From assembly GCA_947489315.1 (NCBI GenBank), contig CANLCX010000001.1, positions 375,501 to 439,500 on the forward strand: a DNA stretch of 64,000 bases, in the 5' to 3' direction. The notes under the pieces are model-generated. The model made no database searches, was not told the DNA's origin, and saw only the letters and a list, made by a program, of their open reading frames with translations. This document shows, piece after piece, positions 1 to 64,000 of this stretch. Source of the stretch: an uncultured Sphingomonadaceae bacterium. GTDB taxonomy: Bacteria > Pseudomonadota > Alphaproteobacteria > Sphingomonadales > Sphingomonadaceae. Each line of letters opens with the position of its first letter. Positions within the stretch are counted from its first letter, which is position 1. The translations under genes were made by a program, and so were the position numbers.

Positions 1-560
1 GCGCGCAGTTCGACCAGATAGGTTCGCCTGTCCGTGCTGATGACGAGATTGGTGGAGATGTCGGACCGGGTCGGCTTGATGAGGATGTGGACCCGCTGCG
101 CCCGTCCACTGCCGCTTTCCGTATCGCCGATAATCCAGCGCGCCGTATCACCGGCCGCAATTGGGCCTGCTCCGGTCAGGCGCTCACCCGGTTCAAGCGC
201 GATATTGGTGATTTGCCCAGGAGAGGCATAGACCTGATAAAGAGCCCCCTGGCTGTAGGGGAAGACCTGGATCGCGTTGTAATATCCCTCCCGGCGCGGT
301 TCGACGCGGGCTGCGGCGTTGGCATTCGTTACCCGGGCTTCCGGTGTTCGCGCGTTCGCGTCGCCACCGCGCGCGGGCGTCCAGGCTGGCGGTGTATGCA
401 CCGGTTTTGGAGGTTGTTCGACTACCGGCGACGGTGGTTTGGGAAGCGATGGCACGTCGCTGTCATAGTCAATCTCGGGCGGCTTGTAGGTCGCGCAGCC
501 GGACAGCAGGAACGCCGTCAAAATGGCGGGCAGGAACGGCATGCGGGCGGGGTGTCTCAT
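1..560 (-). CDS. trbG: TrbG/VirB9 conjugal transfer protein, partial (cut by window edge)
   Basis: Outer-membrane-associated part of the Trb type IV secretion channel, related to VirB9. The visible N-terminal 186 residues begin with a lipoprotein-type signal ending in a Leu-Ser-Gly-Cys lipobox. A Pro-rich linker follows, then the conserved TrbG stretch around NAAARVEP and GDTARWIIGDTESG. The rest lies left of the window. The ATG overlaps the trbF stop (ATGA). A second, full-length homologue at 53752-54780 aligns along the whole visible part, which supports the call. trbI is expected just outside the window. Confidence 0.93.
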   Translation of the reverse strand, partial: MRHPARMPFLPAILTAFLLSGCATYKPPEIDYDSDVPSLPKPPSPVVEQPPKPVHTPPAWTPARGGDANARTPEARVTNANAAARVEPRREGYYNAIQVFPYSQGALYQVYASPGQITNIALEPGERLTGAGPIAAGDTARWIIGDTESGSGRAQRVHILIKPTRSDISTNLVISTDRRTYLVELR

Positions 561-1240
561 TGCCCCATCTCCTGTGACCAGTTGATGGCATGGACATAGA
601 TGCCGAGTGGGTTCTTGCGTAGCCTCTCTGCGGTGCGGGGTGGTTGCACGGAGATCGTCAGGATCGCGGTCCATCGCTCAGTTCCGGCGAAGCTGCCGTC
701 CTGGTATCGTCTCTCGGTCCACGCAATCCTGAAGCTGTTCGGGGACGCTCGAATGACGCTGGAAACGTTGATGGAGATCTGCATCTCGCCGACTTTGGCG
801 AAAGGATCATTAGTGCGCGCATAATCGTTCAGTGCCAGCGCCCCGCGATCCGTGGTAAACTCATAGGCCCGCAGCCAGTTCTGGCGCACGATGACCGGGT
901 CTGCAGCGATGGAGCGGACATGTTCGACAAATCGTGCCAGATGGAATGCAATTTGCGGATCGGTCGGTTGATAATCCGTCATGGCCGGTGCGACAGTCTG
1001 GGCTTCACCCAAGGCGTCGACCTCAACCACCCAAGGCTGAATCGTGCCACGCGCGGATTGCCGGACAAGACCGGCGGCCAAACCGGCAGCGAGAAACAAT
1101 GCACCAAACGCCATTAAGCGCCAATTTTTGGCCTGAACGCGGGCAGATCCGATGCGCTCGTCCCAGGCCTGCGCTGCTTTTTGGTACGGAGTTTCGGGTT
1201 GGGGAGTCTTGCCGTAGTGCAGAGAGGGTCGTTTGAACAT
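557..1240 (-). CDS. trbF: TrbF/VirB8-like conjugal transfer protein
   Basis: Inner-membrane bitopic component of the mating-pair apparatus (VirB8 family). It has 227 residues: a cytoplasmic N-terminus starting MFKRPS, one membrane segment around residues 43-62, and a periplasmic VirB8-type domain with the conserved NWLRAYEFTTDRGA and RKNPLG(I/V)(Y/F)VHAINWS blocks. The start overlaps the trbL stop by 4 nt, so translation is probably coupled. The copy at 53072-53755 is clearly homologous and collinear. Length is normal for the family. Confidence 0.95.
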   Translation of the reverse strand: MFKRPSLHYGKTPQPETPYQKAAQAWDERIGSARVQAKNWRLMAFGALFLAAGLAAGLVRQSARGTIQPWVVEVDALGEAQTVAPAMTDYQPTDPQIAFHLARFVEHVRSIAADPVIVRQNWLRAYEFTTDRGALALNDYARTNDPFAKVGEMQISINVSSVIRASPNSFRIAWTERRYQDGSFAGTERWTAILTISVQPPRTAERLRKNPLGIYVHAINWSQEMGQ

Positions 1241-2556
1241 CAGTTGTCCCTTTCAGAAAGATTGACGGATGCCCCACTGCCATGGCTGTCACCGGAGCGA
1301 ACAGCATGGGCGGCAGCGGTTGTGCCGTGATGGAGGGATTGGGTGCGTTTCATACGGGTGGCCCAAGCCGGTGGGCGCGAAGGGGGACCGGGTGAACGCG
1401 CATTGGTGGCACCGCCTTTGAACGTGCCGCCACTGGCCTCAATTGCCGTTCGACCGCCGCTGCGCGCACTCTCGCGCATGGCGCTGCCGGCCCGTTTCAA
1501 CGGGTTTCCAGCGGCACCCGCACCGGCCTTGGCGACGCCGCCCAGCCCACCGGCCACACTGGCCGCACCACTCTTTCCGGCTGACCCAAGGCTGTAGGCG
1601 GTTGCCGCGCCGCCTGCCACGGCAGCCCCGCCGCGCGCTCCTGCGGTAACACCCCGCGCTGCAGCGCCCACTGCCATACCCGTTCCGGCCAAGCCTGCTG
1701 CAGTCACACCGGCGGCGGCAAGCCCGGTGCCAACTGCTGCACCAGCCCCGAGCTGCGGGCCACCGGAGATTAACCCATTGGCGATGCCAGGCCCGAAGAT
1801 GCCAAGCCCAAGCAGCGAGAGCGCGGCCAATACGATGGCCATGGCATCTTCGATATTGGGTTGGTCTCCGCCAAAGCCTACCGTGAATTCAGAAAACAGG
1901 GTTGAGCCAATGCCGATGATGACGGCCAGAACCAGTATTTTGACGCCGGAAGAGACTACATTTCCGAGCACACGTTCAGCGAGGAAGGCGGTCTTGCCGA
2001 AAAGAGCAAACGGAATGAGGATAAAGCCTGCCAGTGTCGTCAGCTTGAATTCGATTAGGGTAATGAAGAGTTGGATGGCAAGGATGAAGAAGGCGAGCAG
2101 CACCATCATCCAGGCAAAGAGCAGGACGGCGATCTGAATGAAATTCTCAAAGAAGCTCACATAACCCATCAGATCGGAGATGGAGTCCAGAATGGGACGG
2201 CCCGCATCAAGTCCGACTTGGGCGACGCGGCCCGGGCGCATGAGATCGGCTGCGGTAAAGCCTGTGCCGGTCGCTTGAAGACCAAGACCCGCGAAGCTCT
2301 CGAAGACAATACGCGCAAGCGCATTCCAGTTGGAAATGATATAGGCGAAGATACCGATGAAGAGGGTCTTTTTGACAAGTCGGGCCATAATGTCGTCATC
2401 AGCGCCCCAGGCCCAGAACAGCGCGGCAAGCGTTACATCGATGACGATCAGTGTGGTGGCGAGGAAAGCTACCTCACCGCCAAGCAGGCCAAAACCGCTG
2501 TCGATATAACGGGTAAAGACCTCCAAAAACCGATCGATGACGCCAGTACCGCCCAT
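1240..2556 (-). CDS. trbL: TrbL/VirB6 inner-membrane conjugation protein
   Basis: Polytopic inner-membrane protein (438 residues) of the Trb secretion channel, VirB6/TrbL family. Several hydrophobic segments occupy residues 30-260. A long Gly/Ala-rich low-complexity C-terminal half follows and ends in a polar tail (WATRMKRTQS...), typical of this family. The core block IISNWNALARIVFESF around residue 73 is where the truncated second copy at 51998 begins. It sits 4 nt downstream of the trbK-like gene and overlaps trbF. Confidence 0.94.
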   Translation of the reverse strand: MGGTGVIDRFLEVFTRYIDSGFGLLGGEVAFLATTLIVIDVTLAALFWAWGADDDIMARLVKKTLFIGIFAYIISNWNALARIVFESFAGLGLQATGTGFTAADLMRPGRVAQVGLDAGRPILDSISDLMGYVSFFENFIQIAVLLFAWMMVLLAFFILAIQLFITLIEFKLTTLAGFILIPFALFGKTAFLAERVLGNVVSSGVKILVLAVIIGIGSTLFSEFTVGFGGDQPNIEDAMAIVLAALSLLGLGIFGPGIANGLISGGPQLGAGAAVGTGLAAAGVTAAGLAGTGMAVGAAARGVTAGARGGAAVAGGAATAYSLGSAGKSGAASVAGGLGGVAKAGAGAAGNPLKRAGSAMRESARSGGRTAIEASGGTFKGGATNARSPGPPSRPPAWATRMKRTQSLHHGTTAAAHAVRSGDSHGSGASVNLSERDN

Positions 2557-2560
2557 GGAA

Positions 2561-2842
2561 TCAGTTGCCCCCGTTTGACGCTGGCTTGGGTCCCATGAAT
2601 CGCCTTCTGTTCTCTTCCCAGGCCGTCAGGCAAGCGTCATCGTGCATGGCCGCTTGGCCGATTTCCTGGCAGCGCCGCAGCTCGGCACGCCTAGGGTCGT
2701 TGATGTTCAAGGTCGCCGGGACGGGCCCAATCACCGTCTCGTTTTGGCGATTGATCTCAAGCAGCGATGCGAGGATCGCCGTCAACACCAATACGCCGAT
2801 GCTGAGCCGTATGAGGATTGCCCGCTTCATGGGTGGCTTCAA
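2561..2842 (-). CDS. trbK: TrbK-like putative entry exclusion protein
   Basis: Small protein of 93 residues with one N-terminal membrane helix (about residues 8-25). A short polar tail carries the pattern RRCQEIGQAAMHDDAC and a Trp-Glu-Glu-Asn-Arg-Arg motif seen in the TrbK-alt family. In Trb systems the gene between trbJ and trbL is usually annotated as an entry-exclusion lipoprotein. This one lacks a lipobox, so anchoring by the helix is more likely. The start overlaps the trbJ stop; an internal ATG at 2830 is an alternative start. Confidence 0.8.
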   Translation of the reverse strand: MKPPMKRAILIRLSIGVLVLTAILASLLEINRQNETVIGPVPATLNINDPRRAELRRCQEIGQAAMHDDACLTAWEENRRRFMGPKPASNGGN

Positions 2843-3606
2843 TCCTGAAACATCTTGGCACTACCGGGTTGATAGCCTGAGCCAGGCTCTAGAAACCGCC
2901 GGCGCTGTTCGCGCGCCTGTTCCTGGGCGCTGGCCCGCTGTGCTGCTTCGAGGTTCTGCGCGCGGCCCTGTGCTGCAATAACCGCCGTGAGGTCGGAAAT
3001 CTGCTGGGCTTGCAGCGCGAGGAGTTGATTGCCAGCTTGCGTCGCTTGCAAGGCACCGGTTGCAGACTGGCTTGCACCAACAAGCGCCGACATCTGGCTG
3101 CGATTGGTGTCGATATTGCCGACAACACCGGCTTGCACGCGCATGGCGTCCTGCAATCCGGCAACTGTTGTCTGCCAGCGGTCCCTGGCACCATCAATCA
3201 GGGCCCGATCGGTGTCAGTCATCGAAGCTGCGCCATAGGTGGTCTCGAAGGCCTGATCGATTTGTTGCACGTCAAAGGCAATCTGCTGCGCCTCGCTCAA
3301 AAGCGATTGTGTCCGAGCCACCGATTGCTGCAATTGCTGGAGCGAGGAATAGGGCAAGCTTGTCAGGTTGCGTGCCTGGTTCATCAACATCTGCGCCTGG
3401 TTTTGCAGTGCAGAAATCTGGTTGTTGATCTGTTCGAGTGCACGGGCGGCTGAGAGCACGTTCTGAGCATAGTTGGTGGGATCATAGACGATCCGCCCAA
3501 ATCCGAACGCTTGGGCTGGAGGTGTCAGAACCGGTGTTGCCGCAAGTGGGCCGGCGAGAAGCAGCGCCACCGCAAATTGGCGCACACGACGTTGTTTGAT
3601 ACTCAT
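2839..3606 (-). CDS. trbJ: TrbJ/VirB5-like conjugal transfer protein
   Basis: Periplasmic, probably pilus-tip-associated component (VirB5-like), 255 residues. It has a cleavable signal peptide (residues 1 to about 33, ending near AQA) and the family hallmark VYDPTNYAQNVLSAARALEQINNQI. A long Gln-rich helical body follows, with coiled-coil character. The start overlaps trbE by 4 nt. The position between trbE and trbK is canonical. Confidence 0.94.
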   Translation of the reverse strand: MSIKQRRVRQFAVALLLAGPLAATPVLTPPAQAFGFGRIVYDPTNYAQNVLSAARALEQINNQISALQNQAQMLMNQARNLTSLPYSSLQQLQQSVARTQSLLSEAQQIAFDVQQIDQAFETTYGAASMTDTDRALIDGARDRWQTTVAGLQDAMRVQAGVVGNIDTNRSQMSALVGASQSATGALQATQAGNQLLALQAQQISDLTAVIAAQGRAQNLEAAQRASAQEQAREQRRRFLEPGSGYQPGSAKMFQD

Positions 3607-6122
3607 GAGGTTATTTCCTTTTCTGAGTTGGTTGGATTGCGTGGAAGATCGAGCGTCATTTGAGCGTCGGCATCTGGCGCAGCATTGTCTGGATCCAGAT
3701 TGGTGAGATCGGGGATCAGATCAGCAGCCCAGTCGGCGCCGCGTTCGGCCAGCCAGGCGGCGGCAAAACCATCCCGCTTATGCTCAGTCAGGATGCGGGT
3801 GATCGCCGCTTGATCGTCTTTCGAGGATGTTGCGGTGAAGGCGAGCGCGACCTCGCCGAGGCCAAGCTCAAACAGCCGATTGCCGCGCCGCGACTGGCAG
3901 TAGTAGTCGCGCTTGGGCGTTGCGCGGGCGAGAATCTCGATCTGCCGGTCGTTTAGCCCGAAGCGGCGGTAGATAGTCGTGATCTGCGGCTCAATTGCCC
4001 GTTCGTTTGGGAGAAACAGCCGAGTTGGACAGCTTTCGATGATCGCTGGTGCAATAGCTGAGCCGTCGATGTCCGACAGCGACTGGGTAGCAAAGATGAC
4101 GCTGGCGTTTTTCTTGCGCAAGGTCTTCAGCCATTCGCGTAATCGCCCGGCAAAGCCCTCGTCATCCAGCGCCAGCCAGCCTTCATCGATGATCAGCAGG
4201 GTAGGCGATCCGTCAAGTTGGCCTTCGATCTTGTGAAACAGATAGGCGAGGACAGCGGACGCCGCGCCAGTCCCGATCAACCCTTCGGTCTCAAAGGCCT
4301 GAACAGACCCCTTGCCAAGGTGTTCGTCCTCAGCATCGAGCAAGCGGCCAAAGCGACCACCGACGCAATAGGGCTGCAGGGCGCGTTTCAACTCGTGTGA
4401 TTGTAGCAAGACGGACAGACCGGTGAGTGTTCGCTCTTGAATGGGTGCAGACGCGAGCGATGACAGCGCCGACCAGAGATGATCTTTCATCTCCGGTGTC
4501 ACGGTGATGCCTTCGCCCGCCAGGATGCTGGAAACCCAGCCAGCTGACCAGCTACGTGTCGCGGCATCATCAATGCGCGCGAGTGGCTGAAGCGTAACCG
4601 GTTCCGACATTTCGTCAGACAGCCCGCCGCCGAGATCATGCCAATCGCCACCCATGGCGAGTGCCGCAGCCCGGATTGATCCACCGAAATCGAAGGCGAA
4701 GACCTGGGAGTTTTCGTAACGGCGAAACTGCAGCGCCATCAAGGCGAGCAGTACCGACTTGCCCGCCCCGGTTGGTCCGACAACCAATGTGTGCCCAACA
4801 TCGCCGACATGAAGAGAGAACCGAAACGGGGTTGCGCCTTCGGTCTGGCCGAAGAGCAGCGGGGGTGCTGCCAAATGCGCGTCCCATTCCGACCCTGCCC
4901 AGACCGCGGAGAGTGGGATCATGTGCGCGAGGTTGAGCGTCGAGACGGGCGGCTGGCGCACATTGGCGTAAACATGGCCCGGCAGAGAACCCAGCCAGGC
5001 CTCGACCGCGTTGACGGTTTCGACGATGCAGGTGAAGTCGCGGCCCTGGATCACCTTCTCGACAAGGCGCAGCTTCTCATCCGCAATCCTCGGATCTTTA
5101 TCCCAGACTGTCACAGCCGCGGTGATATAGGCTTCACCAATCAGGTCAGAGCCGAGTTCTTGTAGCGCGGCATCGGCATCCATCGCCTTGTTATGGGCGT
5201 CTGTATCGAGCAGCGCCGAGGCTTCGTTGGTCATGATTTCCTTGAGAATGGCGGCAATCGACTTGCGTTTCGCGAACCATTGGCGCCGGATCTTGGCGAG
5301 CAGCTTTGTCGCATCCGTCTTGTCGAGCATGATTGCGCGAGTTGACCAGCGATAGGGGAAGGCGAGCCGGTTGAGATCATCCAGGATGCCCGGCGTTGTC
5401 GCACTTGGGAAACCAGTGATTGTGAGGATGCGCACATGTGCGTCTCCCAGCATTGGCTCTAGGCCAGCAGTTAAGGGTTGATCGGCGAGTAATGCGTCGA
5501 GATGCATCGGCACTTCTGGGACACGGACCCGCTGCACCTTGGTTGAGATCGTGGCATGGAGATAGGTGAGTGTCTCAGCGTCATTGAGCCAGATGCATTC
5601 GGGCATAAAGTTTTCGATGAGTTGCAGCACACGATCGGAGCGATCGACAAAACCAGCCAGTGTCTCGCGGGCATCGGCACTGTACGTGTGTTCGCGGCCC
5701 TCGTAGAGAAACCGTTCAGCTCGTGCGGCTTCTTCAGCGGGTGGCAAGAATAGCAGCGTCAGAAAATAGGCGGACTCGAAATGAGCGCCTTCTTCTTCAA
5801 ATTGCGCCCTGCGTTCGGTATCGACCAGTGCCGATGCCGCATCAGGAAATATGCTGTTGGGATAGGAACTGGCAGGCACGCGATGGGCTTCTACAAACAC
5901 CGCCCATCCAGATCCAAGACGACGCAGCGCATTGTTTATGCGGCCAGCCACCGCGACCAGTTCGGCGGGCACGGCGCTGTCGAGATCGGGACCGCGAAAC
6001 CGTGCGGTGCGTTGGAACGACCCGTCCTTGTTCAACACAACACCTTCGCCAACAAGTGCGGCCCAAGGCAGGAAATCAGCCAGGTGATTTGAGGTGCGAC
6101 GATACTCGGCAAGGTTCATCAT
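3603..6122 (-). CDS. trbE: TrbE/VirB4 conjugation ATPase
   Basis: VirB4-family ATPase that powers pilus assembly and substrate transfer at the inner membrane. It has 839 residues, which is normal. The N-terminal CagE/TrbE domain is followed by the Walker A GPTGAGKS at residues 449-456 and a Walker B LLIIDEGW near residue 640. A second ATG three bases in (6119) could also be used. It lies 3 nt from trbD and overlaps trbJ, within one tight operon. Confidence 0.96.
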   Translation of the reverse strand: MMNLAEYRRTSNHLADFLPWAALVGEGVVLNKDGSFQRTARFRGPDLDSAVPAELVAVAGRINNALRRLGSGWAVFVEAHRVPASSYPNSIFPDAASALVDTERRAQFEEEGAHFESAYFLTLLFLPPAEEAARAERFLYEGREHTYSADARETLAGFVDRSDRVLQLIENFMPECIWLNDAETLTYLHATISTKVQRVRVPEVPMHLDALLADQPLTAGLEPMLGDAHVRILTITGFPSATTPGILDDLNRLAFPYRWSTRAIMLDKTDATKLLAKIRRQWFAKRKSIAAILKEIMTNEASALLDTDAHNKAMDADAALQELGSDLIGEAYITAAVTVWDKDPRIADEKLRLVEKVIQGRDFTCIVETVNAVEAWLGSLPGHVYANVRQPPVSTLNLAHMIPLSAVWAGSEWDAHLAAPPLLFGQTEGATPFRFSLHVGDVGHTLVVGPTGAGKSVLLALMALQFRRYENSQVFAFDFGGSIRAAALAMGGDWHDLGGGLSDEMSEPVTLQPLARIDDAATRSWSAGWVSSILAGEGITVTPEMKDHLWSALSSLASAPIQERTLTGLSVLLQSHELKRALQPYCVGGRFGRLLDAEDEHLGKGSVQAFETEGLIGTGAASAVLAYLFHKIEGQLDGSPTLLIIDEGWLALDDEGFAGRLREWLKTLRKKNASVIFATQSLSDIDGSAIAPAIIESCPTRLFLPNERAIEPQITTIYRRFGLNDRQIEILARATPKRDYYCQSRRGNRLFELGLGEVALAFTATSSKDDQAAITRILTEHKRDGFAAAWLAERGADWAADLIPDLTNLDPDNAAPDADAQMTLDLPRNPTNSEKEITS

Positions 6123-6125
6123 CGC

Positions 6126-6389
6126 TCATATCCCTAGATGACCGGGGATACGCACATGGCGGCGTACGACATCCACGAAGAGAGGATCGCGCTTGGCCGC
6201 CCAGACCGCCGCGAGATGTCCGATCAACCAGATCAACAGGCCCGCCAGCCAAAGCTGCAAACCTAGGCCAATGGCTGCCGCAAGCGTGCCATTGAGGATC
6301 GCGATGGAACGCGGTGCCCCGCCCAGCAGGATCGGCTCGGTCAGGGCCCGATGGACGGGGATCGTGAAGCCTGAGACAGTGTCCTCCAT
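6126..6389 (-). CDS. trbD: TrbD/VirB3 conjugal transfer protein
   Basis: Small inner-membrane protein (87 residues) of the VirB3/TrbD family. It has a short N-terminal tail (VSGFTIPVHRALTEPILLGGAPR), a long hydrophobic stretch at about 30-60 and a charged C-terminus (KRDPLFVDVVRRH). The start codon shares one base with the trbC stop (TGATG), and the trbE start follows 3 nt after its stop, so the genes are translationally coupled. Confidence 0.94.
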   Translation of the reverse strand: MEDTVSGFTIPVHRALTEPILLGGAPRSIAILNGTLAAAIGLGLQLWLAGLLIWLIGHLAAVWAAKRDPLFVDVVRRHVRIPGHLGI

Positions 6390-6721
6390 CAGATCACCGC
6401 CCCACCACCGAAGGAAAAGAAAGATAGGAAGAAGCTCGATGCTGCGAAGGCGATCGACAGACCGAATACGATCTGGATCAGGCGTCGCGCGCCGCCGGAC
6501 GTATCACCAAACGCCAGCGTCAGGCCGGTAATGATGATGATCATGACCGCGATGATCTTGGCAACCGGGCCTTCAATAGACTCCAAAATTGCCTGCAGTG
6601 GCGCTTCCCACGGCATGGATGATCCCGCTGCGTGGGCCGTCGACGCCATGGTCAGCAGAACAATCCCGGCAAAACACATTGCTTCGAAGAGGCGGCGCAT
6701 GGAAATAGGTTGTTGAGACAT
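6389..6721 (-). CDS. trbC: TrbC/VirB2 pilin
   Basis: Conjugative pilin precursor of 110 residues. A signal peptide ending AHAA at about residue 32 is followed by two hydrophobic helices separated by the short loop GDTSGGARR, the VirB2/TrbC topology. I take the ATG at 6721 (TGATG overlap with the trbB stop, AGGA upstream) rather than the TTG one codon earlier. In RP4 such pilins are cyclised by TraF; a TraF peptidase is encoded in this element at 19921-20466. Confidence 0.94.
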   Translation of the reverse strand: MSQQPISMRRLFEAMCFAGIVLLTMASTAHAAGSSMPWEAPLQAILESIEGPVAKIIAVMIIIITGLTLAFGDTSGGARRLIQIVFGLSIAFAASSFFLSFFSFGGGAVI

Positions 6722-7701
6722 CAAGCAGGTCCTTTCGGGTCGAGTTGTGTGGATGTAAGGCGATAATCGCCGACCGAGCTGAGACCATGGATGTGCGCGA
6801 GTTCGGACAGGCGGCGCGCAGAACCGCGGCCGGACAGGACGGCAACGAGATCAATGGTTTCGGCGATAAGTGCGCGCGGAACGGTGACGACGGCTTCCTG
6901 GATAAGTTGCTCCATGCGTCGTAGGGCACCCAGAGCCGTCCCCGCATGGATTGTGCCGATGCCGCCGGGATGGCCGGTGCCCCAAGCCTTAAGGAGATCG
7001 AGGGCTTCGGACCCGCGCACCTCACCGATCGGAATCCGGTCAGGGCGCAAGCGCAACGAAGACCGAACCAGATCGGAAAGCGAGGCGACATTGTCCTTAG
7101 TGCGTAGCGCCACGAGGTTCGGTGCGGTGCATTGCAGTTCGCGCGTATCTTCGATCAGGACGACGCGGTCATCGGTTCTGGCGACCTCGGCCAGGAGCGC
7201 GTTGGTGAGCGTTGTCTTACCAGTGGAAGTACCACCGGCCACGAGTATATTGCGGCGCTCGGCGACCGCCTCGGTCAAGGTCTCGGCCTGGGTCGAAGAC
7301 ATGATACCGCTGGTGACATAGTCCTTGAGGGTGAAGACGGCGATAGCGGGCTTGCGGATCGCGAAGGTCGGGGCAGCTACGATTGGCGGCAGCAGTCCCT
7401 CGAACCGCTCTCCCGTCTCGGGGAGCTCCGCCGACACGCGCGGACTGCCCGGATGGACTTCTGCGCCGACATGGTGGGCCACCAGGCGGACGATCCGCTC
7501 GCCATCGATGTCGGACAGATGGTCTTCGGTCGCCTGGAGCCCATCCGAAAGGCGGTCAATCCAGAGCCGTCCATCAGGGTTGAGCATGACCTCAACCACC
7601 TGCGGGTCTTCCAGATATCCAGCGATCGCCGGACCGAGCGCCGTGCGCAGCATGCGGCTGCCGCGAATGATCGCTTCGGTCTGCTGGAATGAAGTGGCCA
7701 T
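6721..7701 (-). CDS. trbB: TrbB/VirB11 conjugation ATPase
   Basis: Hexameric traffic ATPase of the VirB11/TrbB family, 326 residues. It shows an N-terminal domain, Walker A GGTSTGKT at 156-163, the Asp box [11 protein letters not shown], Walker B-type [12 protein letters not shown] and the His box GGIGTIHAG. It is the first gene of the trb operon. A second copy at 55142-55871 has lost everything after LLKAWGTGH. Confidence 0.96.
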
Positions 7702-7793
7702 GTGCGTCCTCGTCTGGAGGGGACGTCACCTGACGGCCCCGGATCGGGGACGATTAAAAGAACAACGAATTGCCGCTGTGCAACAGTATCAGT

Positions 7794-7816
7794 GGCGTAG
7801 TAGTGGTGTGGCGTAG
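7794..7816 (+). promoter_or_regulatory. Paired GGCGTAG repeats upstream of trbB
   Basis: Two GGCGTAG heptamers start 16 bp apart (7794 and 7810), about 95 bp upstream of the trbB start. The same pair with the same 16-bp phasing lies upstream of the second trbB copy (55942 and 55958). Conservation between two otherwise diverged elements suggests an operator or activator site for the trb operon promoter. Function is inferred. Confidence 0.5.
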
Positions 7817-8109
7817 AAATACAGAGAAATGGCGGGAGAGCCACATTCGAAGCCACAATGCCGGGGCCAGTTCAATGTGATCAACTCAAAGGTCCTACGT
7901 TGTGCGAAAACTATTGTAGGTTTTGTCTCTCCACTTTGCAGACGCTTCTATCGGTGACCAACTGAAGCGGCAGGCCGTCGATGAAGCATAGAAGAGTGGA
8001 TACGCTATAACACGCTTGGCACTACAAACCAGGCCAGCGCCGCGCCTTTTGGCATTGATCCATCGATATCTTTTGCATTTTGGGGAGAATTCATTATCGA
8101 AAAACTCTG
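7817..8109. other. Intergenic region between trb operon and cargo block
   Basis: No convincing gene is seen on either strand. Together with 7702-7793 it should contain divergent promoters for trbB (minus) and the amidohydrolase gene (plus). The last stretch of similarity to the second trbB upstream region ends near 7830, so the join between conjugation backbone and inserted cargo is probably just to the right of that point. Confidence 0.5.
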
Positions 8110-8955
8110 ATGAAAATCATCTTTCTCTTTTTTCTGATTTGTATCACGGGTTTCCCTGCATCGGCCCAAAATGCTGTATTCGACACGCATGTGCATCTGA
8201 ATGACGGGGAGTTATCGCTTGAAGCATATCTACGTGCCATCGATGGAGCTGAGTTCGATCTAGTCGGCTTCGGTGCGATGTGGTTTGGAGGGCCGAACCA
8301 AGCACTGGCGGGAGCGATCGAGGATGCGCGCATGCGCAATGATGCTTTGGTCGCGCTCGCAGGTCGTTATGAAAGACTAGTGCCGATTGCAACCGTTCAC
8401 CCCTATGACGGGGACGACGCGGTGGCAGAGCTCGAACGCGTTGCTCGCTTGGGTGTCCGAGTTTTGAAGGTTCACCCGCACACTCAGCGTTTCGATGTGG
8501 CAGATCCAAGGGTCGAGGCATTGATCAGTCGTGCAGGCGAACTCGGTATGGTAGTACTGGTGGACAATGCCGGGATTGTGCCAGACGATAACGAAAAGCT
8601 CTTCAACCTCGCTCTTTCTTTTCCGGAAACGCGTTTTGTCTTTGCGCACATTGGCGGAACGAACTTCCGATTTTGGAATGTCTTGCGTCTTGCGCGCACT
8701 GCTGACGGTCTGCTTGGAGATAATATCTATTTCGATATTTCAGCCATTGTAGTTCTCGTCGCTGATTCGCCTGTCGAAGATGAATTTGTCTGGACGCTCC
8801 GCAATGTCGGCATTGATAGAGTATTGCTTGGGTCGGATTATCCGCAGTTTTCGCTCGCCGAAACCGTCGACGCATTAGAACGATTGGGATTGACAGCGGC
8901 GGAAGTTAAACAGATTCGTGAGAGCAATGCGCGACTGCTATTTCCTATGGAATGA
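8110..8955 (+). CDS. Exported amidohydrolase-family metal-dependent hydrolase
   Basis: TIM-barrel hydrolase of the amidohydrolase superfamily (COG2159-like), substrate unknown. The ATG at 8110 gives a clear signal peptide (about residues 1-20, ending ASA), so the enzyme is probably periplasmic. Metal-site motifs are visible: DTHVHL just after the signal, KVHPH in the middle, FAHIGG and the late Asp in GSDYP. An upstream in-frame TTG at 8080 would spoil the signal peptide. It is the first gene of the cargo block inserted between trbB and copG. Confidence 0.8.
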   Translation: MKIIFLFFLICITGFPASAQNAVFDTHVHLNDGELSLEAYLRAIDGAEFDLVGFGAMWFGGPNQALAGAIEDARMRNDALVALAGRYERLVPIATVHPYDGDDAVAELERVARLGVRVLKVHPHTQRFDVADPRVEALISRAGELGMVVLVDNAGIVPDDNEKLFNLALSFPETRFVFAHIGGTNFRFWNVLRLARTADGLLGDNIYFDISAIVVLVADSPVEDEFVWTLRNVGIDRVLLGSDYPQFSLAETVDALERLGLTAAEVKQIRESNARLLFPME

Positions 8956-9171
8956 CCCAGCGCCCCGCCATTGCTGTACCTATCACTTCGGAATCCAACT
9001 GCCCTCACGCCCGCTTGGATCAAAGAAGTGGCAACAATCGCAGCTATGACCGAAACTGCGAGTGTGTAGAGAAACCGCCTAAGTCGAGCCCGTCCTTCCA
9101 ATTGGGCAGTACACAGCATACGTTCCTGTCGGTCGTTTTGACCCGATACTTTTGGAGGGTGGGAAATTAGC

Positions 9172-9768
9172 GTGACCGATGTACGATCGCAGCTTGCGCG
9201 CAACGTGGTGTGGCGTCGGATAGACGTTCAAGGATTGGATGCCTGTTCGTTCATGCAATCCGCCGATGGCTACAGAATTTCGGGGACTGCGATCTACTTG
9301 GGCGGCAACGAAACCGCGAAACTCGAATACCAGGTTTCCTGTGATCTGGATTGGTCGAGCCAGTCTGCCTGGGTGAGTGGATGGATTGGTCCTGCAGCGA
9401 AAGAGTTTTCCCTTTCGCGCGTTGCGGCTGGCAGGTGGATCAGGGATAGGGACGAGATCAGCGGGGTTACTGGACTTCTGGACATTGACCTTGGCTTCAC
9501 ACCGGCCACAAATACCAACGCGATCCGGAGATTGGGTTTGGCCGTTGGTGAGGAAGTGGAAACAACCGCTGTCTGGCTCGATACGGACGACTGGTGCTTC
9601 AAGCCCCTTACGCAGGTTTATCGGCGGCTGTCGGAAACCGAGTATGCCTACAGCTCGCCTTCCCACAATTATGCGGCAAACCTGGTGACAGACAGTTTCG
9701 GAATTGTCCGCCTGTATCCACAACTCTGGGAAGCAGTGTCCGAGCCTACGTGCACCGATAAAGCCTGA
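9172..9768 (+). CDS. Putative glycolipid-binding family protein
   Basis: 198-residue protein resembling the putative glycolipid-binding family (PF06475, formerly DUF1089). Features are the N-terminal VVWRRIDVQGLDAC, a beta-rich body, and the C-terminal YVSPSHNY-like block (here YAYSSPSHNYAANLVTDSFGIVRLYP, split across the protein end). A GTG start at 9172 is preceded by GGAGGGTGGG. No signal peptide. Its 3' end overlaps the convergent DUF6958 gene by 23 bp. The physiological role of the family is not established. Confidence 0.75.
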   Translation: MTDVRSQLARNVVWRRIDVQGLDACSFMQSADGYRISGTAIYLGGNETAKLEYQVSCDLDWSSQSAWVSGWIGPAAKEFSLSRVAAGRWIRDRDEISGVTGLLDIDLGFTPATNTNAIRRLGLAVGEEVETTAVWLDTDDWCFKPLTQVYRRLSETEYAYSSPSHNYAANLVTDSFGIVRLYPQLWEAVSEPTCTDKA

Positions 9769-10048
9769 CAGGCTTGGCAGTTCCTCTCGCTATGATCCCC
9801 TTTGCTTCGAGGTCGAGTTGCACGGCCTTCAGCCACCATCCTGCTTTCGCCCCGCCCGGAAAAAGGCCCTGATCCAGGTCTGGCAACAACGCTTCCTTTG
9901 CTTCGGCGACCTTCAGTCCCGGTGGGCTTTCCGGCAGGACGGGTAGCAATGCCTCGCGCATGGCTGTGTATTTGGCGCGGTTCACCCGTTCTGTGCGACC
10001 GGGGGAGGTGATGCTTTCGATTTCGATCTTGTCATCTGGCTCAGACAT
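9746..10048 (-). CDS. DUF6958-type small protein
   Basis: 100-residue soluble protein starting MSEPDDKIEIES, with GRTERVNRAKY near the N-terminus and the motif LFPGGAKAGWWLKAVQLDLEAKG in two parts near the C-terminus. I recognise the pattern as the DUF6958 family (winged-helix-like, function unknown) with moderate certainty. The chosen ATG at 10048 overlaps the end of the upstream GFA-like gene; a longer frame extends to 10156 but lacks the family pattern. Confidence 0.6.
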   Translation of the reverse strand: MSEPDDKIEIESITSPGRTERVNRAKYTAMREALLPVLPESPPGLKVAEAKEALLPDLDQGLFPGGAKAGWWLKAVQLDLEAKGIIARGTAKPVRLYRCT

Positions 10049-10565
10049 GCAGCTTTCCATTGTCGGCGATCTGCGGATTGCGGAAACCCATGCGCGCCCA
10101 CGCTCCGAACAGTCGTCCGTAAAAGGCAAAGGAATGTGTTTTAAGATTTGGAACATCGTTGGGCAGATCGTCCCGAGTTCCGGTCATGGTGCGCATTTCG
10201 ATGGCGGGACGATCAGCATCCGGCCACAAGGCGGCATAGAGGCTGAGCCAGTGGCCACCTTTCAATTCCATGAATATCGGCGTGTTGCAGCAGGTGGCAA
10301 TCACACGGCGCGTCCCCGCATCTTCCGACAGGCGATGTGCCTTCAGTTTGTCTTGCCCGTTTGTGATCTTCACACGATCCTTCCGATGCATGACAAAGGC
10401 GGTCGCATCCTTCTCGTCTAGGATTGGAGCCGCATTAGGCAAAGATTCCAGTTTCTCTGCTGCTGCCTGACAGCTTGCACAAAGGCATTCAACGGAGGCG
10501 ATGTGCGGTCCATCGACTGTCAGACGAACTTCGCCGCAACGGCAACTAAGGTGGGATGCTTCCAT
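10041..10565 (-). CDS. GFA-like zinc-binding protein (DUF6151-type)
   Basis: 174-residue protein with the Cys pattern of glutathione-dependent formaldehyde-activating (GFA/CENP-V) folds: LSCRCGEVRL near the N-terminus, then ECLCASCQ, and a C-C-N motif (ATCCNTPIF). It likely binds zinc; the substrate is unknown. The ATG at 10565 has GGGAG nine bases upstream; ATG at 10574 is the alternative. It is divergent from the TetR gene across a short region with a palindrome, so it is probably its target, followed by the DUF6958 gene. Confidence 0.7.
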   Translation of the reverse strand: MEASHLSCRCGEVRLTVDGPHIASVECLCASCQAAAEKLESLPNAAPILDEKDATAFVMHRKDRVKITNGQDKLKAHRLSEDAGTRRVIATCCNTPIFMELKGGHWLSLYAALWPDADRPAIEMRTMTGTRDDLPNDVPNLKTHSFAFYGRLFGAWARMGFRNPQIADNGKLHV

Positions 10566-10602
10566 TCCTCTCATCTCCCGATTCTCATTGATTAGACTGG
10601 AC

Positions 10603-10621
10603 TGACTAGTTTGATTAGTCA
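10603..10621. promoter_or_regulatory. Candidate TetR operator
   Basis: TGACTA-N7-TAGTCA, a perfect 6-bp dyad in the 98-bp gap between the GFA-like gene and the divergent TetR gene. A TTGATTAG direct repeat also occurs at 10589 and 10611. The position suggests one operator controlling both directions. Confidence 0.5.
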
Positions 10622-10663
10622 AGTGAACCGTGTATGCTGGTGAAAACCAAGGGAGCGGATCGC

Positions 10664-11296
10664 ATGTCGAACGGTGCAGAAACAAGGATCAGGCGAAGCC
10701 GGGAAAAGATTCTCGCTGCCGCCGAAGAGGTGTTCCTGCATCACGGCTTTCTTGGCGCGAACATGGATTCTGTCGCGGACAAGGCGGGCGTGTCCAAGCA
10801 AACCGTCTACGCGCACTGCAAGTCGAAGGAAGCGCTCTTCGTGCTGGTCGTGGAGCGGATGACCGGTGGGGCAGCGAAGGACATTGGCGAGGACGTAGAG
10901 GACGATTTCGAGGGCCTGTCGGCAGAGCGTTTTTTCCTGGAAGCTGCGACCGATCAGTTGATTGTCGTCATGACGCCGCGCCTCATGCGTCTTCGCCGCA
11001 TGGTTATCGGTGAGGTCGAGCGATTTCCCGACCTCGGCCGCTCGCTTCATGATAACGGCGCGGGGCGTTCCATTGCCCGGTATGCTCGGGCCATCGGACA
11101 CTACACAAAGACCGGTGAATTGCACTGCGATGATCCATACTCCGCCGCGACCCATTTCAACTGGCTGGTTATGGGAGGCCCGACGAACGCGGCCATGTTC
11201 CTCGGCGATGCGGGCATCCCTTCGAATGCCGACCTCAAAGATCACGCCCGTGAATGTGTCAGGATATTTCTGGCGGCGTTCAGCGAATGTGCATGA
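10664..11296 (+). CDS. TetR/AcrR-family transcriptional regulator
   Basis: 210-residue one-component repressor. The N-terminal helix-turn-helix is typical: RSREKILAAAEEVFLHHGF, then VADKAGVSKQTVYAHCKSKEALF. The C-terminal all-helical ligand domain resembles TetR_C (AefR-like). ATG at 10664 is preceded by GGGAGCGG; a longer start at 10634 is possible. Ligand unknown. It likely represses itself and the divergent GFA-DUF6958 pair. Confidence 0.85.
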   Translation: MSNGAETRIRRSREKILAAAEEVFLHHGFLGANMDSVADKAGVSKQTVYAHCKSKEALFVLVVERMTGGAAKDIGEDVEDDFEGLSAERFFLEAATDQLIVVMTPRLMRLRRMVIGEVERFPDLGRSLHDNGAGRSIARYARAIGHYTKTGELHCDDPYSAATHFNWLVMGGPTNAAMFLGDAGIPSNADLKDHARECVRIFLAAFSECA

Positions 11297-11385
11297 ATCT
11301 AAACCCGACAGTCATGATATGATGCCTTCGTCCCGCACCAGTTTGAAAGCCTCGCCTCGAATGGCTCCAATGGCGGACTGGACTT

Positions 11386-11805
11386 TCATTGGACCTCAAT
11401 ATCCTCCGAAATCTCCTGTCGCAGCTTCGGTCCCTGAGCGAGACGCCGTCCAAGGGCAGCAACGAACGCGTCGTACCGTTCACCGGCCTTGGCCTTGGCT
11501 GCGACCTGCTGAGGCTCGGGCAAAGGCGGCGTCGTCGCGAGCCAAAAGCGTATGAACACCGCGAGGGTTTCGACAGAGATGCCGATGTCACGTTCGGCGC
11601 GTGAGATGCGGCGGTCGATCTGATCGAGCCTTCTCGTCGTGGCGGCCTCCTGCCGCTCCGCTGCATCGGGTGACAGAAACGAAGCGATGGCGGCTTCGGC
11701 CACGAGAGAGAGCGAATGGTTGCGACGGCCCGCATAGTTGGCAAGTGCCGTCATGATCTCCGGATCGAGATAAACAGATAGTCGCTGCTTTTTGCGTTGC
11801 TTCAT
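11386..11805 (-). CDS. CopG/ribbon-helix-helix protein of the traG operon
   Basis: 139-residue protein with an N-terminal ribbon-helix-helix (KQRLSVYLDPEIMTALANYAGRR) and a helical C-terminal part. In Trb-type ICEs a CopG gene of this length sits directly between traG and trbB. Here it follows traG by 10 nt, but trbB is 3.7 kb away because cargo lies between them. A role in transcriptional control or as an accessory factor of the transfer machinery is inferred. Confidence 0.85.
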   Translation of the reverse strand: MKQRKKQRLSVYLDPEIMTALANYAGRRNHSLSLVAEAAIASFLSPDAAERQEAATTRRLDQIDRRISRAERDIGISVETLAVFIRFWLATTPPLPEPQQVAAKAKAGERYDAFVAALGRRLAQGPKLRQEISEDIEVQ

Positions 11806-11815
11806 CGTCGCATCC

Positions 11816-13801
11816 TCACATATCTATGCCGTCCTCCGGATCGAGCGATGCTTGTCGTGCGTTCAGCCGCGCCTGTCGGTCGAACTGCGAAAGTTGTGCG
11901 GCACGGTCCGTCGTCGACCTATGCAGATCGGGCTCGAACTCATTTTCCATAGGCTTCACGTCGTCTGGTACTTGTACCTGATCCAATTCCGCCTGCTGTC
12001 GTTGTTCGTGCCGCGAGTCGCTCCCCTCTTCGCGATCTGGCCGGTCGGCGGGATCGGGGATGTCCGGTCGGGGCGGTAGCGGCCATTCGCTCCAGTCGTC
12101 CGTTTGAGAACCTACTGCGTTTTCTGGAACCGGAGGCGGAAGGATGCGCGCCTGAAACTGCGCGTCCTCGAAATAGCGCGCCTTCTTGGCTCTGATCGGC
12201 GGTGTGCCGGCCACCATGACGATCTCGTCGGCGGGGGGGAGCTGCATGACCTCACCGGGGGTGAGCAGTGGCCGCGCTGTCTCCTGCCGGCTGACCATCA
12301 GGTGCCCAAGCCAGGGCGACAACCGGTGGCCGGCATAGTTCTTCATCGCCCGAAGCTCGGTCGCGGTGCCGAGCGCATCGGAGACCCGCTTAGCGGTGCG
12401 CTCGTCGTTGGTCGCGAAGCTCACCCGGACGTGGCAATTGTCGAGGATCGAGTTGTTCGGCCCGTACGCCTTTTCGATCTGGTTGAGCGACTGCGCGATC
12501 AGGAAGCTCTTCAATCCGTAGCCCGCCATGAAGGCGAGCGCGCTTTCGAAGAAATCCAGACGGCCGAGCGCCGGGAACTCATCGAGCATGAGGAGAAGAC
12601 GGTGGTGCTGTGCATGTCCATCGAGGTCCTCGGTCAGTCGGCGGCCGATTTGATTGAGGATGAGGCGGATGAGCGGCTTGGTACGGTTGATGTCCGACGG
12701 CGGCACGACGAGATAGAGAGTGATCGGCGCGGCGCTTTCGACCAGGTCCGCGATGCGCCACTCGCACCGCCGTGTGACCTTGGCGACGACTGGGTCGCGA
12801 TAAAGACCGAGAAATGACATGGCGGTCGAGAGGACGCCTGAGCGTTCGTTGCCCGACTTGTTGAGGAGTTCGCGCGCCGCGCTTGCGACCACCGGATGTG
12901 GCCCGTCCTCCCCCAGATGTGCCGTCGCCATCATCGCCCGCAAGGTCGCTTCAATCGGACGCTTGGGATCGGAGAGGAAGGCGGCAACGCCCGCAAGCGT
13001 CTTGTCAGATTCCGCGTAGAGCACGTGCAGGATTGCGCCGACGAGGAGAGCGTGGCTGGTCTTCTCCCAGTGATTGCGCTTTTCCAGCGAGCCTTCCGGA
13101 TCGACAAGGATGTCGGCGATATTCTGGACATCGCGCACTTCCCATTCGCCACGCCGAACTTCCAGCAACGGATTGTAGGCCGCCGACTGAGCATTGGTCG
13201 GATCGAACAGCAACACGCGGCCATGCCTGGACCGAAATCCGGATGTGAGTTGCCAGTTTTCGCCCTTGATATCGTGAACGATGGCCGAGCCGGGCCAGGT
13301 CAGGAGCGTCGGGATGACTAGGCCGACACCCTTGCCGGAGCGTGTCGGCGCGAAGCAAAGCACATGTTCCGGTCCGTCATGGCGGAGATAGCTGCCTTCT
13401 AGGCGCCCCAGCACCACGCCGTCCGGCTGGAAGAGCCCGGCACGTTTGACGTCTTTCGACGTCCCCCAACGCGCCGATCCGTAGGTGTCGACATCCTGTG
13501 CCTCGCGCGCACGAAGCACGGACAGGAATACTGCCATGCCGACAGCAGCGAACCCACCTGATGCTGCGATGATCGCCCCTTCAATGAAGATTGGTGGGGC
13601 GTAGGCGTCATAGGCATACCACCACCAGAAGAAGGTCGGCGGATAGTAGACGGGCCATCCCCAGACTTCGAACCAGGGCTCGCCAAGTTGGGGTTGGAAG
13701 CCGAGCCGCAGCGCTGTCCACTGCGTCGCCGTCCATGTCGCCATAAGCACAATGAGCGAGACGATGATGATCTGACCCCAGAGGATTTTCGTTGCGGGCA
13801 T
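11816..13801 (-). CDS. traG: TraG/VirD4 type IV coupling protein
   Basis: Coupling ATPase that brings the relaxase-DNA complex to the Trb channel. It has 661 residues. Two N-terminal membrane segments (about 10-28 and 72-95) precede Walker A APTRSGKG at 151-158, and Walker B LMLDEFPALG near 405. The C-terminal tail is polar. ATG at 13801 follows an AAGGAGAAG sequence. It is followed closely by copG. Separation from the relaxase gene by a cargo block is unusual but seen in mosaic ICEs. Confidence 0.96.
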   Translation of the reverse strand: MPATKILWGQIIIVSLIVLMATWTATQWTALRLGFQPQLGEPWFEVWGWPVYYPPTFFWWWYAYDAYAPPIFIEGAIIAASGGFAAVGMAVFLSVLRAREAQDVDTYGSARWGTSKDVKRAGLFQPDGVVLGRLEGSYLRHDGPEHVLCFAPTRSGKGVGLVIPTLLTWPGSAIVHDIKGENWQLTSGFRSRHGRVLLFDPTNAQSAAYNPLLEVRRGEWEVRDVQNIADILVDPEGSLEKRNHWEKTSHALLVGAILHVLYAESDKTLAGVAAFLSDPKRPIEATLRAMMATAHLGEDGPHPVVASAARELLNKSGNERSGVLSTAMSFLGLYRDPVVAKVTRRCEWRIADLVESAAPITLYLVVPPSDINRTKPLIRLILNQIGRRLTEDLDGHAQHHRLLLMLDEFPALGRLDFFESALAFMAGYGLKSFLIAQSLNQIEKAYGPNNSILDNCHVRVSFATNDERTAKRVSDALGTATELRAMKNYAGHRLSPWLGHLMVSRQETARPLLTPGEVMQLPPADEIVMVAGTPPIRAKKARYFEDAQFQARILPPPVPENAVGSQTDDWSEWPLPPRPDIPDPADRPDREEGSDSRHEQRQQAELDQVQVPDDVKPMENEFEPDLHRSTTDRAAQLSQFDRQARLNARQASLDPEDGIDM

Positions 13802-14027
13802 GGTCCTTCTTCTCCTTGTCGAAGAGAAGGTCAGAGCTCGTCACTCGCGAAATCAACCTTAATCAAGCCACTTAGTCACACCATCGAACAGTAGCGAAAA
13901 AAGACAGGCTAACGGCGGGCGTATCCCGGAAGCGGACGTGCAGGCCGATCTGGCTCACGACAGCAAGGCGAACATTTGCGGCCGTTCGCCATAGCGCATT
14001 CAGTGGCCGCTTTTGAGCCGACAACAG
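13802..14027. other. Intergenic region right of traG
   Basis: 226 bp with no supported gene. It carries the traG ribosome binding site and presumably its promoter (minus strand) next to the 3' end of the ArsR gene. Confidence 0.4.
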
Positions 14028-14360
14028 CTACTTTGCCTTGCCGGAACGCTTGCCTCGCTCAATCTCGGTTGCAAGAGATTCCATCTTGGAGTCCCAATAG
14101 CGACGAAGCTGATCAAGCCACCCCTGCACATCCTCGAAGCCTGTTGGATCAATCGAATAGCACCGTCTTGCACCTTCTCTGCGCACCTGAGCAAATCCGG
14201 CATCGCGCAAGATGCGAAGATGCTGTGAAACTGCTGATTGTGAAATGCCAAATTCAGCTTCGATGACGTTGACGATTTCACCTGATGCGAGCTCTTTCTG
14301 GGCTATCAGCTCCAGCGTTCGTCGTCGTACGGGGTCCGACAGAACATCGAAAGCGTGCAT
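14028..14360 (-). CDS. ArsR-family regulator paired with SRPBCC protein (pair 1)
   Basis: 110-residue winged-helix repressor starting MHAFDVLSDPVRRRTLELIAQ, with a recognition segment FGISQSAVSQHLRILRDAG. It has no obvious metal-binding Cys cluster, so it is the small-molecule/AHSA1-associated type. The ATG shares one base with the stop of the upstream SRPBCC gene (TAATG). In this pair the regulator is second; at 29111-29910 it comes first. Confidence 0.88.
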   Translation of the reverse strand: MHAFDVLSDPVRRRTLELIAQKELASGEIVNVIEAEFGISQSAVSQHLRILRDAGFAQVRREGARRCYSIDPTGFEDVQGWLDQLRRYWDSKMESLATEIERGKRSGKAK

Positions 14361-14995
14361 TACTCTTCCCCGGTGTAGAAATTTGCGGTGCGAGCGGCAG
14401 TTTCCATTGCGATCTTCATGGGCGTGCCATCTTCAGCATTGGCCTTCCCCCATGCCTCCGCCCAGAAACGCAACCTGCTCTTGCCGTCTTCTCCTTCTGC
14501 CCATGCCTGACCCGCCACAATCACACTTTGGCCGTTCGTTTGCACATGGCCGTCCAACCCCAGCATTGCCATTTCCCAGCCAACACCTGTTGCGCCGGGG
14601 CCATATTTTTCCCAATGCGCTTCGCTTTCCTCGTCAGTCGGAAGTTCGTGTTCAAGCGTCAACAGCGCGCCGTCCTCCACATCCTGGATCGTCGCAGTGA
14701 CCCAACTCTTGTTTCCGCCAAACTCCCAAGTGAGGGCCAAGGTATGCGGCGGATCGCAGGAGATTATGTCGCCGTCTGCGTTGCCCTCGATGGAAAACCG
14801 TCCACCGGGTTTGAAGTCGCCGGAGACATTACCGAACCAGCGTTCTATCCGCTGTTTTTCGGTGATTGCAGTCCATAAGTCGGCCTGACTGGTCCGATAG
14901 GTGCGTGAGGCGCGAACCACGTGCGTGGGGTGACCCTCACGCTCACCTTTGCCGACCTCGCGAATGTCAGCACCAAACGCTCTTTCGAAATCCAT
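14360..14995 (-). CDS. SRPBCC/AHSA1-domain protein (pair 1)
   Basis: 211-residue protein with a START/SRPBCC fold: RASRTYRTSQADLWTAITEKQRIERWFGNVSGD split over the first 65 residues, a GG(R/K)F turn and the C-terminal W-rich part. The substrate or ligand is unknown. It is longer than pair 2 and 3 members because of a C-terminal domain after residue 140. The ATG at 14995 has GGGAG seven bases upstream; ATG at 15001 is too close to it. A perfect palindrome upstream is a likely operator. Confidence 0.82.
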   Translation of the reverse strand: MDFERAFGADIREVGKGEREGHPTHVVRASRTYRTSQADLWTAITEKQRIERWFGNVSGDFKPGGRFSIEGNADGDIISCDPPHTLALTWEFGGNKSWVTATIQDVEDGALLTLEHELPTDEESEAHWEKYGPGATGVGWEMAMLGLDGHVQTNGQSVIVAGQAWAEGEDGKSRLRFWAEAWGKANAEDGTPMKIAMETAARTANFYTGEE

Positions 14996-15019
14996 GATCA
15001 TACTCCCTAGACAGGTAAT

Positions 15020-15039
15020 ATATTAGTCATCACTAATAT
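15020..15039. promoter_or_regulatory. Candidate ArsR operator (pair 1)
   Basis: ATATTAGT-CATC-ACTAATAT, a perfect 8-bp dyad 25 bp upstream of the SRPBCC start. A further TAATAT half site lies at 15050. It fits the AT-rich palindromes bound by ArsR-family proteins; assignment to the linked regulator is inferred. Confidence 0.6.
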
Positions 15040-15276
15040 CATGTTCTTCTAATATGATCAAGTTGGCGCTCATCAGAGCCGACATTCGTGCAGCATGCAG
15101 CATCATGTAAAATGGGCTCATAGCTGCCTTGCGGCGTTGCGGCACGGCCAAGCGAGGTCCAGACGACCCCTGTGCGGAATTCGCTGCCGTTGATCGGCAG
15201 GAGACCAATGCCTGCTATCGGTGCCGGGCGGCCACTTTTATCCATGCCCGGCACAGATGGTCTGTTGTCGCGAAAC
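15040..15276. other. Short region without a supported gene
   Basis: Two short overlapping frames on the minus strand (about 60-70 codons) have no recognisable family and no good ribosome binding site. It could be the degraded remnant of a gene between the SnoaL and SRPBCC genes. Confidence 0.3.
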
Positions 15277-15678
15277 TCAGCTTTCGAAAAGCGGTGATGT
15301 GTCCCCGAAGATGCGAACCGATTTCACCAGCCCATCTTCGTTCTTGTCCGTGAAGGCAACGGCGCGGACGGTGATCTGCTTTCCGTCATGGCGCTCGTAG
15401 TGATTCAACGCCTCCAAGACGTAGGTCTCGTCCGTTCCATAGATATTCAGCAGATCATGTTCGATGCTTTTGAAGCTCTGCCAGTAGCCGCCGAGCATCT
15501 CGACTACGGCTTTCTTGCCTTCGACGGCTGGCGTATTGCCGAACTGGATCGACACGTCATCGGCCAGGAATTCGGCATAGCCGTCGATGTCCTTGGCATC
15601 GAGGACGCTCAGGTAGGTCAGATATGCGTCGTAGGCGGTGTCACTGAGTTGGTTGGTGCGGAGGTTGGTGGTGATCAT
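15277..15678 (-). CDS. SnoaL-like / NTF2-fold protein
   Basis: 133-residue protein of the SnoaL-like (NTF2) fold: TAYDAYLTYLSVLDAKDIDGYAEFLADDVSIQFGN split over residues 14-50, then GKKAVVEMLGGYW and a C-terminal beta-strand RAVAFTDKNEDGLVKSVRIF. Members act as small isomerases/hydrolases or ligand-binding proteins; no specific substrate is suggested. It is divergent from the LysR gene and probably its target. Confidence 0.78.
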   Translation of the reverse strand: MITTNLRTNQLSDTAYDAYLTYLSVLDAKDIDGYAEFLADDVSIQFGNTPAVEGKKAVVEMLGGYWQSFKSIEHDLLNIYGTDETYVLEALNHYERHDGKQITVRAVAFTDKNEDGLVKSVRIFGDTSPLFES

Positions 15679-15774
15679 TGGTTCAGTCCTTGGTTCTGGT
15701 TATGGCGTTGAGCGCCGATGAACTGAATTTACGGTCTGCACCTCATATCTTCCAATTGAACAACTTTAGCACTA

Positions 15775-15793
15775 TCATAAGCTTTGATTATGA
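15775..15793. promoter_or_regulatory. Candidate LysR-type binding site
   Basis: TCATAA-N7-TTATGA dyad in the gap between the divergent SnoaL and LysR genes, just before the likely LysR start. Its position fits autoregulation; the site is a prediction only. Confidence 0.35.
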
Positions 15794-15795
15794 CC

Positions 15796-16689
15796 ATGCA
15801 TGCCGACCTGAACCTGATGATCGTCTTCGACGCGATCATGTCTGAAAGAAACCTCCGCCTGGCCGCCGAGCGCCTTGGTCGGTCTCAGCCTGCGGTCAGC
15901 CAATCTGTAGCGCGTCTGAGAGACATTCTCGGCGACACGCTTTTCGAAAAGACGCCGAAGGGGGTTAAGCCGACACCGCGAGCGGAGGCGCTTTGGCTTG
16001 AAATCCGCGATCCTCTAAACGTCATCACGCAGGCGCTGACACACTCCGACTTCGATCCGGCTTCGATCCGTGCTGAAGTCACGGTGGGTCTTGCAGATGA
16101 CGTTCACGAAATTGCCTTCGCGCACCTGGTCTCGCACATACGCGGGCGTGCACCGGGTGTTGTCCTGCGCGTGAGGGAGGTCGATCACCAATCACTCTGG
16201 CAAGAGGTCGGCCACGGTAGGGTGGATCTAGCCGTCTCGGTCGCACCCTCCCCGCCAAAGGGCCTCGGCGCATCAGTCTTGTTCGAACAGCCCTTCGTCC
16301 TCTTGCACCGTCCCGATGTGACACCGCCGGTCTCGTTGAAGTCCTACCTCAAATCGACTCATGTCGCCGTCGGCTTCCGAGAGGACGAAGCAGGCTACAC
16401 AGATCAACGGCTTGCTGCCATGGGGCACAATCGTCACGTGATCGCTTGGACGCCAAGGTTTGCGTCCATTCCCGACCTCGTGGCGAGAACCGGCGCAATC
16501 GCGACGATGCCTTTGCCAATCGCACGGCACCACGTGGCCCGCTTTGGGCTCGGTGTGGCCCAGCTACCGTTCAATCTCGATTCCGTTCCCGTCCGTCTTT
16601 GCTGGCACGAGAGACGGCGGACCGACCCCTTGAACAAATGGCTCCGCGAGCAGGTCAGGGTCATAGTCGAAGATCGTATGAAGAGTTGA
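15796..16689 (+). CDS. LysR-family transcriptional regulator
   Basis: 297-residue regulator with the N-terminal winged helix (MHADLNLMIVFDAIMSE, then RSQPAVSQSVARLRDILGD) and a LysR substrate-binding domain from about residue 90. I chose the ATG at 15796, since MHADLNL is the usual beginning; in-frame ATG 15790 and TTG 15784 would overlap the upstream dyad. It is probably the activator of the divergent SnoaL-like gene. Confidence 0.88.
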   Translation: MHADLNLMIVFDAIMSERNLRLAAERLGRSQPAVSQSVARLRDILGDTLFEKTPKGVKPTPRAEALWLEIRDPLNVITQALTHSDFDPASIRAEVTVGLADDVHEIAFAHLVSHIRGRAPGVVLRVREVDHQSLWQEVGHGRVDLAVSVAPSPPKGLGASVLFEQPFVLLHRPDVTPPVSLKSYLKSTHVAVGFREDEAGYTDQRLAAMGHNRHVIAWTPRFASIPDLVARTGAIATMPLPIARHHVARFGLGVAQLPFNLDSVPVRLCWHERRRTDPLNKWLREQVRVIVEDRMKS

Positions 16690-16788
16690 TCGCGCGCATT
16701 GCAGACATTCGCCGCATTGCGCGAAATTGGGAGGTATGGGCTCTCTCCAGACCTTTGCCGCAACGACGACCGATGTAAGCAAAGCAGA

Positions 16789-18528
16789 TCAGAGCCCAAT
16801 CCCCCGGCTTCGTCCGAAGTCCCAATCGACGCCGCCATTTCCGCGCGTGACGCCTGAGATGTGTTTGCCGAGATGCTTCTCGACGGACGGTGTCCAGGGC
16901 ACGAGTTGGAATCCGAGGCCATCGTCGATCATCGCGAAACGGCCCGAGGCGAGCGCGATGCGCCGCTGATAGGTGCCGGCGACATATTCCCCTGATGCAG
17001 ACGGCACGTATGGGCGGCCGAGCTCTTCCGACAGTTGTTCGCCGACCGCATCCAGTTCTCCCTTGCGCAGCGTGTTCAGCAAGTCGCGATTGAAGATCAC
17101 ACGCTGACCTTGCCTCATCGCTAAGCCTTCACCAATCAAATGCTCGGCGCGCCGTTCCAGCGCATCGCTGACCTCGGCGCCAAACCCGCCACCGCCGAGC
17201 GGCGTCGGTTCGCGTGCGATCGCCTGCCGATCGAGCCAGGTCGCCCCCGACGCGGTCACTTGCCGTTCTGTCGACAGGTCAGAGCGGACCGCGAGCACCA
17301 CGCGGCGGCGGCCCTTCGCATCGTCGAATTTCCGCAACTCGACGATTGATCCGGGTGCGCCGTCTCCGGCCGCGTCGATATGCGGCAGCCGGACATGATG
17401 GGTGCGACCGTCGACACCGTCGATCACCGCATAAGCCGTTCCCTTGAGTTCGTCATCGAGACCGCGATCGACCAGTCGGCCGATGACAGGATCGCTCAGG
17501 CTTTCGCCAGCCAGCACGTAGCTCGATGCGCCTCGCTCAATGCCGCGCTCAGCAAGCCCGCGATGGATGCGCTTGATGATGTCGCCGCGCTCACCGAGTT
17601 CGCGCAGCGTCGCCTCTGCGCTCTCCTCCATCACCCACTGACCGGGGCTGATCTGACTGGCGAGGCCGAGGGATTCAAGCCTGCGGATTCGTCCGACCTT
17701 GAGCGTGTGAAGTTCGTCTGGCCCGCGTCCGCGGCGGGGCGCGAGGTCGATGATGCCGTGGGGATTGGCGTCACGCTGGAGTTGGCGGTCGAGGGTGGTC
17801 CAGCGTTCGCTGTCGATCTGTCGTTCAAGGGATTTGCGGATGTCGTGGTCGGTGCGTGGACCGAGTTCCAACGTGATGAAATCGCGGGCGCGATCGCGCA
17901 TACCCTCCCTGATGTAGTCCCGGGAGATCACTAGGTCGTCGCCATCATCCCGCACGCCGCGCACGATGAGATGAATATGCGGGTGTTCGGTGTTCCAGTG
18001 GTCAACGGCGACCCAGTCGAGTTTGGTTCCGAGATCTTTTTCCATCTGCCGGGCAAGGTCGGCGGTGAAGGATCGGAGGTCCGCCATCTCCAGCGCATCG
18101 TCAGGTGAGACAATGAAGCGAAAATGATGACGGTCATCTTCGCAGCGCTCGGCAAATGTCTTTGCGTCTATTTCTCCCTTGCCTGGCCCGAACAGCTTTG
18201 CCTTCTCTCCATCGTGGGTCACGCCCTCCCGGCGCAAATAGGTGAGATGTTTTGCAAGCGGCGCGCTGCGTCCATTGTTGCGGACGACACGCGCCTTGAC
18301 GACGGCGCCTCGGGAGCGTGCCGTGATGAATCGATTGGCTTGTACGGCCGCTCGTTTCCCGCGCCCGAAGTGGGAGCGGTTGCCGGGCACGATCATCCCC
18401 TTGCGCGAGATACCGGAACCCGCCTTCTGTGCCGCCGCCATTGCCTGTACGATGAAGGGTCGTGCGCGCCGGCTGGTCGAGGAGCGGATGCGGCCAGGCC
18501 GGATGCGGAAGTCGTCTTCGTCGCTCAT
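16789..18528 (-). CDS. MOBP-type relaxase (VirD2-like, DUF3363)
   Basis: Relaxase that nicks oriT and pilots the strand through the coupling protein. It has 579 residues from ATG 18528. The N-terminal relaxase domain has the three-His metal motif HWNTEHPHIH at 177-186 and an upstream HHFRFIVSPDD motif. The C-terminal DUF3363 region starts near residue 280. A longer upstream extension lacks similarity to the family. It is the last gene of the rdfS-repA-traF operon, with a 244-bp gap before it that may hold oriT. Confidence 0.92.
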   Translation of the reverse strand: MSDEDDFRIRPGRIRSSTSRRARPFIVQAMAAAQKAGSGISRKGMIVPGNRSHFGRGKRAAVQANRFITARSRGAVVKARVVRNNGRSAPLAKHLTYLRREGVTHDGEKAKLFGPGKGEIDAKTFAERCEDDRHHFRFIVSPDDALEMADLRSFTADLARQMEKDLGTKLDWVAVDHWNTEHPHIHLIVRGVRDDGDDLVISRDYIREGMRDRARDFITLELGPRTDHDIRKSLERQIDSERWTTLDRQLQRDANPHGIIDLAPRRGRGPDELHTLKVGRIRRLESLGLASQISPGQWVMEESAEATLRELGERGDIIKRIHRGLAERGIERGASSYVLAGESLSDPVIGRLVDRGLDDELKGTAYAVIDGVDGRTHHVRLPHIDAAGDGAPGSIVELRKFDDAKGRRRVVLAVRSDLSTERQVTASGATWLDRQAIAREPTPLGGGGFGAEVSDALERRAEHLIGEGLAMRQGQRVIFNRDLLNTLRKGELDAVGEQLSEELGRPYVPSASGEYVAGTYQRRIALASGRFAMIDDGLGFQLVPWTPSVEKHLGKHISGVTRGNGGVDWDFGRSRGIGL

Positions 18529-18540
18529 GCCGAATGTCCT

Positions 18541-18670
18541 GCACATCGTGCAAACGCATTGAATTTGCGGAGAAACAACGATGATCGCAGGCTGCGCGTG
18601 TGCTGCGCACATCGTGAGTGCATCACATAACCCTTTGAAAACCCACAACCGTCCACAGCCGCACATCGTC
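18541..18670. repeat. Three GCACATCGT repeats upstream of relaxase; oriT candidate
   Basis: GCACATCGT(G/C) occurs at 18541, 18607 and 18661 in the same orientation, in the 244-bp gap between the lytic transglycosylase and relaxase genes. The middle copy overlaps a GC-rich partial dyad (GTGTGCTGCGCAC). Repeats of this kind near a relaxase start are typical of oriT/accessory-protein binding sites or an operator; the nick site cannot be assigned by eye. Confidence 0.4.
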
Positions 18671-18772
18671 GGCTTTTATCCTGCCATCCCCTTCCCCTGT
18701 TGCAGACCTTTCCGCTCATTCCACGCCACATTGCGCTTCTGCTTTCGGAACTGCGAATTGCGCCAGCGATCG

Positions 18773-19531
18773 TCATGGGCGCCCATCTATACGCGTCCGC
18801 GCAACAAACATGGCATCGGGCTGTGCGCCGTCGGCGCTTTGGTGATGCGATTTTGGTCGTCGTGGATGCGTCTCCAAACGGCGCTTGTCTTGCGTTGCGT
18901 CTGCAGCCGAATTGCTCTGGGATCGTTCGACAAACAGCGGAGCTTCGCGCCAATCGGGCGGTAGCGGAACCGCAACGCGAGTGTTGTCATTCGACGCCAG
19001 TCCGAGCATCGGAAGCAGTGTCGCCATGTAAACGCGGGTCTCGCGTGGCAGCGCGCGACCGGTGTCCAGATGCTGCTGGTAGCGTTCCGGCCCTGCATTG
19101 TAGGCCGCGAGAAAGCCGGGCGAACCGAAGCGGTCGTGCATCTCGCGTAGATAGGCTGTACCGCCGAGAATGTTGTCGCGCGGGTCGAACGGATCGCGGC
19201 CGAGACGATGGCGGATGCGCAGCTCCGCCCAGGTTGCGGGCATGATCTGCATGAGGCCCATCGCGCCGGCGCTGGAAACGGCGCGCACGCGCCCTGCGCT
19301 TTCGACCTGCATTACGGCGCGGATCCAGCGCTCGGGCATGCGGAAGCGCTGCGATGCCTCTGTGAAGTAAGCGCCATAGGGATCCTGCACCGACTGCGCG
19401 ATCGGCGTGCTATGAGCGATGCCGACCGACGGCAGTCCGACAGTGGAAAAGAGGCCGGTAAGGAGAAGGAGAGCAACCGACCGGATGGCGCAAAGCCATC
19501 CGGCGGCGCTGCGATGGCGGAGTATGTGCAT
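18773..19531 (-). CDS. Conjugation-associated lytic transglycosylase (SLT)
   Basis: Periplasmic peptidoglycan lyase that would open the wall for the Trb channel. It has 252 residues: an N-terminal signal/anchor (about 12-40), then the SLT domain with PERWIRAVMQVESAGR (catalytic Glu in QVES), SSAGAMGLMQIMPATW and AAYNAGPERY. The C-terminal tail is polar and low-complexity. It lies 4 nt from the DUF736 gene in the traF operon. Confidence 0.9.
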   Translation of the reverse strand: MHILRHRSAAGWLCAIRSVALLLLTGLFSTVGLPSVGIAHSTPIAQSVQDPYGAYFTEASQRFRMPERWIRAVMQVESAGRVRAVSSAGAMGLMQIMPATWAELRIRHRLGRDPFDPRDNILGGTAYLREMHDRFGSPGFLAAYNAGPERYQQHLDTGRALPRETRVYMATLLPMLGLASNDNTRVAVPLPPDWREAPLFVERSQSNSAADATQDKRRLETHPRRPKSHHQSADGAQPDAMFVARTRIDGRP

Positions 19532-19535
19532 CGCT

Positions 19536-19874
19536 TCAGCTCTGTTCGCGGCGCTTCGGCGGCCGGTTCCAGGTGAGTAGATAGGTGTCGTTCTCGCTCA
19601 CCGAATGAAACAGGTTGGCGTGGATTGGATGCGGCAGAGCCGGATCGTCGATCAGCAGCGAAACGTAATCCCCGGCCTTCTCGCCGGTGCGTTTCCAGCC
19701 TGCGCCGATCTCCTGGGCTTGGTCGTCCGTGCCGATATGGACGCGGTAGTCTGGTGCGTTCTCGGCGTCGGTTTGTTCGGCCGGAACGAGCGTCAGTTCA
19801 GCGTCGAGGGTGAGCGTCTTGAGGTGGCCGCGATAGCCGTCCCTGGTGCGGGTGAAGTGTCCGATATGTGCCAT
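19536..19874 (-). CDS. DUF736 family protein (copy 1)
   Basis: 112-residue beta-rich protein starting MAHIGHFTRTRDGYRGHLKT with the family motif YRVHIGTDDQAQEIGAGWKRT (split here by a turn) and the C-terminal LLTWNRPP. DUF736 genes are nearly universal in this class of ICE, usually next to traF or relaxase genes; their function is unknown. A second, divergent copy is at 27504-27827. Confidence 0.88.
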   Translation of the reverse strand: MAHIGHFTRTRDGYRGHLKTLTLDAELTLVPAEQTDAENAPDYRVHIGTDDQAQEIGAGWKRTGEKAGDYVSLLIDDPALPHPIHANLFHSVSENDTYLLTWNRPPKRREQS

Positions 19875-19920
19875 GGGAATGTCCTTTCGATTGGCGTTGG
19901 TGGAAGGTTTGCCGTGCTGG

Positions 19921-20466
19921 TCATCGGGAATCCGCACGCCAGCGGTAGCCGCCCGTTCCATCCTCGTCGGTCCACAGCGGGACCGCCGAGCCGATGATCG
20001 AGGTGGCGGGGATCGGGCCGAAATACCGTCCGTCGAGGCTGTTCTCGACGCTCCGGTTCATGAGGAAGACTTCGCCTGCCGCGATGCGCCGGCAGCCCTG
20101 CCAGACGGGCATCGGTCGACCGATGGAATCGTGCCGAAGCGCCTCTCCCATCGCCACTCCATCGACGGTGATGTTGCGGTCGATGCGGCAGACGGTCTGA
20201 TCCGGCAGGCCGACGATGCGCTTCAAGAGCGGGATGTCCGGCGGCAGATAACGGCGTTCCGTCACGAAGCGTTCGTGCCGTTCAGGCGGATTGACGGCGA
20301 CGAAGTCCTGTACGTCGATCTGGTCGACGGGGTGCACCTGGTAGAACCCGATCGGAGCGGACGGGCTGGCGTTCCAAATGACACGCGTGGGGAAATCGAC
20401 GAAAGCAGACGCTGCGATCGCACCGATCGCCGCGGCGCCGACGAGGAGCAGCGCTCGGTGTTTCAT
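19921..20466 (-). CDS. traF: TraF-like S26 signal peptidase
   Basis: Membrane-anchored serine peptidase (181 residues) of the S26/TraF family, which in RP4 matures and cyclises the TrbC pilin. One N-terminal helix (6-24) is followed by the catalytic Ser in SPSAPIGFY near residue 36 and the general-base Lys in LLKRIVGLP near residue 82. The start overlaps the DUF2840 stop (ATGA). Its substrate is likely the trbC product at 6389-6721. Confidence 0.93.
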   Translation of the reverse strand: MKHRALLLVGAAAIGAIAASAFVDFPTRVIWNASPSAPIGFYQVHPVDQIDVQDFVAVNPPERHERFVTERRYLPPDIPLLKRIVGLPDQTVCRIDRNITVDGVAMGEALRHDSIGRPMPVWQGCRRIAAGEVFLMNRSVENSLDGRYFGPIPATSIIGSAVPLWTDEDGTGGYRWRADSR

Positions 20467-20939
20467 TGGCCGACCCTCCGCCGCTTCAGAAAGGCGGTAT
20501 GACGGGTCGGTGTGTAGCGCCGTGGCTCAAGACGTGCGGCCATTCGGTTGTGAACGTGCCGCCAATATTCCGGTGGAACATCGGCGGGATCGATGTCGAT
20601 CGCGTCGATGGCATCGACCGCCTGCAAAACACGCGCGACCTTCGGCCAGCCCTCGGCATGTAGAAGGATGTCGCCACCGGGCCGCACGAAGGGGAGCGTC
20701 TGATATGCTTCGCCGGGTTCGACCGCGCGCACGATGTCGATACGCGACAGGACCGTGCCATAGTCGTTGGACTGCCAGCGCACGAAGGCGAAGACGCTTC
20801 CGGGCGCGAAGCTGACCATACGCCGCTGGCGATTGATGATCCGTTCGCCGGCCTCGCGGCCGAAGCGAAGCCAGTGTTCAACCTGCTTCTCGATCCAGAT
20901 GAGCTCAACTTGGGTATGGTGGGACGCGAACGGGATCAT
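20463..20939 (-). CDS. DUF2840 family protein
   Basis: 158-residue protein from ATG 20939 (MIPFASHHTQVELIWIEKQVEHWLRFG), matching the DUF2840 family that lies between repA and traF in Trb-type ICEs. It contains the block RRMVSFAPGSVFAFVRWQSNDYGT and the C-terminal RMAARLEPRRYT. Function unknown. Both ends overlap neighbours by 4 nt, so the repA-DUF2840-traF group is translated as a unit. Confidence 0.88.
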   Translation of the reverse strand: MIPFASHHTQVELIWIEKQVEHWLRFGREAGERIINRQRRMVSFAPGSVFAFVRWQSNDYGTVLSRIDIVRAVEPGEAYQTLPFVRPGGDILLHAEGWPKVARVLQAVDAIDAIDIDPADVPPEYWRHVHNRMAARLEPRRYTPTRHTAFLKRRRVGQ

Positions 20940-22027
20940 CGCTCCGCTCCCGGAATAGAGCTTGGGCGACGGCGCGGATGCGTTTCGGTCGCGCGGGATT
21001 GCGTCTCTGCGGATCTGTTTTCCACACTCGCTCGCGCGCAACAAATGTTAGATTCTTGGTTAGACTCTAAGTTAGAGGCGCGATTTTCGTTTTTGTCTTC
21101 GGACGTTAGGCCCGGTTTCGGTTCCCGATGGCACGACACCGCGGTTCCCGATGGCCCGATAGGCCGGGTTCCCGATAGCACGAGGCCGTCAACATCCTGT
21201 CCACAGGGCGCGGGCTCGAAGGCGAGCAGCGTCTTGCCGCCAATCGTGACCTCGATCGACAGAATGTATCCGGGCAGTGGCTGGCGGCGAACGATGTCGC
21301 GCAGTTCATAGGCGAAGCGCTTGAAGGGCGAGAGGCTGCCGGATTTGAGATAGAGATGGCGAAACTCGAACCGCCATCCGGCGCGCTGCTTGCCGCCGTG
21401 TTTGCGCACGATCCGGTAGAGCCAACGGTCGAAGCCGCCGGTCAGCGAGAAATAGGCGCGGTCGATGGTGAGGATCAGCGCGTCGTCGAGGACGGCGCTG
21501 TAGAACCAGTCCGGCACGATCAGTTCGATGCCGGCAGGATTGCCTTGATGATCGGTGCGCTCGACCCATTCGTTGATCCAGGAGAAGCGGTGCCGTCGTC
21601 CCAAGGCGGGCTGGCGGATCGTCGTCGCCACTGTGGTCGATTGAAGCCGATCGAGCGCGGCCTTGAGCCGTTTGTAGTCGCGTGAACTGACGCCGCGACC
21701 GATGAAGGTGAGAATCTCGTAAGGCGTCGCCGCCATGAGGCGCGACGTGCGCAGCCCGGCGTCGCGCGCTTCGACAAGCTGGCTGGCCGCCCAGATCAGG
21801 ATGTCTGCATCCCAAATGGTCGCCATGCCGTGTTCGGGGACCGCCTCAACGCGTATAGCGATATCGGCAACCTCATAGTCGATCGGTTTAACCCGATGCG
21901 ACTTGGACAGGCTGAAAAAGGGATAGGCCATGAGATCCTGCGCATCGCGGGGCGCGAGGTCGCCGCCGAGAGCATGAAACAGCTCCAGTTGGGCGCGCTC
22001 GGACTGGGTGGGTTGTTTCCTCATCAT
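20936..22027 (-). CDS. repA: RepA replication initiator protein
   Basis: 363-residue plasmid-type replication initiator (RPA family, PF10134). Conserved blocks include MAYPFFSLSKSHRVKPIDYE (N-terminal) and WDADILIWAASQLVEARD, with DRWLYRIVRKHGG in the DNA-binding core. The C-terminal 80 residues are low-complexity and coincide with iteron-like repeats. Such genes let an excised ICE replicate transiently. Start chosen at ATG 22027; ATG 22024 and GTG 22042 are alternatives. No strong ribosome binding site is visible, and coupling to the rdfS-like gene is likely. Confidence 0.9.
   Translation of the reverse strand: MMRKQPTQSERAQLELFHALGGDLAPRDAQDLMAYPFFSLSKSHRVKPIDYEVADIAIRVEAVPEHGMATIWDADILIWAASQLVEARDAGLRTSRLMAATPYEILTFIGRGVSSRDYKRLKAALDRLQSTTVATTIRQPALGRRHRFSWINEWVERTDHQGNPAGIELIVPDWFYSAVLDDALILTIDRAYFSLTGGFDRWLYRIVRKHGGKQRAGWRFEFRHLYLKSGSLSPFKRFAYELRDIVRRQPLPGYILSIEVTIGGKTLLAFEPAPCGQDVDGLVLSGTRPIGPSGTAVSCHREPKPGLTSEDKNENRASNLESNQESNICCARASVENRSAETQSRATETHPRRRPSSIPGAER
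21120..21179. repeat. Iteron-like direct repeats within repA
   Basis: GGTTCCCGAT(G/A)GC occurs three times at 21120, 21143 and 21167, spaced 23 and 24 bp, inside the 3' part of repA. Near-helical phasing and association with an initiator gene fit iterons of a replication origin, though repeats this few could also be a coding artefact. Confidence 0.45.
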
Positions 22028-22044
22028 GGTGGGACCAAACACGC

Positions 22045-22326
22045 TCAGCGTGGCCCGCCGCTGGATTTCGCAAGTTTCTCATCATCATGGCGTTTGGCGG
22101 GCAGAACCGATCCGCGCGGATCGGAGGTGGACGTCACAGCGCCGCGATCAGCCCAGGCCTGCAGATCGTCTATGGAATAGACGACGCGCCCGCCAAGTTT
22201 GCGGTAAGCGGGGCCAGTTCCGTAGGTGCGATGTTTTTCCAATGTGCGGCCGGACAGGCTCAGGAAGCGCGCCGCTTCGGGCGTTCTCAGGTAGCGTGGC
22301 GGTAGGTCGGCAGTATTGGCGGGCAT
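22045..22326 (-). CDS. RdfS/AlpA-like helix-turn-helix excisionase
   Basis: 93-residue DNA-binding protein: PPRYLRTPEAARFLSLSGRTLEKHR forms the MerR/AlpA-like helix-turn-helix, followed by GPAYRKLGGRVVYSIDDLQAWAD, the excisionase-type wing. ATG 22326 has GGAGG upstream. It is the first gene of the repA-DUF2840-traF-DUF736-SLT-relaxase operon. In ICEMlSymR7A the corresponding first gene, rdfS, is the excision directionality factor activated by FseA; the same role is inferred here. Confidence 0.8.
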   Translation of the reverse strand: MPANTADLPPRYLRTPEAARFLSLSGRTLEKHRTYGTGPAYRKLGGRVVYSIDDLQAWADRGAVTSTSDPRGSVLPAKRHDDEKLAKSSGGPR

Positions 22327-22809
22327 GATCTGGCCTCCGTGAATGCGATGGAGCCACTCACAAGGAGTGGCGAACAACGGTCACGATGGCGAAGCAGGAC
22401 AGCAAAGGGGGATGGGGAAGTTGGGGGTGCTAAAATCTCACCCTCAGTCGAGTCAATATAGGCGGTTGCGGTCGATAGATTGTAGACGTTTGGTTAGCGC
22501 GCCTGATTGCGGCCTGAAGAAGCTTCTTACCTGTCGATCAGCGGCCCGGTTTGTGCTTTCGCTTGAGATGCCCGGTAAGCAATGGGGTATAGAAGTCATC
22601 GAACAGGAGCTTGTGCGGAAGCGTGGTGTCTAGTGTCGTGCGCTTCTTGATCCCACTGCGTGTTTCTCGGCATTTTGGCTGACATCCCCTAGCGACCGGT
22701 ACACACCTACGGCTCCTGGTAGAGGCCCCGCCCCAAGGCCGTCATAAACTGAGTTCTGACAACGGCGGTTTTCCGGTAAATCTTCCACGCCCCGCCTAAG
22801 CAAGAAGGG
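22327..22809. other. Promoter/leader region of the rdfS-like operon
   Basis: About 480 bp without a supported gene. A GCCACTC-N5-GAGTGGC hairpin lies at 22353-22371 in the leader just upstream of the rdfS-like ribosome binding site. By analogy with ICEMlSymR7A the FseA-type activator should act here. The rest, towards the GST gene, holds no recognisable signal. Confidence 0.45.
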
Positions 22810-23448
22810 CTAGTCTGCTGCAGCAAAGTGATCGAGCTGGTCTTGATAGGCCTTTTTGAAGGCCGGTCGCGATGTCGCCTGTTCGACATAGGCACGACAA
22901 TTTGAATAATCGGCAAGCGCATCGAAGCGATCGGCCAAGCGAAGCACATCAGCCATGATGATGTCTGCTATAGAGAACGCGTCCGTCAGCCAATCGCGTC
23001 CCTGGAGATAAGTCTCGACGTGCCCGAGCCGCGCGGCAAGGAATCCGTCCAAAGCCTGTCGCCCTGGTGTCTGTTCCTCATCCTCTGTGAACTTGAAAAT
23101 CGTGAAGGGTAGAACGGCCATCTCAACAGAATTGAGCCCCGCAAATAGCCATTTGATCACTTCATTACGCCCTTTCGGGTCGGTCGGTAGCAATGCTTCG
23201 CTGGTTTCTGCGACATAGAGCAAGTCGGCTCCACTTTCGAATATGGAAATCTCGCCATGCGTTAGCCACGGTACTTGGCCGAAAGGCTGATGTTGAAAGT
23301 GTTCTTCACCGCGATCCTTGAAAGGTGTACTCTCGATTTTGTAAGGAAATCCAGCCTCTTCCAACGCCCACCGAAGACGAATGTCCCGAACATAGCCTCG
23401 AGGTGCTTCGGGAACCCAATCGAATGTCGTTATCGTCATCTCATTCAT
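22810..23448 (-). CDS. Glutathione S-transferase family protein
   Basis: 212-residue GST: an N-terminal thioredoxin-like domain (YVRDIRLRWALEEAGFPYKIE, then FGQVPWLTHGEISIFESGADLLYVAE with the cis-Pro and glutathione Glu-Ser pair) and an all-helical C-terminal domain. ATG 23448 lies eight bases after GAGGAGAG. It forms a cargo cluster with the YciI and MarR genes, which suggests a detoxification or stress unit. Substrate unknown. Confidence 0.85.
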   Translation of the reverse strand: MNEMTITTFDWVPEAPRGYVRDIRLRWALEEAGFPYKIESTPFKDRGEEHFQHQPFGQVPWLTHGEISIFESGADLLYVAETSEALLPTDPKGRNEVIKWLFAGLNSVEMAVLPFTIFKFTEDEEQTPGRQALDGFLAARLGHVETYLQGRDWLTDAFSIADIIMADVLRLADRFDALADYSNCRAYVEQATSRPAFKKAYQDQLDHFAAAD

Positions 23449-23505
23449 GATGCCATCTCTCCTCCTCAGCATTGACTGTCGGATGTCAGCTTTGCGACCC
23501 GCTCA

Positions 23506-23832
23506 TTAACCTATGGGCCAAACTTCCACGACCCCATGCGCCACAGCACAGGGAACGCCCGACACCTTTTGGACCGCATCTTCCAGCGACTCTGCTTCGA
23601 TTATCGCAAAGCCAGCAACCGGAAGATCTGCGGACATAAACTGTCCGTTCTTGGTTTTGACACCGGACGCTTCGGGATTGCGAACCTGCACAGGCGGACC
23701 TGCAACCCCCATAATGGCACCTTGGGCGACAAGCTGTGCGTCCTGTTCGTGGGCGGCGTTGCGGATCGCGACGGGAGTGCGATCATACCCATCTCGGTTT
23801 CCGTAACCGATGGTTAAAAACTTCGCCATCAT
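23506..23832 (-). CDS. YciI-family protein
   Basis: 107-108-residue YCII/DGPF-like protein: MAKFLTIGYGNRDGYDRT at the start and a C-terminal FAIIEAESLEDAVQKVSG-type helix, as in PF03795. It is related to muconolactone isomerase-like ferredoxin folds; the role is unknown. Two adjacent ATGs (23832, 23829) follow GGAGC. It overlaps the MarR stop by 4 nt, so it is co-transcribed with the MarR regulator. Confidence 0.8.
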   Translation of the reverse strand: MMAKFLTIGYGNRDGYDRTPVAIRNAAHEQDAQLVAQGAIMGVAGPPVQVRNPEASGVKTKNGQFMSADLPVAGFAIIEAESLEDAVQKVSGVPCAVAHGVVEVWPIG

Positions 23833-24302
23833 TTGCTCCTTTCAATATTCTGTTGGCCGAGCACGCCAATCCCACTGTGTAGCGCTTCAAGGTCGAGACC
23901 ACCCTCAAGTGCGAGCAGCCTGTCCACGGCGTCATGCTCGTCGCGCCAGACTGGCAATGCCTCGGCCAGCAGCATGCGACCTTCGTCGGTAAGCGAAAGC
24001 CGGCGAGCGCGTGTGTCTTTCGGGTCGGCAGAAGTCAGCACAAGTCCGCGACGCACAAGTGGCTTTAGCGCCGCAGTCAGTGTCGTGCGGTCCATGGCGA
24101 GGAATGCTGCGACTTCGCCCATGGCCGGTGGCTGGTCGCGGTTCAGCGACATCATCAGGGAGAACTGTCCCTGGGTGATCCCGAACGACCGGAATGCTGC
24201 ATCAAAGCGCCGGGCGAGCGCGCGCGCGGCCCGCTGTGTCCGAAAGCATATGCAGCGGTCGCGAACCTCGACGGTCGCGGAGGGGGGGAGCGAGGCAGGC
24301 AT
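23829..24302 (-). CDS. MarR-family transcriptional regulator
   Basis: 157-residue winged-helix regulator: FGITQGQFSLMMSLNRDQPPAMGEVAAFL, then MDRTTLTAALKPLVRRGLVLTSADPKDTRARRLSLT (split here), the typical MarR wing. I use ATG 24302 because the alternative ATG 24323 would place a perfect palindrome in the coding part. It likely represses its own operon with YciI and GST. Confidence 0.85.
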   Translation of the reverse strand: MPASLPPSATVEVRDRCICFRTQRAARALARRFDAAFRSFGITQGQFSLMMSLNRDQPPAMGEVAAFLAMDRTTLTAALKPLVRRGLVLTSADPKDTRARRLSLTDEGRMLLAEALPVWRDEHDAVDRLLALEGGLDLEALHSGIGVLGQQNIERSK

Positions 24303-24309
24303 AATATAC

Positions 24310-24321
24310 GTTGATATCAAC
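24310..24321. promoter_or_regulatory. Candidate MarR operator
   Basis: GTTGATATCAAC, a perfect 12-bp palindrome in AT-rich DNA 8 bp upstream of the chosen MarR start. This is the usual place and form of a MarR autoregulatory site. Confidence 0.5.
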
Positions 24322-24380
24322 ATAAATATAATGTGTCAATCGAGGTCACTCTTGGCATACCTAAGCAAGTTTTCGTTGAG

Positions 24381-24848
24381 TCACTTTCGCCGTTGGTGAC
24401 GCAGTAGTTTGCGATAACCGCCAGCGACCATTGTTTGTCCGTCTTTGACGAGTCTGATTGTGCTATCCCGCAGCGCCGATGTTTTCCAAGGATCAGCTGC
24501 AACACGGTGGATGCCAAAAATCCGATTGGCAATTTCTCGGTACGTCGCACCAGCAAAATGCCCATCGGTGGCTTGCAGCATTAAACGCAACCGACGCCGT
24601 CGCTGCGTTGTCAGGCGCGTATCGGGGGTTTGGGTACGACCGTTCAGAGCGCGCCAAAGCCGTGTGAGCGCCTCGATGCGATCAAGACCATTCTCATCAA
24701 GCGGTATGAGGGCGGCGAGCGGTTGGTTGGGTCGCGTTTCACCCAGAAACAAAAGGGAGATCGCAGCAAGCCCTTGCCCGTGGGTGATGCTCAACCCGTC
24801 CAGGTCACTGCGTATGGTTTCTGGATCAAGTTCCGGGAAAGACGCCAC
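24381..24848 (-). CDS. DUF2285 C-terminal part of an FseA-like frameshifted activator (Msi171-like)
   Basis: As an isolated frame this starts at GTG 24848 and gives 155 residues with the DUF2285 domain (RRLRLMLQATDGHFAGATYRE, then GGYRKLLRHQ). The same frame is open a further 36 codons upstream to 24956 without any start codon, and that stretch (WLPDADTGTVILTA...) has the look of conserved protein. It joins the DUF6499 frame by a +1 slip at 24957-24960, giving a 256-residue fusion. DUF2285 is the domain of FseA and QseM in ICEMlSymR7A. The fused protein would activate the rdfS-like operon; this is inferred. Confidence 0.85.
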   Translation of the reverse strand: MASFPELDPETIRSDLDGLSITHGQGLAAISLLFLGETRPNQPLAALIPLDENGLDRIEALTRLWRALNGRTQTPDTRLTTQRRRRLRLMLQATDGHFAGATYREIANRIFGIHRVAADPWKTSALRDSTIRLVKDGQTMVAGGYRKLLRHQRRK

Positions 24849-24930
24849 ATGCGTATTTGAAACCGGTGTCTGCGCAGTGAGAATGACCGTCCCCGTATCG
24901 GCATCAGGAAGCCAATGTATGCTCGCTTCT

Positions 24931-25152
24931 TTAGAAGTTTGGTCGGGGCGAACCGGGAAATCGTAACCCCCAACGCCGACGCATGAGGCGCGTCAAGCGT
25001 CGAGGGTCCGTCCTTGGTTGTTGAGTTCGGGCGAAATCGCTTTGATAGTCTTCGTTCCGGCGCAACCACTCCCAGGCGATATCCGAGACCGGGAGATCGT
25101 CGACGTAGTCATATGCCGATGCCAAGCGCCACCGGGATGGGTCATGAGACAT
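24931..25152 (-). CDS. DUF6499 N-terminal part of an FseA-like frameshifted activator (Msi172-like)
   Basis: 73-residue frame from ATG 25152 (GGAGGG upstream): RWRLASAYDYVDDLPVSDIAWEWLRRNEDY, then LMRRRWGLRFP. The in-frame product ends soon after in a short unrelated tail (GSPRPNF). Phe65 is encoded by UUU followed by C; slipping to UUC continues in the DUF2285 frame. In ICEMlSymR7A, msi172 has the same conserved motif and a proven +1 tRNA-Phe slip. The short product would be made most of the time. Confidence 0.85.
   Translation of the reverse strand: MSHDPSRWRLASAYDYVDDLPVSDIAWEWLRRNEDYQSDFARTQQPRTDPRRLTRLMRRRWGLRFPGSPRPNF
24955..24963 (-). promoter_or_regulatory. Predicted +1 programmed ribosomal frameshift site
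   Basis: Minus-strand reading CGA-UUU-CCC in frame 0 becomes UUC-CCG-GUU after a one-base forward slip of tRNA-Phe. Frame 0 hits a stop at 24931; frame +1 is open to 24381. The site falls at the end of the RRRWGLRF block of the DUF6499 part, the same place as in msi172 of ICEMlSymR7A. Confidence 0.75.
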
Positions 25153-25265
25153 CCTAACCCTCCAGACTCGCATGTTGAATGCGTGGGCGCATCATCGCGG
25201 CTTGCAGAAATTCTGAGAAGGCCAGTGCCCGGCAGAAGGCGATGCCGCTGTGGCATCGCGTTGGC

Positions 25266-25538
25266 TCAGCTCCGAGCTTCCCGCAAGAGATGGCGATAGC
25301 CATGCTTCGTCATCCAATGCGCACGGGTGAGATGGCTGTCATGGATATTGCGAGCGCGCACGGGATCAATGTCGGGATCAAGGTCAAACAGAAGTTGTAC
25401 GACTTCCCGCCAGTCGGCCCCATCGGCATTGGCATCGAGAAGCCGTAGATAGAGTTTCATATGGGTCCGGTCGTAACTTGTGAGTTCTGCACTCTCTGGC
25501 GGTTGATCTTGGAATCCAGTGTTCACTCTCGCCCCCAA
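25266..25538 (-). CDS. QseM-like DUF2285 antiactivator
   Basis: Up to 90 residues (TTG start 25538; a shorter start at ATG 25460 is possible). The body YDRTHMKLYLRLLDANADGADWRE, then HDSHLTRAHWMTKHGYRHLLR shares the L-x-L...D...GA-x-x-RE...GYR-x-LLR pattern with the DUF2285 part of the neighbouring frameshift protein. In ICEMlSymR7A, QseM of this type and size binds and inhibits both TraR and FseA. Here it would restrain the FseA-like fusion. Divergent from the XRE gene. Confidence 0.8.
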   Translation of the reverse strand: MGARVNTGFQDQPPESAELTSYDRTHMKLYLRLLDANADGADWREVVQLLFDLDPDIDPVRARNIHDSHLTRAHWMTKHGYRHLLREARS

Positions 25539-25696
25539 CTTGCTTTTGTAGCGCCTCCAGCCTCAACTGAGACCATATCGGTTTTGAGGTTTCCGAGAAG
25601 TATCAGTGATGGCATCAGGCGATGTGCGGGTGGCATCGGCGTGACGGCGTGATCCGAACCACATGTCATCGGTATTTCCTGCCAGCAAAACATGAA

Positions 25697-25729
25697 TACA
25701 TACTATAGTTGATAAACTTATAGTATGTA
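25697..25729. promoter_or_regulatory. Perfect 11-bp inverted repeat; operator of the qseM/qseC-like switch
   Basis: TACATACTATA-N11-TATAGTATGTA lies between the divergent QseM-like and XRE-regulator genes, 19 bp before the XRE start. Such dyads in the qseM-qseC gap are the operators of the QseC controller in ICEMlSymR7A. Perfect arms of 11 bp make chance unlikely. Confidence 0.75.
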
Positions 25730-25747
25730 AACTGCGACCAGTTTGCG

Positions 25748-25969
25748 ATGGATATGCGCAAACTTGTGGGTCGGAACTTTTCCCGCCTGCGTCGGGAAAA
25801 GGGTCTGACGCAGGAGCAGGTCGAAGAGCGCTCGGGCTTTAGCCAGCAGTATCTCAGTAGCCTTGAAAGAGGGCGCCGCAATCCGACGGTTATAACGCTC
25901 TATGAATTGGCTGTGGCCCTGGAGGTCAGTCATTTAGACTTGGTGATGCCAGATGAGGAGGATGGCTAG
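25748..25969 (+). CDS. QseC-like XRE-family regulator
   Basis: 73-residue controller-type helix-turn-helix protein: RNFSRLRREKGLTQEQVEERSGFSQQYLSSLERGRRNP covers nearly a whole XRE domain (split by the recognition helix SQQYLSSLE). Size and divergent placement match QseC, which autoregulates and represses or activates qseM depending on its level, giving a bistable transfer switch. It resembles restriction-modification C proteins, but no R-M gene is adjacent; the hsd genes are 14 kb away. Confidence 0.85.
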   Translation: MDMRKLVGRNFSRLRREKGLTQEQVEERSGFSQQYLSSLERGRRNPTVITLYELAVALEVSHLDLVMPDEEDG

Positions 25970-26038
25970 GCGATCTCACAGTCGTCAACAACGCGGACAA
26001 AAATTTTTTTTTGTTCATCTATTCACGTTGAAGGTCAG

Positions 26039-26524
26039 CTATGTAGGCCAGTCATAGGTGTCGTTGTCGGGATGTTGGTGCGATGTCCGCCGCGCGAGTG
26101 CGGTGCCCTCTGGATCGTCCTCTTCGCTTGATCCGAAGTTCGGCAAGTCAACGAGCTGCGCAGTCTGTGGTAGCTTGCCTTCGATCCCTAACTCAAAGGC
26201 AAGAGCGATGTCGGATGGATCGTCAAATGCACCGATCGAGATCGAGATCCGCTCGCTTTCCTCGTTGTGATAGAAGAGTGGCGTGCCGCAATCACCGCAA
26301 AACCCGCGCGCGATTCCTTCCGAGCTGTAGAACTTCGATGGTTGCCCACGTGTCCAGGTCAGATCACGGACCAAGACGCCAACGCGCGCACCGAAGAGGT
26401 TTCCAGCCGCCTTCTGGCACATGCGGCAATGGCAGACATGCGGATTGTCGCTGAGTGCCGCGGCGTGGAACCTGATCGAACCGCATTGGCATCCACCCGA
26501 TTTTGCCAATTGAAGATCTGTCAC
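26039..26524 (-). CDS. GFA-family (glutathione-dependent formaldehyde-activating-like) protein
   Basis: 161-residue protein with the full GFA zinc ligands: GGCQCGSIRF at the N-terminus, VCHCRMCQKAAG at 30-41, and GFCGDCGTPLFYH near residue 85. The C-terminal tail is polar. Family members bind zinc and sometimes glutathione adducts; the true substrate is usually unknown. The start overlaps the SRPBCC stop (4 nt), so it belongs to the ArsR-SRPBCC-GFA operon. Confidence 0.88.
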   Translation of the reverse strand: MTDLQLAKSGGCQCGSIRFHAAALSDNPHVCHCRMCQKAAGNLFGARVGVLVRDLTWTRGQPSKFYSSEGIARGFCGDCGTPLFYHNEESERISISIGAFDDPSDIALAFELGIEGKLPQTAQLVDLPNFGSSEEDDPEGTALARRTSHQHPDNDTYDWPT

Positions 26525-26988
26525 TTGAGTGAGTTGGCGTATTCTTCGAGCTGCGTCGCTACTGTACCCCAGCCGTCGTAGAACCCCATGTCTTCGTGGC
26601 TCTGACGCGCTTCGGGTGAGCGATGCCGTGCGGTCGCGGTGTATGTGGTGCCGCCATTGCCGTCGTCCTCAAATTCAATGATTGCTGTCATGAAGGGATC
26701 GGCCGCAGGCTTCCAGCCTTCGCTATAGGTGTCGGTGAAGACGAGGCGCTTGCCTTCCTCGACTTCCAGATAGACCCCTTCGTTTTCCATCAGGTTGCCC
26801 TCGACATTCATCGTCGTGTTGAACTTGCCGCCCACACGCAGGTCGATCTCGCATTTCTCAATCCCGTGTGGCTTGGGGACGAAGAAATTCTTGATGTGCT
26901 CGGGCGTGGTCCAGCACTCCCATAAGACAGATCGGGGTGCATTGAGCGTGCGGGTGAACGTGAGGTCGGTTTTGGGATCGAGAGTCAT
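26521..26988 (-). CDS. SRPBCC/AHSA1-domain protein (pair 2)
   Basis: 155-residue SRPBCC protein: FTRTLNAPRSVLWECWTTPEHIKNFF at the start, CEIDLRVGGKFNTTM in the middle, and a C-terminal MGFYDGWGTVATQLEEY helix, all classic for AHSA1-type proteins. It lies between ArsR and GFA genes with 4-nt overlaps on both sides. A role in binding a small hydrophobic ligand is a family guess only. Confidence 0.88.
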   Translation of the reverse strand: MTLDPKTDLTFTRTLNAPRSVLWECWTTPEHIKNFFVPKPHGIEKCEIDLRVGGKFNTTMNVEGNLMENEGVYLEVEEGKRLVFTDTYSEGWKPAADPFMTAIIEFEDDGNGGTTYTATARHRSPEARQSHEDMGFYDGWGTVATQLEEYANSLK

Positions 26989-27326
26989 TTGTTCTTCTCC
27001 TTCATAAGGTTGGTGATGTAATCGTCAAATTGGTCAAGCCGTCCTTCCCAGATTTCGCTTTGCTCTGTCAGCCAGTTCTTCGCGGGCGAGAAGGCATCCG
27101 GTGCCAGTTGGCAGACACGGGTCCGTCCTTTCTTCTCGGATGTGATCAATCCGGCTGCTTCCAGCTTCTTCAGATGTTCCATGAAAGAGGGCAGCGCCAT
27201 GTTGTGGGGTTCCGCCAATTCGCCTGCGGTCGCCTCACTACGCGCAAGGCGCTCGAGGATCATTCTCCGCGTCGGATCGCCGAGGGCCGAGAAGCACAGA
27301 TCAAGGGTCGAATCAAACTTAGACAT
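26985..27326 (-). CDS. ArsR-family regulator (pair 2)
   Basis: 113-residue winged-helix regulator: LCFSALGDPTRRMILERLARSEATAGELAE, then PSFMEHLKKLEAAGLITSEKKGRTR (split at the turn). It is the first gene of the ArsR-SRPBCC-GFA operon. ATG 27326 is closest to the family start; a TTG at 27341 with GGAG upstream is possible. The leader contains an inverted repeat likely to be its operator. Confidence 0.88.
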   Translation of the reverse strand: MSKFDSTLDLCFSALGDPTRRMILERLARSEATAGELAEPHNMALPSFMEHLKKLEAAGLITSEKKGRTRVCQLAPDAFSPAKNWLTEQSEIWEGRLDQFDDYITNLMKEKNK

Positions 27327-27361
27327 ATCCCTAAGTAACAAGGCTCCGTCAGCTTTGTCAA

Positions 27362-27387
27362 ATTATTTAGGAAAATCCCTAAGTAAT
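27362..27387. promoter_or_regulatory. Candidate ArsR operator (pair 2)
   Basis: ATTATTTAGG-N6-CCTAAGTAAT, 9 of 10 paired, 36 bp upstream of the ArsR start. The right part ATCCCTAAGTAA is repeated directly at 27327-27338. Position fits an autoregulatory site. Confidence 0.5.
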
Positions 27388-27462
27388 GCGAAAGCCGTCA
27401 TTTGCTGCACTGCACGAACGGGGAAGTATGGGGGCTCGGAGCCGACATTCGGTGATAGCAAG

Positions 27463-27493
27463 GCCCCACCTGAAGAACTCAGGTGGGGCTTTT
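27463..27493 (+). terminator. Strong hairpin, terminator-like
   Basis: GCCCCACCTGA-N5-TCAGGTGGGGC followed by CTTTT on the plus strand: a perfect 11-bp stem. It lies just beyond the DUF736 stop and before the ArsR operon promoter. The T-run favours the plus strand, but the stem could also end the minus-strand DUF736 transcript. Confidence 0.65.
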
Positions 27494-27503
27494 CGTCAGG
27501 GAC

Positions 27504-27827
27504 TCAGTCGCCATTGCGGCGATTGGGGCGGCTCCAGATGAGGCTGAAGCCTTCGCCGTCTTCCTCGTCGAAGAGGTTGGCATAGATTGGAGCCGTGAAG
27601 CTGGGGTCGTCCAGTTTGAGGCCGAGATAGCCGCGACCCTCGTTTGAGGTCTTTGACCAGGCGGCGCCGATTTCGGCGCGGCCCACCAGTACGCGGTGGC
27701 TGGGTGCATTCTCGCTGGCCTGGCTGGTTTCTGGAACGATGCGGACGTTCTTGGCCTGTACATTGAGGGTGACGATTTCGCCGGTATATTCGTTGCCGGA
27801 CTTCTTGAAGGTGCCGATGGTTGCCAT
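27504..27827 (-). CDS. DUF736 family protein (copy 2)
   Basis: 107-residue DUF736 protein: MATIGTFKKSGNEYTGEIVT, then HRVLVGRAEIGAAWSKTS and the C-terminal LIWSRPNRRNGD. It shares the family plan with the copy at 19536-19874 but is clearly diverged, so it is not a recent duplication. ATG 27827 follows GGAGAA. Function unknown; it is a conserved ICE gene. Confidence 0.88.
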   Translation of the reverse strand: MATIGTFKKSGNEYTGEIVTLNVQAKNVRIVPETSQASENAPSHRVLVGRAEIGAAWSKTSNEGRGYLGLKLDDPSFTAPIYANLFDEEDGEGFSLIWSRPNRRNGD

Positions 27828-28417
27828 TGTAGTTCTCCTTGATCAGATGTTTCCGAGCCCGCACCATTGCGGCCTCGATGGAGATCGGCAGGTCGAAGGC
27901 GACCGACGGCTCACCCGTGAGGGCCCAGCGTCAGCGCCGGACGGAGGCGGGAGACTTTCTTGATTTCGCGAGGAATGGCGGCGCAGCCGGCAGGGGAAGA
28001 AAGTGGGCCGGCACCGTTGAGCCATAGGCGGTCGAGGCGAAGCCGCCTTTCGGCCAGATCAGTCCATTGAAGAGGCCGTTTGGAGCGGTCGACCCCCAAC
28101 TCTGAAGATCAATGGAGAAACTGGAAACCCGGTGACGCCGCGAAAGTCCGACCCTATTACGGTGACATCGCAATCGTCGCCCATGTCAGGCAAGCTCGTC
28201 TTTCCGTCAGCTAACGAGCCAATCCAGCATTGATACTGCTCCAACGTGCCATGACGGCTTGCGCTTTCGGGTGCCGTACAAAGGCCTACACATAAATCGG
28301 GTCCTGCGTCGGTCGATTCAGGATATCCATTCAACCCCCACGCCTTCGATCACCGGCCTGGGTGTTTGGAAGATCAAAGCATCAGACTCTCCCTTTCCCG
28401 TTCCGGCCATCCGGGGA
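27828..28417. other. 590-bp region without a supported gene
   Basis: Several short frames of 60-90 codons exist on both strands, but none has a family pattern, ribosome binding site and codon use together. It should contain the DUF736 promoter on its left side. It may be the residue of decayed cargo. Confidence 0.4.
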
Positions 28418-28858
28418 CTACGATCCGCGCAAATGCTCCATATCTGATTCCGTTGGGGTCATGCCTGCCATACGAGCGAGCGCCGCAATACCGATGGCGA
28501 CAGCGCCCACGATCGAGACGGCGATTTGCCAGTTATCAGAGGGTATGATGTGTTTCGCGATGCCATGTGTGGCGGCGTAACCGGCCACCGCCGCCGGTCC
28601 GACGAACAGGGCTGCGACAACCAATCGGATCCACAGCGGTCGTGCGAAGCTGAAAACGAGTTGTCCAATGATGAAGATCGCAGCGGCGGCAACGGCTCCG
28701 ATGACAATGGCGCCAATCGGGCCAGCTCCGCTGCCATGCACCCACATGCCCACCGTGACTCCAATGAGTAAAGGCAATGCATAGATGGCGAGCGAGAATA
28801 CCAGCCAGCACAAGAGGCCGATAGTGGTGATGAGGAGCAAAATGTTGAACGCGATCAT
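28418..28858 (-). CDS. Small multi-pass membrane protein, function unknown
   Basis: 146 residues from ATG 28858 (GGAG upstream): four hydrophobic segments at about 5-30, 38-65, 72-95 and 108-130 (for example IGAIVIGAVAAAAIFIIGQL). It ends in a short polar tail with TPTESDMEHLRGS. I do not recognise the family. It is divergent from the ArsR/SRPBCC pair 3, with 250 bp between, and could be co-controlled. Confidence 0.6.
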   Translation of the reverse strand: MIAFNILLLITTIGLLCWLVFSLAIYALPLLIGVTVGMWVHGSGAGPIGAIVIGAVAAAAIFIIGQLVFSFARPLWIRLVVAALFVGPAAVAGYAATHGIAKHIIPSDNWQIAVSIVGAVAIGIAALARMAGMTPTESDMEHLRGS

Positions 28859-29080
28859 GGTGGATGTCTCCGTGCAAAACGATGAACGGTTGCGCCTGCC
28901 ACCACCACCTCGGCGCTCAATCAGCATAGCAGAAATGCTGCGCTCCCGACAGTTCGATGACGGGGAACTGGGCGCAATTGGCCAAAGAATGCTGCCCATC
29001 GCGAAGATTGCGCCGCAACCAAGGCTAGTGGCTGTCACGCATAAAGGGAAATGGGGAAAGAGCAATATCCCTACTTGACT

Positions 29081-29100
29081 ATATAGCAGAATAGCTATAT
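29081..29100. promoter_or_regulatory. Candidate ArsR operator (pair 3)
   Basis: ATATAGC-AGAATA-GCTATAT, perfect 7-bp dyad ending 10 bp before the ArsR start, with a further AGCTAT half site at 29107. It differs in sequence from the operators of pairs 1 and 2, so the three regulators are probably insulated from one another. Confidence 0.6.
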
Positions 29101-29110
29101 TAATACAGCT

Positions 29111-29443
29111 ATGTCATCACTCGATCATATTTTTCATGCGCTGTCTGACCCGACCCGCCGGGCGCTGCTGGCCCGCCTTGTTGAAGGGGAGGCGACTGTC
29201 GCCGAACTTCTGCAGCCTTTTGAGATATCCCAGCCGTCAATTTCGCGCCATTTGAAGGTGCTTGAAGATGCCGAGCTGATTTCGACGCGCATTTCCGGCA
29301 ATGCCCGACCGCGTCGTATCGAACCTGCCGCGTTTGAGGCGATTTCCGACTGGCTTGAGCATTACCGCATGATCTGGTCGGAAAATTATGCGCGGCTTGA
29401 TGACGTTCTGGAAACCATGAAGACAAAGGAGCCGAAGACATGA
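29111..29443 (+). CDS. ArsR-family regulator (pair 3)
   Basis: 110-residue winged-helix protein: DHIFHALSDPTRRALLARLVEGEATVAELLQ, then ISQPSISRHLKVLEDAELIS. Typical of the SRPBCC-linked ArsR class. ATG 29111 lies right after the operator, without a clear Shine-Dalgarno, so it may be leaderless. It overlaps the SRPBCC start by 4 nt and heads an operon with the AlkD-like and perhaps NmrA-like genes. Confidence 0.9.
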   Translation: MSSLDHIFHALSDPTRRALLARLVEGEATVAELLQPFEISQPSISRHLKVLEDAELISTRISGNARPRRIEPAAFEAISDWLEHYRMIWSENYARLDDVLETMKTKEPKT

Positions 29444-29910
29444 GACCCCTCGCGATGACCACCCCCACGGAGACGACGATAGTAATTACACGCAGCTTCG
29501 ATGCACCGAAATCGCTCGTCTGGCGTGCACATACTGATCCCGAATTGGTCAAGCGTTGGCTGACAGGGCCTTCTGGTCATACCATGCCGGAATGCGAAAT
29601 CGATCTGCGTGTGGGTGGCGTCTATCGCTATGTTTGGGAATGGGCAGACGGCCGTATGGTTGCCACCGGCACCTTCCGCGAGATTGAGAGCGAAGAGCGC
29701 CTTCTCCTGACCGAAGTCTTCGACATCTTTCCCGACAATGAGACACTCGTCGAGCAGGTTTTCTCCGAACAAGATGGTCACTCGACCGTGGTGATGAGCC
29801 TGCACTATGACAGCAAGGAGACACGTGACGGTGTGTTGCAAAGTCCGATGGATGAAGGGCTGGAAGCAAGTTATCGCAGTCTCGACGCACTGGTTGCCAA
29901 AGTTCCGTAG
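29440..29910 (+). CDS. SRPBCC/AHSA1-domain protein (pair 3)
   Basis: 156-residue SRPBCC protein: ITRSFDAPKSLVWRAHTDPELVKRW, then CEIDLRVGGVYRYVWEWADG and the C-terminal DEGLEASYRSLDAL helix. A second ATG at 29455 could be the true start. Closest in plan to pair 2. Ten bases separate it from the next gene. Confidence 0.88.
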   Translation: MRPLAMTTPTETTIVITRSFDAPKSLVWRAHTDPELVKRWLTGPSGHTMPECEIDLRVGGVYRYVWEWADGRMVATGTFREIESEERLLLTEVFDIFPDNETLVEQVFSEQDGHSTVVMSLHYDSKETRDGVLQSPMDEGLEASYRSLDALVAKVP

Positions 29911-29919
29911 AGGCCACCG

Positions 29920-30612
29920 ATGTCGCAAGTCACGGATCTGATTGCCGCTTTGGAAGAGAAGGTGGAGCCTGCAAAGATTGAGGATGTTGCACGCTTCTTC
30001 AAGGGCGGTGATCCCGAAACACGGATCATGGGCGTCCCCATGCCCAAGGTCTTTCCGGTCGCGAAGCAGTTTACCGATCTGGATTTGGCGGATGTCGAAA
30101 CGCTGCTCGACGATGCACGCTACGAGGTTCGCATGGCTGCGGTCTCCGTGATGGATTTTCAAGCCCGGCGGAAAAAGCTGCCGGAGGCGGACCGGAAGGC
30201 CCTTTTTGATCTCTACCTGCGGCGACACGACCGGATCAACAACTGGGATTTGGTTGACCGTGCAGCACCTCATGTCGTCGGCGCATATCTGGTCGACAAG
30301 GATAGATCGATCCTCAACACACTGGCACGCTCGAATGATCCGCATGAACGGCGAACAGCGATTGTGAGTACATTTGCCTTCATCCGACGCGGTGAAGTGG
30401 AGGACACGTTTGGCATCGCGGATATGCTGGCCGGTGACGGCGACGATTACGTGCAAAAGGCCGTTGCGTCCTGGACGCGCGAAGCAGGTAAAAGAGACGC
30501 CGAGGCCTTGATTGCGTTTCTGGAACGCAACAAGAAGCACTTGCCGCGCTCCACGATCACAGCGGCGTCCAAGCTGCTTCCGGACAGCGTCCGAAAAGCA
30601 CTGCGGTCTTGA
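29920..30612 (+). CDS. AlkD-like DNA alkylation repair family protein
   Basis: 230-residue all-helical HEAT-like repeat protein (PF08713): RFFKGGDPETRIMGVPMPKVF at the start, helical pairs throughout, with the NNWDLVDRAAPHVVG signature of the family at about 107-121. AlkD-type enzymes excise positively charged alkylated bases. Catalytic residues were not checked one by one; the Trp-Asp pair in NNWDLVD is present. Follows the ArsR/SRPBCC pair. Confidence 0.85.
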   Translation: MSQVTDLIAALEEKVEPAKIEDVARFFKGGDPETRIMGVPMPKVFPVAKQFTDLDLADVETLLDDARYEVRMAAVSVMDFQARRKKLPEADRKALFDLYLRRHDRINNWDLVDRAAPHVVGAYLVDKDRSILNTLARSNDPHERRTAIVSTFAFIRRGEVEDTFGIADMLAGDGDDYVQKAVASWTREAGKRDAEALIAFLERNKKHLPRSTITAASKLLPDSVRKALRS

Positions 30613-30705
30613 CGCTGTACATTGTGCCGGAAAAAGTCTCCTGACAGGTTCTGGCAGACCGATCTGCTATACTTCCTTCAAAGCATCGTTTTTTGGAGGC
30701 TGGCC

Positions 30706-31572
30706 TTGCACATTATTCTCGGAGGAACTGGTCAGGTTGGCTCTGCCACGGCCCGCGCGCTGCTCGGTCTGGGGGAAATGGTTACCGTGGTCACCCGCAA
30801 AGAGCAGCATGGTGAAGCGCTAAAGCGCCGTGGAGCGCATATCGCCGTTGTTGATATTCGTGATGTTGAGGCATTGCGCGATGTCTTTCGCGGCGGGCAA
30901 CGGGCTTTCTTGCTTAATCCGCCCGCTGATCCATCCGGCGATACGGATGCCGAGGAACGGGCGAATGTCGCTGCCATCATGGAGGCGTTGGACAGCTCGG
31001 GACTGGACAAAGTCGTGGCCCAATCAACCTATGGCGCTCGACCGGGTGACCGCTGTGGCGACCTGACGGTGCTGCACGCGTTTGAACATTTGCTTGCGAA
31101 CCAACCTATCCCAGCGGCGATCAATCGCGGCGCTTACTACATGAGTAACTGGACCGGGATGCGCGACATGGTGCGCGAATCCGGCACTCTGCCGAGCTTT
31201 TTTCCGGCCGATCTCAGCTTGCCGATGGTGTCCCCTGATGACCTTGGGCGCGTGGCTGCCCGTCGCCTGATGGAGCCTGTCAGCGAAACCGGAACGCTCC
31301 ACATCGAGGGACCGAACCGATATACGCCGAACGACGTGGCTAAAGCCTTTTCTGATGCCTTGGGTCGGCCCGTCACAGTTCAGGAAATTCCGCGTGAGGA
31401 ACTGGAGCGCACCTTCCGCCAGTTCGGTTTTTCCGAGGAAGCGGCCGCCTCTTATGCCTGTATGACCAGGGCGGTGATCGACGGAGAGACGGACACCGCC
31501 GAGGCACCCTTGCACGGTGAAACATCCTTACGTGACTACGTGCAATCCAGCATCAGCCGTTCAGATCAATGA
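30706..31572 (+). CDS. NmrA/SDR-a NAD(P)-binding protein
   Basis: 288-residue Rossmann protein of the NmrA/atypical SDR group: LGGTGQVGSATARALL at the N-terminus with the GxxGxxG motif, and an NPPADPSGDTDAEERANV loop. Start TTG 30706 has GGAGG six bases upstream and removes an implausible N-terminal extension. These proteins are redox sensors or quinone reductases (QOR2-like); no substrate is indicated. Confidence 0.82.
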   Translation: MHIILGGTGQVGSATARALLGLGEMVTVVTRKEQHGEALKRRGAHIAVVDIRDVEALRDVFRGGQRAFLLNPPADPSGDTDAEERANVAAIMEALDSSGLDKVVAQSTYGARPGDRCGDLTVLHAFEHLLANQPIPAAINRGAYYMSNWTGMRDMVRESGTLPSFFPADLSLPMVSPDDLGRVAARRLMEPVSETGTLHIEGPNRYTPNDVAKAFSDALGRPVTVQEIPREELERTFRQFGFSEEAAASYACMTRAVIDGETDTAEAPLHGETSLRDYVQSSISRSDQ

Positions 31573-31686
31573 GACCCGCGACCATGGGTGGCGTGGCCGC
31601 CGGCTGTCGACGCGGATGTCATATGCGTTTGACGCTCAGGCGACCGTCGCCGCAAGCCAAAGCAGGGGGCGGCCTTTGAGCAGCGA

Positions 31687-32628
31687 TCAAGCGCAGCCCG
31701 TCTTGCGGAAATCATGGGCCTTGATGCCGAGCTTTCGCGCCTTATCCGCGAAATTGTCCTGAATGCCGGTTCCTGGAAAGACAATCACGCCAATCGGCAG
31801 TACTTCTAAAATTGCATCATTGCGTTTGAAAGGTGCGGCCTTGCCGTGGCGAGTCCAATCCGGCTTGAAGGCGACCTGCGGCACTGTGCGGGTCTCAGCC
31901 CATTTGGCGGCAATCAGTTCGGCGCCCTTGGGTGATCCGCCATGTAAGAGCACCATATCGGTATGTTTGGCATGGACCTTGTCGAGCGTCTCCCAGATCA
32001 GGTGATGATCATTGAAGTCCATGCCGCCGGTCAGCGCGATCTTTGTACCTGTTGGCAGATGCACTTCAATGTCTGCGCGTTTTTTCGCGGCGAGGAAATC
32101 CCGGCTGTCGATCATTGCCGACGTGAGGTTGCGATGGTTGATCCGGGATCCGGATCGCGGTGACCAGGGCGTGCCAGTCAGGCGGAGATAATGCTCGGCG
32201 GCCGTGTCGCGGAAGACCTCCATACCGTCACGGCGTTCAAGAAGAGTCTGGCCAGTGGTGATCAGATGTTCGAGCTGTACGGCCTGAACCTCGGACCCGT
32301 CCTGGTCACGCTGTCCGCGTTTCTGCGCCTGTTCGTTGTCGTCGAGCTTGCGTTCAATGCGGCCCACGGCGCGGTGGAACATGTTGACCGTCGACCAAAG
32401 CAGTTCGTCGAGGTCGGTATCAAGTCTGGTGTCGGCCATGGTGACCACAAGCGCATCGAAAATATCGGCGATGGCACCTGCGATTATATGATCTTCGGGG
32501 ACGTCGCGCGGATCGGGCTCGTTGTCGGAATGCTGGTAGCCGTAAAGGCGCAGCTCGCTACAGATCGTGCCGGTGGGGGATGCGCTGTGATGGGGCTCGT
32601 CATCCGTGTCGTGTGGATTGGTGAACAT
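31687..32628 (-). CDS. DUF2493 (SLOG-family) ICE protein
   Basis: 313-residue protein. The C-terminal DUF2493/YspA-type SLOG domain is clear: KIALTGGMDFNDHHLIWETLDKVHAKH, LLHGGSPKGAELIAAKWAE, and VIVFPGTGIQDNFADKARKLGI (each quoted in part). The N-terminal 170 residues are helical and polar. ATG 32628 follows AAGGAG. SLOG domains bind nucleotides or nucleotide-derived ligands; the role in ICEs is unknown. It follows a long non-coding leader and belongs with the toprim, ParB and ArdC genes. Confidence 0.85.
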   Translation of the reverse strand: MFTNPHDTDDEPHHSASPTGTICSELRLYGYQHSDNEPDPRDVPEDHIIAGAIADIFDALVVTMADTRLDTDLDELLWSTVNMFHRAVGRIERKLDDNEQAQKRGQRDQDGSEVQAVQLEHLITTGQTLLERRDGMEVFRDTAAEHYLRLTGTPWSPRSGSRINHRNLTSAMIDSRDFLAAKKRADIEVHLPTGTKIALTGGMDFNDHHLIWETLDKVHAKHTDMVLLHGGSPKGAELIAAKWAETRTVPQVAFKPDWTRHGKAAPFKRNDAILEVLPIGVIVFPGTGIQDNFADKARKLGIKAHDFRKTGCA

Positions 32629-32927
32629 GGGAAGCTCCTTCGTCAGGTGGCCGCGACCGCCGCGGCCTTCATGGCGACGCAAGACGGCGGGCGGGACGGC
32701 CCTGCACCCAAAGCAAAGCGTAGGGCCGCAGCGCAGCGGAGGATGGTGGAGACCAGTTCTTTTGGGTCGCGATGGAACGGCGGGCATGCCCGCCACCGGA
32801 AAAGAACCGGGCGTAGCCATTGCCGGTCCGTCCCGTTTGCCGTTCTGTCGCCCTCTGAAGAAGGCCGAGGTCGCGGCTCTTGCCGATGATGGTGCGTGCG
32901 TCCCATGACCGGTCCCGACAGGATCGA
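32629..32927 (-). ncRNA. Candidate structured leader / non-coding RNA upstream of the DUF2493 gene
   Basis: About 300 bp without a good gene, but full of pairing. CCAGTTCTTTT (32753-32763) pairs with AAAAGAACCGG (32800-32810), 10 of 11. Inside lies the 16-bp palindrome GGCGGGCATGCCCGCC (32779-32794). GGCCCT/AGGGCC (32698, 32722) forms another stem. The region ends at the DUF2493 ribosome binding site. A cis-acting RNA or a DNA element are both possible. Confidence 0.4.
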
Positions 32928-34019
32928 TCAGACCTGTTCCGCCTTCCTCCCGGACATCCCAGCGTGACAGATGAAACGTTGGACATCATGCGAGACGATC
33001 TGAACCCGAACAGCTTGGCACAAGGCATCGCTCCCAAGACCGCGCAAATCCTCGTTGAAGTCTCCACGTTGTGGCGACAGTGTGATCGCCTCGAGCCCCG
33101 CCGCATGCGCCCGGTCGATCAATGTCTTCGTTGCGCCGTCCCCGGCGGGATCGTCATCGCGGGCGACATAGAGCCGGCGCAAGGATGGCGGAAACAGGAT
33201 GGCGGCAAGATGGGCGGCGGACAGCGCTGCGACCATCGGCATGTACGGCAGGACCATTTTCAGCGATAGCATGGTCTCAATGCCTTCCCCTGCCGCCATG
33301 GTATCCTGCGGGGTTCCAAACCGGACGGCGTTTCCGAGCAGATCGCCCATAGCGCGGCGCGGCGTGTTGATTGGGGCTTTGCCGAGATTGATTTTGGAAA
33401 AACTGTCTGGATCCTGCGCGGCAGGATCAAGATAGGTGCGATGCGCGCCGGTGACCGTGTCATTCAGATCAGTGACAGCGGCAACAAGGGCGGGCCACGT
33501 CTCCGACTCTTGGTCGGGTCGATAATAGCAGCGCGGATGAAAGCGGATGTTTCCGGTGTCCCGCAACGCCGTAATGCCGCGGTTGTGCAGGTAGGTTTCT
33601 GCCAAAGTGCCCGCGATGGGGTGTGACATCGCGAACAGCCGCTGGGCCGCTTCTGGCGATCCAACACGTGCTGCCGATGGTCGCGGCTTTGGTTGGGGAC
33701 GCGTCTCCGGGGGCGGCAAACGCAGAAACCGTCGCGCCTCTGCGGCAACATCGGCGAAATCGACCAGCCCGCACCTCTCGCCGATGATGTCGAGCAGGTC
33801 CCCATATTCGCCAGTGGCCGCATCGGTCCATTTGCCCGCCGCCCCCTTGCCGGCATCCGGCCCAGTCAGGCGGACATACATTGAGCGACCCGGCGTATTG
33901 CGGACATCACCAATCATCCAATAGCGGCCTTCACGGCGCCCGTTTGAAAGATAGTGCCGACAGACGGCTTCGGCATTGCGGGCCAGCGCCTCGGTCAGTT
34001 CCGATAGGGAATGTGCCAT
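32928..34019 (-). CDS. Toprim-domain protein (DUF7146/primase-like)
   Basis: 363-residue protein from ATG 34019 (GGAGG seven bases upstream). The N-terminal part has the DUF7146-type motif RYWMIGDVRNTPGRSMYVRL, then a linker, and a C-terminal toprim domain with AAGEGIETMLSL (Glu) and RRLYVARDDDPAGDGA (Asp-x-Asp). It lacks an obvious zinc-finger of DnaG, so it could act in plasmid-type primer synthesis or DNA protection during transfer. Downstream of parB. Confidence 0.85.
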   Translation of the reverse strand: MAHSLSELTEALARNAEAVCRHYLSNGRREGRYWMIGDVRNTPGRSMYVRLTGPDAGKGAAGKWTDAATGEYGDLLDIIGERCGLVDFADVAAEARRFLRLPPPETRPQPKPRPSAARVGSPEAAQRLFAMSHPIAGTLAETYLHNRGITALRDTGNIRFHPRCYYRPDQESETWPALVAAVTDLNDTVTGAHRTYLDPAAQDPDSFSKINLGKAPINTPRRAMGDLLGNAVRFGTPQDTMAAGEGIETMLSLKMVLPYMPMVAALSAAHLAAILFPPSLRRLYVARDDDPAGDGATKTLIDRAHAAGLEAITLSPQRGDFNEDLRGLGSDALCQAVRVQIVSHDVQRFICHAGMSGRKAEQV

Positions 34020-34035
34020 GGACATGCCTCCATAG

Positions 34036-34061
34036 AAAAAAGGCCCACCTTGCGGCGGGCC
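34036..34061 (-). terminator. Rho-independent terminator after parB
   Basis: On the minus strand GGCCCGCC-GCAA-GGTGGGCC is followed by TTTTTT (34036-34041). It lies between the parB stop and the toprim-gene start, so it could terminate or attenuate read-through from parB into the toprim and DUF2493 genes. Confidence 0.8.
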
Positions 34062-34080
34062 CAGTTGGGGAGTGATTTGA

Positions 34081-36156
34081 TCATTCCGCTGCGGTGAGCT
34101 GCTCGTCCTGCCCCGCATCTTCATTGTCGGCGGGGTCGCCTTCTGCGTCCATGGCCGTTTCGCCGTCATTTGCCGCCGGTGGCACGTCGACAAGATCGCT
34201 ACCATCTTCGATCTGCCGTTCCGGTGTGCGGAGCGGCTCCGGCAGCCAGCCGGTATCAGCGAGCAATTCTTCCGCCTTTGCGACCATCATGTCTTTCTTG
34301 AGAGGCTTCAGATCTGATGCAGTCTTGTCACCCTTCGCCTCGGCCACAGCCGCGGCAATGCGCGCCTTGGTGACGCGCCCGAGAAAGGCATCCGCCGTAG
34401 GCTTCCAACCGGCCGAAACCATATCCAGGTCAAGTGTCATCGCCAGCCGATCGGCATCCGCGATTGCTCTTGGTCTGCGGTTGTAGGCCTCTACCATTGC
34501 ATTCGCCGTCAAGGCCACGCAATGCGCAAACAGCGCCTGACGTGTCTCGTCATTGAGCGCGTCCAGATGGTCCCATAGCATTTCGGGATCGTTTGGCAGG
34601 CTGCCTGCCAAGGTCTCATGCCGCTCATCGAGGGTGATGGCATAGGGCGTTTCGCCAAGGCCCGGGGCCTGCGATCCAAAATAGATGCACTTTGCCGTCA
34701 GTTCGAGACAGCTGTCCTGCGCATAGCTGTAGAACTGATCCAGCACGAGCTTGTGCAGACAGGCGAGAAAAGCCGTGTCGAAGGACCCACCAAGCGCGAG
34801 CCGCAAGGCGACCGTGCGATGCGCGGTGAGTTCGGTGACAAGCCGGTCGGGGATCGGTTTCAGGCCTTCGTCCTCGTCTGGTCCGCTTATTGGATCGATG
34901 GATTGCGCATCATCACCCTCTGTCGGGTCGGTCTTAGCCGTCTCCGTCTCATCGCCGTCTGGCGCGACAGGCAATTCGTCCTCTGGTCGCATGTATCCGC
35001 GCGCTACATGCAGATGGCCGCTATGGCCGATGCTGACGAATGCGCCGGCGCGCGACACCTCCTCGGCATCGTAAACCAGCAGGCGATCATCGATGGCGTC
35101 GATCGCTGTCTCGATCTCGCCCAAGCGCTCATCAACGTCATCGGGCAGGTCCGGCGCCTCGGCATAGTCGGCTTCTAACTTGTCGAGCTCGGTCTGCAAC
35201 GCGTCGCGGGTCGCCTGCTGCTCATCGGTGAGTGGCTCCTGTTCGCCAGAGAGGCGGCGAAGCCCATAGGTGTGCCCATAGGGGAAATCGAGACCGACTT
35301 CGATCCACTTCCAGCCTTCCGCCCGGATCGCTTCGGCTTGCTCGTTGAGCTTCTCCGTGACAAGCATGTCGGCCAGAGCCACATCCTCAAGCCAGCCACC
35401 ATCATCGCTTTCGAACAGATCGCGCATCACTGCGCCGCCTGCCTCGATGTAAGTCTCAATACCGATGAATTGCGCCCGCTTGTCCGATGCACGTACCGCA
35501 TCTTCGGTGAGCATGCGCCGGATCTGGTAGGGCTGCGTGGCGTAGGAATCCTTGATCGCGTCCCACACTTGGGCCTGCCGGACATGGTCGGGATTGACGG
35601 TGAACGCCATCAACTGATCGAGCGTCAACTCATCCGCAGCATAGGCATCGCGCAGAGTCTCGCTGACGGATGCCAGACGCAGCCGCTGCTTGACGACATT
35701 CACCGAGATGAAAAATGCGGCAGCGATTTCCTCTTCGCCCATGCCTTTCTCCCGCATCGCCTGGAACGCGCGGAACTGATCGAGCGGATGCAATGGTGCG
35801 CGCTGAACATTCTCGGCGAGGCTGTCCTCTTCCGCGAGCCCCTCGGTGCGGATCACACACGGAATGGGTGCCGTCTTGTTCAAGCGCTTTTGTTTCACCA
35901 GCAGTTCTAGCGCGCGGTAGCGCCGCCCACCGGCGGGGATTTCGTACATGCCAGTTTCTGCGCCCTCCGCGTCGAGGACGGGCCGCACGGTCAGGCTCTG
36001 CAGGAGCGTGCGCCGTGAGATGTCTGCCGCCAGTTCCTCAATTGCGACGCCGGCCTTGATCCGCCGGACGTTCGACTGGGACAGCACCAGCTTGTTGAAA
36101 GGAATGTCGCGCGACACACTGAGCACGATTTTCGACTTGGGTTTAGCTTGGGTCAT
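34081..36156 (-). CDS. ParB/RepB/Spo0J-type partition protein
   Basis: 691-residue large ParB-like protein. The N-terminal ParB nuclease-like domain shows IPFNKLVLSQSNVRRI, YEIPAGGRRYRALELL and RTEGLAEEDSLAENVQRAPLHPLDQFRAF (in parts), followed by the KorB-like helix-turn-helix (GMGEEEIAAAFFISVNVVKQRLRLA). The remaining 450 residues are family-specific, with an acidic tail. No ParA is present nearby, usual for ICE versions that may act as regulators or stability factors. ATG 36156 is chosen because the extension upstream covers the RNA leader. Confidence 0.9.
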   Translation of the reverse strand: MTQAKPKSKIVLSVSRDIPFNKLVLSQSNVRRIKAGVAIEELAADISRRTLLQSLTVRPVLDAEGAETGMYEIPAGGRRYRALELLVKQKRLNKTAPIPCVIRTEGLAEEDSLAENVQRAPLHPLDQFRAFQAMREKGMGEEEIAAAFFISVNVVKQRLRLASVSETLRDAYAADELTLDQLMAFTVNPDHVRQAQVWDAIKDSYATQPYQIRRMLTEDAVRASDKRAQFIGIETYIEAGGAVMRDLFESDDGGWLEDVALADMLVTEKLNEQAEAIRAEGWKWIEVGLDFPYGHTYGLRRLSGEQEPLTDEQQATRDALQTELDKLEADYAEAPDLPDDVDERLGEIETAIDAIDDRLLVYDAEEVSRAGAFVSIGHSGHLHVARGYMRPEDELPVAPDGDETETAKTDPTEGDDAQSIDPISGPDEDEGLKPIPDRLVTELTAHRTVALRLALGGSFDTAFLACLHKLVLDQFYSYAQDSCLELTAKCIYFGSQAPGLGETPYAITLDERHETLAGSLPNDPEMLWDHLDALNDETRQALFAHCVALTANAMVEAYNRRPRAIADADRLAMTLDLDMVSAGWKPTADAFLGRVTKARIAAAVAEAKGDKTASDLKPLKKDMMVAKAEELLADTGWLPEPLRTPERQIEDGSDLVDVPPAANDGETAMDAEGDPADNEDAGQDEQLTAAE

Positions 36157-36163
36157 TGGTTTT

Positions 36164-36212
36164 CTCCGCGACGGGCGGTCAAGAGCCTCTCTCTCGACCT
36201 CCAACCCGTCAC
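36164..36212 (-). ncRNA. radC-motif-like RNA leader upstream of parB
   Basis: On the minus strand GTGACGGG (36205-36212) pairs with CCCGTCGC (36168-36175), eight pairs with one G-U, closing a loop with the conserved GAGAGAGGCT (36184-36193). GGAG, the parB ribosome binding site, follows the stem directly. A near-identical element precedes ardC. The radC RNA motif is known from alphaproteobacterial leaders of anti-restriction, integrase and other DNA-related genes. Confidence 0.55.
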
Positions 36213-36250
36213 GAAAACCCGTCACGCCTCTCCCTCTTTGTGACGCCGGA

Positions 36251-37213
36251 TCAGGCCGTAATCCGGTTGGGTTTGGGCGCGCCCATCCCATCTGGCGGCA
36301 TGTCGTCCGGCAGGAACCCAAGCAGATAGTCCGCTGCCTTGCTGGCCTTGGAGGCAGCGCGGATGATGGCGCGGTTGTCATCCTTCAGAACTTTGAGCCA
36401 GGAACCGATATAGTCGGCGTGCCGCACGGTCGGCACGATCCCAAGCGAGGCACAGCAGAAGGCGGCGTTCATCTCGGCGACTAGTTCCTCGAAGGCGTAT
36501 TTTTGCGATCCGAACGATCCAGACATGTCACGATCAAGCCGGGTCGGATGCCCTGAGGCGTGCCCCAGCTCATGTAGTGCGGTCCGGTGCCAGTTGATTG
36601 GCTCGAAATAGGCCTGCGGTGGTGGTACTTGTACGTAGTCATCAATTGGCGCGTAGAAGGCGCGATCGCCGCCAATGCGAAAATCGATGCCGGTCGCTGC
36701 GATCAAGGTTTCGACCATAGGTTCGATCACGCCGGGTGGGGTCGCTGGCGCTGCCGCAGTTGCATTTGCGGGCAGGTTTTCGCATTGCGCGGCATTGAAG
36801 ACCGTGAAGCGTTTCAGGAACGGGATTGCTTTTGGATCATCGCCGGTTTCCCGGCCGCGTTTCTTCTCATCATTTGGGACGAAGCGATCCGCATAGACGA
36901 TGGTGGTGCCGCGCTCACCCTTGCGCACATTGCCGCCAAGCGACAGGGCTTGGCGAAAGGTCAGCCAGCTCTGGCCCGGAAAACCATGCTCAATCACCGC
37001 GCCCCAGAGGATGAGGATGTTGATTCCGGAATAACCGCGGCCGGTCGCAGCATTGTTCGGCATAGCAAGCGGTGCCTTGGCCGCCGCTGTCCCCCAGGGC
37101 TGAACCCAGGGCACATGGCCGGCCTCCAACTCACCGATGATCTTGTTCGTGATTTCGTCATAGAGGTTCGTCCGTTTCTTGGCGGACCGGGCGCGGGATT
37201 TGGATCGGGACAT
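36251..37213 (-). CDS. ArdC-type antirestriction protein
   Basis: 320-residue protein with the N-terminal ArdC ssDNA-binding domain (YDEITNKIIGELEAGHVPWVQPW, NILILWGAV, then LTFRQALSLGGNVRKGERG) and a C-terminal zincin-like metalloprotease domain with HELGHASGH near residue 220 and an EELVAEMNAAF Glu. ArdC proteins protect incoming single-stranded DNA from host nucleases. It has its own radC-like leader. Confidence 0.93.
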   Translation of the reverse strand: MSRSKSRARSAKKRTNLYDEITNKIIGELEAGHVPWVQPWGTAAAKAPLAMPNNAATGRGYSGINILILWGAVIEHGFPGQSWLTFRQALSLGGNVRKGERGTTIVYADRFVPNDEKKRGRETGDDPKAIPFLKRFTVFNAAQCENLPANATAAAPATPPGVIEPMVETLIAATGIDFRIGGDRAFYAPIDDYVQVPPPQAYFEPINWHRTALHELGHASGHPTRLDRDMSGSFGSQKYAFEELVAEMNAAFCCASLGIVPTVRHADYIGSWLKVLKDDNRAIIRAASKASKAADYLLGFLPDDMPPDGMGAPKPNRITA

Positions 37214-37222
37214 GACAGGATA

Positions 37223-37270
37223 CTCCGCGACGGGCGCCGGAAGCCTCTCTCCCGACTTTCAACCCGTCAC
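37223..37270 (-). ncRNA. radC-motif-like RNA leader upstream of ardC
   Basis: Second copy of the element before parB: GTGACGGG (37263-37270) pairs with CCCGTCGC (37227-37234), the loop holds GAGAGAGGCT (37242-37251), and GGAG follows the stem ten bases before the ATG. The stems are identical and the loops differ in sequence, which supports a conserved RNA structure rather than a simple duplication. Confidence 0.6.
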
Positions 37271-37418
37271 GGCACAGCCGCCTGCACTCTCACTCTCAAG
37301 AATGGTGGCGTTGTAGCGTTTCCCAGCGAGATATGGCCTCGCCACGGCTCTGGCTCGACGGCAGGTGGAAACCCAGATTTCTGCAGGCATTTTGTGGACA
37401 GAGATGGGCAGGGAGGGA

Positions 37419-37495
37419 ATTATCGCGCATGTGAGATGCGTGATAATTCTTGACGTACGTGCGCAAATATGGAATTAGCACGCATCTGAAATGCG
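37419..37495 (+). promoter_or_regulatory. Promoter and paired operators of the AbiEi-HipA gene
   Basis: Operator 1 is ATTATCGCGCAT-N5-ATGCGTGATAAT (37419-37447, 11 of 12 paired). Operator 2 is CGCAT-N5-ATGCG (37481-37495). Both have the same CGCAT-N5-ATGCG core. Between them lie TTGACG (37450-37455) and AATTAG (37473-37478) with a 17-bp spacer, so binding would block the promoter. Autorepression by the N-terminal domain of the gene product is inferred. Confidence 0.6.
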
Positions 37496-37505
37496 AGAAA
37501 ATGCC

Positions 37506-39344
37506 ATGTCCATCTATCTTGTTGGCGAAACCATTGATGCCAAACAGGCGCATCTTCGGGCGCAGGCGGGAAATCTGATCCAGCTTGTGCGTGGCGTCTA
37601 TGTTGCGCATGACGCCGATATAGACCGGGATATCCTCTCGCACGCTGTCCGCATTGCGCATTACCTCTATCCGACCGCCTATCTCTCCTCTGCAAGCGCG
37701 TTTCTTCTGGCGCCAACGGAAGATGGTCGGCTGTTTATCAGTGGGAAGCGGAATCAACGGACGCGATTGCGCAATGTTGAAATTGTCCAGAATCAAGCTC
37801 CCGCGCAACCTTCAACCGCTCCCGCCATCATCGGCGACGATCTGGGCGAGGTACATCTGCAGGTCGCCTCGCCACGACAACGTTTTTTGGAAGCCTTTCG
37901 GTTAAGAAGCGAACATGCCAGTGCAATCACATCAGATATGCGTGGGCAGATGGCCGCGCGACTGATTGAGGAACACGGCTCCCCCAAAGCGGCAGCCGAT
38001 GCAACTTGGGCCTTGGCGCGGGAGAATGGCTGGTACCGGGAAGGCGAAGGGGCAGAGCGATTTTTGTTGACACAGCCGGGCACGGCCAAGCCGCCCGCCA
38101 ACAAGGCAGCACTCGATTTTCTGATCGCCTGGCATGGTGAGCCCTTGGGGCAGTTGACCCATGATGGTTTTGAATGGCGCTGGACACCCCGAAAGAGGCA
38201 AGGCCCTGTGCTTGTGCGCGAAACAACGCCGGGCAAGCTCCCCGCCTTCGTGGAGTCGCTCCTGCCGGAAGGCTGGCTTGCGCAGATTCTCCATGACCGC
38301 GATGAACGGGAAGCGCTGCGGCGCGGTCGGCGCTATATGTCCAACATCACAATCGTCGAAAGCCGCGCGGAACTGGCGGAGTTACCAGCTGATGTGCTGA
38401 CCACGCCATTGTCGGTGTTCACGGATGCCGGGCGTTTTACCGGCCATTATGCGGGACCAGCGCGCGGTGAAATCGAAGAGACGTTCGAACAAAACCTTGC
38501 ACGCGTGTTTGCGCGGGCAGAAACACCGCGCTTGTCGGGTGTCCAAATCAAGGCACCGATGAGTCTCATGACTGATGGCGCGTTGGTCCCCGCGATCGAT
38601 CACGCTTTCACGCATATTCTCAAACCAGCGGGCACGGCAGGGTTCGAAACGCTGCCGATTGTGGAATGGCTCTGTCTGGAGCTGGGACGTGTCGCCGGTT
38701 TTGATGTGCCCGCTGCGGCGCTGATCGAGATGCCGGACGGTATGCCGCCGGCGCTGGTGGTCGAAAGGTTCGACATCCGCCACGGTTCCGACGATATGCG
38801 CCGGTTTGCACTGGAAGACTTCTGCTCCATTCTCGATCTACCCGCGTCCGCCAAATATGATGGTACCATCGAGCGCATGGCCAAAGGATTGCGGCCGCTG
38901 TCGACGGATCCAACCGCTGACCTCGATATACTGTTTAGGCGCGCCGTCTTTGCCTGGCTCATCGCGGATGGTGACATGCATCTCAAAAACCTCGCCATGC
39001 TGAAAATAGCTGATCCGGAGGCAAAGAGCTTCACCTCGGTCCGTTTTGCGCCCCTTTATGATGCGGTGACAACACGGGTCTTCCCTGGTCTTGCCACCGA
39101 CCGCATGGCGCTCAAGCTCAACGGCAAGGATGATCGGCTGACAATGGCGGATTTTCTTAATCTTGCACGCACAATCGGTTTGACCGCAAGTGATGCCGAG
39201 GCTGCCGTCAAGAACTTGTCGGAGAAGCTGCTATCGCATTCAGTGACGGTGACCCTACCAGGCTTTGCTGCACAGTCAGAGACTGCTGTAATTGCCAGAG
39301 ATAAGGTGACTGCCCTAGTGGAGCAAAGGTCAGGCGGCCTTTAA
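37506..39344 (+). CDS. AbiEi-like antitoxin domain fused to HipA-family kinase toxin
   Basis: 612-residue single-chain protein. Residues 1 to about 95 (NLIQLVRGVYVAHDADIDRD, YLSSASAFLL) resemble the AbiEi/winged-helix antitoxin domain. From about 200 comes a HipA N-terminal subdomain (WHGEPLGQLTHDGFEWRWTP, LLPEGWLAQIL), then the HipA kinase core: SGVQIKAPMSL, THILKP, LVVERFDI, LEDFCSIL, catalytic DGDMHLKNLAML near 490, and APLYDAV. In classical HipBA the DNA-binding antitoxin is separate. ATG 37506 is chosen; ATG 37491 lies in operator 2. Confidence 0.8.
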   Translation: MSIYLVGETIDAKQAHLRAQAGNLIQLVRGVYVAHDADIDRDILSHAVRIAHYLYPTAYLSSASAFLLAPTEDGRLFISGKRNQRTRLRNVEIVQNQAPAQPSTAPAIIGDDLGEVHLQVASPRQRFLEAFRLRSEHASAITSDMRGQMAARLIEEHGSPKAAADATWALARENGWYREGEGAERFLLTQPGTAKPPANKAALDFLIAWHGEPLGQLTHDGFEWRWTPRKRQGPVLVRETTPGKLPAFVESLLPEGWLAQILHDRDEREALRRGRRYMSNITIVESRAELAELPADVLTTPLSVFTDAGRFTGHYAGPARGEIEETFEQNLARVFARAETPRLSGVQIKAPMSLMTDGALVPAIDHAFTHILKPAGTAGFETLPIVEWLCLELGRVAGFDVPAAALIEMPDGMPPALVVERFDIRHGSDDMRRFALEDFCSILDLPASAKYDGTIERMAKGLRPLSTDPTADLDILFRRAVFAWLIADGDMHLKNLAMLKIADPEAKSFTSVRFAPLYDAVTTRVFPGLATDRMALKLNGKDDRLTMADFLNLARTIGLTASDAEAAVKNLSEKLLSHSVTVTLPGFAAQSETAVIARDKVTALVEQRSGGL

Positions 39345-39671
39345 GGTAGCTGCCCACCAAGCACAGGTTCAGCGGTAGAAACTTGATGTTTTGAGCAGAT
39401 CGCAAAGTCCAGATGCTACGATTAGAATTGTTTGCTGGATGGAGGCAAAGGATTTTTCACAGAATGGGCGGAAACCTGACGTTTGCTGTATTTCCACCTC
39501 GGAGAATTGAGTCTGTCGACAGCTGACATTCAAGAAAGAGCGATGACTGCGAGTTTGCTCGGCACCGTGCAGTTCGGCACAATCCTCAAGGATGAAACTC
39601 TTCCGTGTGATTGGCACGATTCGGCGGAAGCGGGAATTTTAAAGATCTCCTCCTATCTCACCGGGCTAAGT
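39345..39671. other. Intergenic region between convergent hipA-like and hsdM genes
   Basis: About 330 bp. Short frames on both strands lack family patterns. No perfect terminator hairpin is seen. Base composition is lower in GC than the neighbours. Confidence 0.4.
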
Positions 39672-41318
39672 TCATTCCGCCCTTGGCAATAAGGAAAGCC
39701 CAAGTTCCTTCAAGAACGCGTTGTGCTTCTCTGTGGATGCCCGGATCTCGGCCTCGATTTCGAGCAATTCATTGTGTGTGGCGTCCAACTTTATCTCCTC
39801 CTCAGGCACTGCGGTGCTGATGTAGCGGGAAATATTAAGATTATAACCTTCCTCGGCAATGCGCTCCATGCTGATGCGCTTTGAATAACGCTCCTCCTCC
39901 TTCCGGAATTGGTAGGTCGAGACGATTTTGCCAATGTGATCCGGCGTCCCATTCTTACCATCTCCCAATTGGTTCTGGCGCTTGCCCTTCGAGAAATGCT
40001 CCGCGGCATTAATAAAGAGGACGTCATCGGGCTTCTTGCACTTCTTCAGCACAAGGATGCAGACTGGAATTCCAGTCGAGTAGAACAAGTTCGCGGGCAG
40101 GCCGATCACGGTGTCTATATGACCGTCCTTCAGCAGCTTGGTGCGGATGCGTTCTTCGGCACCGCCCCTGAAAAGCACGCCGTGTGGTAGGATAATGGCC
40201 ATGACGCCCTCATCCTTCAGGAAATGGAACCCGTGCAATAGGAAGGCGAAATCCGCGGCCGACTTGGGCGCTAGCCCATAGTTCTTGAACCGCACGTCGT
40301 CGCCCATGGCATCGGTCGGCTCCCAGCGGAGACTGAAGGGTGGATTGGCCACGACTGCGTCGAAGGAGGGCTTCTTGGCGGGGTTCATCTCCCTCAGCAT
40401 GTCCCAGTCGTTCTCCAATGTATCGCCGTGGAAGATTTCAAATTCAGTGTCCTTCACTCCGTGCAGCAACATATTCATGCGGGCAAGGTTATAGGTGGTG
40501 ATGTTGCTTTCCTGACCAAAAATCTTGCCAATGCCATGAGGCCCCATACGCTTTCGAACGTTCAGCAGCAGCGATCCAGATCCGCAAGCAAGATCCAGAA
40601 CGCTGGCCAGACGGTTCTTTTGCCCCGTGGCGGGCTCTTGGCTGTCCAAGGTCACGATGGCCGACAGGATGTCGGAAATCTGCTGCGGAGTGTAGAACTC
40701 GCCCGCCTTTTTGCCGGAACCGGCTGCGAACTGGCCAATCAGGTATTCGTAAGCATCCCCCAGATTATCGACCTCTGAGGAGAATTCGGCAAGCCCGTGG
40801 GCAACCTCGGCGATGATGGAGCAAAGCTTCTTGTTCTTGTCCGCCTGCGTCTTGCCCAGCTTTTCCGAGTAAAGGTTGATCTCAGAAAACAACCCGCCGA
40901 ACGTACTCTGGAAGGACTCGTTCTCGATGTATTTGAAGCCCTCGTAGAGCGTCAGCAGCAGCTCCTCGCTTTGTCGGCGGGCGAGATCAGCGATGTTGTT
41001 CCACAAATGGCGTGGCTGGACCACGTAGTGCACCTTGCGGCGCATCTGCTTTTCGAACTCGGCAACGTCGTCCGGGTTATCCTCGTACCACGCCTGCAGC
41101 GGCGTGCTGGCACCAGTGCGCTCTAGAACATCCGGCAGGTCAGGGTAGTCGCTCCCGAGTTCCCGCTTGGCCGCCGCCTCGTAGTTGTCAGAAAGGTAGC
41201 GGAGGAAAAGGAAGGACAGCATGTAGTCGCGGAAATCGTCAGCGTTCATGGAACCGCGAAGCTGGTCAGCGATGTTCCAGAGCGTCTTGCCCAGTTGTTT
41301 TTGGATTTGGTCGTTCAT
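39672..41318 (-). CDS. hsdM: Type I restriction-modification methyltransferase HsdM
   Basis: 548-residue N6-adenine methyltransferase subunit. The N-terminal HsdM_N helices (LGKTLWNIADQLRGSMNADDFRDYML in part, FLRYLSDNYE) are followed by the SAM-binding VLDLACGSGSLLLNV near 240 and the catalytic NPPF in VANPPFSLRW near 325. It is the last gene of the operon in transcription order hsdR-hsdS-prrC-like-hsdM and overlaps the ATPase gene by 4 nt. Confidence 0.96.
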   Translation of the reverse strand: MNDQIQKQLGKTLWNIADQLRGSMNADDFRDYMLSFLFLRYLSDNYEAAAKRELGSDYPDLPDVLERTGASTPLQAWYEDNPDDVAEFEKQMRRKVHYVVQPRHLWNNIADLARRQSEELLLTLYEGFKYIENESFQSTFGGLFSEINLYSEKLGKTQADKNKKLCSIIAEVAHGLAEFSSEVDNLGDAYEYLIGQFAAGSGKKAGEFYTPQQISDILSAIVTLDSQEPATGQKNRLASVLDLACGSGSLLLNVRKRMGPHGIGKIFGQESNITTYNLARMNMLLHGVKDTEFEIFHGDTLENDWDMLREMNPAKKPSFDAVVANPPFSLRWEPTDAMGDDVRFKNYGLAPKSAADFAFLLHGFHFLKDEGVMAIILPHGVLFRGGAEERIRTKLLKDGHIDTVIGLPANLFYSTGIPVCILVLKKCKKPDDVLFINAAEHFSKGKRQNQLGDGKNGTPDHIGKIVSTYQFRKEEERYSKRISMERIAEEGYNLNISRYISTAVPEEEIKLDATHNELLEIEAEIRASTEKHNAFLKELGLSLLPRAE

Positions 41319-42532
41319 GGTGCGGGTCTTCCTTGGGGTGCCGGTGCTGAAGTGCGAGCATGGCCAAAATTGGGCAAGGCAAAATCAAAGTGGGTGATGA
41401 ACTCAGCCAAGATGCGGCGGAACAGCTTCTTGTTGTCCTCGCCCATCTCCGTGGGTTCATGGATGGCATAGGCGCCGTGGCTCAGAAGATTCAAAGCGCG
41501 GTTGAACAGTGCTCTGTCTTCATCGTTGTCAAGCGCCTTCAGGCAAAAGGCTATACTCGGGTGCCCGAAGAAAGATGCCGTCTTCTCCATGACACTGCGC
41601 AGGGCGTTGAAGTGGAAGGTATACAGCTTCCCTTTCTTTGGATCAGCCGCACGCTGCAACTCGGCGAGCGTCGCCACATGGTGAAAGAAGGGTGTATCTT
41701 CGGTCGCCTGAAGCATGTAGCTGCCGTCACCGCTCGGTCGGTGCAGGAAATAGCGCCGATGGTCGATCGAAGGCGCGTCATCAATCCTCCGGCCGACTTC
41801 ATTGCACATGACGTTGAAGAAAAGTGCGTGGTGCGAAGAGAAGATCACCTTGATCGGAGCGGGCGCGCCTTCGGCATTCCTTCGCGTTGCCGCCCTGCGC
41901 AGGAGCTTGGCCAGGTCGCAAGCGACGGAGATTGCATTGTTGTCGTCCAACGACGAGACCGGATCATCGATGTAAAGATACTTCTTTTCCTGATAGGACT
42001 CATGCCCATCCAGCATCCGTTCGCAGATGGCCATGAAGATGCACCAGATGAAAATGTTCTGTTCGCCGCGCGATACCTTGATGTTGGACTCACCGCCCTT
42101 GCGGAAGCTGACGAAATCCGGCTTTGAGATAGTATCCGTGCCCTTCTGAACGTCCTTGTAGGTGAAGTCGAACTCGAAATCGGCGTAACGGGAAAGGTAG
42201 CGGGCGATGGTTTCTTCCAGCGCGAGTTCGGTCATCGCATTGAAGAAGGATGACTGCTCGTTCAATTGCAGGCGGCGCACGCTGTCGCCGTCCAGGTCGT
42301 TTTCCCAGACAAACAGATCCTCGGTGAAGGCGTTGAAATAGAGCGTATCGGGAGTCCCAGTCGGGTTCTTCTTGTTCTTGCGCTTACCTGCGTCCTTGAA
42401 CTCCATCGACAGGCGTGTCTTGCCAGTGCGATTATAGGCGTAGATCAAGACTAGCGAGGCTGGACCGGTCGGATTGTTCAAGTCGTCACGAAGCCGGGCC
42501 ACCAGAGTTTTCAGGCTCTTGTATGTGCTCAT
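41315..42532 (-). CDS. PrrC-like anticodon-nuclease-type ATPase inside the hsd operon
   Basis: 405-residue ABC/AAA-type ATPase: Walker A-like YNRTGKT at 33-39, signature SRGEQ at 154-158, Walker B YLYIDDPVSSLDD at 185-197, and an H-loop SSHH at 232-235. The C-terminal part has Arg312-x3-Glu316 (LRSVMEKTA) and His352 (LLSHGAY). PrrC of E. coli (396 residues) has its tRNA-Lys nuclease triad at Arg320-Glu324-His356, so size and spacing fit. PrrC is silent while the type I enzyme is intact. Alternative: an RloA-like ATPase of unknown action. Confidence 0.65.
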   Translation of the reverse strand: MSTYKSLKTLVARLRDDLNNPTGPASLVLIYAYNRTGKTRLSMEFKDAGKRKNKKNPTGTPDTLYFNAFTEDLFVWENDLDGDSVRRLQLNEQSSFFNAMTELALEETIARYLSRYADFEFDFTYKDVQKGTDTISKPDFVSFRKGGESNIKVSRGEQNIFIWCIFMAICERMLDGHESYQEKKYLYIDDPVSSLDDNNAISVACDLAKLLRRAATRRNAEGAPAPIKVIFSSHHALFFNVMCNEVGRRIDDAPSIDHRRYFLHRPSGDGSYMLQATEDTPFFHHVATLAELQRAADPKKGKLYTFHFNALRSVMEKTASFFGHPSIAFCLKALDNDEDRALFNRALNLLSHGAYAIHEPTEMGEDNKKLFRRILAEFITHFDFALPNFGHARTSAPAPQGRPAP

Positions 42533-43848
42533 GCGTCACGCTCCCCGACCCGGGGGAAAAGCTGCTGCATCAGGCCCTTCTTGTGGATCTTAAGCGTCTC
42601 GAGCTTTTGGTTCCCGGTTGAGATAAGATCTTCGAGTGGCGAGAGACAGTCAGCGATGCGTTGTTGCTCGTCGATTTCTGGACAACAAAGAGTAATCCCT
42701 CTGAGTTCTTCCAAAGAAATCTCCTGAAATGTGCTACCCTTGCTTACAGCCAAAATTCGCTCATGTACGGGCTGGCTCTGAAGTGCGGCGAGATAGTAGC
42801 GAGCAGGACCTCGGGTTCTAATGCGAGCGGTTCCCTGAGTTAGGTTTGCGACGGGTATTTCTTTTGGGACGATCTGAGATACGCCAATGTTTCCTCTAAG
42901 TGAAAAGACTAAGTCGCCCGGCAGCACCTCTGATCTTCTGTATTTTTTCGCAATTTCATCTGAAGTACGTGACAACTGAGTGAGTTGAAGCTCGGAGTTT
43001 AAGTCAGTGCTCTTAATGTATGGCATACCCTCTGGAACATGTGGCCCTGCCTGAACAATGCCGTAAGAAATCTTGGCTTTGCAAAGTTCTTCCAACTTGA
43101 AGGGTTCCCAGGGCTTCGCGTCCTTAAACTCAGGGAAGCGGAGGCGGGGTTGGGTTTCGCCTCCTTGGGGGAAAAGCTGCTGTATCAGTCCCTTCTTATG
43201 GGCCCTCAGCGCCTCCACCTTCCGCCCTTGCGCCTCGATCAGCGCGTCCGCTGATTTCAGACAGTCGGCGATCTTTTGTTGTTCCTTGAGAGAGTTTGGA
43301 CTGGCTGGGACCGGGACGGGCAAAGCCAAGAGATCACTGTTATTGATGCTGAGAGAGCCATGGGCGCGGGCACCAACTTCAATGAACTTCCGCAACCACC
43401 GCCCGTGCAGATTGCTCAAAAACAAGTAGTTCAAATACTTCGGGGATGCCGCCTCGCCTTTGATGCGGAAGCAAGTGAATATGCTGTTGGGGACGGCAGC
43501 AAGCTTTTCACCAGTGTAAAGCGCAATAAATCCCTCGGGGTATTCCTTTGTGGCGCTCTTGTTGTAAGCGAAGTCATTCTTCCGCAAAAGCAGGTAGTTC
43601 TTGTAAGAATCCCCAGCGATGATCCGCCCGAACTTCTCCATTTGGCTGACAAGGCCAACGCCGGAAGTGATGCTCATCGGGACACAGGTTTTGTCCCCGA
43701 CCTTCTTGGTGCTGATCGACGCGACAGAGCCAAGGGAAACATTCTCCCAAGCCCCAGCGCCCTGAAACTCGGGAAAGCGCCGTTCAGGCACGAATGCAGC
43801 CCCGCCGCCCGTCGCGGCAGACGATTTCAGTTTACTGCTCATATGCAC
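42529..43848 (-). CDS. hsdS: Type I specificity subunit HsdS
   Basis: 439-residue subunit with two target-recognition domains, each followed by a conserved helical repeat: EQQKIADCL and HKKGLIQQLFP after the first (about 190-228), EQQRIADCL and HKKGLMQQLFP after the second (about 395-433). The repeats are also near-identical at DNA level. The start overlaps the hsdR stop by 17 bp; a second ATG lies at 43842. Confidence 0.95.
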   Translation of the reverse strand: MHMSSKLKSSAATGGGAAFVPERRFPEFQGAGAWENVSLGSVASISTKKVGDKTCVPMSITSGVGLVSQMEKFGRIIAGDSYKNYLLLRKNDFAYNKSATKEYPEGFIALYTGEKLAAVPNSIFTCFRIKGEAASPKYLNYLFLSNLHGRWLRKFIEVGARAHGSLSINNSDLLALPVPVPASPNSLKEQQKIADCLKSADALIEAQGRKVEALRAHKKGLIQQLFPQGGETQPRLRFPEFKDAKPWEPFKLEELCKAKISYGIVQAGPHVPEGMPYIKSTDLNSELQLTQLSRTSDEIAKKYRRSEVLPGDLVFSLRGNIGVSQIVPKEIPVANLTQGTARIRTRGPARYYLAALQSQPVHERILAVSKGSTFQEISLEELRGITLCCPEIDEQQRIADCLSPLEDLISTGNQKLETLKIHKKGLMQQLFPRVGERDA

Positions 43849-46800
43849 TCAGGCCCGAAATCTCTCGGCCATCGGCGCGCTTCAGCAGCAGCGGTATCAG
43901 GTCGGCCATCAGGTCCAGTTCCTTCACCCGCCGCGCCTTCCAGTTAAGGCCAAGGGGTTCCATCAGGTCGGTCAGCGCCTCGCCGTCAAAGATCATGCGT
44001 TGCAGGATGGTGTCGACAAAACCTTGCAGCACCTCCTTGGCCAGCCCGTGCTTGCCCGCAATGCCCGCCAGTTCGACTGCGTTTTTTTCAGCCTTAAACT
44101 GGCTGTAACCGTCGCGGATAGCCTTCTCGCTCAGGCCCTCACCCGCCTTCAGGGTGTTGATATAGGCCGCAATATCCTCACGCTCGTCCATGAACTTGGC
44201 ATCGGACTGGATCAGGCCGATCAGTTCCTCGCGGCTCATCTTCTGCTTGCCGGGGGTTGCGTCGGAATAGCTGGCGATCAGGCCCATGATGTAATCATAG
44301 TCGATGACGGCCGAGGCGAAGAGGACGAATTCGAAATCCAGTTGGTCGGCGTCCTCGCTCGGTTTGCCATTACCCTGATCATCGCCCTTGCCCTGCTGAG
44401 CCCTGAGGCGTTGGGCTGTTTCGAGATAGGCACCGCGGAAGCCAAGTAGGTTGTCACGCGGCAGGACCTGTTCGATATCGTTGCGGTTTTCGTCCGTCAG
44501 GTCGGTGTACTGATCAAGCTGCGTTTTGAGGCGCTGGACCTCTTTGAAATGCTCGATGAAGGCCGTACGGGCTGCGTCGCCCTTGAGGTTGGGCACCGCG
44601 TCCGGGACGGAACCAAGGCCCTGCGACTTCATGAAAGCATCGAGCTTCTGCACGGCGGTTTCCAGCTTCTGGATAACCACGGGAGCCTTGTCGACCAGCC
44701 AGATCTCGCGTGCCTTTTCTTCGGATGCACCGCCCGAAAACATAGCAATCGCAGTATCGACGGCGTCCTGCTGCTGGCGGAAGTCAAGGATATTGCCATA
44801 CGGTTTTGTGGCATTCAGCACTCGGTTGGTGCGGGAAAAAGCCTGGATCAGCCCGTGATACTTCAGGTTCTTGTCTACGTAGAGTGTGTTCAGGAACTTG
44901 GAGTCAAAGCCTGTCAGCAGCATGTCGACGACAATCGTTATGTCGATCTTGTGGTGCGGTTGACTTGGGTAAGCCTTCTTCAGATCAGCTTCCGGCCACT
45001 GCTGGTCTTTGATGCGCTTCTGCACGTCCTGATAATACAGATCAAATTCGCCAGTCTTGTGATTGGTTCCATAGTTGGCGTTGTAGTCCGCCAAAATAGC
45101 CTTCAGGGCTTCCTTCTTTTTCTCAGGCTCGACAGCGTTGTCTTCCTTTTCCTGAGGTAAATCCTCTTGGATTTGCTTCACGTCAGGATTGCCTTCGGCT
45201 GGCGGTGAGAAGACGCAGGCGATGTTCAGCGGCTGAAAGCTGGGATCAGCGGCCAGCCTTTCGGCCTGCATGGTTTTGAACAGCGAATGATACTCGATCG
45301 CATCATTGATAGACGATGTGGCGAGCAGCGCGTTGAACCTCCGCTGACCGGTGGCTTGGTCATGTTTGGAAACGATCGCCTCGATGACGGCCCGTTTGGC
45401 CAACGGTTCGCCCGGCTTGGGAAGGGTTTTGCCCTGGGGCTTGAAATAATCAACGTGAAACCGAAGGACGTTTCCGTCCTCGATTGCATGCGTGATCGTG
45501 TATGTGTGAAGACGCTGCTGGAAAAGGTCTTCAGTCGTCCTCATGCTGGCCTGATTATCTTCGATCTTCTGATGGGTGGAATTCTTGTCAAAGATCGGCG
45601 TGCCGGTAAAACCGAAGAGCTGGGCTCGTGGGAAGAACTCTTTGATAGCTTTGTGGTTTTCACCAAACTGCGATCGATGGCATTCGTCGAAAATCAAGGC
45701 GATTCGTTTGTCGCGCAGTGGTTCCAACTGTTCCTTGAAGCTCTTCGTGCCGTTCTTTTTCTGCTGTTTATTGCGCTTGCTGTTTTCATCAAGTGCGAGC
45801 CCCAGCTTCTGAATCGTGCAAACAATGACCTTGTCGATGTAGTCCTCTGAAACAAGACGTCGAACAAGGGAAGCGGTATTAGTGTTTTCCTCGACGGAGC
45901 CTTCTTGAAACCTATTGAACTCCTCGCGCGTCTGCCGGTCTAGGTCTTTTCGGTCCACCACGAAGAGGCATTTCTCGATATCGGGATTGTCTTTGAGCAG
46001 TGTTGAGGCCTTGAAGGAGGTGAGCGTCTTGCCGCTGCCGGTGGTGTGCCAGACATAGCCGTTGCCACAGTTCTGGGTGATGCTATCTACAATCGCCTTC
46101 ACCGCATAGATTTGATACGGGCGCATCATCAGGAGCTTTTGCTCGCTGGCAACGAGCACCATGTAGCGGCTGATGGTCTGGCCAAGGTTGCATTTGACCA
46201 GAAAAGTTTCGGCGAAACTGTCGAGGTGAGTGACTTTCTTGTTATCCACATCGGCGAACTCATAGACCGGCAAGAAGCGCTCTTCGGCATTGAAAGCGAA
46301 GTGCCGGGTGTTGTTGTTCGCAAAATAGAAGGTGCGGTCGCGGTTGCTGACAATGAAAAGTTGGAGAAAGCAGAGAAGTGTCTTGGTATAGCCATTACCC
46401 GGATCGTTCTTGTATTCGACGATCTGTTCCATCGCCCGCCGGGGGCTAATGCCGAGGGTTTTCAGTTCGATTTGAACGCTGGGAACGCCGTTGATTAGAA
46501 GTATGACGTCATAGCGGTGATGGCTATTGTCCGTATTTATGCGAAGCTGATTGACCACCTCAAATGTGTTCTTGCACCAGTCCTTGATGTTGACCAGCGT
46601 GTAGTTGAGCGGCGTGCCGTCATCGCGAGTGAAGCTGTTGCGCTCGCGAATGATACGGGCAGCGGTGAAAACATCGGGCGTGACGATCTCGTCAAGGAGC
46701 CGCTGATATTCGCCATCCGTGAGTGTAACCCGATTCAGGGCTTCGAATTTTTTCCGGAAGTTTGCTTCAAGACTGGCTCGATCACGGATGTCGGGTCGAT

Positions 46801-46885
46801 ACTCGTACTTGAGCTCTCCCAGCTTCGCGACCAGGGCCTCTTCAAGATCGCGTTCGGGTCTGTTCACTGCCATCGAGGGACTCAT
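43832..46885 (-). CDS. hsdR: Type I restriction endonuclease subunit HsdR
   Basis: 1017-residue translocase/nuclease. The N-terminal PD-(D/E)xK nuclease is seen as RYDVILLINGVPSVQIELKTLG (quoted in part: Asp, Glu, Lys in order). The SF2 motor has WHTTGSGKT (Walker A), FDECHRSQ (DEAD-type box) and GFTGTP. I choose ATG 46885 (MSPSMAVNRPERDLEE); ATG 46873 or 46939 are alternatives. First gene of the hsd operon. Confidence 0.94.
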   Translation of the reverse strand: MSPSMAVNRPERDLEEALVAKLGELKYEYRPDIRDRASLEANFRKKFEALNRVTLTDGEYQRLLDEIVTPDVFTAARIIRERNSFTRDDGTPLNYTLVNIKDWCKNTFEVVNQLRINTDNSHHRYDVILLINGVPSVQIELKTLGISPRRAMEQIVEYKNDPGNGYTKTLLCFLQLFIVSNRDRTFYFANNNTRHFAFNAEERFLPVYEFADVDNKKVTHLDSFAETFLVKCNLGQTISRYMVLVASEQKLLMMRPYQIYAVKAIVDSITQNCGNGYVWHTTGSGKTLTSFKASTLLKDNPDIEKCLFVVDRKDLDRQTREEFNRFQEGSVEENTNTASLVRRLVSEDYIDKVIVCTIQKLGLALDENSKRNKQQKKNGTKSFKEQLEPLRDKRIALIFDECHRSQFGENHKAIKEFFPRAQLFGFTGTPIFDKNSTHQKIEDNQASMRTTEDLFQQRLHTYTITHAIEDGNVLRFHVDYFKPQGKTLPKPGEPLAKRAVIEAIVSKHDQATGQRRFNALLATSSINDAIEYHSLFKTMQAERLAADPSFQPLNIACVFSPPAEGNPDVKQIQEDLPQEKEDNAVEPEKKKEALKAILADYNANYGTNHKTGEFDLYYQDVQKRIKDQQWPEADLKKAYPSQPHHKIDITIVVDMLLTGFDSKFLNTLYVDKNLKYHGLIQAFSRTNRVLNATKPYGNILDFRQQQDAVDTAIAMFSGGASEEKAREIWLVDKAPVVIQKLETAVQKLDAFMKSQGLGSVPDAVPNLKGDAARTAFIEHFKEVQRLKTQLDQYTDLTDENRNDIEQVLPRDNLLGFRGAYLETAQRLRAQQGKGDDQGNGKPSEDADQLDFEFVLFASAVIDYDYIMGLIASYSDATPGKQKMSREELIGLIQSDAKFMDEREDIAAYINTLKAGEGLSEKAIRDGYSQFKAEKNAVELAGIAGKHGLAKEVLQGFVDTILQRMIFDGEALTDLMEPLGLNWKARRVKELDLMADLIPLLLKRADGREISGLSAYEQ

Positions 46886-47003
46886 TGCTTTTTCGCAAAT
46901 TTTATATGGGTCGGATTGAACCGCGTGAAATCCGAACATGAGCCGAGGTAATTTTCTGTGTTTCGGCTTTGGAATGAAATCTGATTGCCAATGGTTTGGT
47001 CCA

Positions 47004-47201
47004 TTATTCTTCTATCCCACCCGTGCTCGGGTCGACATCAAGGTGACCCAATTCAATGCCCTTCAATCGCTCATACTCCTCGATTGCCATGACCACTACG
47101 ACCGGCCGCCCATGCTTGGCGACCGCGACCGGCTCGGCTCGGGCGAGATCGATCAAACGCCCGAAGCTGTATTTCGCGTCTTTTGCGCCTAGGGTCTGCA
47201 T
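47004..47201 (-). CDS. Phd/YefM-family antitoxin without visible toxin
   Basis: 65-residue protein: LGAKDAKYSFGRLIDLARAEPVAVAKHGRPVVVVMAIEEYERLK (quoted over several motifs) is a complete Phd/YefM fold. The toxin gene normally follows, but the next frame downstream is hsdR, 65-119 bp away. It may be an orphan or could regulate the hsd operon. A palindrome lies upstream. Confidence 0.85.
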   Translation of the reverse strand: MQTLGAKDAKYSFGRLIDLARAEPVAVAKHGRPVVVVMAIEEYERLKGIELGHLDVDPSTGGIEE

Positions 47202-47230
47202 CTGAATCCCCGCTATTGGCTTTTTACACT

Positions 47231-47249
47231 TTTGGCCATTATGGCCTAA
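47231..47249. promoter_or_regulatory. Candidate Phd operator
   Basis: TTTGGCCAT-T-ATGGCCTAA, an 8-of-9 dyad 30 bp upstream of the Phd start. Phd/YefM proteins bind such short palindromes to repress their own promoter. Confidence 0.55.
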
Positions 47250-47529
47250 TTTAGCAATAGCATCTTTTCCAATAAGTGGGAGTTGGTCCTCGGAACGATT
47301 GCGGCCTTAGCGCTTGCAGCGAAGGACCGCTTTGCGGGCTGCCTACGCAGTATTCAACGACGATGCTAAAGGTCGGCTAAGGGCCGAGAATTAGTTAGAG
47401 ATAAGTTCCTCTGATACTTATGCGGCAGTGCGGAAAAGCAAGTTTAGATGGCTGTGAGCCCCCGCAACCAACTCATTTTTGCGCTGAACATCAGCGAGGC
47501 CAGCTAAGAGTCTAACTGCTCACGCACCA
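47250..47529. other. Intergenic region between integrase and Phd genes
   Basis: 280 bp with no supported gene. It follows the 3' end of the integrase gene and leads into the Phd promoter. A short inverted pair around GCGCTTGCAGCGAAGG is seen near 47311 but without a T-run. Confidence 0.35.
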
Positions 47530-48894
47530 CTAGGTTTCATATTTGACAGCTGGGGCCAATCGCCTTGTGTTGTCGTTGCCAACTGCAGCCTGAATAAATT
47601 GATCAAGTGCAGCTTTCCGTGATGCTCGATCCAAAGCATATGCGGTCTGCTTGAATTCAACGCCGTCTAGAAGGCAATCTATGAATCCGGCGATTGTGTC
47701 GGCGGCCATGATGAGTGCCGTGTCGAGGGTGTGGACGTACTTACTAGTAACCGTCCCTTTCGCATGCCCGACCAACGCGGCGATGGTGATTTCAGTAAAG
47801 CCAAGGTCATTGGCGGTGCTCGCAAAACTGTGACGTAAAATATGAGGCGTGATGTCCGCAAGGGTGGTATCTGCAAGTAATTGTTTCCAAAGCGTAGGGA
47901 AGTTGCCAATGGGGCCATCTTCGCTGCGCCGCCCCGAAAAGACGTACGAGCCGGTTCTAGTGGTGCTCCAGTTCTCCAAGAGTTCGACCGCTGGAAGTCC
48001 GATCGGACGTATTGAGGCACCTTCTTTCGTCATGGATAAGCGAAGGCAGCTATTATTCAGGTCGACGTCGCTCCACTTGAGTCCGATGATCTCACCACGG
48101 CGGCATCCCGTTAGCGCGAGTTGTTGGATGATATCGGCGGCCATGGCGAGCTTGGCGTCGCCCCTCGCATCGCGGAGAACTTTGCCTAAGAGTCCGTATT
48201 CGGCCGGGGTTAGCCTTCGATCTCTCACCTGATCCTTCGGCTTCTTGATGCCGTGTGCGACATTGGTTTTGATGACGCCTGCGTCAATTGCGTATCCAAG
48301 GACCGCGCCGAGCAGCCCCACCGCTCGGGCTGCGGTGCCCCGGCCACCCCGCAAGATAGATTTCCCTCGCAGATTTCCTGTCTTTTTCGTCCGGCGTGTT
48401 TTCCCGACGATGATGTCATTCATAGCCTTCGTGATGTCAGCGCGGGTTAGATCGCGGACCCGCTTTCTGCCGAGTAGAGGAATGATGTGGCCATTGATGC
48501 ACCCGATGTCCGTACCAATCGTCGAGGGTTTTTTCGGTGTTCCACCTTTCCCGAGAATGAGGCCGGCCTCCATGTCGGCGATGTATCGATTGCAGAGCTC
48601 TTTAACCGTCATGGCATAGTGGTCGAGCTGCTTTTGTTCAGCGGGGTTATCACCTTGCGCAACCCTTCCAAGCAGTGCTTTGGCCTCGCGACGAGCTGTT
48701 TCGGCCGTCCAGATCCCGTGAAGGCCAATCGTGAAACGCCGCGATCGCCCACCTGCACGATACTGGATGACGTAGCTGCGTTTCCCGGATGCAAACACTC
48801 GGAGCCCGAAACCGGGCAAATTGTCATCCCAAACCACGTAGTCCTTTTCGCGTCTCTCAGTGCTATCTACGAGGCGCTTGTTGAGCTTTGGCAT
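47530..48894 (-). CDS. int: Tyrosine recombinase integrase of the ICE
   Basis: 454-residue P4-type integrase. The N-terminal DUF4102-like arm-binding domain (WDDNLPGFGLRVFASGKRSYVIQYR) is followed by a core-binding domain and the catalytic domain with Arg in LTGCRRGEIIGLKW, HILRHSFAST (His-x-x-Arg) and LVGHAKGTVTSKYVH (His, Tyr). ATG 48894 follows GGAGG. It lies 175 bp from the tRNA-Arg 3' fragment at 49069-49117, as expected for an integrase using a tRNA attachment site. Confidence 0.95.
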   Translation of the reverse strand: MPKLNKRLVDSTERREKDYVVWDDNLPGFGLRVFASGKRSYVIQYRAGGRSRRFTIGLHGIWTAETARREAKALLGRVAQGDNPAEQKQLDHYAMTVKELCNRYIADMEAGLILGKGGTPKKPSTIGTDIGCINGHIIPLLGRKRVRDLTRADITKAMNDIIVGKTRRTKKTGNLRGKSILRGGRGTAARAVGLLGAVLGYAIDAGVIKTNVAHGIKKPKDQVRDRRLTPAEYGLLGKVLRDARGDAKLAMAADIIQQLALTGCRRGEIIGLKWSDVDLNNSCLRLSMTKEGASIRPIGLPAVELLENWSTTRTGSYVFSGRRSEDGPIGNFPTLWKQLLADTTLADITPHILRHSFASTANDLGFTEITIAALVGHAKGTVTSKYVHTLDTALIMAADTIAGFIDCLLDGVEFKQTAYALDRASRKAALDQFIQAAVGNDNTRRLAPAVKYET

Positions 48895-49068
48895 CGAAGC
48901 CTCCTTCCTGCCAGAGCGTTTCGCGTAAGCACCACGTAAGCACTTGAGAGAAAGCCTTGGCGTATGTCTGGATAGAGACGTCCAATAGATGTCTAATAAA
49001 AACAAGCATAATCAAATTCTTATCGTACCATAGTGCGCTCTATCGTATTCTTCGGAAAGACCTTCGTA

Positions 49069-49117
49069 TTTCCTCCGAAGCCGAAGGTCACAGGTTCGAA
49101 TCCTGTCGGGTGCACCA
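49069..49117 (+). repeat. Attachment site 1: tRNA-Arg(CCG) 3' fragment
   Basis: From the anticodon loop (CTCCGAAG at 49073) to CCA at 49117. The T-arm ACAGG-TTCGAAT-CCTGT is fully paired and the acceptor strand CGGGTGC is present. The 5' half (GCACCCG...) is absent, so this is not a functional gene. It marks the integrase-side end of element 1; an intact tRNA-Arg should lie left of the window. Confidence 0.85.
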
Positions 49118-49159
49118 TTTTCTCTTTTATTACAATTCCTTAAACGCCCCCCCGCAAGC

Positions 49160-50056
49160 TCACATAAACTTGCTGTCTTGGAACGACCTCACGGCCCAGT
49201 CGATAAAGACCCGGACCCGCGACGAAAGCTGGCGACTTCGCGGATATAGAAGGGAGATCGGCACAGTTGGAATGGGAAAGTCGGGCAGAACCTGAACGAG
49301 CCTTCCAAGCCTGAGATCTTCGTCGATATGGAACAACGGCATTTGTGCCAAACCTAGACCAAGCAATGTGGATAGACGGTAACTCTCCGGGCCGTTAACC
49401 GAAACCTGTGTCGATGGTGTCAGACTCTGGATTTTGCCATCTACAAAAAAATCAAGCGGTAAAACTGCACCAGTCGACATCGGCCATATCCCGACCATTT
49501 TGTGGGTCTCCAGATCAGTCAGAGCGGTCGGTGTGCCAAATGTTCTAAGATACTCGGGTGCTGCACAGGTGATCCGCTTGACGCGGCCGAGCGGCCTTAC
49601 GATCAGGTCACTGTCAGGAAGTTCGCCCCAGCGCAGCGCGCAATCGACACCTTCTTCAACCAGATCCACCCACCGATCCCGTTCGCTGATGGCAAGCTCG
49701 ATCTCAGGGTAAGCTGCGAGGAATTCTGGCAGGACCGGCAGAATAAAATGTCTGGCCACTGTGCCTTGAACCTCAATCCGCAGCAGACCCTTTGGTGGTG
49801 CATTTGCAAAGGCACTGTCCGCATCCTCGACATCACCCAGGATCGAAAGACATCGCTGATAATAGGCCTGACCGTCCAGAGTCGGACGCACAACGCGCGT
49901 CGTGCGATGCAGCAGTTGCACACCTAGCCTGCCTTCCATCTGCTTGATCACTTCCGTCGCCGTGGATCGCGGCACTCCGGTGTCATGCGCGGCCTCCGTA
50001 AAGCTGCGCCGTTCAACGATCCGCACAAAGAGCTGCATCGCATCAAACCGATCCAT
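49160..50056 (-). CDS. LysR-family transcriptional regulator
   Basis: 298-residue regulator: MDRFDAMQLFVRIVERRSF, then GVPRSTATEVIKQMEGRLGVQLLHRTTR in two parts forms the winged helix; the effector domain begins near 88. Divergent from two SDR genes with 123 bp between, a standard arrangement for a regulator and its target. A TTCG-N7-CGAA dyad at 50070-50084 in the gap could be its site. It is the first gene of the second element. Confidence 0.9.
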   Translation of the reverse strand: MDRFDAMQLFVRIVERRSFTEAAHDTGVPRSTATEVIKQMEGRLGVQLLHRTTRVVRPTLDGQAYYQRCLSILGDVEDADSAFANAPPKGLLRIEVQGTVARHFILPVLPEFLAAYPEIELAISERDRWVDLVEEGVDCALRWGELPDSDLIVRPLGRVKRITCAAPEYLRTFGTPTALTDLETHKMVGIWPMSTGAVLPLDFFVDGKIQSLTPSTQVSVNGPESYRLSTLLGLGLAQMPLFHIDEDLRLGRLVQVLPDFPIPTVPISLLYPRSRQLSSRVRVFIDWAVRSFQDSKFM

Positions 50057-50179
50057 CGCGTCCTCATTGTTCGTATTTTCCGAATAGTGATGTCAAAACT
50101 TACCCCATTATCCCGCTCAATCAAAGGCGTAAATGCAGGTTATCGCCAGCATGGGGCTGGCAAATGGAAAGGAAACACC

Positions 50180-50920
50180 ATGACCGATGCAAAATCCAAG
50201 ACAGCGATTGTCACCGGCGCGTCCCGCGGAATTGGGGCTGCCGTTGCGGAACGCCTGGCCTCTGATGGCTTAAACGTCATCGTCAACTACGCCGGTAACG
50301 AAACTGCTGCGGCAGAAGTAGTGCAGAAGATCGAGTCCGCAGGCGGCAAGGCGATCACCGCTCAAGCGGATGTGTCCGACGCTGACGCCGTACGACGGAT
50401 GTTCGATGCCGCGGAAACCGCGTTCGGAGGGGTTGATGTCCTTGTGAACAACGCAGGCATTATGAAACTGGCCAAGATCGTCGACAGCGACGATGCCCTG
50501 TTTGACGCGCATATTGCCGTCAATCTCAAGGGCACTTTCAACACGCTGCGCGAGGCAGCGGCCCGGCTGCGGAATGACGGAACAATCATCAACTTCTCGA
50601 CCAGTGTAGTCGGCACAAAGCTGGAGACTTACGGCGTCTACACTGCGACCAAGGCGGCGATTGAGACGCTGACGGCGATCCTGTCCAAGGAACTGCGTGG
50701 GCGCAACATCACCGTCAATGCCATAGCGCCTGGGCCAACGGCAACCGATCTGTTCCTGGACGGCAAGTCGCCAGAGCTGATCGACCGTTTTGCCAAGATG
50801 GTACCCCTCGAACGGCTCGGAGAACCTCGCGACATCGCCAATGTGGTGTCCCTTCTGGCCGGACCAGATTGCGCTTGGGTCAATGGACAGACCCTGCGTG
50901 CAAACGGCGGGCTGGTCTGA
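50180..50920 (+). CDS. SDR-family oxidoreductase (1)
   Basis: 246-residue classical short-chain dehydrogenase: TGASRGIGAAV coenzyme motif, NNAG at about 87, catalytic Ser/Tyr/Lys in INFSTSVVG...YGVYTATKAA, and a C-terminal GPDCAWVNGQTLRANGG typical of FabG-like enzymes. ATG 50180 follows GGAAAGG. Substrate unknown. Likely co-transcribed with the next SDR gene (37-bp gap) under the LysR protein. Confidence 0.9.
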   Translation: MTDAKSKTAIVTGASRGIGAAVAERLASDGLNVIVNYAGNETAAAEVVQKIESAGGKAITAQADVSDADAVRRMFDAAETAFGGVDVLVNNAGIMKLAKIVDSDDALFDAHIAVNLKGTFNTLREAAARLRNDGTIINFSTSVVGTKLETYGVYTATKAAIETLTAILSKELRGRNITVNAIAPGPTATDLFLDGKSPELIDRFAKMVPLERLGEPRDIANVVSLLAGPDCAWVNGQTLRANGGLV

Positions 50921-50957
50921 ACGGGCCACCCCCATTCGAAATCCAAGGAGTAATCAA

Positions 50958-51866
50958 ATGACAAAAGGATCAGAAAAACAGATTATCGTCGTCACTGGCG
51001 CATCAAGCGGTTTTGGCGAAATGACGGCCTACGCGCTCGCCGATGCCGGGCACAGCGTTTACGCGTCCATGCGCGGCGTTAGCGGCCACAATGCAGATAA
51101 GGCGAAGGCCGCCAAGGACTACGCCAGCAACAACGACGTCGATCTGCGCGTGGTTGAACTAGATGTCGTCGACGACGCATCTGTCGCCGCCGGGATCGAT
51201 CAGATCTTTGATGAGACGGGCCGCCTTGACGTGATCGTCCACAACGCGGGCCATATGTCGTTCGGCCCGGCGGAGGCGTTCACGCCAGAACAGATGGCGC
51301 AGCTTTACGACATCAACGTGCTATCGACCCAACGCGTGATGCGGTCGGCGCTGCCAAGAATGCGGGCAAAGGGCCAAGGCCTTATCGTCTGGGTGTCATC
51401 CAGCAGTGCGCGCGGTGGCACGCCGCCGTTTCTGTCACCCTACTTTGCGGCCAAGGCGGGTATGGACTCTCTCGCGGTGTCCTACGCCTCCGAACTGGCC
51501 CGCTGGGGTATCGAAACCTCGATCATGGTGCCGGGCGCCTTCACCGCCGGCACCAATCACTTTGCCCATGCCGGGAAACCCGACGACCAGGAAGTTGCCG
51601 ATGCCTATCTGACCGGCCCCTATGGTGACGTTCCTTCGCTGGCGCTCGACGGGCTGCGGTCGCTTGAGCCCGCCGACGCAGACCCATCCGCCGTGGCGCG
51701 GGGTATCGTCGACATTGTGAACGCGCCGTTCGGCAAGCGACCGTTCCGGGTTCATGTCGATCCGTCACACGATGGGTCCGAGGTTGTCAGCGGTGTCGCG
51801 GATCGGGTCAGGGCAGAGATGTTCCGGCGGATCGGGCTGGAAGACCTGCTTTCGCCTGCAGTTTGA
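50958..51866 (+). CDS. SDR-family oxidoreductase (2)
   Basis: 302-residue SDR: VVTGASSGFGEMTAYAL at the N-terminus, HNAGHMSFG, VSSSSARGG and the YFAAKAGMD catalytic Tyr-Lys pair. The C-terminal extension of about 60 residues is larger than in the first SDR. ATG 50958 follows AAGGAG. Tandem SDR genes with a LysR regulator often serve detoxification of small carbonyl compounds; no substrate can be named. Confidence 0.9.
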   Translation: MTKGSEKQIIVVTGASSGFGEMTAYALADAGHSVYASMRGVSGHNADKAKAAKDYASNNDVDLRVVELDVVDDASVAAGIDQIFDETGRLDVIVHNAGHMSFGPAEAFTPEQMAQLYDINVLSTQRVMRSALPRMRAKGQGLIVWVSSSSARGGTPPFLSPYFAAKAGMDSLAVSYASELARWGIETSIMVPGAFTAGTNHFAHAGKPDDQEVADAYLTGPYGDVPSLALDGLRSLEPADADPSAVARGIVDIVNAPFGKRPFRVHVDPSHDGSEVVSGVADRVRAEMFRRIGLEDLLSPAV

Positions 51867-51997
51867 ACGCAGAACACCGCCTTTGGGTCGGGTAGTGCCT
51901 GGCATGTGCAGGCGCGATGATTTCGATATATAGCCCCGACACGGTCATGGACATTCGTGTCGGGCACTTGGCTCGAGCAATTGCTGGACTCTCGCGT

Positions 51998-53072
51998 TAT
52001 CATCAGCAACTGGAACGCACTCGCCCGCATTGTGTTTGAAAGCTTCGCAGGACTCGGCTTGATTGCGACCGGCGGCGCCATTGGCGCAGGCGAACTCCTT
52101 CAGCCCGGCCGCATCGCGGCGGTGGGTCTCGAATCCGGTCAGCCGATCCTCGAATCCATTTCGGACCTGATGGGCTTCGTGTCCTTCTTCGAGAACTTCA
52201 TCCAGATATCGATACTGCTCTTCGCCTGGATCATCGTGATCCTCTCCTTCTTCATCCTAGCGATCCAGCTCTTCGTCACACTAATCGAATTCAAGCTGGC
52301 AACACTGGCCGGCTTCATCCTCGTGCCCTTCGGGCTCTTCAACAAGACCGCCTTCATGGCCGAGCGCGTCCTGGGCCTCGTCATCTCTTCGGGCGTAAAA
52401 GTCTTGGTACTTGCTGTAATCGTTGGGATCGGTTCGACCATATTCGGTGAATTTACGGCTGGCTTTGCCGGTGAGCCAACCATCAACGACGCCATGGCCA
52501 TCGTGCTCGCGGCACTGTCGCTGCTCGCCCTTGGCATCTTCGGTCCTGGCATCGCGAACGGCATCGTCTCAGGTGGACCGCAGCTTGGCGCAGGCGCCGC
52601 CGTTGGTGCTGGGCTTGCAGCGGGCGGCGTTGCCGCAGGCGGCTTAGCCGGTCTCAAGATGGCCGGTGCCGCAGGTGGAGCTGCGCTGCGCGGTGGCTCG
52701 GCAGTGGCCGGCGGCGCATCGACGGCGTTTCAGATCGGAGCAGCCTCAAGATCCAGTGTGGCCGGGAAAGCCGCGAGCGGGATGGCTGCGGTCGGTCAGG
52801 CAGGTGCATCCGTCGCGGCAAGTCCTCTCAAACGGGCCGTCTCGGAAGGCTACCACTCAGGCTCACGCACGGCCTTCGAGGCCACCGGCGGCAAGTTCAG
52901 CAATTCCCCCGGCACCATGCCGCCCCCCGCGAACGACGGGCCGCCCGCTTGGGCACGCCGCATGAAGCGCCAACAGTCCCTGCAACACGGCGCAAGCGTT
53001 GCGGCCCACGCCATCCGCTCCGGCGACGGTGGTGGCAGCGGCGCCGTGATCAACCTTTCGGAGAGATCATGA
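51998..53072 (+). pseudogene. trbL: trbL remnant, 5' truncated (element 2)
   Basis: Similarity to the intact TrbL (1240-2556) begins abruptly at IISNWNALARIVFESF, residue 73 of that protein, and continues to the C-terminal end (WARRMKRQQSLQHG...). The first 72 residues are gone. The frame is open from 51957 with unrelated codons ahead, so a hybrid product could be made. A CCCGACACG/CGTGTCGGG hairpin (51935-51964) lies at the join with the SDR gene region. Confidence 0.88.
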
Positions 53073-53755
53073 TGTTCAAAAGACCCAGCGTGCGATATGC
53101 CAAGACCCGGAAACCAATCACACCTTATCAGAAGGCCGCCCAAGCGTGGGATGACCGCATAGGCTCTGCCCGCGTTCAGGCACGCAACTGGCGACTTATG
53201 GCGATTGGATGCCTCGCCACAACGGCCGCTTTCGGGTTGGCGCTCGTGTGGCAATCCACCCAAGGCACAATTGTCCCTTACGTCGTTGAAGTGGACCAGC
53301 TTGGTGCGGCACAGGTCGTGGCTCCCGCGACTGCGAACTATCGCCCGACCGATCCGCAGATCGCGTTTCACCTCGCCCGCTTCATTGAAAACGTACGTCA
53401 ACGCCCGATCGACCCGATAGTCCTGCGCGAGAACTGGCTACGCGCCTATGACTTCACTACCGACCGCGGAGCTTTCGCGCTCAACGATTTCGCGCGTGAG
53501 AATGACCCGTTTGGCAGTATCGGCGAAGTTCAGATCGCCGCCGAGATTTCCAGCGTTATTCGAGCCTCGGATTCCAGCTTTCGCGTGGCCTGGACCGAGC
53601 GTCGCTATGTGAACGGCCAACTAGCAGGAACCGAACGCTGGACCGGCATCCTCAGCGTCGTCATCCAGCCGCCGCGTGATTCAGAGCGGCTACGAAAAAA
53701 CCCCCTTGGCGTTTTCGTTCACGCCATCAACTGGTCACGGGAGAACGCTCAATGA
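53072..53755 (+). CDS. trbF: TrbF-like conjugation protein (element 2)
   Basis: 227-residue homologue of the protein at 557-1240, intact over its length with the same motifs (NWLRAYDFTTDRGAFALNDFAR, RKNPLGVFVHAINWS). ATG 53072 overlaps the trbL' stop; ATG 53069 is also possible. Divergence from copy 1 is scattered over the whole protein, so this is a different element and not a recent duplication. Probably non-functional in isolation. Confidence 0.92.
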   Translation: MFKRPSVRYAKTRKPITPYQKAAQAWDDRIGSARVQARNWRLMAIGCLATTAAFGLALVWQSTQGTIVPYVVEVDQLGAAQVVAPATANYRPTDPQIAFHLARFIENVRQRPIDPIVLRENWLRAYDFTTDRGAFALNDFARENDPFGSIGEVQIAAEISSVIRASDSSFRVAWTERRYVNGQLAGTERWTGILSVVIQPPRDSERLRKNPLGVFVHAINWSRENAQ

Positions 53756-54780
53756 AACATCGCAATTCAACCAAACTGCCCCTTGTCGCACTTTGCGCCA
53801 TATCAATGCTTGCGGGATGCGCTACCTTCACGCCACCCGAGATAAGCTATGACGATCCCGTCGAAGCAACTCTGATTGCAGACACACCGCGACCTGTTCA
53901 GATCGTAGAGCGGCCCGAACCACTTCCGCTTCCCGGGCAGCTCATGCGCGTCGATGCGGATGACCGCCCACCGGAGGCCACTGAACCGACCGAGCGGATC
54001 ACAAATGCCAATGCGGCGGCGCGCATCGAGCCCGTCCGAGATGGGTTCATAAACGCGGTCCAGCTATACCCCTACAGTTCGGGTGCCCTCTACCAGGTCT
54101 ATACCGCGCCCGGACAAGTGACGGATATTGCGCTGCAAGCTGGCGAAAGTCTGGTTGGGTCCGGTCCCATTGCCGCAGGTGATACGGCTCGCTGGATCAT
54201 CGGCGATACCGAGAGCGGAACTGGCGACAATCGTCGTATTCATATCTTGGTGAAACCGACCCGCCCCGATCTGGTGACCAACCTTGTCATCAATACAGAT
54301 CGCAGAACCTATCATTTGGAACTGCGCGCGACGCCGCAGGCCTATATGGCGTCGGTTTCTTGGCAATACCCCGAAGACGAACTGATCGCGTTGCGCCGCC
54401 AGAATGCGCAGAGCGAGGCCGCACTACCTATTGGCCGGAATGTCGACCTCACCAACGTAAATTTCCGCTATCGTATTACGGGTGATCGTGCGCCCTGGCG
54501 ACCTCGCCGTGCCTTCGATGACGGAAGGCAGGTGTTCATAGAGTTCCCGAGCGGAATCGGACAGGGAGAAATGCCGCCGCTTTTCGTCATCGGACCGGAA
54601 GGCGATGGACAGCTCGTCAACTACCGGATCCGGCGCAACTACATGATCGTGGATCAGCTTTTCGCTGCCGCGGAGCTTCGCCTGGGAGATAGACAGCGGC
54701 TCGTCCGGATCATTCGCACCGATGGCAGTCGTCAATCGCAACGGCAAATTTCATCTGCCGTTAACCACGAGACAGACTGA
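53752..54780 (+). CDS. trbG: TrbG/VirB9-like conjugation protein (element 2)
   Basis: Full-length TrbG of 342 residues with a lipobox (MLAGC) at about residue 22, NAAARIEPVRDGF, GDTARWIIGDTESGTGDN and the C-terminal YRIRRNYMIVDQLFAAAELRLGD block. It overlaps trbF by 4 nt and abuts trbI'. It shows what the missing part of copy 1 (left of the window) should look like. Confidence 0.93.
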   Translation: MKHRNSTKLPLVALCAISMLAGCATFTPPEISYDDPVEATLIADTPRPVQIVERPEPLPLPGQLMRVDADDRPPEATEPTERITNANAAARIEPVRDGFINAVQLYPYSSGALYQVYTAPGQVTDIALQAGESLVGSGPIAAGDTARWIIGDTESGTGDNRRIHILVKPTRPDLVTNLVINTDRRTYHLELRATPQAYMASVSWQYPEDELIALRRQNAQSEAALPIGRNVDLTNVNFRYRITGDRAPWRPRRAFDDGRQVFIEFPSGIGQGEMPPLFVIGPEGDGQLVNYRIRRNYMIVDQLFAAAELRLGDRQRLVRIIRTDGSRQSQRQISSAVNHETD

Positions 54781-55139
54781 TGAGTGATGTCGAAACCGAA
54801 CAAGGGATGGAGGAAACCCGGCGTTCAGAGGCTGATATCGCAAAGGAACTGCGGCTCCGCCCCGATCCACCGCGCGTGATGCGATTGTCGCGAAAGGCCA
54901 TCACGGTCCTGGTCGTGGTTGGCGGATTGGGTGTGGGTGCAATCCTGATTGTTGCATTGCATAGTCCCGAAGGAATCGATGGGCCGTCGGAACTCTTCTC
55001 GACTGATCGAATTCAGGAAGCCGAGGGTCTTTCTCAGCTTCCAAGTGACTACGGATCTTTTCCGCAACTGGGCCCACCGCTTCCAGGAGAACTGGGCCGG
55101 CCAGTGTTGTCGGCACAGCAACGGGGAGAGTCCATGCCG
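54780..55139 (+). pseudogene. trbI: trbI remnant, 3' truncated (element 2)
   Basis: About 120 N-terminal residues of TrbI/VirB10: polar start, ELRLRPDPPRVMRLSRK, one membrane helix (TVLVVVGGLGVGAILIVAL) and LPSDYGSFPQLGPPLPGELGRP. After RGES the frame reads antisense trbB sequence and stops at 55250. A normal TrbI has about 400 residues, so the gene is broken. Confidence 0.88.
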
Positions 55140-55141
55140 GT

Positions 55142-55871
55142 GACCGGTGCCCCAAGCCTTAAGCAGGTCGAGCGCTTCGGGTCCGCGCACCTCCCCAATC
55201 GGAATGCGGTCAGGTCGAAGGCGAAGCGAAGATCTAACAAGATCAGATAGTGTTGCGATCCCGTCTTTCGTGCGCAGCGCAACCAGATTAGGCGTCGTAC
55301 ACTGAAGTTCGCGCGTATCCTCGATGAGCACGACACGGTCGGAGGTCTTTGCGACTTCGGCGAGCAGCGCGTTGGTGAGGGTCGTCTTGCCGGTGGATGT
55401 GCCACCTGCGACCAGAATGTTGGAGCGCGATGAAACGGCGTCACGCAGCGCATCTGCAGCGCTCGCGTCCATGATCCCGGCGCGAACATAGTCGTCAAGC
55501 GAGAAAATCGCGACCGCAGGCTTGCGGATTGCGAAGGTCGGGGCCGCAACGACGGGAGGCAGAAGTCCCTCGAACCGCTCACCCGTTCCAGGCAGTTCTG
55601 CGGAAACGCGCGGAGCATCCGCATGAACCTCGGATCCGACGTGATGGGCGACCAGCCGAACGATCCGTTCGCCGTCGTCAGTTGAAAGTGTTTCTCCAGT
55701 GTCTGAAAGGCCCTCGCCCAGACGGTCGACCCATAGCCGACCGTCTGGGTTCAGCATTACCTCGACAACGGTGTCTTCTTTGAGCCAGGCCGCGATGGCG
55801 GGCCCAAGGGCCGTCAACAGCATGCGGGAACCGCGCTCGATCGCTGCTGATTTGAGAGTTTGGACGTTCAT
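55142..55871 (-). pseudogene. trbB: trbB remnant, 3' truncated (element 2)
   Basis: 243 residues of TrbB from MNVQTLKSAAIERGSRM to LLKAWGTGH, including Walker A GGTSTGKT and [11 protein letters not shown]. The His box GIGTIHAG and everything after it are missing; the frame runs on through antisense trbI to 54825. The join with trbI' is tail-to-tail, so an inversion plus deletion removed trbC-D-E-J-K. Confidence 0.9.
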
Positions 55872-55941
55872 TGGCGGTCCCGCAATTGGTTACGGGATCG
55901 ATTAAGAAGACCGGAATTGGCTCATCAGCAACAGGTTTGAG

Positions 55942-55964
55942 GGCGTAGTAGTGCCAAGGCGTAG
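55942..55964 (+). promoter_or_regulatory. Paired GGCGTAG repeats upstream of trbB remnant
   Basis: GGCGTAG at 55942 and 55958, 16 bp apart, about 75-95 bp upstream of the trbB' start. Same heptamer, orientation and spacing as at 7794-7816. Confidence 0.5.
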
Positions 55965-56124
55965 AGCGACAGGAGATGTCGTATGTCTCATTCTTCAGAA
56001 TGACGATGGAAGAACGCTATGCAGGGTTAAGTTCGACGTTTCATTGCACCGCTCTGGCCGAGATTCTCCGCTGCGGTTCGCCTATGTGCTTCCCATTTTT
56101 GCCTCGTAACATCAGCGAATGGGT

Positions 56125-56158
56125 GGAAGGCTGCCCTTACATACTAGGGCAGCCTTCC
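56125..56158. terminator. 13-bp perfect hairpin downstream of dps
   Basis: GGAAGGCTGCCCT-N8-AGGGCAGCCTTCC, 28 bp past the dps stop. There is no T-run on either side, so it may be a weak terminator or a transcript-stabilising hairpin. The rest of 55965-56186 holds no supported gene. Confidence 0.5.
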
Positions 56159-56186
56159 ATTAAGAGCGAAGCGCAATAGTGATGGC

Positions 56187-56654
56187 TCAAGCAGCCGTTG
56201 CTCTAAGCATCCACGCTGTTTTCTCATGGAGGGTAATTCGAGGCGTTACCACGTCCGCAGTCGCGTCGTCGCCAACTTCCTCTGCAACCCTGAGCACCCC
56301 TCTTGCGGTCTTGGCGACTTGCTCGTGATCTTTGGCCAGCTTGGACACCATCGTCTGCCAATCTGACGGGCCGGGTTCTTCCTCGACCGATGAGATGGAA
56401 GCCATTTGCGAGTAGGATGAAGGGGCATACTCTCCAAGCGCCCTGATCCGTTCCGCCAGCTCATCCACGGCGTTCCACATCTCAACATATTGCTGCATGA
56501 ACAACTCATGCAGTTGCTGAAAATGTGATCCTTCGACGTTCCAGTGATAGCCATGCGTCTTGAGATACAGGGCATAGGTATCTGCCAGAAGCTTCTTGAT
56601 GGCGTCCGCCGCCTGCACTTTGCCTTCAGTGGTAATTCCAATGTCGATGTCCAT
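56187..56654 (-). CDS. dps: Dps-family DNA-protection/ferritin-like protein
   Basis: 155-residue miniferritin: LLADTYALYLKTHGYHWNVEG, then HELFMQQYVEMWNAVDELAERIRALGEY contain the ferroxidase His, Asp and Glu ligands. Dodecamers bind iron and shield DNA from oxidative damage. ATG 56654 follows AAGGAGTGAGAAC. It is cargo of the second element, next to a hydrolase gene. Confidence 0.93.
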   Translation of the reverse strand: MDIDIGITTEGKVQAADAIKKLLADTYALYLKTHGYHWNVEGSHFQQLHELFMQQYVEMWNAVDELAERIRALGEYAPSSYSQMASISSVEEEPGPSDWQTMVSKLAKDHEQVAKTARGVLRVAEEVGDDATADVVTPRITLHEKTAWMLRATAA

Positions 56655-56730
56655 TTGTTCTCACTCCTTGCGATCAATCCAAATCGCCCAGACTACGAAT
56701 GTGGTGGCCCGGGCGATTGTAAGGTCGGAC

Positions 56731-57699
56731 TTACTCCTCGATGAACTTGAGAAGGTCAGCATTTACCACGTCGGGGTGTGTGGCGAAAAATCCGTGTGAG
56801 AGGCCTTCATAGACCTTCAGGGTGCCGTTCTTCAGCAGCCCCACAGCTTTCTCGGCCGAGTTCGCGATCGGCACGACCTGATCGTCGTCGCCATGCATCA
56901 CGAGAACCGGAACATCGATCGCCTTGAGGTCCTCGGTCTGGTCAGTTTCCGAGAAGACCGCGATGCACTGGTAATGCGCCGAGGCGCTGCCCATCATGCC
57001 CTGGCGCCACCAGTTCTGGATCTGGCCCTGGCTGACCTCCGCGCCCTCGCGGTTGAAGCCGAAGAACGGGCCTGACGGAACATCGAGATAGAACTGGGCA
57101 CGGTTTGCGGCCAGCGCAGAACGAAACCCGTCAAAGACCTCCATCGGGATGCCGTCGGGGTTGGCATCGGTTTGCAGCATCAGGGGCGGAATTGCCCCAA
57201 GCAGCGCCGCCTTGGCCACGCGTCCCGGCTCGGCCCGGGCTACATAACGCGCGGCTTCGCCGCCGCCGGTCGAATGGCCGATATGGACCGCGTTCCTGAG
57301 GTCGAGATGCCGCGCAAGCTCGGCAACATCTGCGGCATAGGTGTCCATGTCGTGGCCGAGATCGGTCTGGCTGGAGCGGCCATGTCCACGGCGGTCATGG
57401 GCGATGACGCGGTAGCCTTTTGAGGCGAAGAACAGCATCTGGTTGTCCCAGTCGTCGCTGGAGAGCGGCCAGCCGTGGTGGAAAAAGATGGGTTGTGCAT
57501 CTTTCGGACCCCAGTCCTTGTAGAAGACTTCGGTGCCGTCGGTGGTATTGAAGGTAGACATTTCGAAAGTTCCTTTCTGTTCAGGTTGGGTTTGCGCGAA
57601 GGCGAAACCGGGGAGGAGGGCGGCGGCCGATGCGGCCGTACCTGTCAGCAGCACATCGCGCCGGTTGGGAGTAAATTTGGTGTTGGTCTGTTCAGTCAT
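56731..57699 (-). CDS. Tat-exported alpha/beta hydrolase (chloroperoxidase-like)
   Basis: 322-residue enzyme. An N-terminal Tat signal ([21 protein letters not shown]) precedes an alpha/beta-hydrolase fold: [14 protein letters not shown] oxyanion region, nucleophile in GHSTGGGE, Asp in MHGDDDQ and His in GLSHGFF. The plan matches non-heme chloroperoxidase/arylesterase-like enzymes; most in this group lack a Tat signal. Start ATG 57699. An internal ATG (MSTFNTTDG) at 57561 would give a cytoplasmic form. Confidence 0.87.
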
Positions 57700-57811
57700 A
57701 GGTACAACTCCATAGTTGATGTCGTTGTTTCGACGAGATGAGATTTAGGCGGTTCAAACGGCATTCAGGATTGGCGATATTGACAAATACCAAGGCAAAA
57801 CTGACAATCGT

Positions 57812-58173
57812 ATGATGCGATGCGTTGCCGAAATCGGGCTTCTGGCCTATCCGGACTGTCAGCTGTCCTCGATCCACGGGCTGACCGATCTGTTCCGGAT
57901 CGCCACTGAGTGGACAGCCGAAACCGGGCGATCCTTTATCCGTGTCACCCATTGGCAGCGCGACACGCGTACTCCGGGCGGGCCGCCGGTCTGCACCTGG
58001 GACAGTCACCCCGGTCCGCCGCACCGGCTCGATTATATCATACTTCCACCCAGCATCGTGATGCCCGACCGGATGGCCGACATGGTGCAGGAAGCCGCCT
58101 GGCTGAAGGACCAGCATGGTTCCGGCACGCGGATCGGTTCTGTCTGCGCCGGTGCCTTCCCTGCCGAGCCCGG
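57812..58173 (+). pseudogene. GlxA-type AraC regulator, truncated after DJ-1/PfpI part
   Basis: About 120 residues of the N-terminal GATase1-like domain of GlxA-family regulators (IGLLAYPDCQLSSIHGLTDLFRIA, DYIILPPS, IGSVCAGAF). The rest of that domain and the AraC helix-turn-helix are missing. From about 58174 the DNA instead matches the region upstream of the integrase gene of element 1, so the gene was cut by recombination. Divergent from the hydrolase gene, probably its former regulator. Confidence 0.8.
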
Positions 58174-58373
58174 GTTTCACGTAAGCACCACGCAAGCACG
58201 CGGACGGAAACCAAGGCGTATTCTCGGATAGAGGTTTCGGAGAGACGATCAGAAAAGTCTAGTGATTACAGCCTGATATCGTGCTCTGGCGTACCCTATC
58301 GTGCACTTCGGATAGGTCCTTAAACCAGCTCCGAAGGCAGAGGTCGCGCGTTCGAATCGCGCCGGGTGCACCA
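58174..58373 (+). repeat. Attachment site 2 with remnant of integrase upstream region
   Basis: The segment corresponds to 48917-49117: CGTAAGCACCACGCAAGCAC near the left end, then patchy similarity, then the tRNA-Arg(CCG) 3' fragment from CTCCGAAGG (58329) to CCA (58373). The T-arm is GCGCG-TTCGAAT-CGCGC. The integrase gene itself has been lost. This is the right end of element 2 and of the whole inserted DNA. Confidence 0.8.
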
Positions 58374-58487
58374 TAATTATCCGTTGATCCAGTTTGTCTT
58401 TCCGATTGTCGTGCGGAACTTGAGTGCGATCCCTACAAATATTACCGATGTGTTGGGGGCTTCGCATTTGCTGGCTGGGAAGAATAT

Positions 58488-59075
58488 ATGGAAATCCGAT
58501 TTGGCATAAAAACCGATCGCAGGATTTGGTCGGGTTTTTTGATCACGCTGCTTTTGACTGCTTGTGCGTCCTCTGGGGCATTTCCCGTTGAAACGGCCGA
58601 GCAGCCGGACATTAATCAATCTTATCAATTGCGTGCTGGCGAAACGGTTCAGATCAACACCTATGGTGAGGACACGCTGACCGGAGAATATATTATCGGC
58701 GCCAACGGTTTTCTGGCTTTTCCATTGGTTGGAAATATCCAGGCGGCTGGCCTTACTCCAGCCGACCTAGGGTTGAATATCGCTGCCTCTTTGGCGGATG
58801 GCTATGTGATTAACCCGCAAGTGAATGTGGAGGTGAAGAGCTTTCGGCCAATTTATATATTGGGCGAAGTGAACAAGCCGGGCGAATATCCCTATAATCC
58901 CGACATGACGGTGCTCGCGGCGATTGCGAAAGCCGATGGCTTTACCTACCGGGCGCAACAGAAGCAGATTTTCATCAAACGCTCGGATCAACCGAATGAA
59001 GTGAAGATCAGATTGGGGAGTAATACCCGTATTTATCCGGGGGATACAATCAGGATTGTGGAGCGTTTTTTCTAG
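58488..59075 (+). CDS. Polysaccharide export (Wza/GumB-like) lipoprotein
   Basis: 195-residue outer-membrane auxiliary protein. A signal peptide with lipobox LLTACAS near residue 26, then the Poly_export domain (YQLRAGETVQINTYGEDTLTGEY in part) and an SLBB domain (YILGEVNKPGEYPYNPDMTVLAAI in part). Such proteins form the outer-membrane exit for exopolysaccharide. It is short compared with Wza, but usual for the GumB type. First chromosomal gene past the element. Confidence 0.92.
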   Translation: MEIRFGIKTDRRIWSGFLITLLLTACASSGAFPVETAEQPDINQSYQLRAGETVQINTYGEDTLTGEYIIGANGFLAFPLVGNIQAAGLTPADLGLNIAASLADGYVINPQVNVEVKSFRPIYILGEVNKPGEYPYNPDMTVLAAIAKADGFTYRAQQKQIFIKRSDQPNEVKIRLGSNTRIYPGDTIRIVERFF

Positions 59076-59083
59076 ATATGGGT

Positions 59084-59788
59084 CTAAGAAATCGGCCGAA
59101 AACGGGTGCTATAATTGGTATCGACGCGCCGGTTTATATAGCCTTCTGATCCGTTCATCGACAATATTTTTGCCGGAATCCCGCCCACTACGGCATCGTT
59201 GGGGACAGGCTTCGTGACGACGGCATTTGCGCCAACGGCCGCGCGATCGCCGATACTAATCTTGCCAATGACTTTGCACCCTGCGGCCAGAAAGACGCTA
59301 TCTCCTAATATCGGAGACCCTTGCTGTGGACCCCGGTTCATTTGTCCGAGCATGGACCCATGGGTTATATTGCAATTGGCGCCGATAATCGCGTCACCAT
59401 TGACCATGATGTTGCCAAAGCGGTTGATGAAAAAACCGGGGCCGATCTTGGTATATTCCGGAATCGCAATGCCATATTTATAGCGATATCGCAGCAGCAA
59501 GAGTTTAAGGAGCGGGTAGAACGTGAAGCGCATTAAACTGCGTTTTTTCAGGCAGCCGCAAAGCCGCATGACGGTTGAATATTTGAAACCGGGTGTAAAC
59601 AAATAGTGCCGCAGAAATGATCGGGTGCTGCGGTTCCCGGCATAGCGGTAAAGATCAGATAGGATCAGCGCCCAAGTATAGCGCAGGCTACGGCTCTGAT
59701 CCGAACTTGTGCCTCTTGCCTCGATATTTTTTGTTAGCGCATTATCCAAAGCTTGGCTCCTTGGCATTGAAATATTGCGATGCAACAT
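59084..59788 (-). CDS. Hexapeptide-repeat acetyltransferase (serine acetyltransferase-like)
   Basis: 234-residue transferase. The C-terminal left-handed beta-helix (IGPGFFINRFGNIMVNGDAIIGANCNIT in part, then DSVFLAAGCKVIGKISIGDRAAVGANAVV in part) resembles CysE/EPS acyltransferases. The N-terminal part is membrane-near and basic. In an EPS cluster it probably O-acetylates the repeat unit. A second ATG (MPRSQ) at 59767 is possible. Confidence 0.85.
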   Translation of the reverse strand: MLHRNISMPRSQALDNALTKNIEARGTSSDQSRSLRYTWALILSDLYRYAGNRSTRSFLRHYLFTPGFKYSTVMRLCGCLKKRSLMRFTFYPLLKLLLLRYRYKYGIAIPEYTKIGPGFFINRFGNIMVNGDAIIGANCNITHGSMLGQMNRGPQQGSPILGDSVFLAAGCKVIGKISIGDRAAVGANAVVTKPVPNDAVVGGIPAKILSMNGSEGYINRRVDTNYSTRFRPIS

Positions 59789-60113
59789 TTGAACATGACT
59801 CTATCTATCGTGGCACAAATGCCGTTCATGGCAACTGCCGATAGACCATATGGTATCTAATCGTGTTGAATACACACCCCGTCTTGGACGCTGTAAACAT
59901 AGGGTGACAAGCCGATTTTAGGATGGCAGTAAAAATGCTCAGGGGAATATTTTCAACCCGTTTCAGTATGGCAGGCACTAAAAAATTCGATCCGAATGAC
60001 AAGATAGTGGATTGATTGAGAGATTTGATTGTTGCGGCGCAACATTATTTTGAATTTCTAACCTATGGGCTGACCTCGCCATATCGCTGAAATGATCGTG
60101 AAAGGGTTCTCGG
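59789..60113. other. Intergenic region between divergent EPS genes
   Basis: 325 bp, AT-rich, between the acetyltransferase (minus) and the sugar transferase (plus). No gene is supported; promoters for both are expected here. Confidence 0.45.
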
Positions 60114-61508
60114 ATGACGGCCACAATACGCTCTCTGCAAAACGCATCTTTCACAGCCTCGAAAATCGCCACTAAAAAAGACTCTAGCCTGACCAAGCGG
60201 TCACGGCGGGCGGGTATTTATTCGATCATGCTGGTAACAGATGCTTTGGCGGTATTTATTGGCTTTCTGATAAGCAATGCCTTGTTGCTTGATCAGCCTT
60301 TCGCGTCGCCGGGATTAAAGCTTGGCCTGTTGTCGATTCCCATTTTCCTGGCGCTCGCGTTGAATAGTAACGCTTATGGCAGGAGCGCGCTTTATAAGAG
60401 CGCGGGTGCCACCGTCCGCAGCATTGCATCGCTTTTTGCGACGATGGCGTTGATCCTCTTCATCCTCTTTGGCCTGTCGATATTGAAGCAGCACCATCCA
60501 TCCTTCTTGGCTTTTGGATTTTTAATTTCATCGGCTTTGATCGCAGGTGGTCGCTATATCTGTCACCTATTTGCCAAGCGGATGCTGGGAGCTAATCCGC
60601 TCAGTGAACTGATTATCGTGGACGGCGTTCCGCACGGCCCCATTTTTGATCAACCGGTTATTGATGCGAAGGAGACCGGATTAAACCCCGATATTTCTGA
60701 TCCGGCCATGCTGGATCGCTTGGGAAATCTGTTTCGGTCCATTGACCGTGTTATCGTTGCTTGCCCCATTGAACGTCATAATGACTGGGCGCTGGTTCTC
60801 AAAAGCACAGGTGTCACCGGCGACGTTTATCGGCATTATCGCTCCGCCCCGGTAGACAAACATGCCAGGGGACTGATCCATGCATCGCAAGTCAAACCGT
60901 TGACGCGGGTGCAACTATGGCTGAAGCGTGCGATGGATCTCATCCTTGTGTCGCTGGCGATCCTGTTTCTGGCGCCGCTCATGCTGGTCACAGGCATTGC
61001 CATTAAGTTGGAAAGTCACGGTCCGATATTGTTCAAGCAGCAACGACTGGGCCACGGCAACCGGCTGTTTAACATTTACAAGTTTCGCAGCATGCGGGAC
61101 GATTTATGTGATCAAAATGGCGACCGTTCAACCGACCGGGATGATGACCGGATTACCCGCGTTGGCCGTTTCATTCGCGCTACGAGTATCGATGAACTGC
61201 CACAGCTGTTCAATGTTCTGTTTGGCACGATGAGTCTGGTTGGCCCGCGTCCCCATGCGCTGGGGTCCAAAGCGGACAGCAAACTATTCTGGGAAATTGA
61301 CCGGAATTACTGGCTGCGCCATGCGACGGTGCCCGGCCTGACCGGATTGGCACAAGTTCGCGGTTTTCGCGGCGCGACCATGACCCGCGCGGATCTGGAA
61401 CAGCGACTGGCTTCCGATCTGGAATATATCCAGCGCTGGTCATTGTGCTATGATCTGGTGATCCTCGCGCGGACCTTTGGTGTCATCATTCACCGCAACG
61501 GTTTCTGA
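60114..61508 (+). CDS. Undecaprenyl-phosphate sugar-1-P transferase (ExoY/WbaP-like)
   Basis: 464-residue polyisoprenyl-phosphate hexose-1-phosphate transferase that starts EPS repeat-unit assembly. Four N-terminal membrane segments (about 38-150) and a degenerate nucleotide-binding region come first. After a further helix at about 270-295 comes the bacterial sugar transferase domain with [30 protein letters not shown] (in part) and [14 protein letters not shown] 60114 is preceded by a weak AAAGGG. Confidence 0.92.
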
Positions 61509-61517
61509 TAGTCGCGA

Positions 61518-62606
61518 TCATTCCATGATTTTGTGATAGATGGATGAGGTGCTGAGGGCGATTGCATCCCAATCAAATTTCTTGCGAAATTCTGCGGCAT
61601 CGACGCGGTATAGATAGTTGGGTTTATTCAGTGCCTCGCCCAATGCGCCGGTATCGCCCACCGGAAAATAGTCACCTTCAGGTAACCCGATATCGCGATT
61701 GGGCTGAATGTCGCTGAGCAGCATGGGCGTGGAGCAGGAGCCGGCTTCCAATGCAGCAATCGGTAAGCCCTCATGATAGGATGGCATTACAAACAAAGCG
61801 GCATTTTCATAGAGTTCCCGCAAGGTTCCGCGATCCTGTAATCCGGTAAATATGACCCGGTCATTTGCCAGCTTCAGCAAGGATTCGGAATATTCGCTAT
61901 TATGATCGGCGCCGCCGACGATAACCAGCTTGCGGCCATCCTTGATATCAGCATGGGCCTTGATCAAATCGTGCAGTCCTTTCTCTGGCACCAGACGACC
62001 AACGGCCAGCACATATTTATTCGCCTCCAGCGAAAATCGTGCGAGGGCGTCGCCATGCGAACGGGGTAATTCGGGGGTGCCATTGGGTATATAGGAAATG
62101 CGGTGGGCTGATCCGGGAAAGGATTTTTGCAGCTTCTTCGCCAGCGAAGGCGAAACCGAGATGACATGGTCAGCAAATAGCATTCCTAGCCGTTCCCCCA
62201 TGCGGAGTATGAATCGGGGAAAGCGGCCCCATTTGGCGCGGTTATAATCCTCGCCATGATGGGTCACGACCACCTTGAGCCCCATTAATCGCGCCAATGG
62301 CGTCAGTAAAGCCGGCCCAATGGCATGGATGTGAATAATATCCATCTTCTTGCGGCGCGCTTCGAGGATCGCGTTGAAGGTCGATGTTATCGCCTCTCGC
62401 CAGACCGAGACCGGGGAGGGCAAGCTGACGATAGAAATACCGCGATATTGATAACGCGGTTTTTTGACATAGGGCGCTCTTGCAAACACCGTTATATTGA
62501 CGTCGGGGGCCAGCCCCTTCACGCGCGGCAACATTTCTTCGCAATGCGTTTCTACTCCGCCCATGACGTTCGGGATGCCGCGTAGGCCGGTTACCGCTAC
62601 CTTCAT
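61518..62606 (-). CDS. GT4-family glycosyltransferase
   Basis: 362-residue GT-B glycosyltransferase: VAVTGLRGIPNVMGGVETHCE at the N-terminus, VVTHHGEDY, and the C-terminal donor-site block LAVGRLVPEKGLHDLI, then PSYHEGLPIAALEAGSCSTPML (Glu-x7-Glu, in part). ATG 62606 has GAGGAG eight bases upstream and overlaps the stop of the pyruvyl transferase gene (ATGA), so the two are coupled. Sugar donor unknown. Confidence 0.9.
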   Translation of the reverse strand: MKVAVTGLRGIPNVMGGVETHCEEMLPRVKGLAPDVNITVFARAPYVKKPRYQYRGISIVSLPSPVSVWREAITSTFNAILEARRKKMDIIHIHAIGPALLTPLARLMGLKVVVTHHGEDYNRAKWGRFPRFILRMGERLGMLFADHVISVSPSLAKKLQKSFPGSAHRISYIPNGTPELPRSHGDALARFSLEANKYVLAVGRLVPEKGLHDLIKAHADIKDGRKLVIVGGADHNSEYSESLLKLANDRVIFTGLQDRGTLRELYENAALFVMPSYHEGLPIAALEAGSCSTPMLLSDIQPNRDIGLPEGDYFPVGDTGALGEALNKPNYLYRVDAAEFRKKFDWDAIALSTSSIYHKIME

Positions 62607-63604
62607 GACAGCAACTCCTCTGCCAGTGATTGTGCTTCTTCGAGCGTATCGGCGGTGCGCAGGAACCCGATGTCGGATGTCCACGCCTGAATGAAGTTTT
62701 GGAGTTTGCCGTAGCTATTATCGAGCGCAACATGCGGGATGCCGAGCAGTGTCGATAGAATGTGGCCGTGTAATCGGTCGGTGACCACGACGCGGCCCGA
62801 CGACAGCGAAGCGATTCCGCGTTTGAGGCGGGTGCTGGCCAATCGGTCATATTTCAATGCGCGCGCGGCATTCGGGCTTTGTCCGAAATCCAAGAGTTTG
62901 GATGTCGCTGCTGACATTCGCATCTGCAGCTTGTCTTCGGTTAGCCAGTCGCCACTTTCGAACGAGTGGCCGGGGTGGTCGGCCTTGCCTCTGACGGACC
63001 GTTCAAAGTCGGTGCGCATCAGATAATAGAAATCATGAACCGGCGCCTGGCGTTTGAGCGGTTCCATGTAGAGTGCCATGTCGGGGCAGAGAAACACTTC
63101 GCATTGGAAGTGGCAGCGCGAAAATTCCAGCGACCGTTGATCCCGGACAAGCAATGTGAAATTGCCATGCTGTTCAATCGCACGGGCTGTTTCATCGACC
63201 GCCTCGTAATTGTCGAAATAGATGGACTGCGGAAGCTGTACGATCTTTCGACCAGAAAAGCGGGATAGTAGCTCAAGCCTGAAATCCTGATGGGATTTCC
63301 AGATGGTCCCGAAATTTCCGCCACCATGGAGGAAAATGGTTCCATCGCCAATGGCTTGCTCCATCTGATTGGAGTCATGGGATTTCAGTTTGCTCGCATA
63401 GGCGGGCGGCTTGGCGTGATCGGCAAAAAATTGCGTCTCGCCTAACCAGATGGCAGAGTCCCCAACATTAGAATGATCCGGGAAATCCAGTAGGGCGTAA
63501 GGCGCATCATCGAGCAACGGCTTTACACAATCAGCGATCGTTTCGCGCAGAGTGTGCATGATCGCGCTGGGGTGCGTATTTTGCAGAGTGAGTTGTTCAG
63601 GCAT
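62603..63604 (-). CDS. Polysaccharide pyruvyl transferase family protein
   Basis: 333-residue PF04230 enzyme: LLDFPDHSNVGDSAIWLGE, then FLHGGGNFGTIWKSHQDFR, LPQSIYF and VVTDRLHGHILSTLLGIPHVALDN (in part) are the family hallmarks. It would add a ketal pyruvate to an EPS sugar, or act as a related transferase. The start overlaps the flippase stop by 8 bp. Confidence 0.92.
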   Translation of the reverse strand: MPEQLTLQNTHPSAIMHTLRETIADCVKPLLDDAPYALLDFPDHSNVGDSAIWLGETQFFADHAKPPAYASKLKSHDSNQMEQAIGDGTIFLHGGGNFGTIWKSHQDFRLELLSRFSGRKIVQLPQSIYFDNYEAVDETARAIEQHGNFTLLVRDQRSLEFSRCHFQCEVFLCPDMALYMEPLKRQAPVHDFYYLMRTDFERSVRGKADHPGHSFESGDWLTEDKLQMRMSAATSKLLDFGQSPNAARALKYDRLASTRLKRGIASLSSGRVVVTDRLHGHILSTLLGIPHVALDNSYGKLQNFIQAWTSDIGFLRTADTLEEAQSLAEELLS

Positions 63605-64000
63605 TGGGGGATAGCTCCTTTAGGGGAAGGAAGTCTGTGACTAAACGGCGATAGGTGGCTGAAATCATCAGCAAGGCGGCGGCATAGAATAAGGCCGCGC
63701 CGGTAATGGCGGCGAACAGCTTCATCCATGTTAGAGGCTGGCCCCCTGCGAAGATTTGTAGCGTAGTCCAAAGCAGGAAGCCCATGAGCGTAGAGGCTAG
63801 AAACGGCGCTTTAATGGCGTCAAACGTCGTTCTCATGCCGATGCCAGAGGCTTCTTTCAGGAAGTATATTTGCAGCGGTAATGTGAGGTAAGAACGCACC
63901 ACATAGGCAATGGCCACGGCGGTCAGTCCATAAGGCAAGGCGATGAGCGTCAATATTAGCGTCGATACAAGCTGCGTAATCGCAAGTGTGCGTTGCCGCT
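63597..64000 (-). CDS. Polysaccharide flippase (Wzx/MVF-like), C-terminal part, cut by window edge
   Basis: 134 visible C-terminal residues, open to the right edge. At least three hydrophobic segments are seen (LVSTLILTLIALPYGLTAVAI, FLASTLMGFLLWTTLQIF, LFAAITGAALFYAAALLMI) with the linker RSYLTLPLQIYFLKEASGI typical of O-antigen/EPS flippases. It would move the lipid-linked repeat unit across the membrane. Confidence 0.85.
   Translation of the reverse strand, partial: RQRTLAITQLVSTLILTLIALPYGLTAVAIAYVVRSYLTLPLQIYFLKEASGIGMRTTFDAIKAPFLASTLMGFLLWTTLQIFAGGQPLTWMKLFAAITGAALFYAAALLMISATYRRLVTDFLPLKELSPNA

Follow-up and report, generated by a model that had tools for sequence, protein, structure and literature searches.

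The 64-kb window (64,000 nucleotides, the whole stretch of DNA that was analysed) carries two reading frames on its reverse strand that overlap at CGA-UUU-CCC. The frames, the slip signal and the protein that a +1 slip would yield are placed as follows:

24931..25152, reverse strand: frame-0 open reading frame (msi172-like), DUF6499 with AWEWLRRN, its form of the AWEFLRRN-like motif of the FseA family; 73 amino acids if no slip occurs
24381..24992, reverse strand: +1-frame open stretch (msi171-like) with bridge, middle part and DUF2285; no start before GTG 24848
24955..24972, reverse strand: putative slip signal TGG GGG TTA CGA TTT CCC, consisting of the SD-like UGGGGG(U) and the UUU-C slip codon
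24381..25152, reverse strand: predicted full-length FseA-like activator of 256 amino acids, the product of the +1 slip (from the translation, an AlphaFold2 model and a Foldseek match to RovC)

Frame 0 runs from ATG 25152, with a GGAGG stretch immediately 5' of it, to TAA 24931, and matches PF20109 (DUF6499 / Trans_reg_dom) over the whole 60-position profile (E 1.6e-22). Read from 24992 to 24381, the +1 frame encodes 203 amino acids and matches PF10074 (DUF2285 / RovC_DNA-bd) with E 1.7e-38. The earliest ATG, GTG or TTG in this frame is GTG 24848, and the start-less bridge before it (24956-24849) comprises 36 codons. The slip codon UUU lies at 24960-24958 and is followed by the base C at 24957. 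A fuller signature, TGGGGNYTNNNNTTTY, occurs a single time across both strands of the window, at the slip site. The original prediction had given the frame coordinates, GTG 24848, the 36-codon bridge, the positions of UUU and C and a fusion of 256 residues, and all of these were reproduced from the sequence; the +1 frame extends 12 codons 5' beyond the 24956 given there and is open from 24992. In ICEMlSymR7A, msi172 and msi171 are reportedly joined by a slip of tRNA-Phe from UUU to UUC, giving FseA. The DUF6499 and DUF2285 frames here are very probably one gene joined by a ribosomal +1 slip of the FseA type.

The 256-residue fusion was modelled with AlphaFold2 from an input of 76 rows. The model is one compact unit with a pLDDT of 93.6 and a pTM of 0.89. 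When it was searched with Foldseek, RovC (6xz5) was the sole match under E 0.001 (E 2.8e-6, 17% identity); by sequence alone, RovC was reached with E 0.045. The model thus predicts a RovC-like fold for the fused activator. The DUF2285 part of the FseA-like activator is basic (pI 11.7, net charge +13) and the QseM-like protein encoded nearby is mildly acidic (pI 6.3, net charge -2), a contrast between the DUF2285 domains of FseA and QseM that is described in PMC10359603.

Neighbouring regulators and the mobile element

The genes and sites on both sides of the fseA-like gene were assigned from profile and sequence matches:

25266..25538, reverse strand: QseM-like putative antiactivator (lone DUF2285 without DUF6499); QseM, PDB 7uqt, phmmer E 4.9e-18; PF10074 E 3.4e-9
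25748..25969, forward strand: XRE-type HTH gene, divergent from qseM; PF01381 E 9.3e-17
22414..22440, reverse strand: FseA-box-like inverted repeat TGAGA-17-TCCCC, 5' of rdfS; pattern match
22045..22326, reverse strand: RdfS-like recombination directionality factor (ATG 22326); RdfS, PDB 8dgl, phmmer E 1.6e-9; PF12728
20936..22042, reverse strand: replication initiator protein A family (RPA); PF10134 E 4.4e-87
20463..21044, reverse strand: DUF2840 protein; PF11000 E 5.2e-74
19921..20466, reverse strand: TraF-like S26 signal peptidase; PF10502 E 8.4e-30; TIGR02771 88.8 bits, under the cut-off of 100.25
16789..18666, reverse strand: RlxS-like relaxase (MobA/VirD2 nuclease and DUF3363); NF041267 576 bits, cut-off 850; PF11843, PF03432
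11816..13801, reverse strand: TraG/VirD4 coupling protein; PF02534 E 1.1e-99
3603..6122, reverse strand: TrbE/VirB4-like ATPase of the conjugation apparatus; PF19044 E 9.3e-13; PF03135 E 8.5e-7
47530..49005, reverse strand: tyrosine integrase, probably the element's own; PF00589 E 1.6e-20; PF13356 arm-binding domain
49072..49121, forward strand: probable right attachment site, an imperfect copy (44/50) of the tRNA-Arg(CCG) 3' end

The QseM-like gene, whose coordinates include a putative start codon, lies directly 5' of fseA in the same direction. The divergent XRE-type HTH gene may be called QseC-like by its position and kind only. The RdfS-like gene is followed by the genes for RPA, DUF2840, the TraF-like peptidase, a transglycosylase, the RlxS-like relaxase, TraG and the TrbE-like ATPase. 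Among 49 loci with long flanks (our own included), a qseM-like gene was found upstream in 33 and rdfS downstream in 34, with both present in 30. In our locus qseM is present and rdfS lies 2 kb from fseA. The region between fseA and rdfS, 22810-24323, holds a MarR, a weakly YCII-like and a GST gene; fseA and rdfS are close neighbours in 34 of the 49 long-flank loci.

The box-like repeat is located 114 to 88 nt before ATG 22326, about 25 nt farther from the start codon than the published box. A first regular expression for the box, applied to the rdfS upstream regions, missed our own site, and a looser pattern with fixed spacing, made afterwards, matched it. Of 101 distinct relatives, 24 carried the box pattern, which was chosen after inspection, at -125 to -80 (mean after shuffling 1.34); the other 77 had no match at that place. 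In a gapped alignment of the 101 rdfS upstream regions an FseA box was not apparent. A search for hexamers (5-of-6 matching, spacing 15-16) returned one unrelated pair at -155 only.

An intact tRNA-Arg(CCG) gene lies about 7.1 kb to the left of the window start, and the integrase adjoins the 44/50 copy of its 3' end. The position of the integrase beside this copy suggests an element of about 56 kb, an ICE inserted in tRNA-Arg. A search for exact repeats of at least 15 bases had given one 16-base match that was not adopted as the attachment site; shorter repeats led to the tRNA-Arg copy. In the flanking sequence L221, two truncated 5' parts of tRNA-Arg, spaced by 179 nt, precede the intact tRNA-Arg(CCG) at about 12475-12913 (7.5-7.1 kb before the window start), perhaps left by an earlier use of the site. 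Outside the probable right end, a T2SSE/TrbB-like ATPase gene at 54825-55871 is perhaps a remnant of another element.

Judged by sequence likeness, the neighbourhood with its QseM-, RdfS-, TraF-, RlxS- and TraG-like genes, the box-like repeat and the integrase beside a tRNA-Arg repeat corresponds to the excision-control module of ICEMlSymR7A. A search of the genome for an autoinducer synthase (luxI/traI, PF00765) gave no match, and 14 control genomes were silent too. The LuxR-type domain PF03472 had three matches in the genome, all outside the element, and traR was not found on the element. The quorum-sensing trigger of R7A would be missing or different here. The ICE had been called probably sphingomonad, which the comparisons do not prove: the gene order resembles that of a Sphingopyxis plasmid, but the named matches of highest identity come from rhizobial plasmids and from contigs of Devosia and Mesorhizobium.

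Relatives of the split gene

Loci were collected with PF20109 in genome samples of the family (match in at least 135 of 397 genomes), the genus (5/32) and the class (17/289). We examined 174 loci, 150 from the family list (our own included), 5 further ones from the genus and 19 from the class; the family list holds the stronger matches, and every place on it was used. Among the matches listed, DUF6499 was matched in 173 of the 174 (not L084), and 171 of these had a downstream DUF2285 (not L060 and L082). The frame relation in the 171, our own included and again among the matches listed, was +1 in 151 and a single ORF in 19, and one (L205) was in +2; the family list alone gave 132 split loci, 16 fused, one in +2 and one without DUF2285. 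The contig loci L002-L004 (Devosia, Mesorhizobium), which stand outside the 171-locus counts, are also split and have TTT TTT at the site. Relatives fused without the shift, which would point to a simple frameshift mutation in our gene, are therefore the minority among the matches listed.

The slip codon was TTT in 145 of the 151 split loci versus 3 of the 19 fused ones, among the matches listed. In these 145 split loci the next base was C (141) or T (4), as re-pairing of tRNA-Phe requires. Beside the site, the Gly codon GGG was present in 104/151 split loci against a background of 14% in the same gene set, and a Leu codon TTG or TTA in 88/151 against 11.5% (both among the matches listed). Split loci retain both UUU and the G-rich stretch, which drift in fused loci, and the survey is thus a comparative argument for the position of the slip. 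Three annotated plasmids share TTT-C at this position, and two of them also have TGGGGG.

Six of the 151 split loci, among the matches listed, lacked TTT at the scored codon: L053 (AGT), L064, L079, L080, L091 and L194. In L080 and L194 a TTTC follows one or two codons farther 3'. In L079 and L091 the scoring script was anchored at a wrong tryptophan, and the fused L083 is also doubtfully anchored. L064 has a stop in the +1 frame beyond the site and counts against a simple shift there. L053 (genome G287), a split gene with AGT as its slip codon, is possibly a dead switch. Counted from the first base of TGG, the +1 frame opens only after 10 nt in L059, L104, L118 and others, and frame 0 stops after 18 nt in L163, L176, L192 and L203. 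If the site is homologous, these overlap limits leave about 8 nt around TTT for the shift.

Selection on the two frames was analysed in 147 split loci that had TTT and sufficient flank, L002-L004 included and the others from the matches listed. Close pairs, 78-99% identical, were compared, and the pairs within each of the following three counts are not independent. Upstream of the slip, 156 close pairs had 719/416/1336 mismatches at the three codon positions of frame 0. In the +1 frame, the first 12 codons 3' of the slip gave 120/66/309 mismatches (111 close pairs), and 36 codons 3' of the slip, the length of the start-less bridge here, gave 499/268/1323 (137 close pairs). Thirty-one disjoint pairs (75-99%) gave 122/71/245. 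The mismatches fall mainly at third positions, those of frame 0 before the slip and those of the +1 frame after it, so the selected frame changes at the slip. The bridge, a lack of whose conservation had been named as evidence against the frameshift, is conserved in the +1 frame among relatives.

A quick tree was built from 164 distinct rows of the matches listed. Of its 17 distinct fused rows, 14 formed one clade, and L081, L124 and L197 were scattered between split rows. Our own gene belongs to a group of 30 rows (support 84) with a single fused row, L124, among the matches listed. L065, L109 and 12 more fused rows make up the clade of single-ORF activators, where the codon at the slip place is variable (TTC, TAC, TTT, TAT). 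In L124 (genome G007), which reads WGCDFPV, a G run shorter by one base apparently fuses the frames; this is possibly a constitutive activator or an assembly error. L124 and the +2 locus L205 share this genome, which is 86% complete with 7% contamination, and errors are possible in it.

A model for the switch and its comparison with known systems

The split might be a simple frameshift mutation, a pseudogene or a sequencing error in a former single ORF, and the 19 single-ORF relatives and the missing G of L124 make this thinkable. It is barely credible, since the same split recurs in 151 of 171 loci with one slip codon in 145 (among the matches listed), most fused rows belong to one clade outside our group, and both frames are under selection. 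Frame conservation, retention of the slip codon and the selection switch at the slip therefore speak against a mutation. It is very unlikely that DUF2285 has an internal start of its own, such as GTG 24848, and associates with DUF6499 as a separate protein without a covalent link. Residues 95-198 of the +1 frame, where PF10074 matches, do lie entirely 3' of this GTG, and QseM, a lone-DUF2285 protein, binds DUF6499 according to PMC10359603; but in relatives the start-less codons before GTG 24848 are selected in the +1 frame, and a slip codon that is kept in split loci and drifts in fused ones argues against two proteins.

There is only a very small chance that the shift takes place on the next codon, with tRNA-Pro moving from CCC to CCG. 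The sequence CCC-G allows it here, and the protein would be identical with RFPV either way. In 56 of the 151 split loci, though, TTT is followed by CGC, on which tRNA-Pro could not slip, and TTT itself is kept in 145 (among the matches listed). A true FseA-type frameshift whose product controls something other than excision has likewise little probability. The MarR, GST and weakly YCII-like genes that now separate fseA from rdfS would fit it; against it, a box-like repeat persists 5' of rdfS with the same spacing as in relatives, and activators can work in trans.

We consider it highly probable that the fseA homologue, through its +1 slip, provides an activator of excision that is antiactivated by the QseM-like protein. 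The frames, the domains, the conserved slip signal, the two-frame selection, the predicted one-unit fold and the gene order were computed here; the slip itself, its low frequency, the pausing, the DNA binding, the activation of rdfS and the antiactivation are carried over from R7A. Ribosomes would translate DUF6499, and the majority would terminate at 24931 and release the 73-residue product. A minority would pause at the SD-like UGGGGG. The P-site tRNA-Phe would then slip by one base from UUU to UUC and continue in the +1 frame to give the 256-residue activator. Binding of the activator to the FseA-box-like repeat 5' of the RdfS-like gene would turn on the excision and transfer genes of the ICE of about 56 kb. 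The QseM-like protein, encoded just 5' of fseA, would bind DUF6499 and restrain the activator. The frames, the domains and the 151 of 171 loci that are split among the matches listed support the prediction of an FseA-type +1 frameshift that unites DUF6499 with DUF2285 on an ICE. For the further claim that excision is gated by the frameshift, the RdfS-like gene, the FseA-box-like repeat and the QseM-like gene are present, and we infer such gating.

The 73-residue DUF6499 product, in excess over the activator and carrying the QseM-binding helix, might also soak up the QseM-like protein, though we think this rather unlikely. If true, the frameshift frequency would determine how much activator is made and also how much antiactivator stays free, a substitute for a quorum-sensing trigger on an element seemingly without one.

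In prfB (RF2), as at the fseA site, an SD-like stretch lies 5' of the +1 slip codon. The fseA site differs from it in having no A-site stop codon and a spacer longer than that of prfB. RovC of Yersinia (6xz5) has the overall fold predicted for the activator, at 17% identity; it is a single chain made without a shift and an activator of a type VI secretion system (in part after PMC10359603).

The plasmids pMC4 of Sphingopyxis indica (L225) and pMl1 of Sinorhizobium medicae (L224) share TGG GGG, a Leu codon and CGA TTT CCC at the join, but their FseA-like loci are on plasmids. In pMC4 the order DUF2285, DUF6499, DUF2285, HTH, RepA ... DUF2840 is the same, except that parA and a CopG gene separate repA from DUF2840. 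In pMl1, QseM-like and RdfS-like genes are absent nearby among the genes in an incomplete table.

The comparison with ICEMlSymR7A of Mesorhizobium japonicum was drawn from published descriptions and not from the R7A sequence. Its FseA (msi172-msi171) likewise has DUF6499 and DUF2285 in two frames with a +1 shift and a UGGGGG-encoded WGL beside the site, for which stalling is suggested (PMC10359603), and homologues of QseM, RdfS, TraF and RlxS are together on one element in both cases. In contrast to R7A, traR/traI were not found on the element here, qseM is directly 5' of fseA, where traI2 precedes msi172 in R7A (PMC5882170), and three genes lie between fseA and rdfS. The mechanism and its breadth are already in print: PMC10359603 describes a conserved +1 site across alpha-, beta- and gamma-proteobacteria and a +1 shift required by about 61% of 4709 FseA homologues. 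The locus here is another example of the known FseA switch. Its difference from R7A would be regulatory, as no autoinducer synthase was found in the genome (the controls being silent) and LuxR-type domains occur only outside the element. As a well-supported example, it takes the translational control of ICE excision beyond symbiosis islands, to an element on which quorum sensing is not visible.
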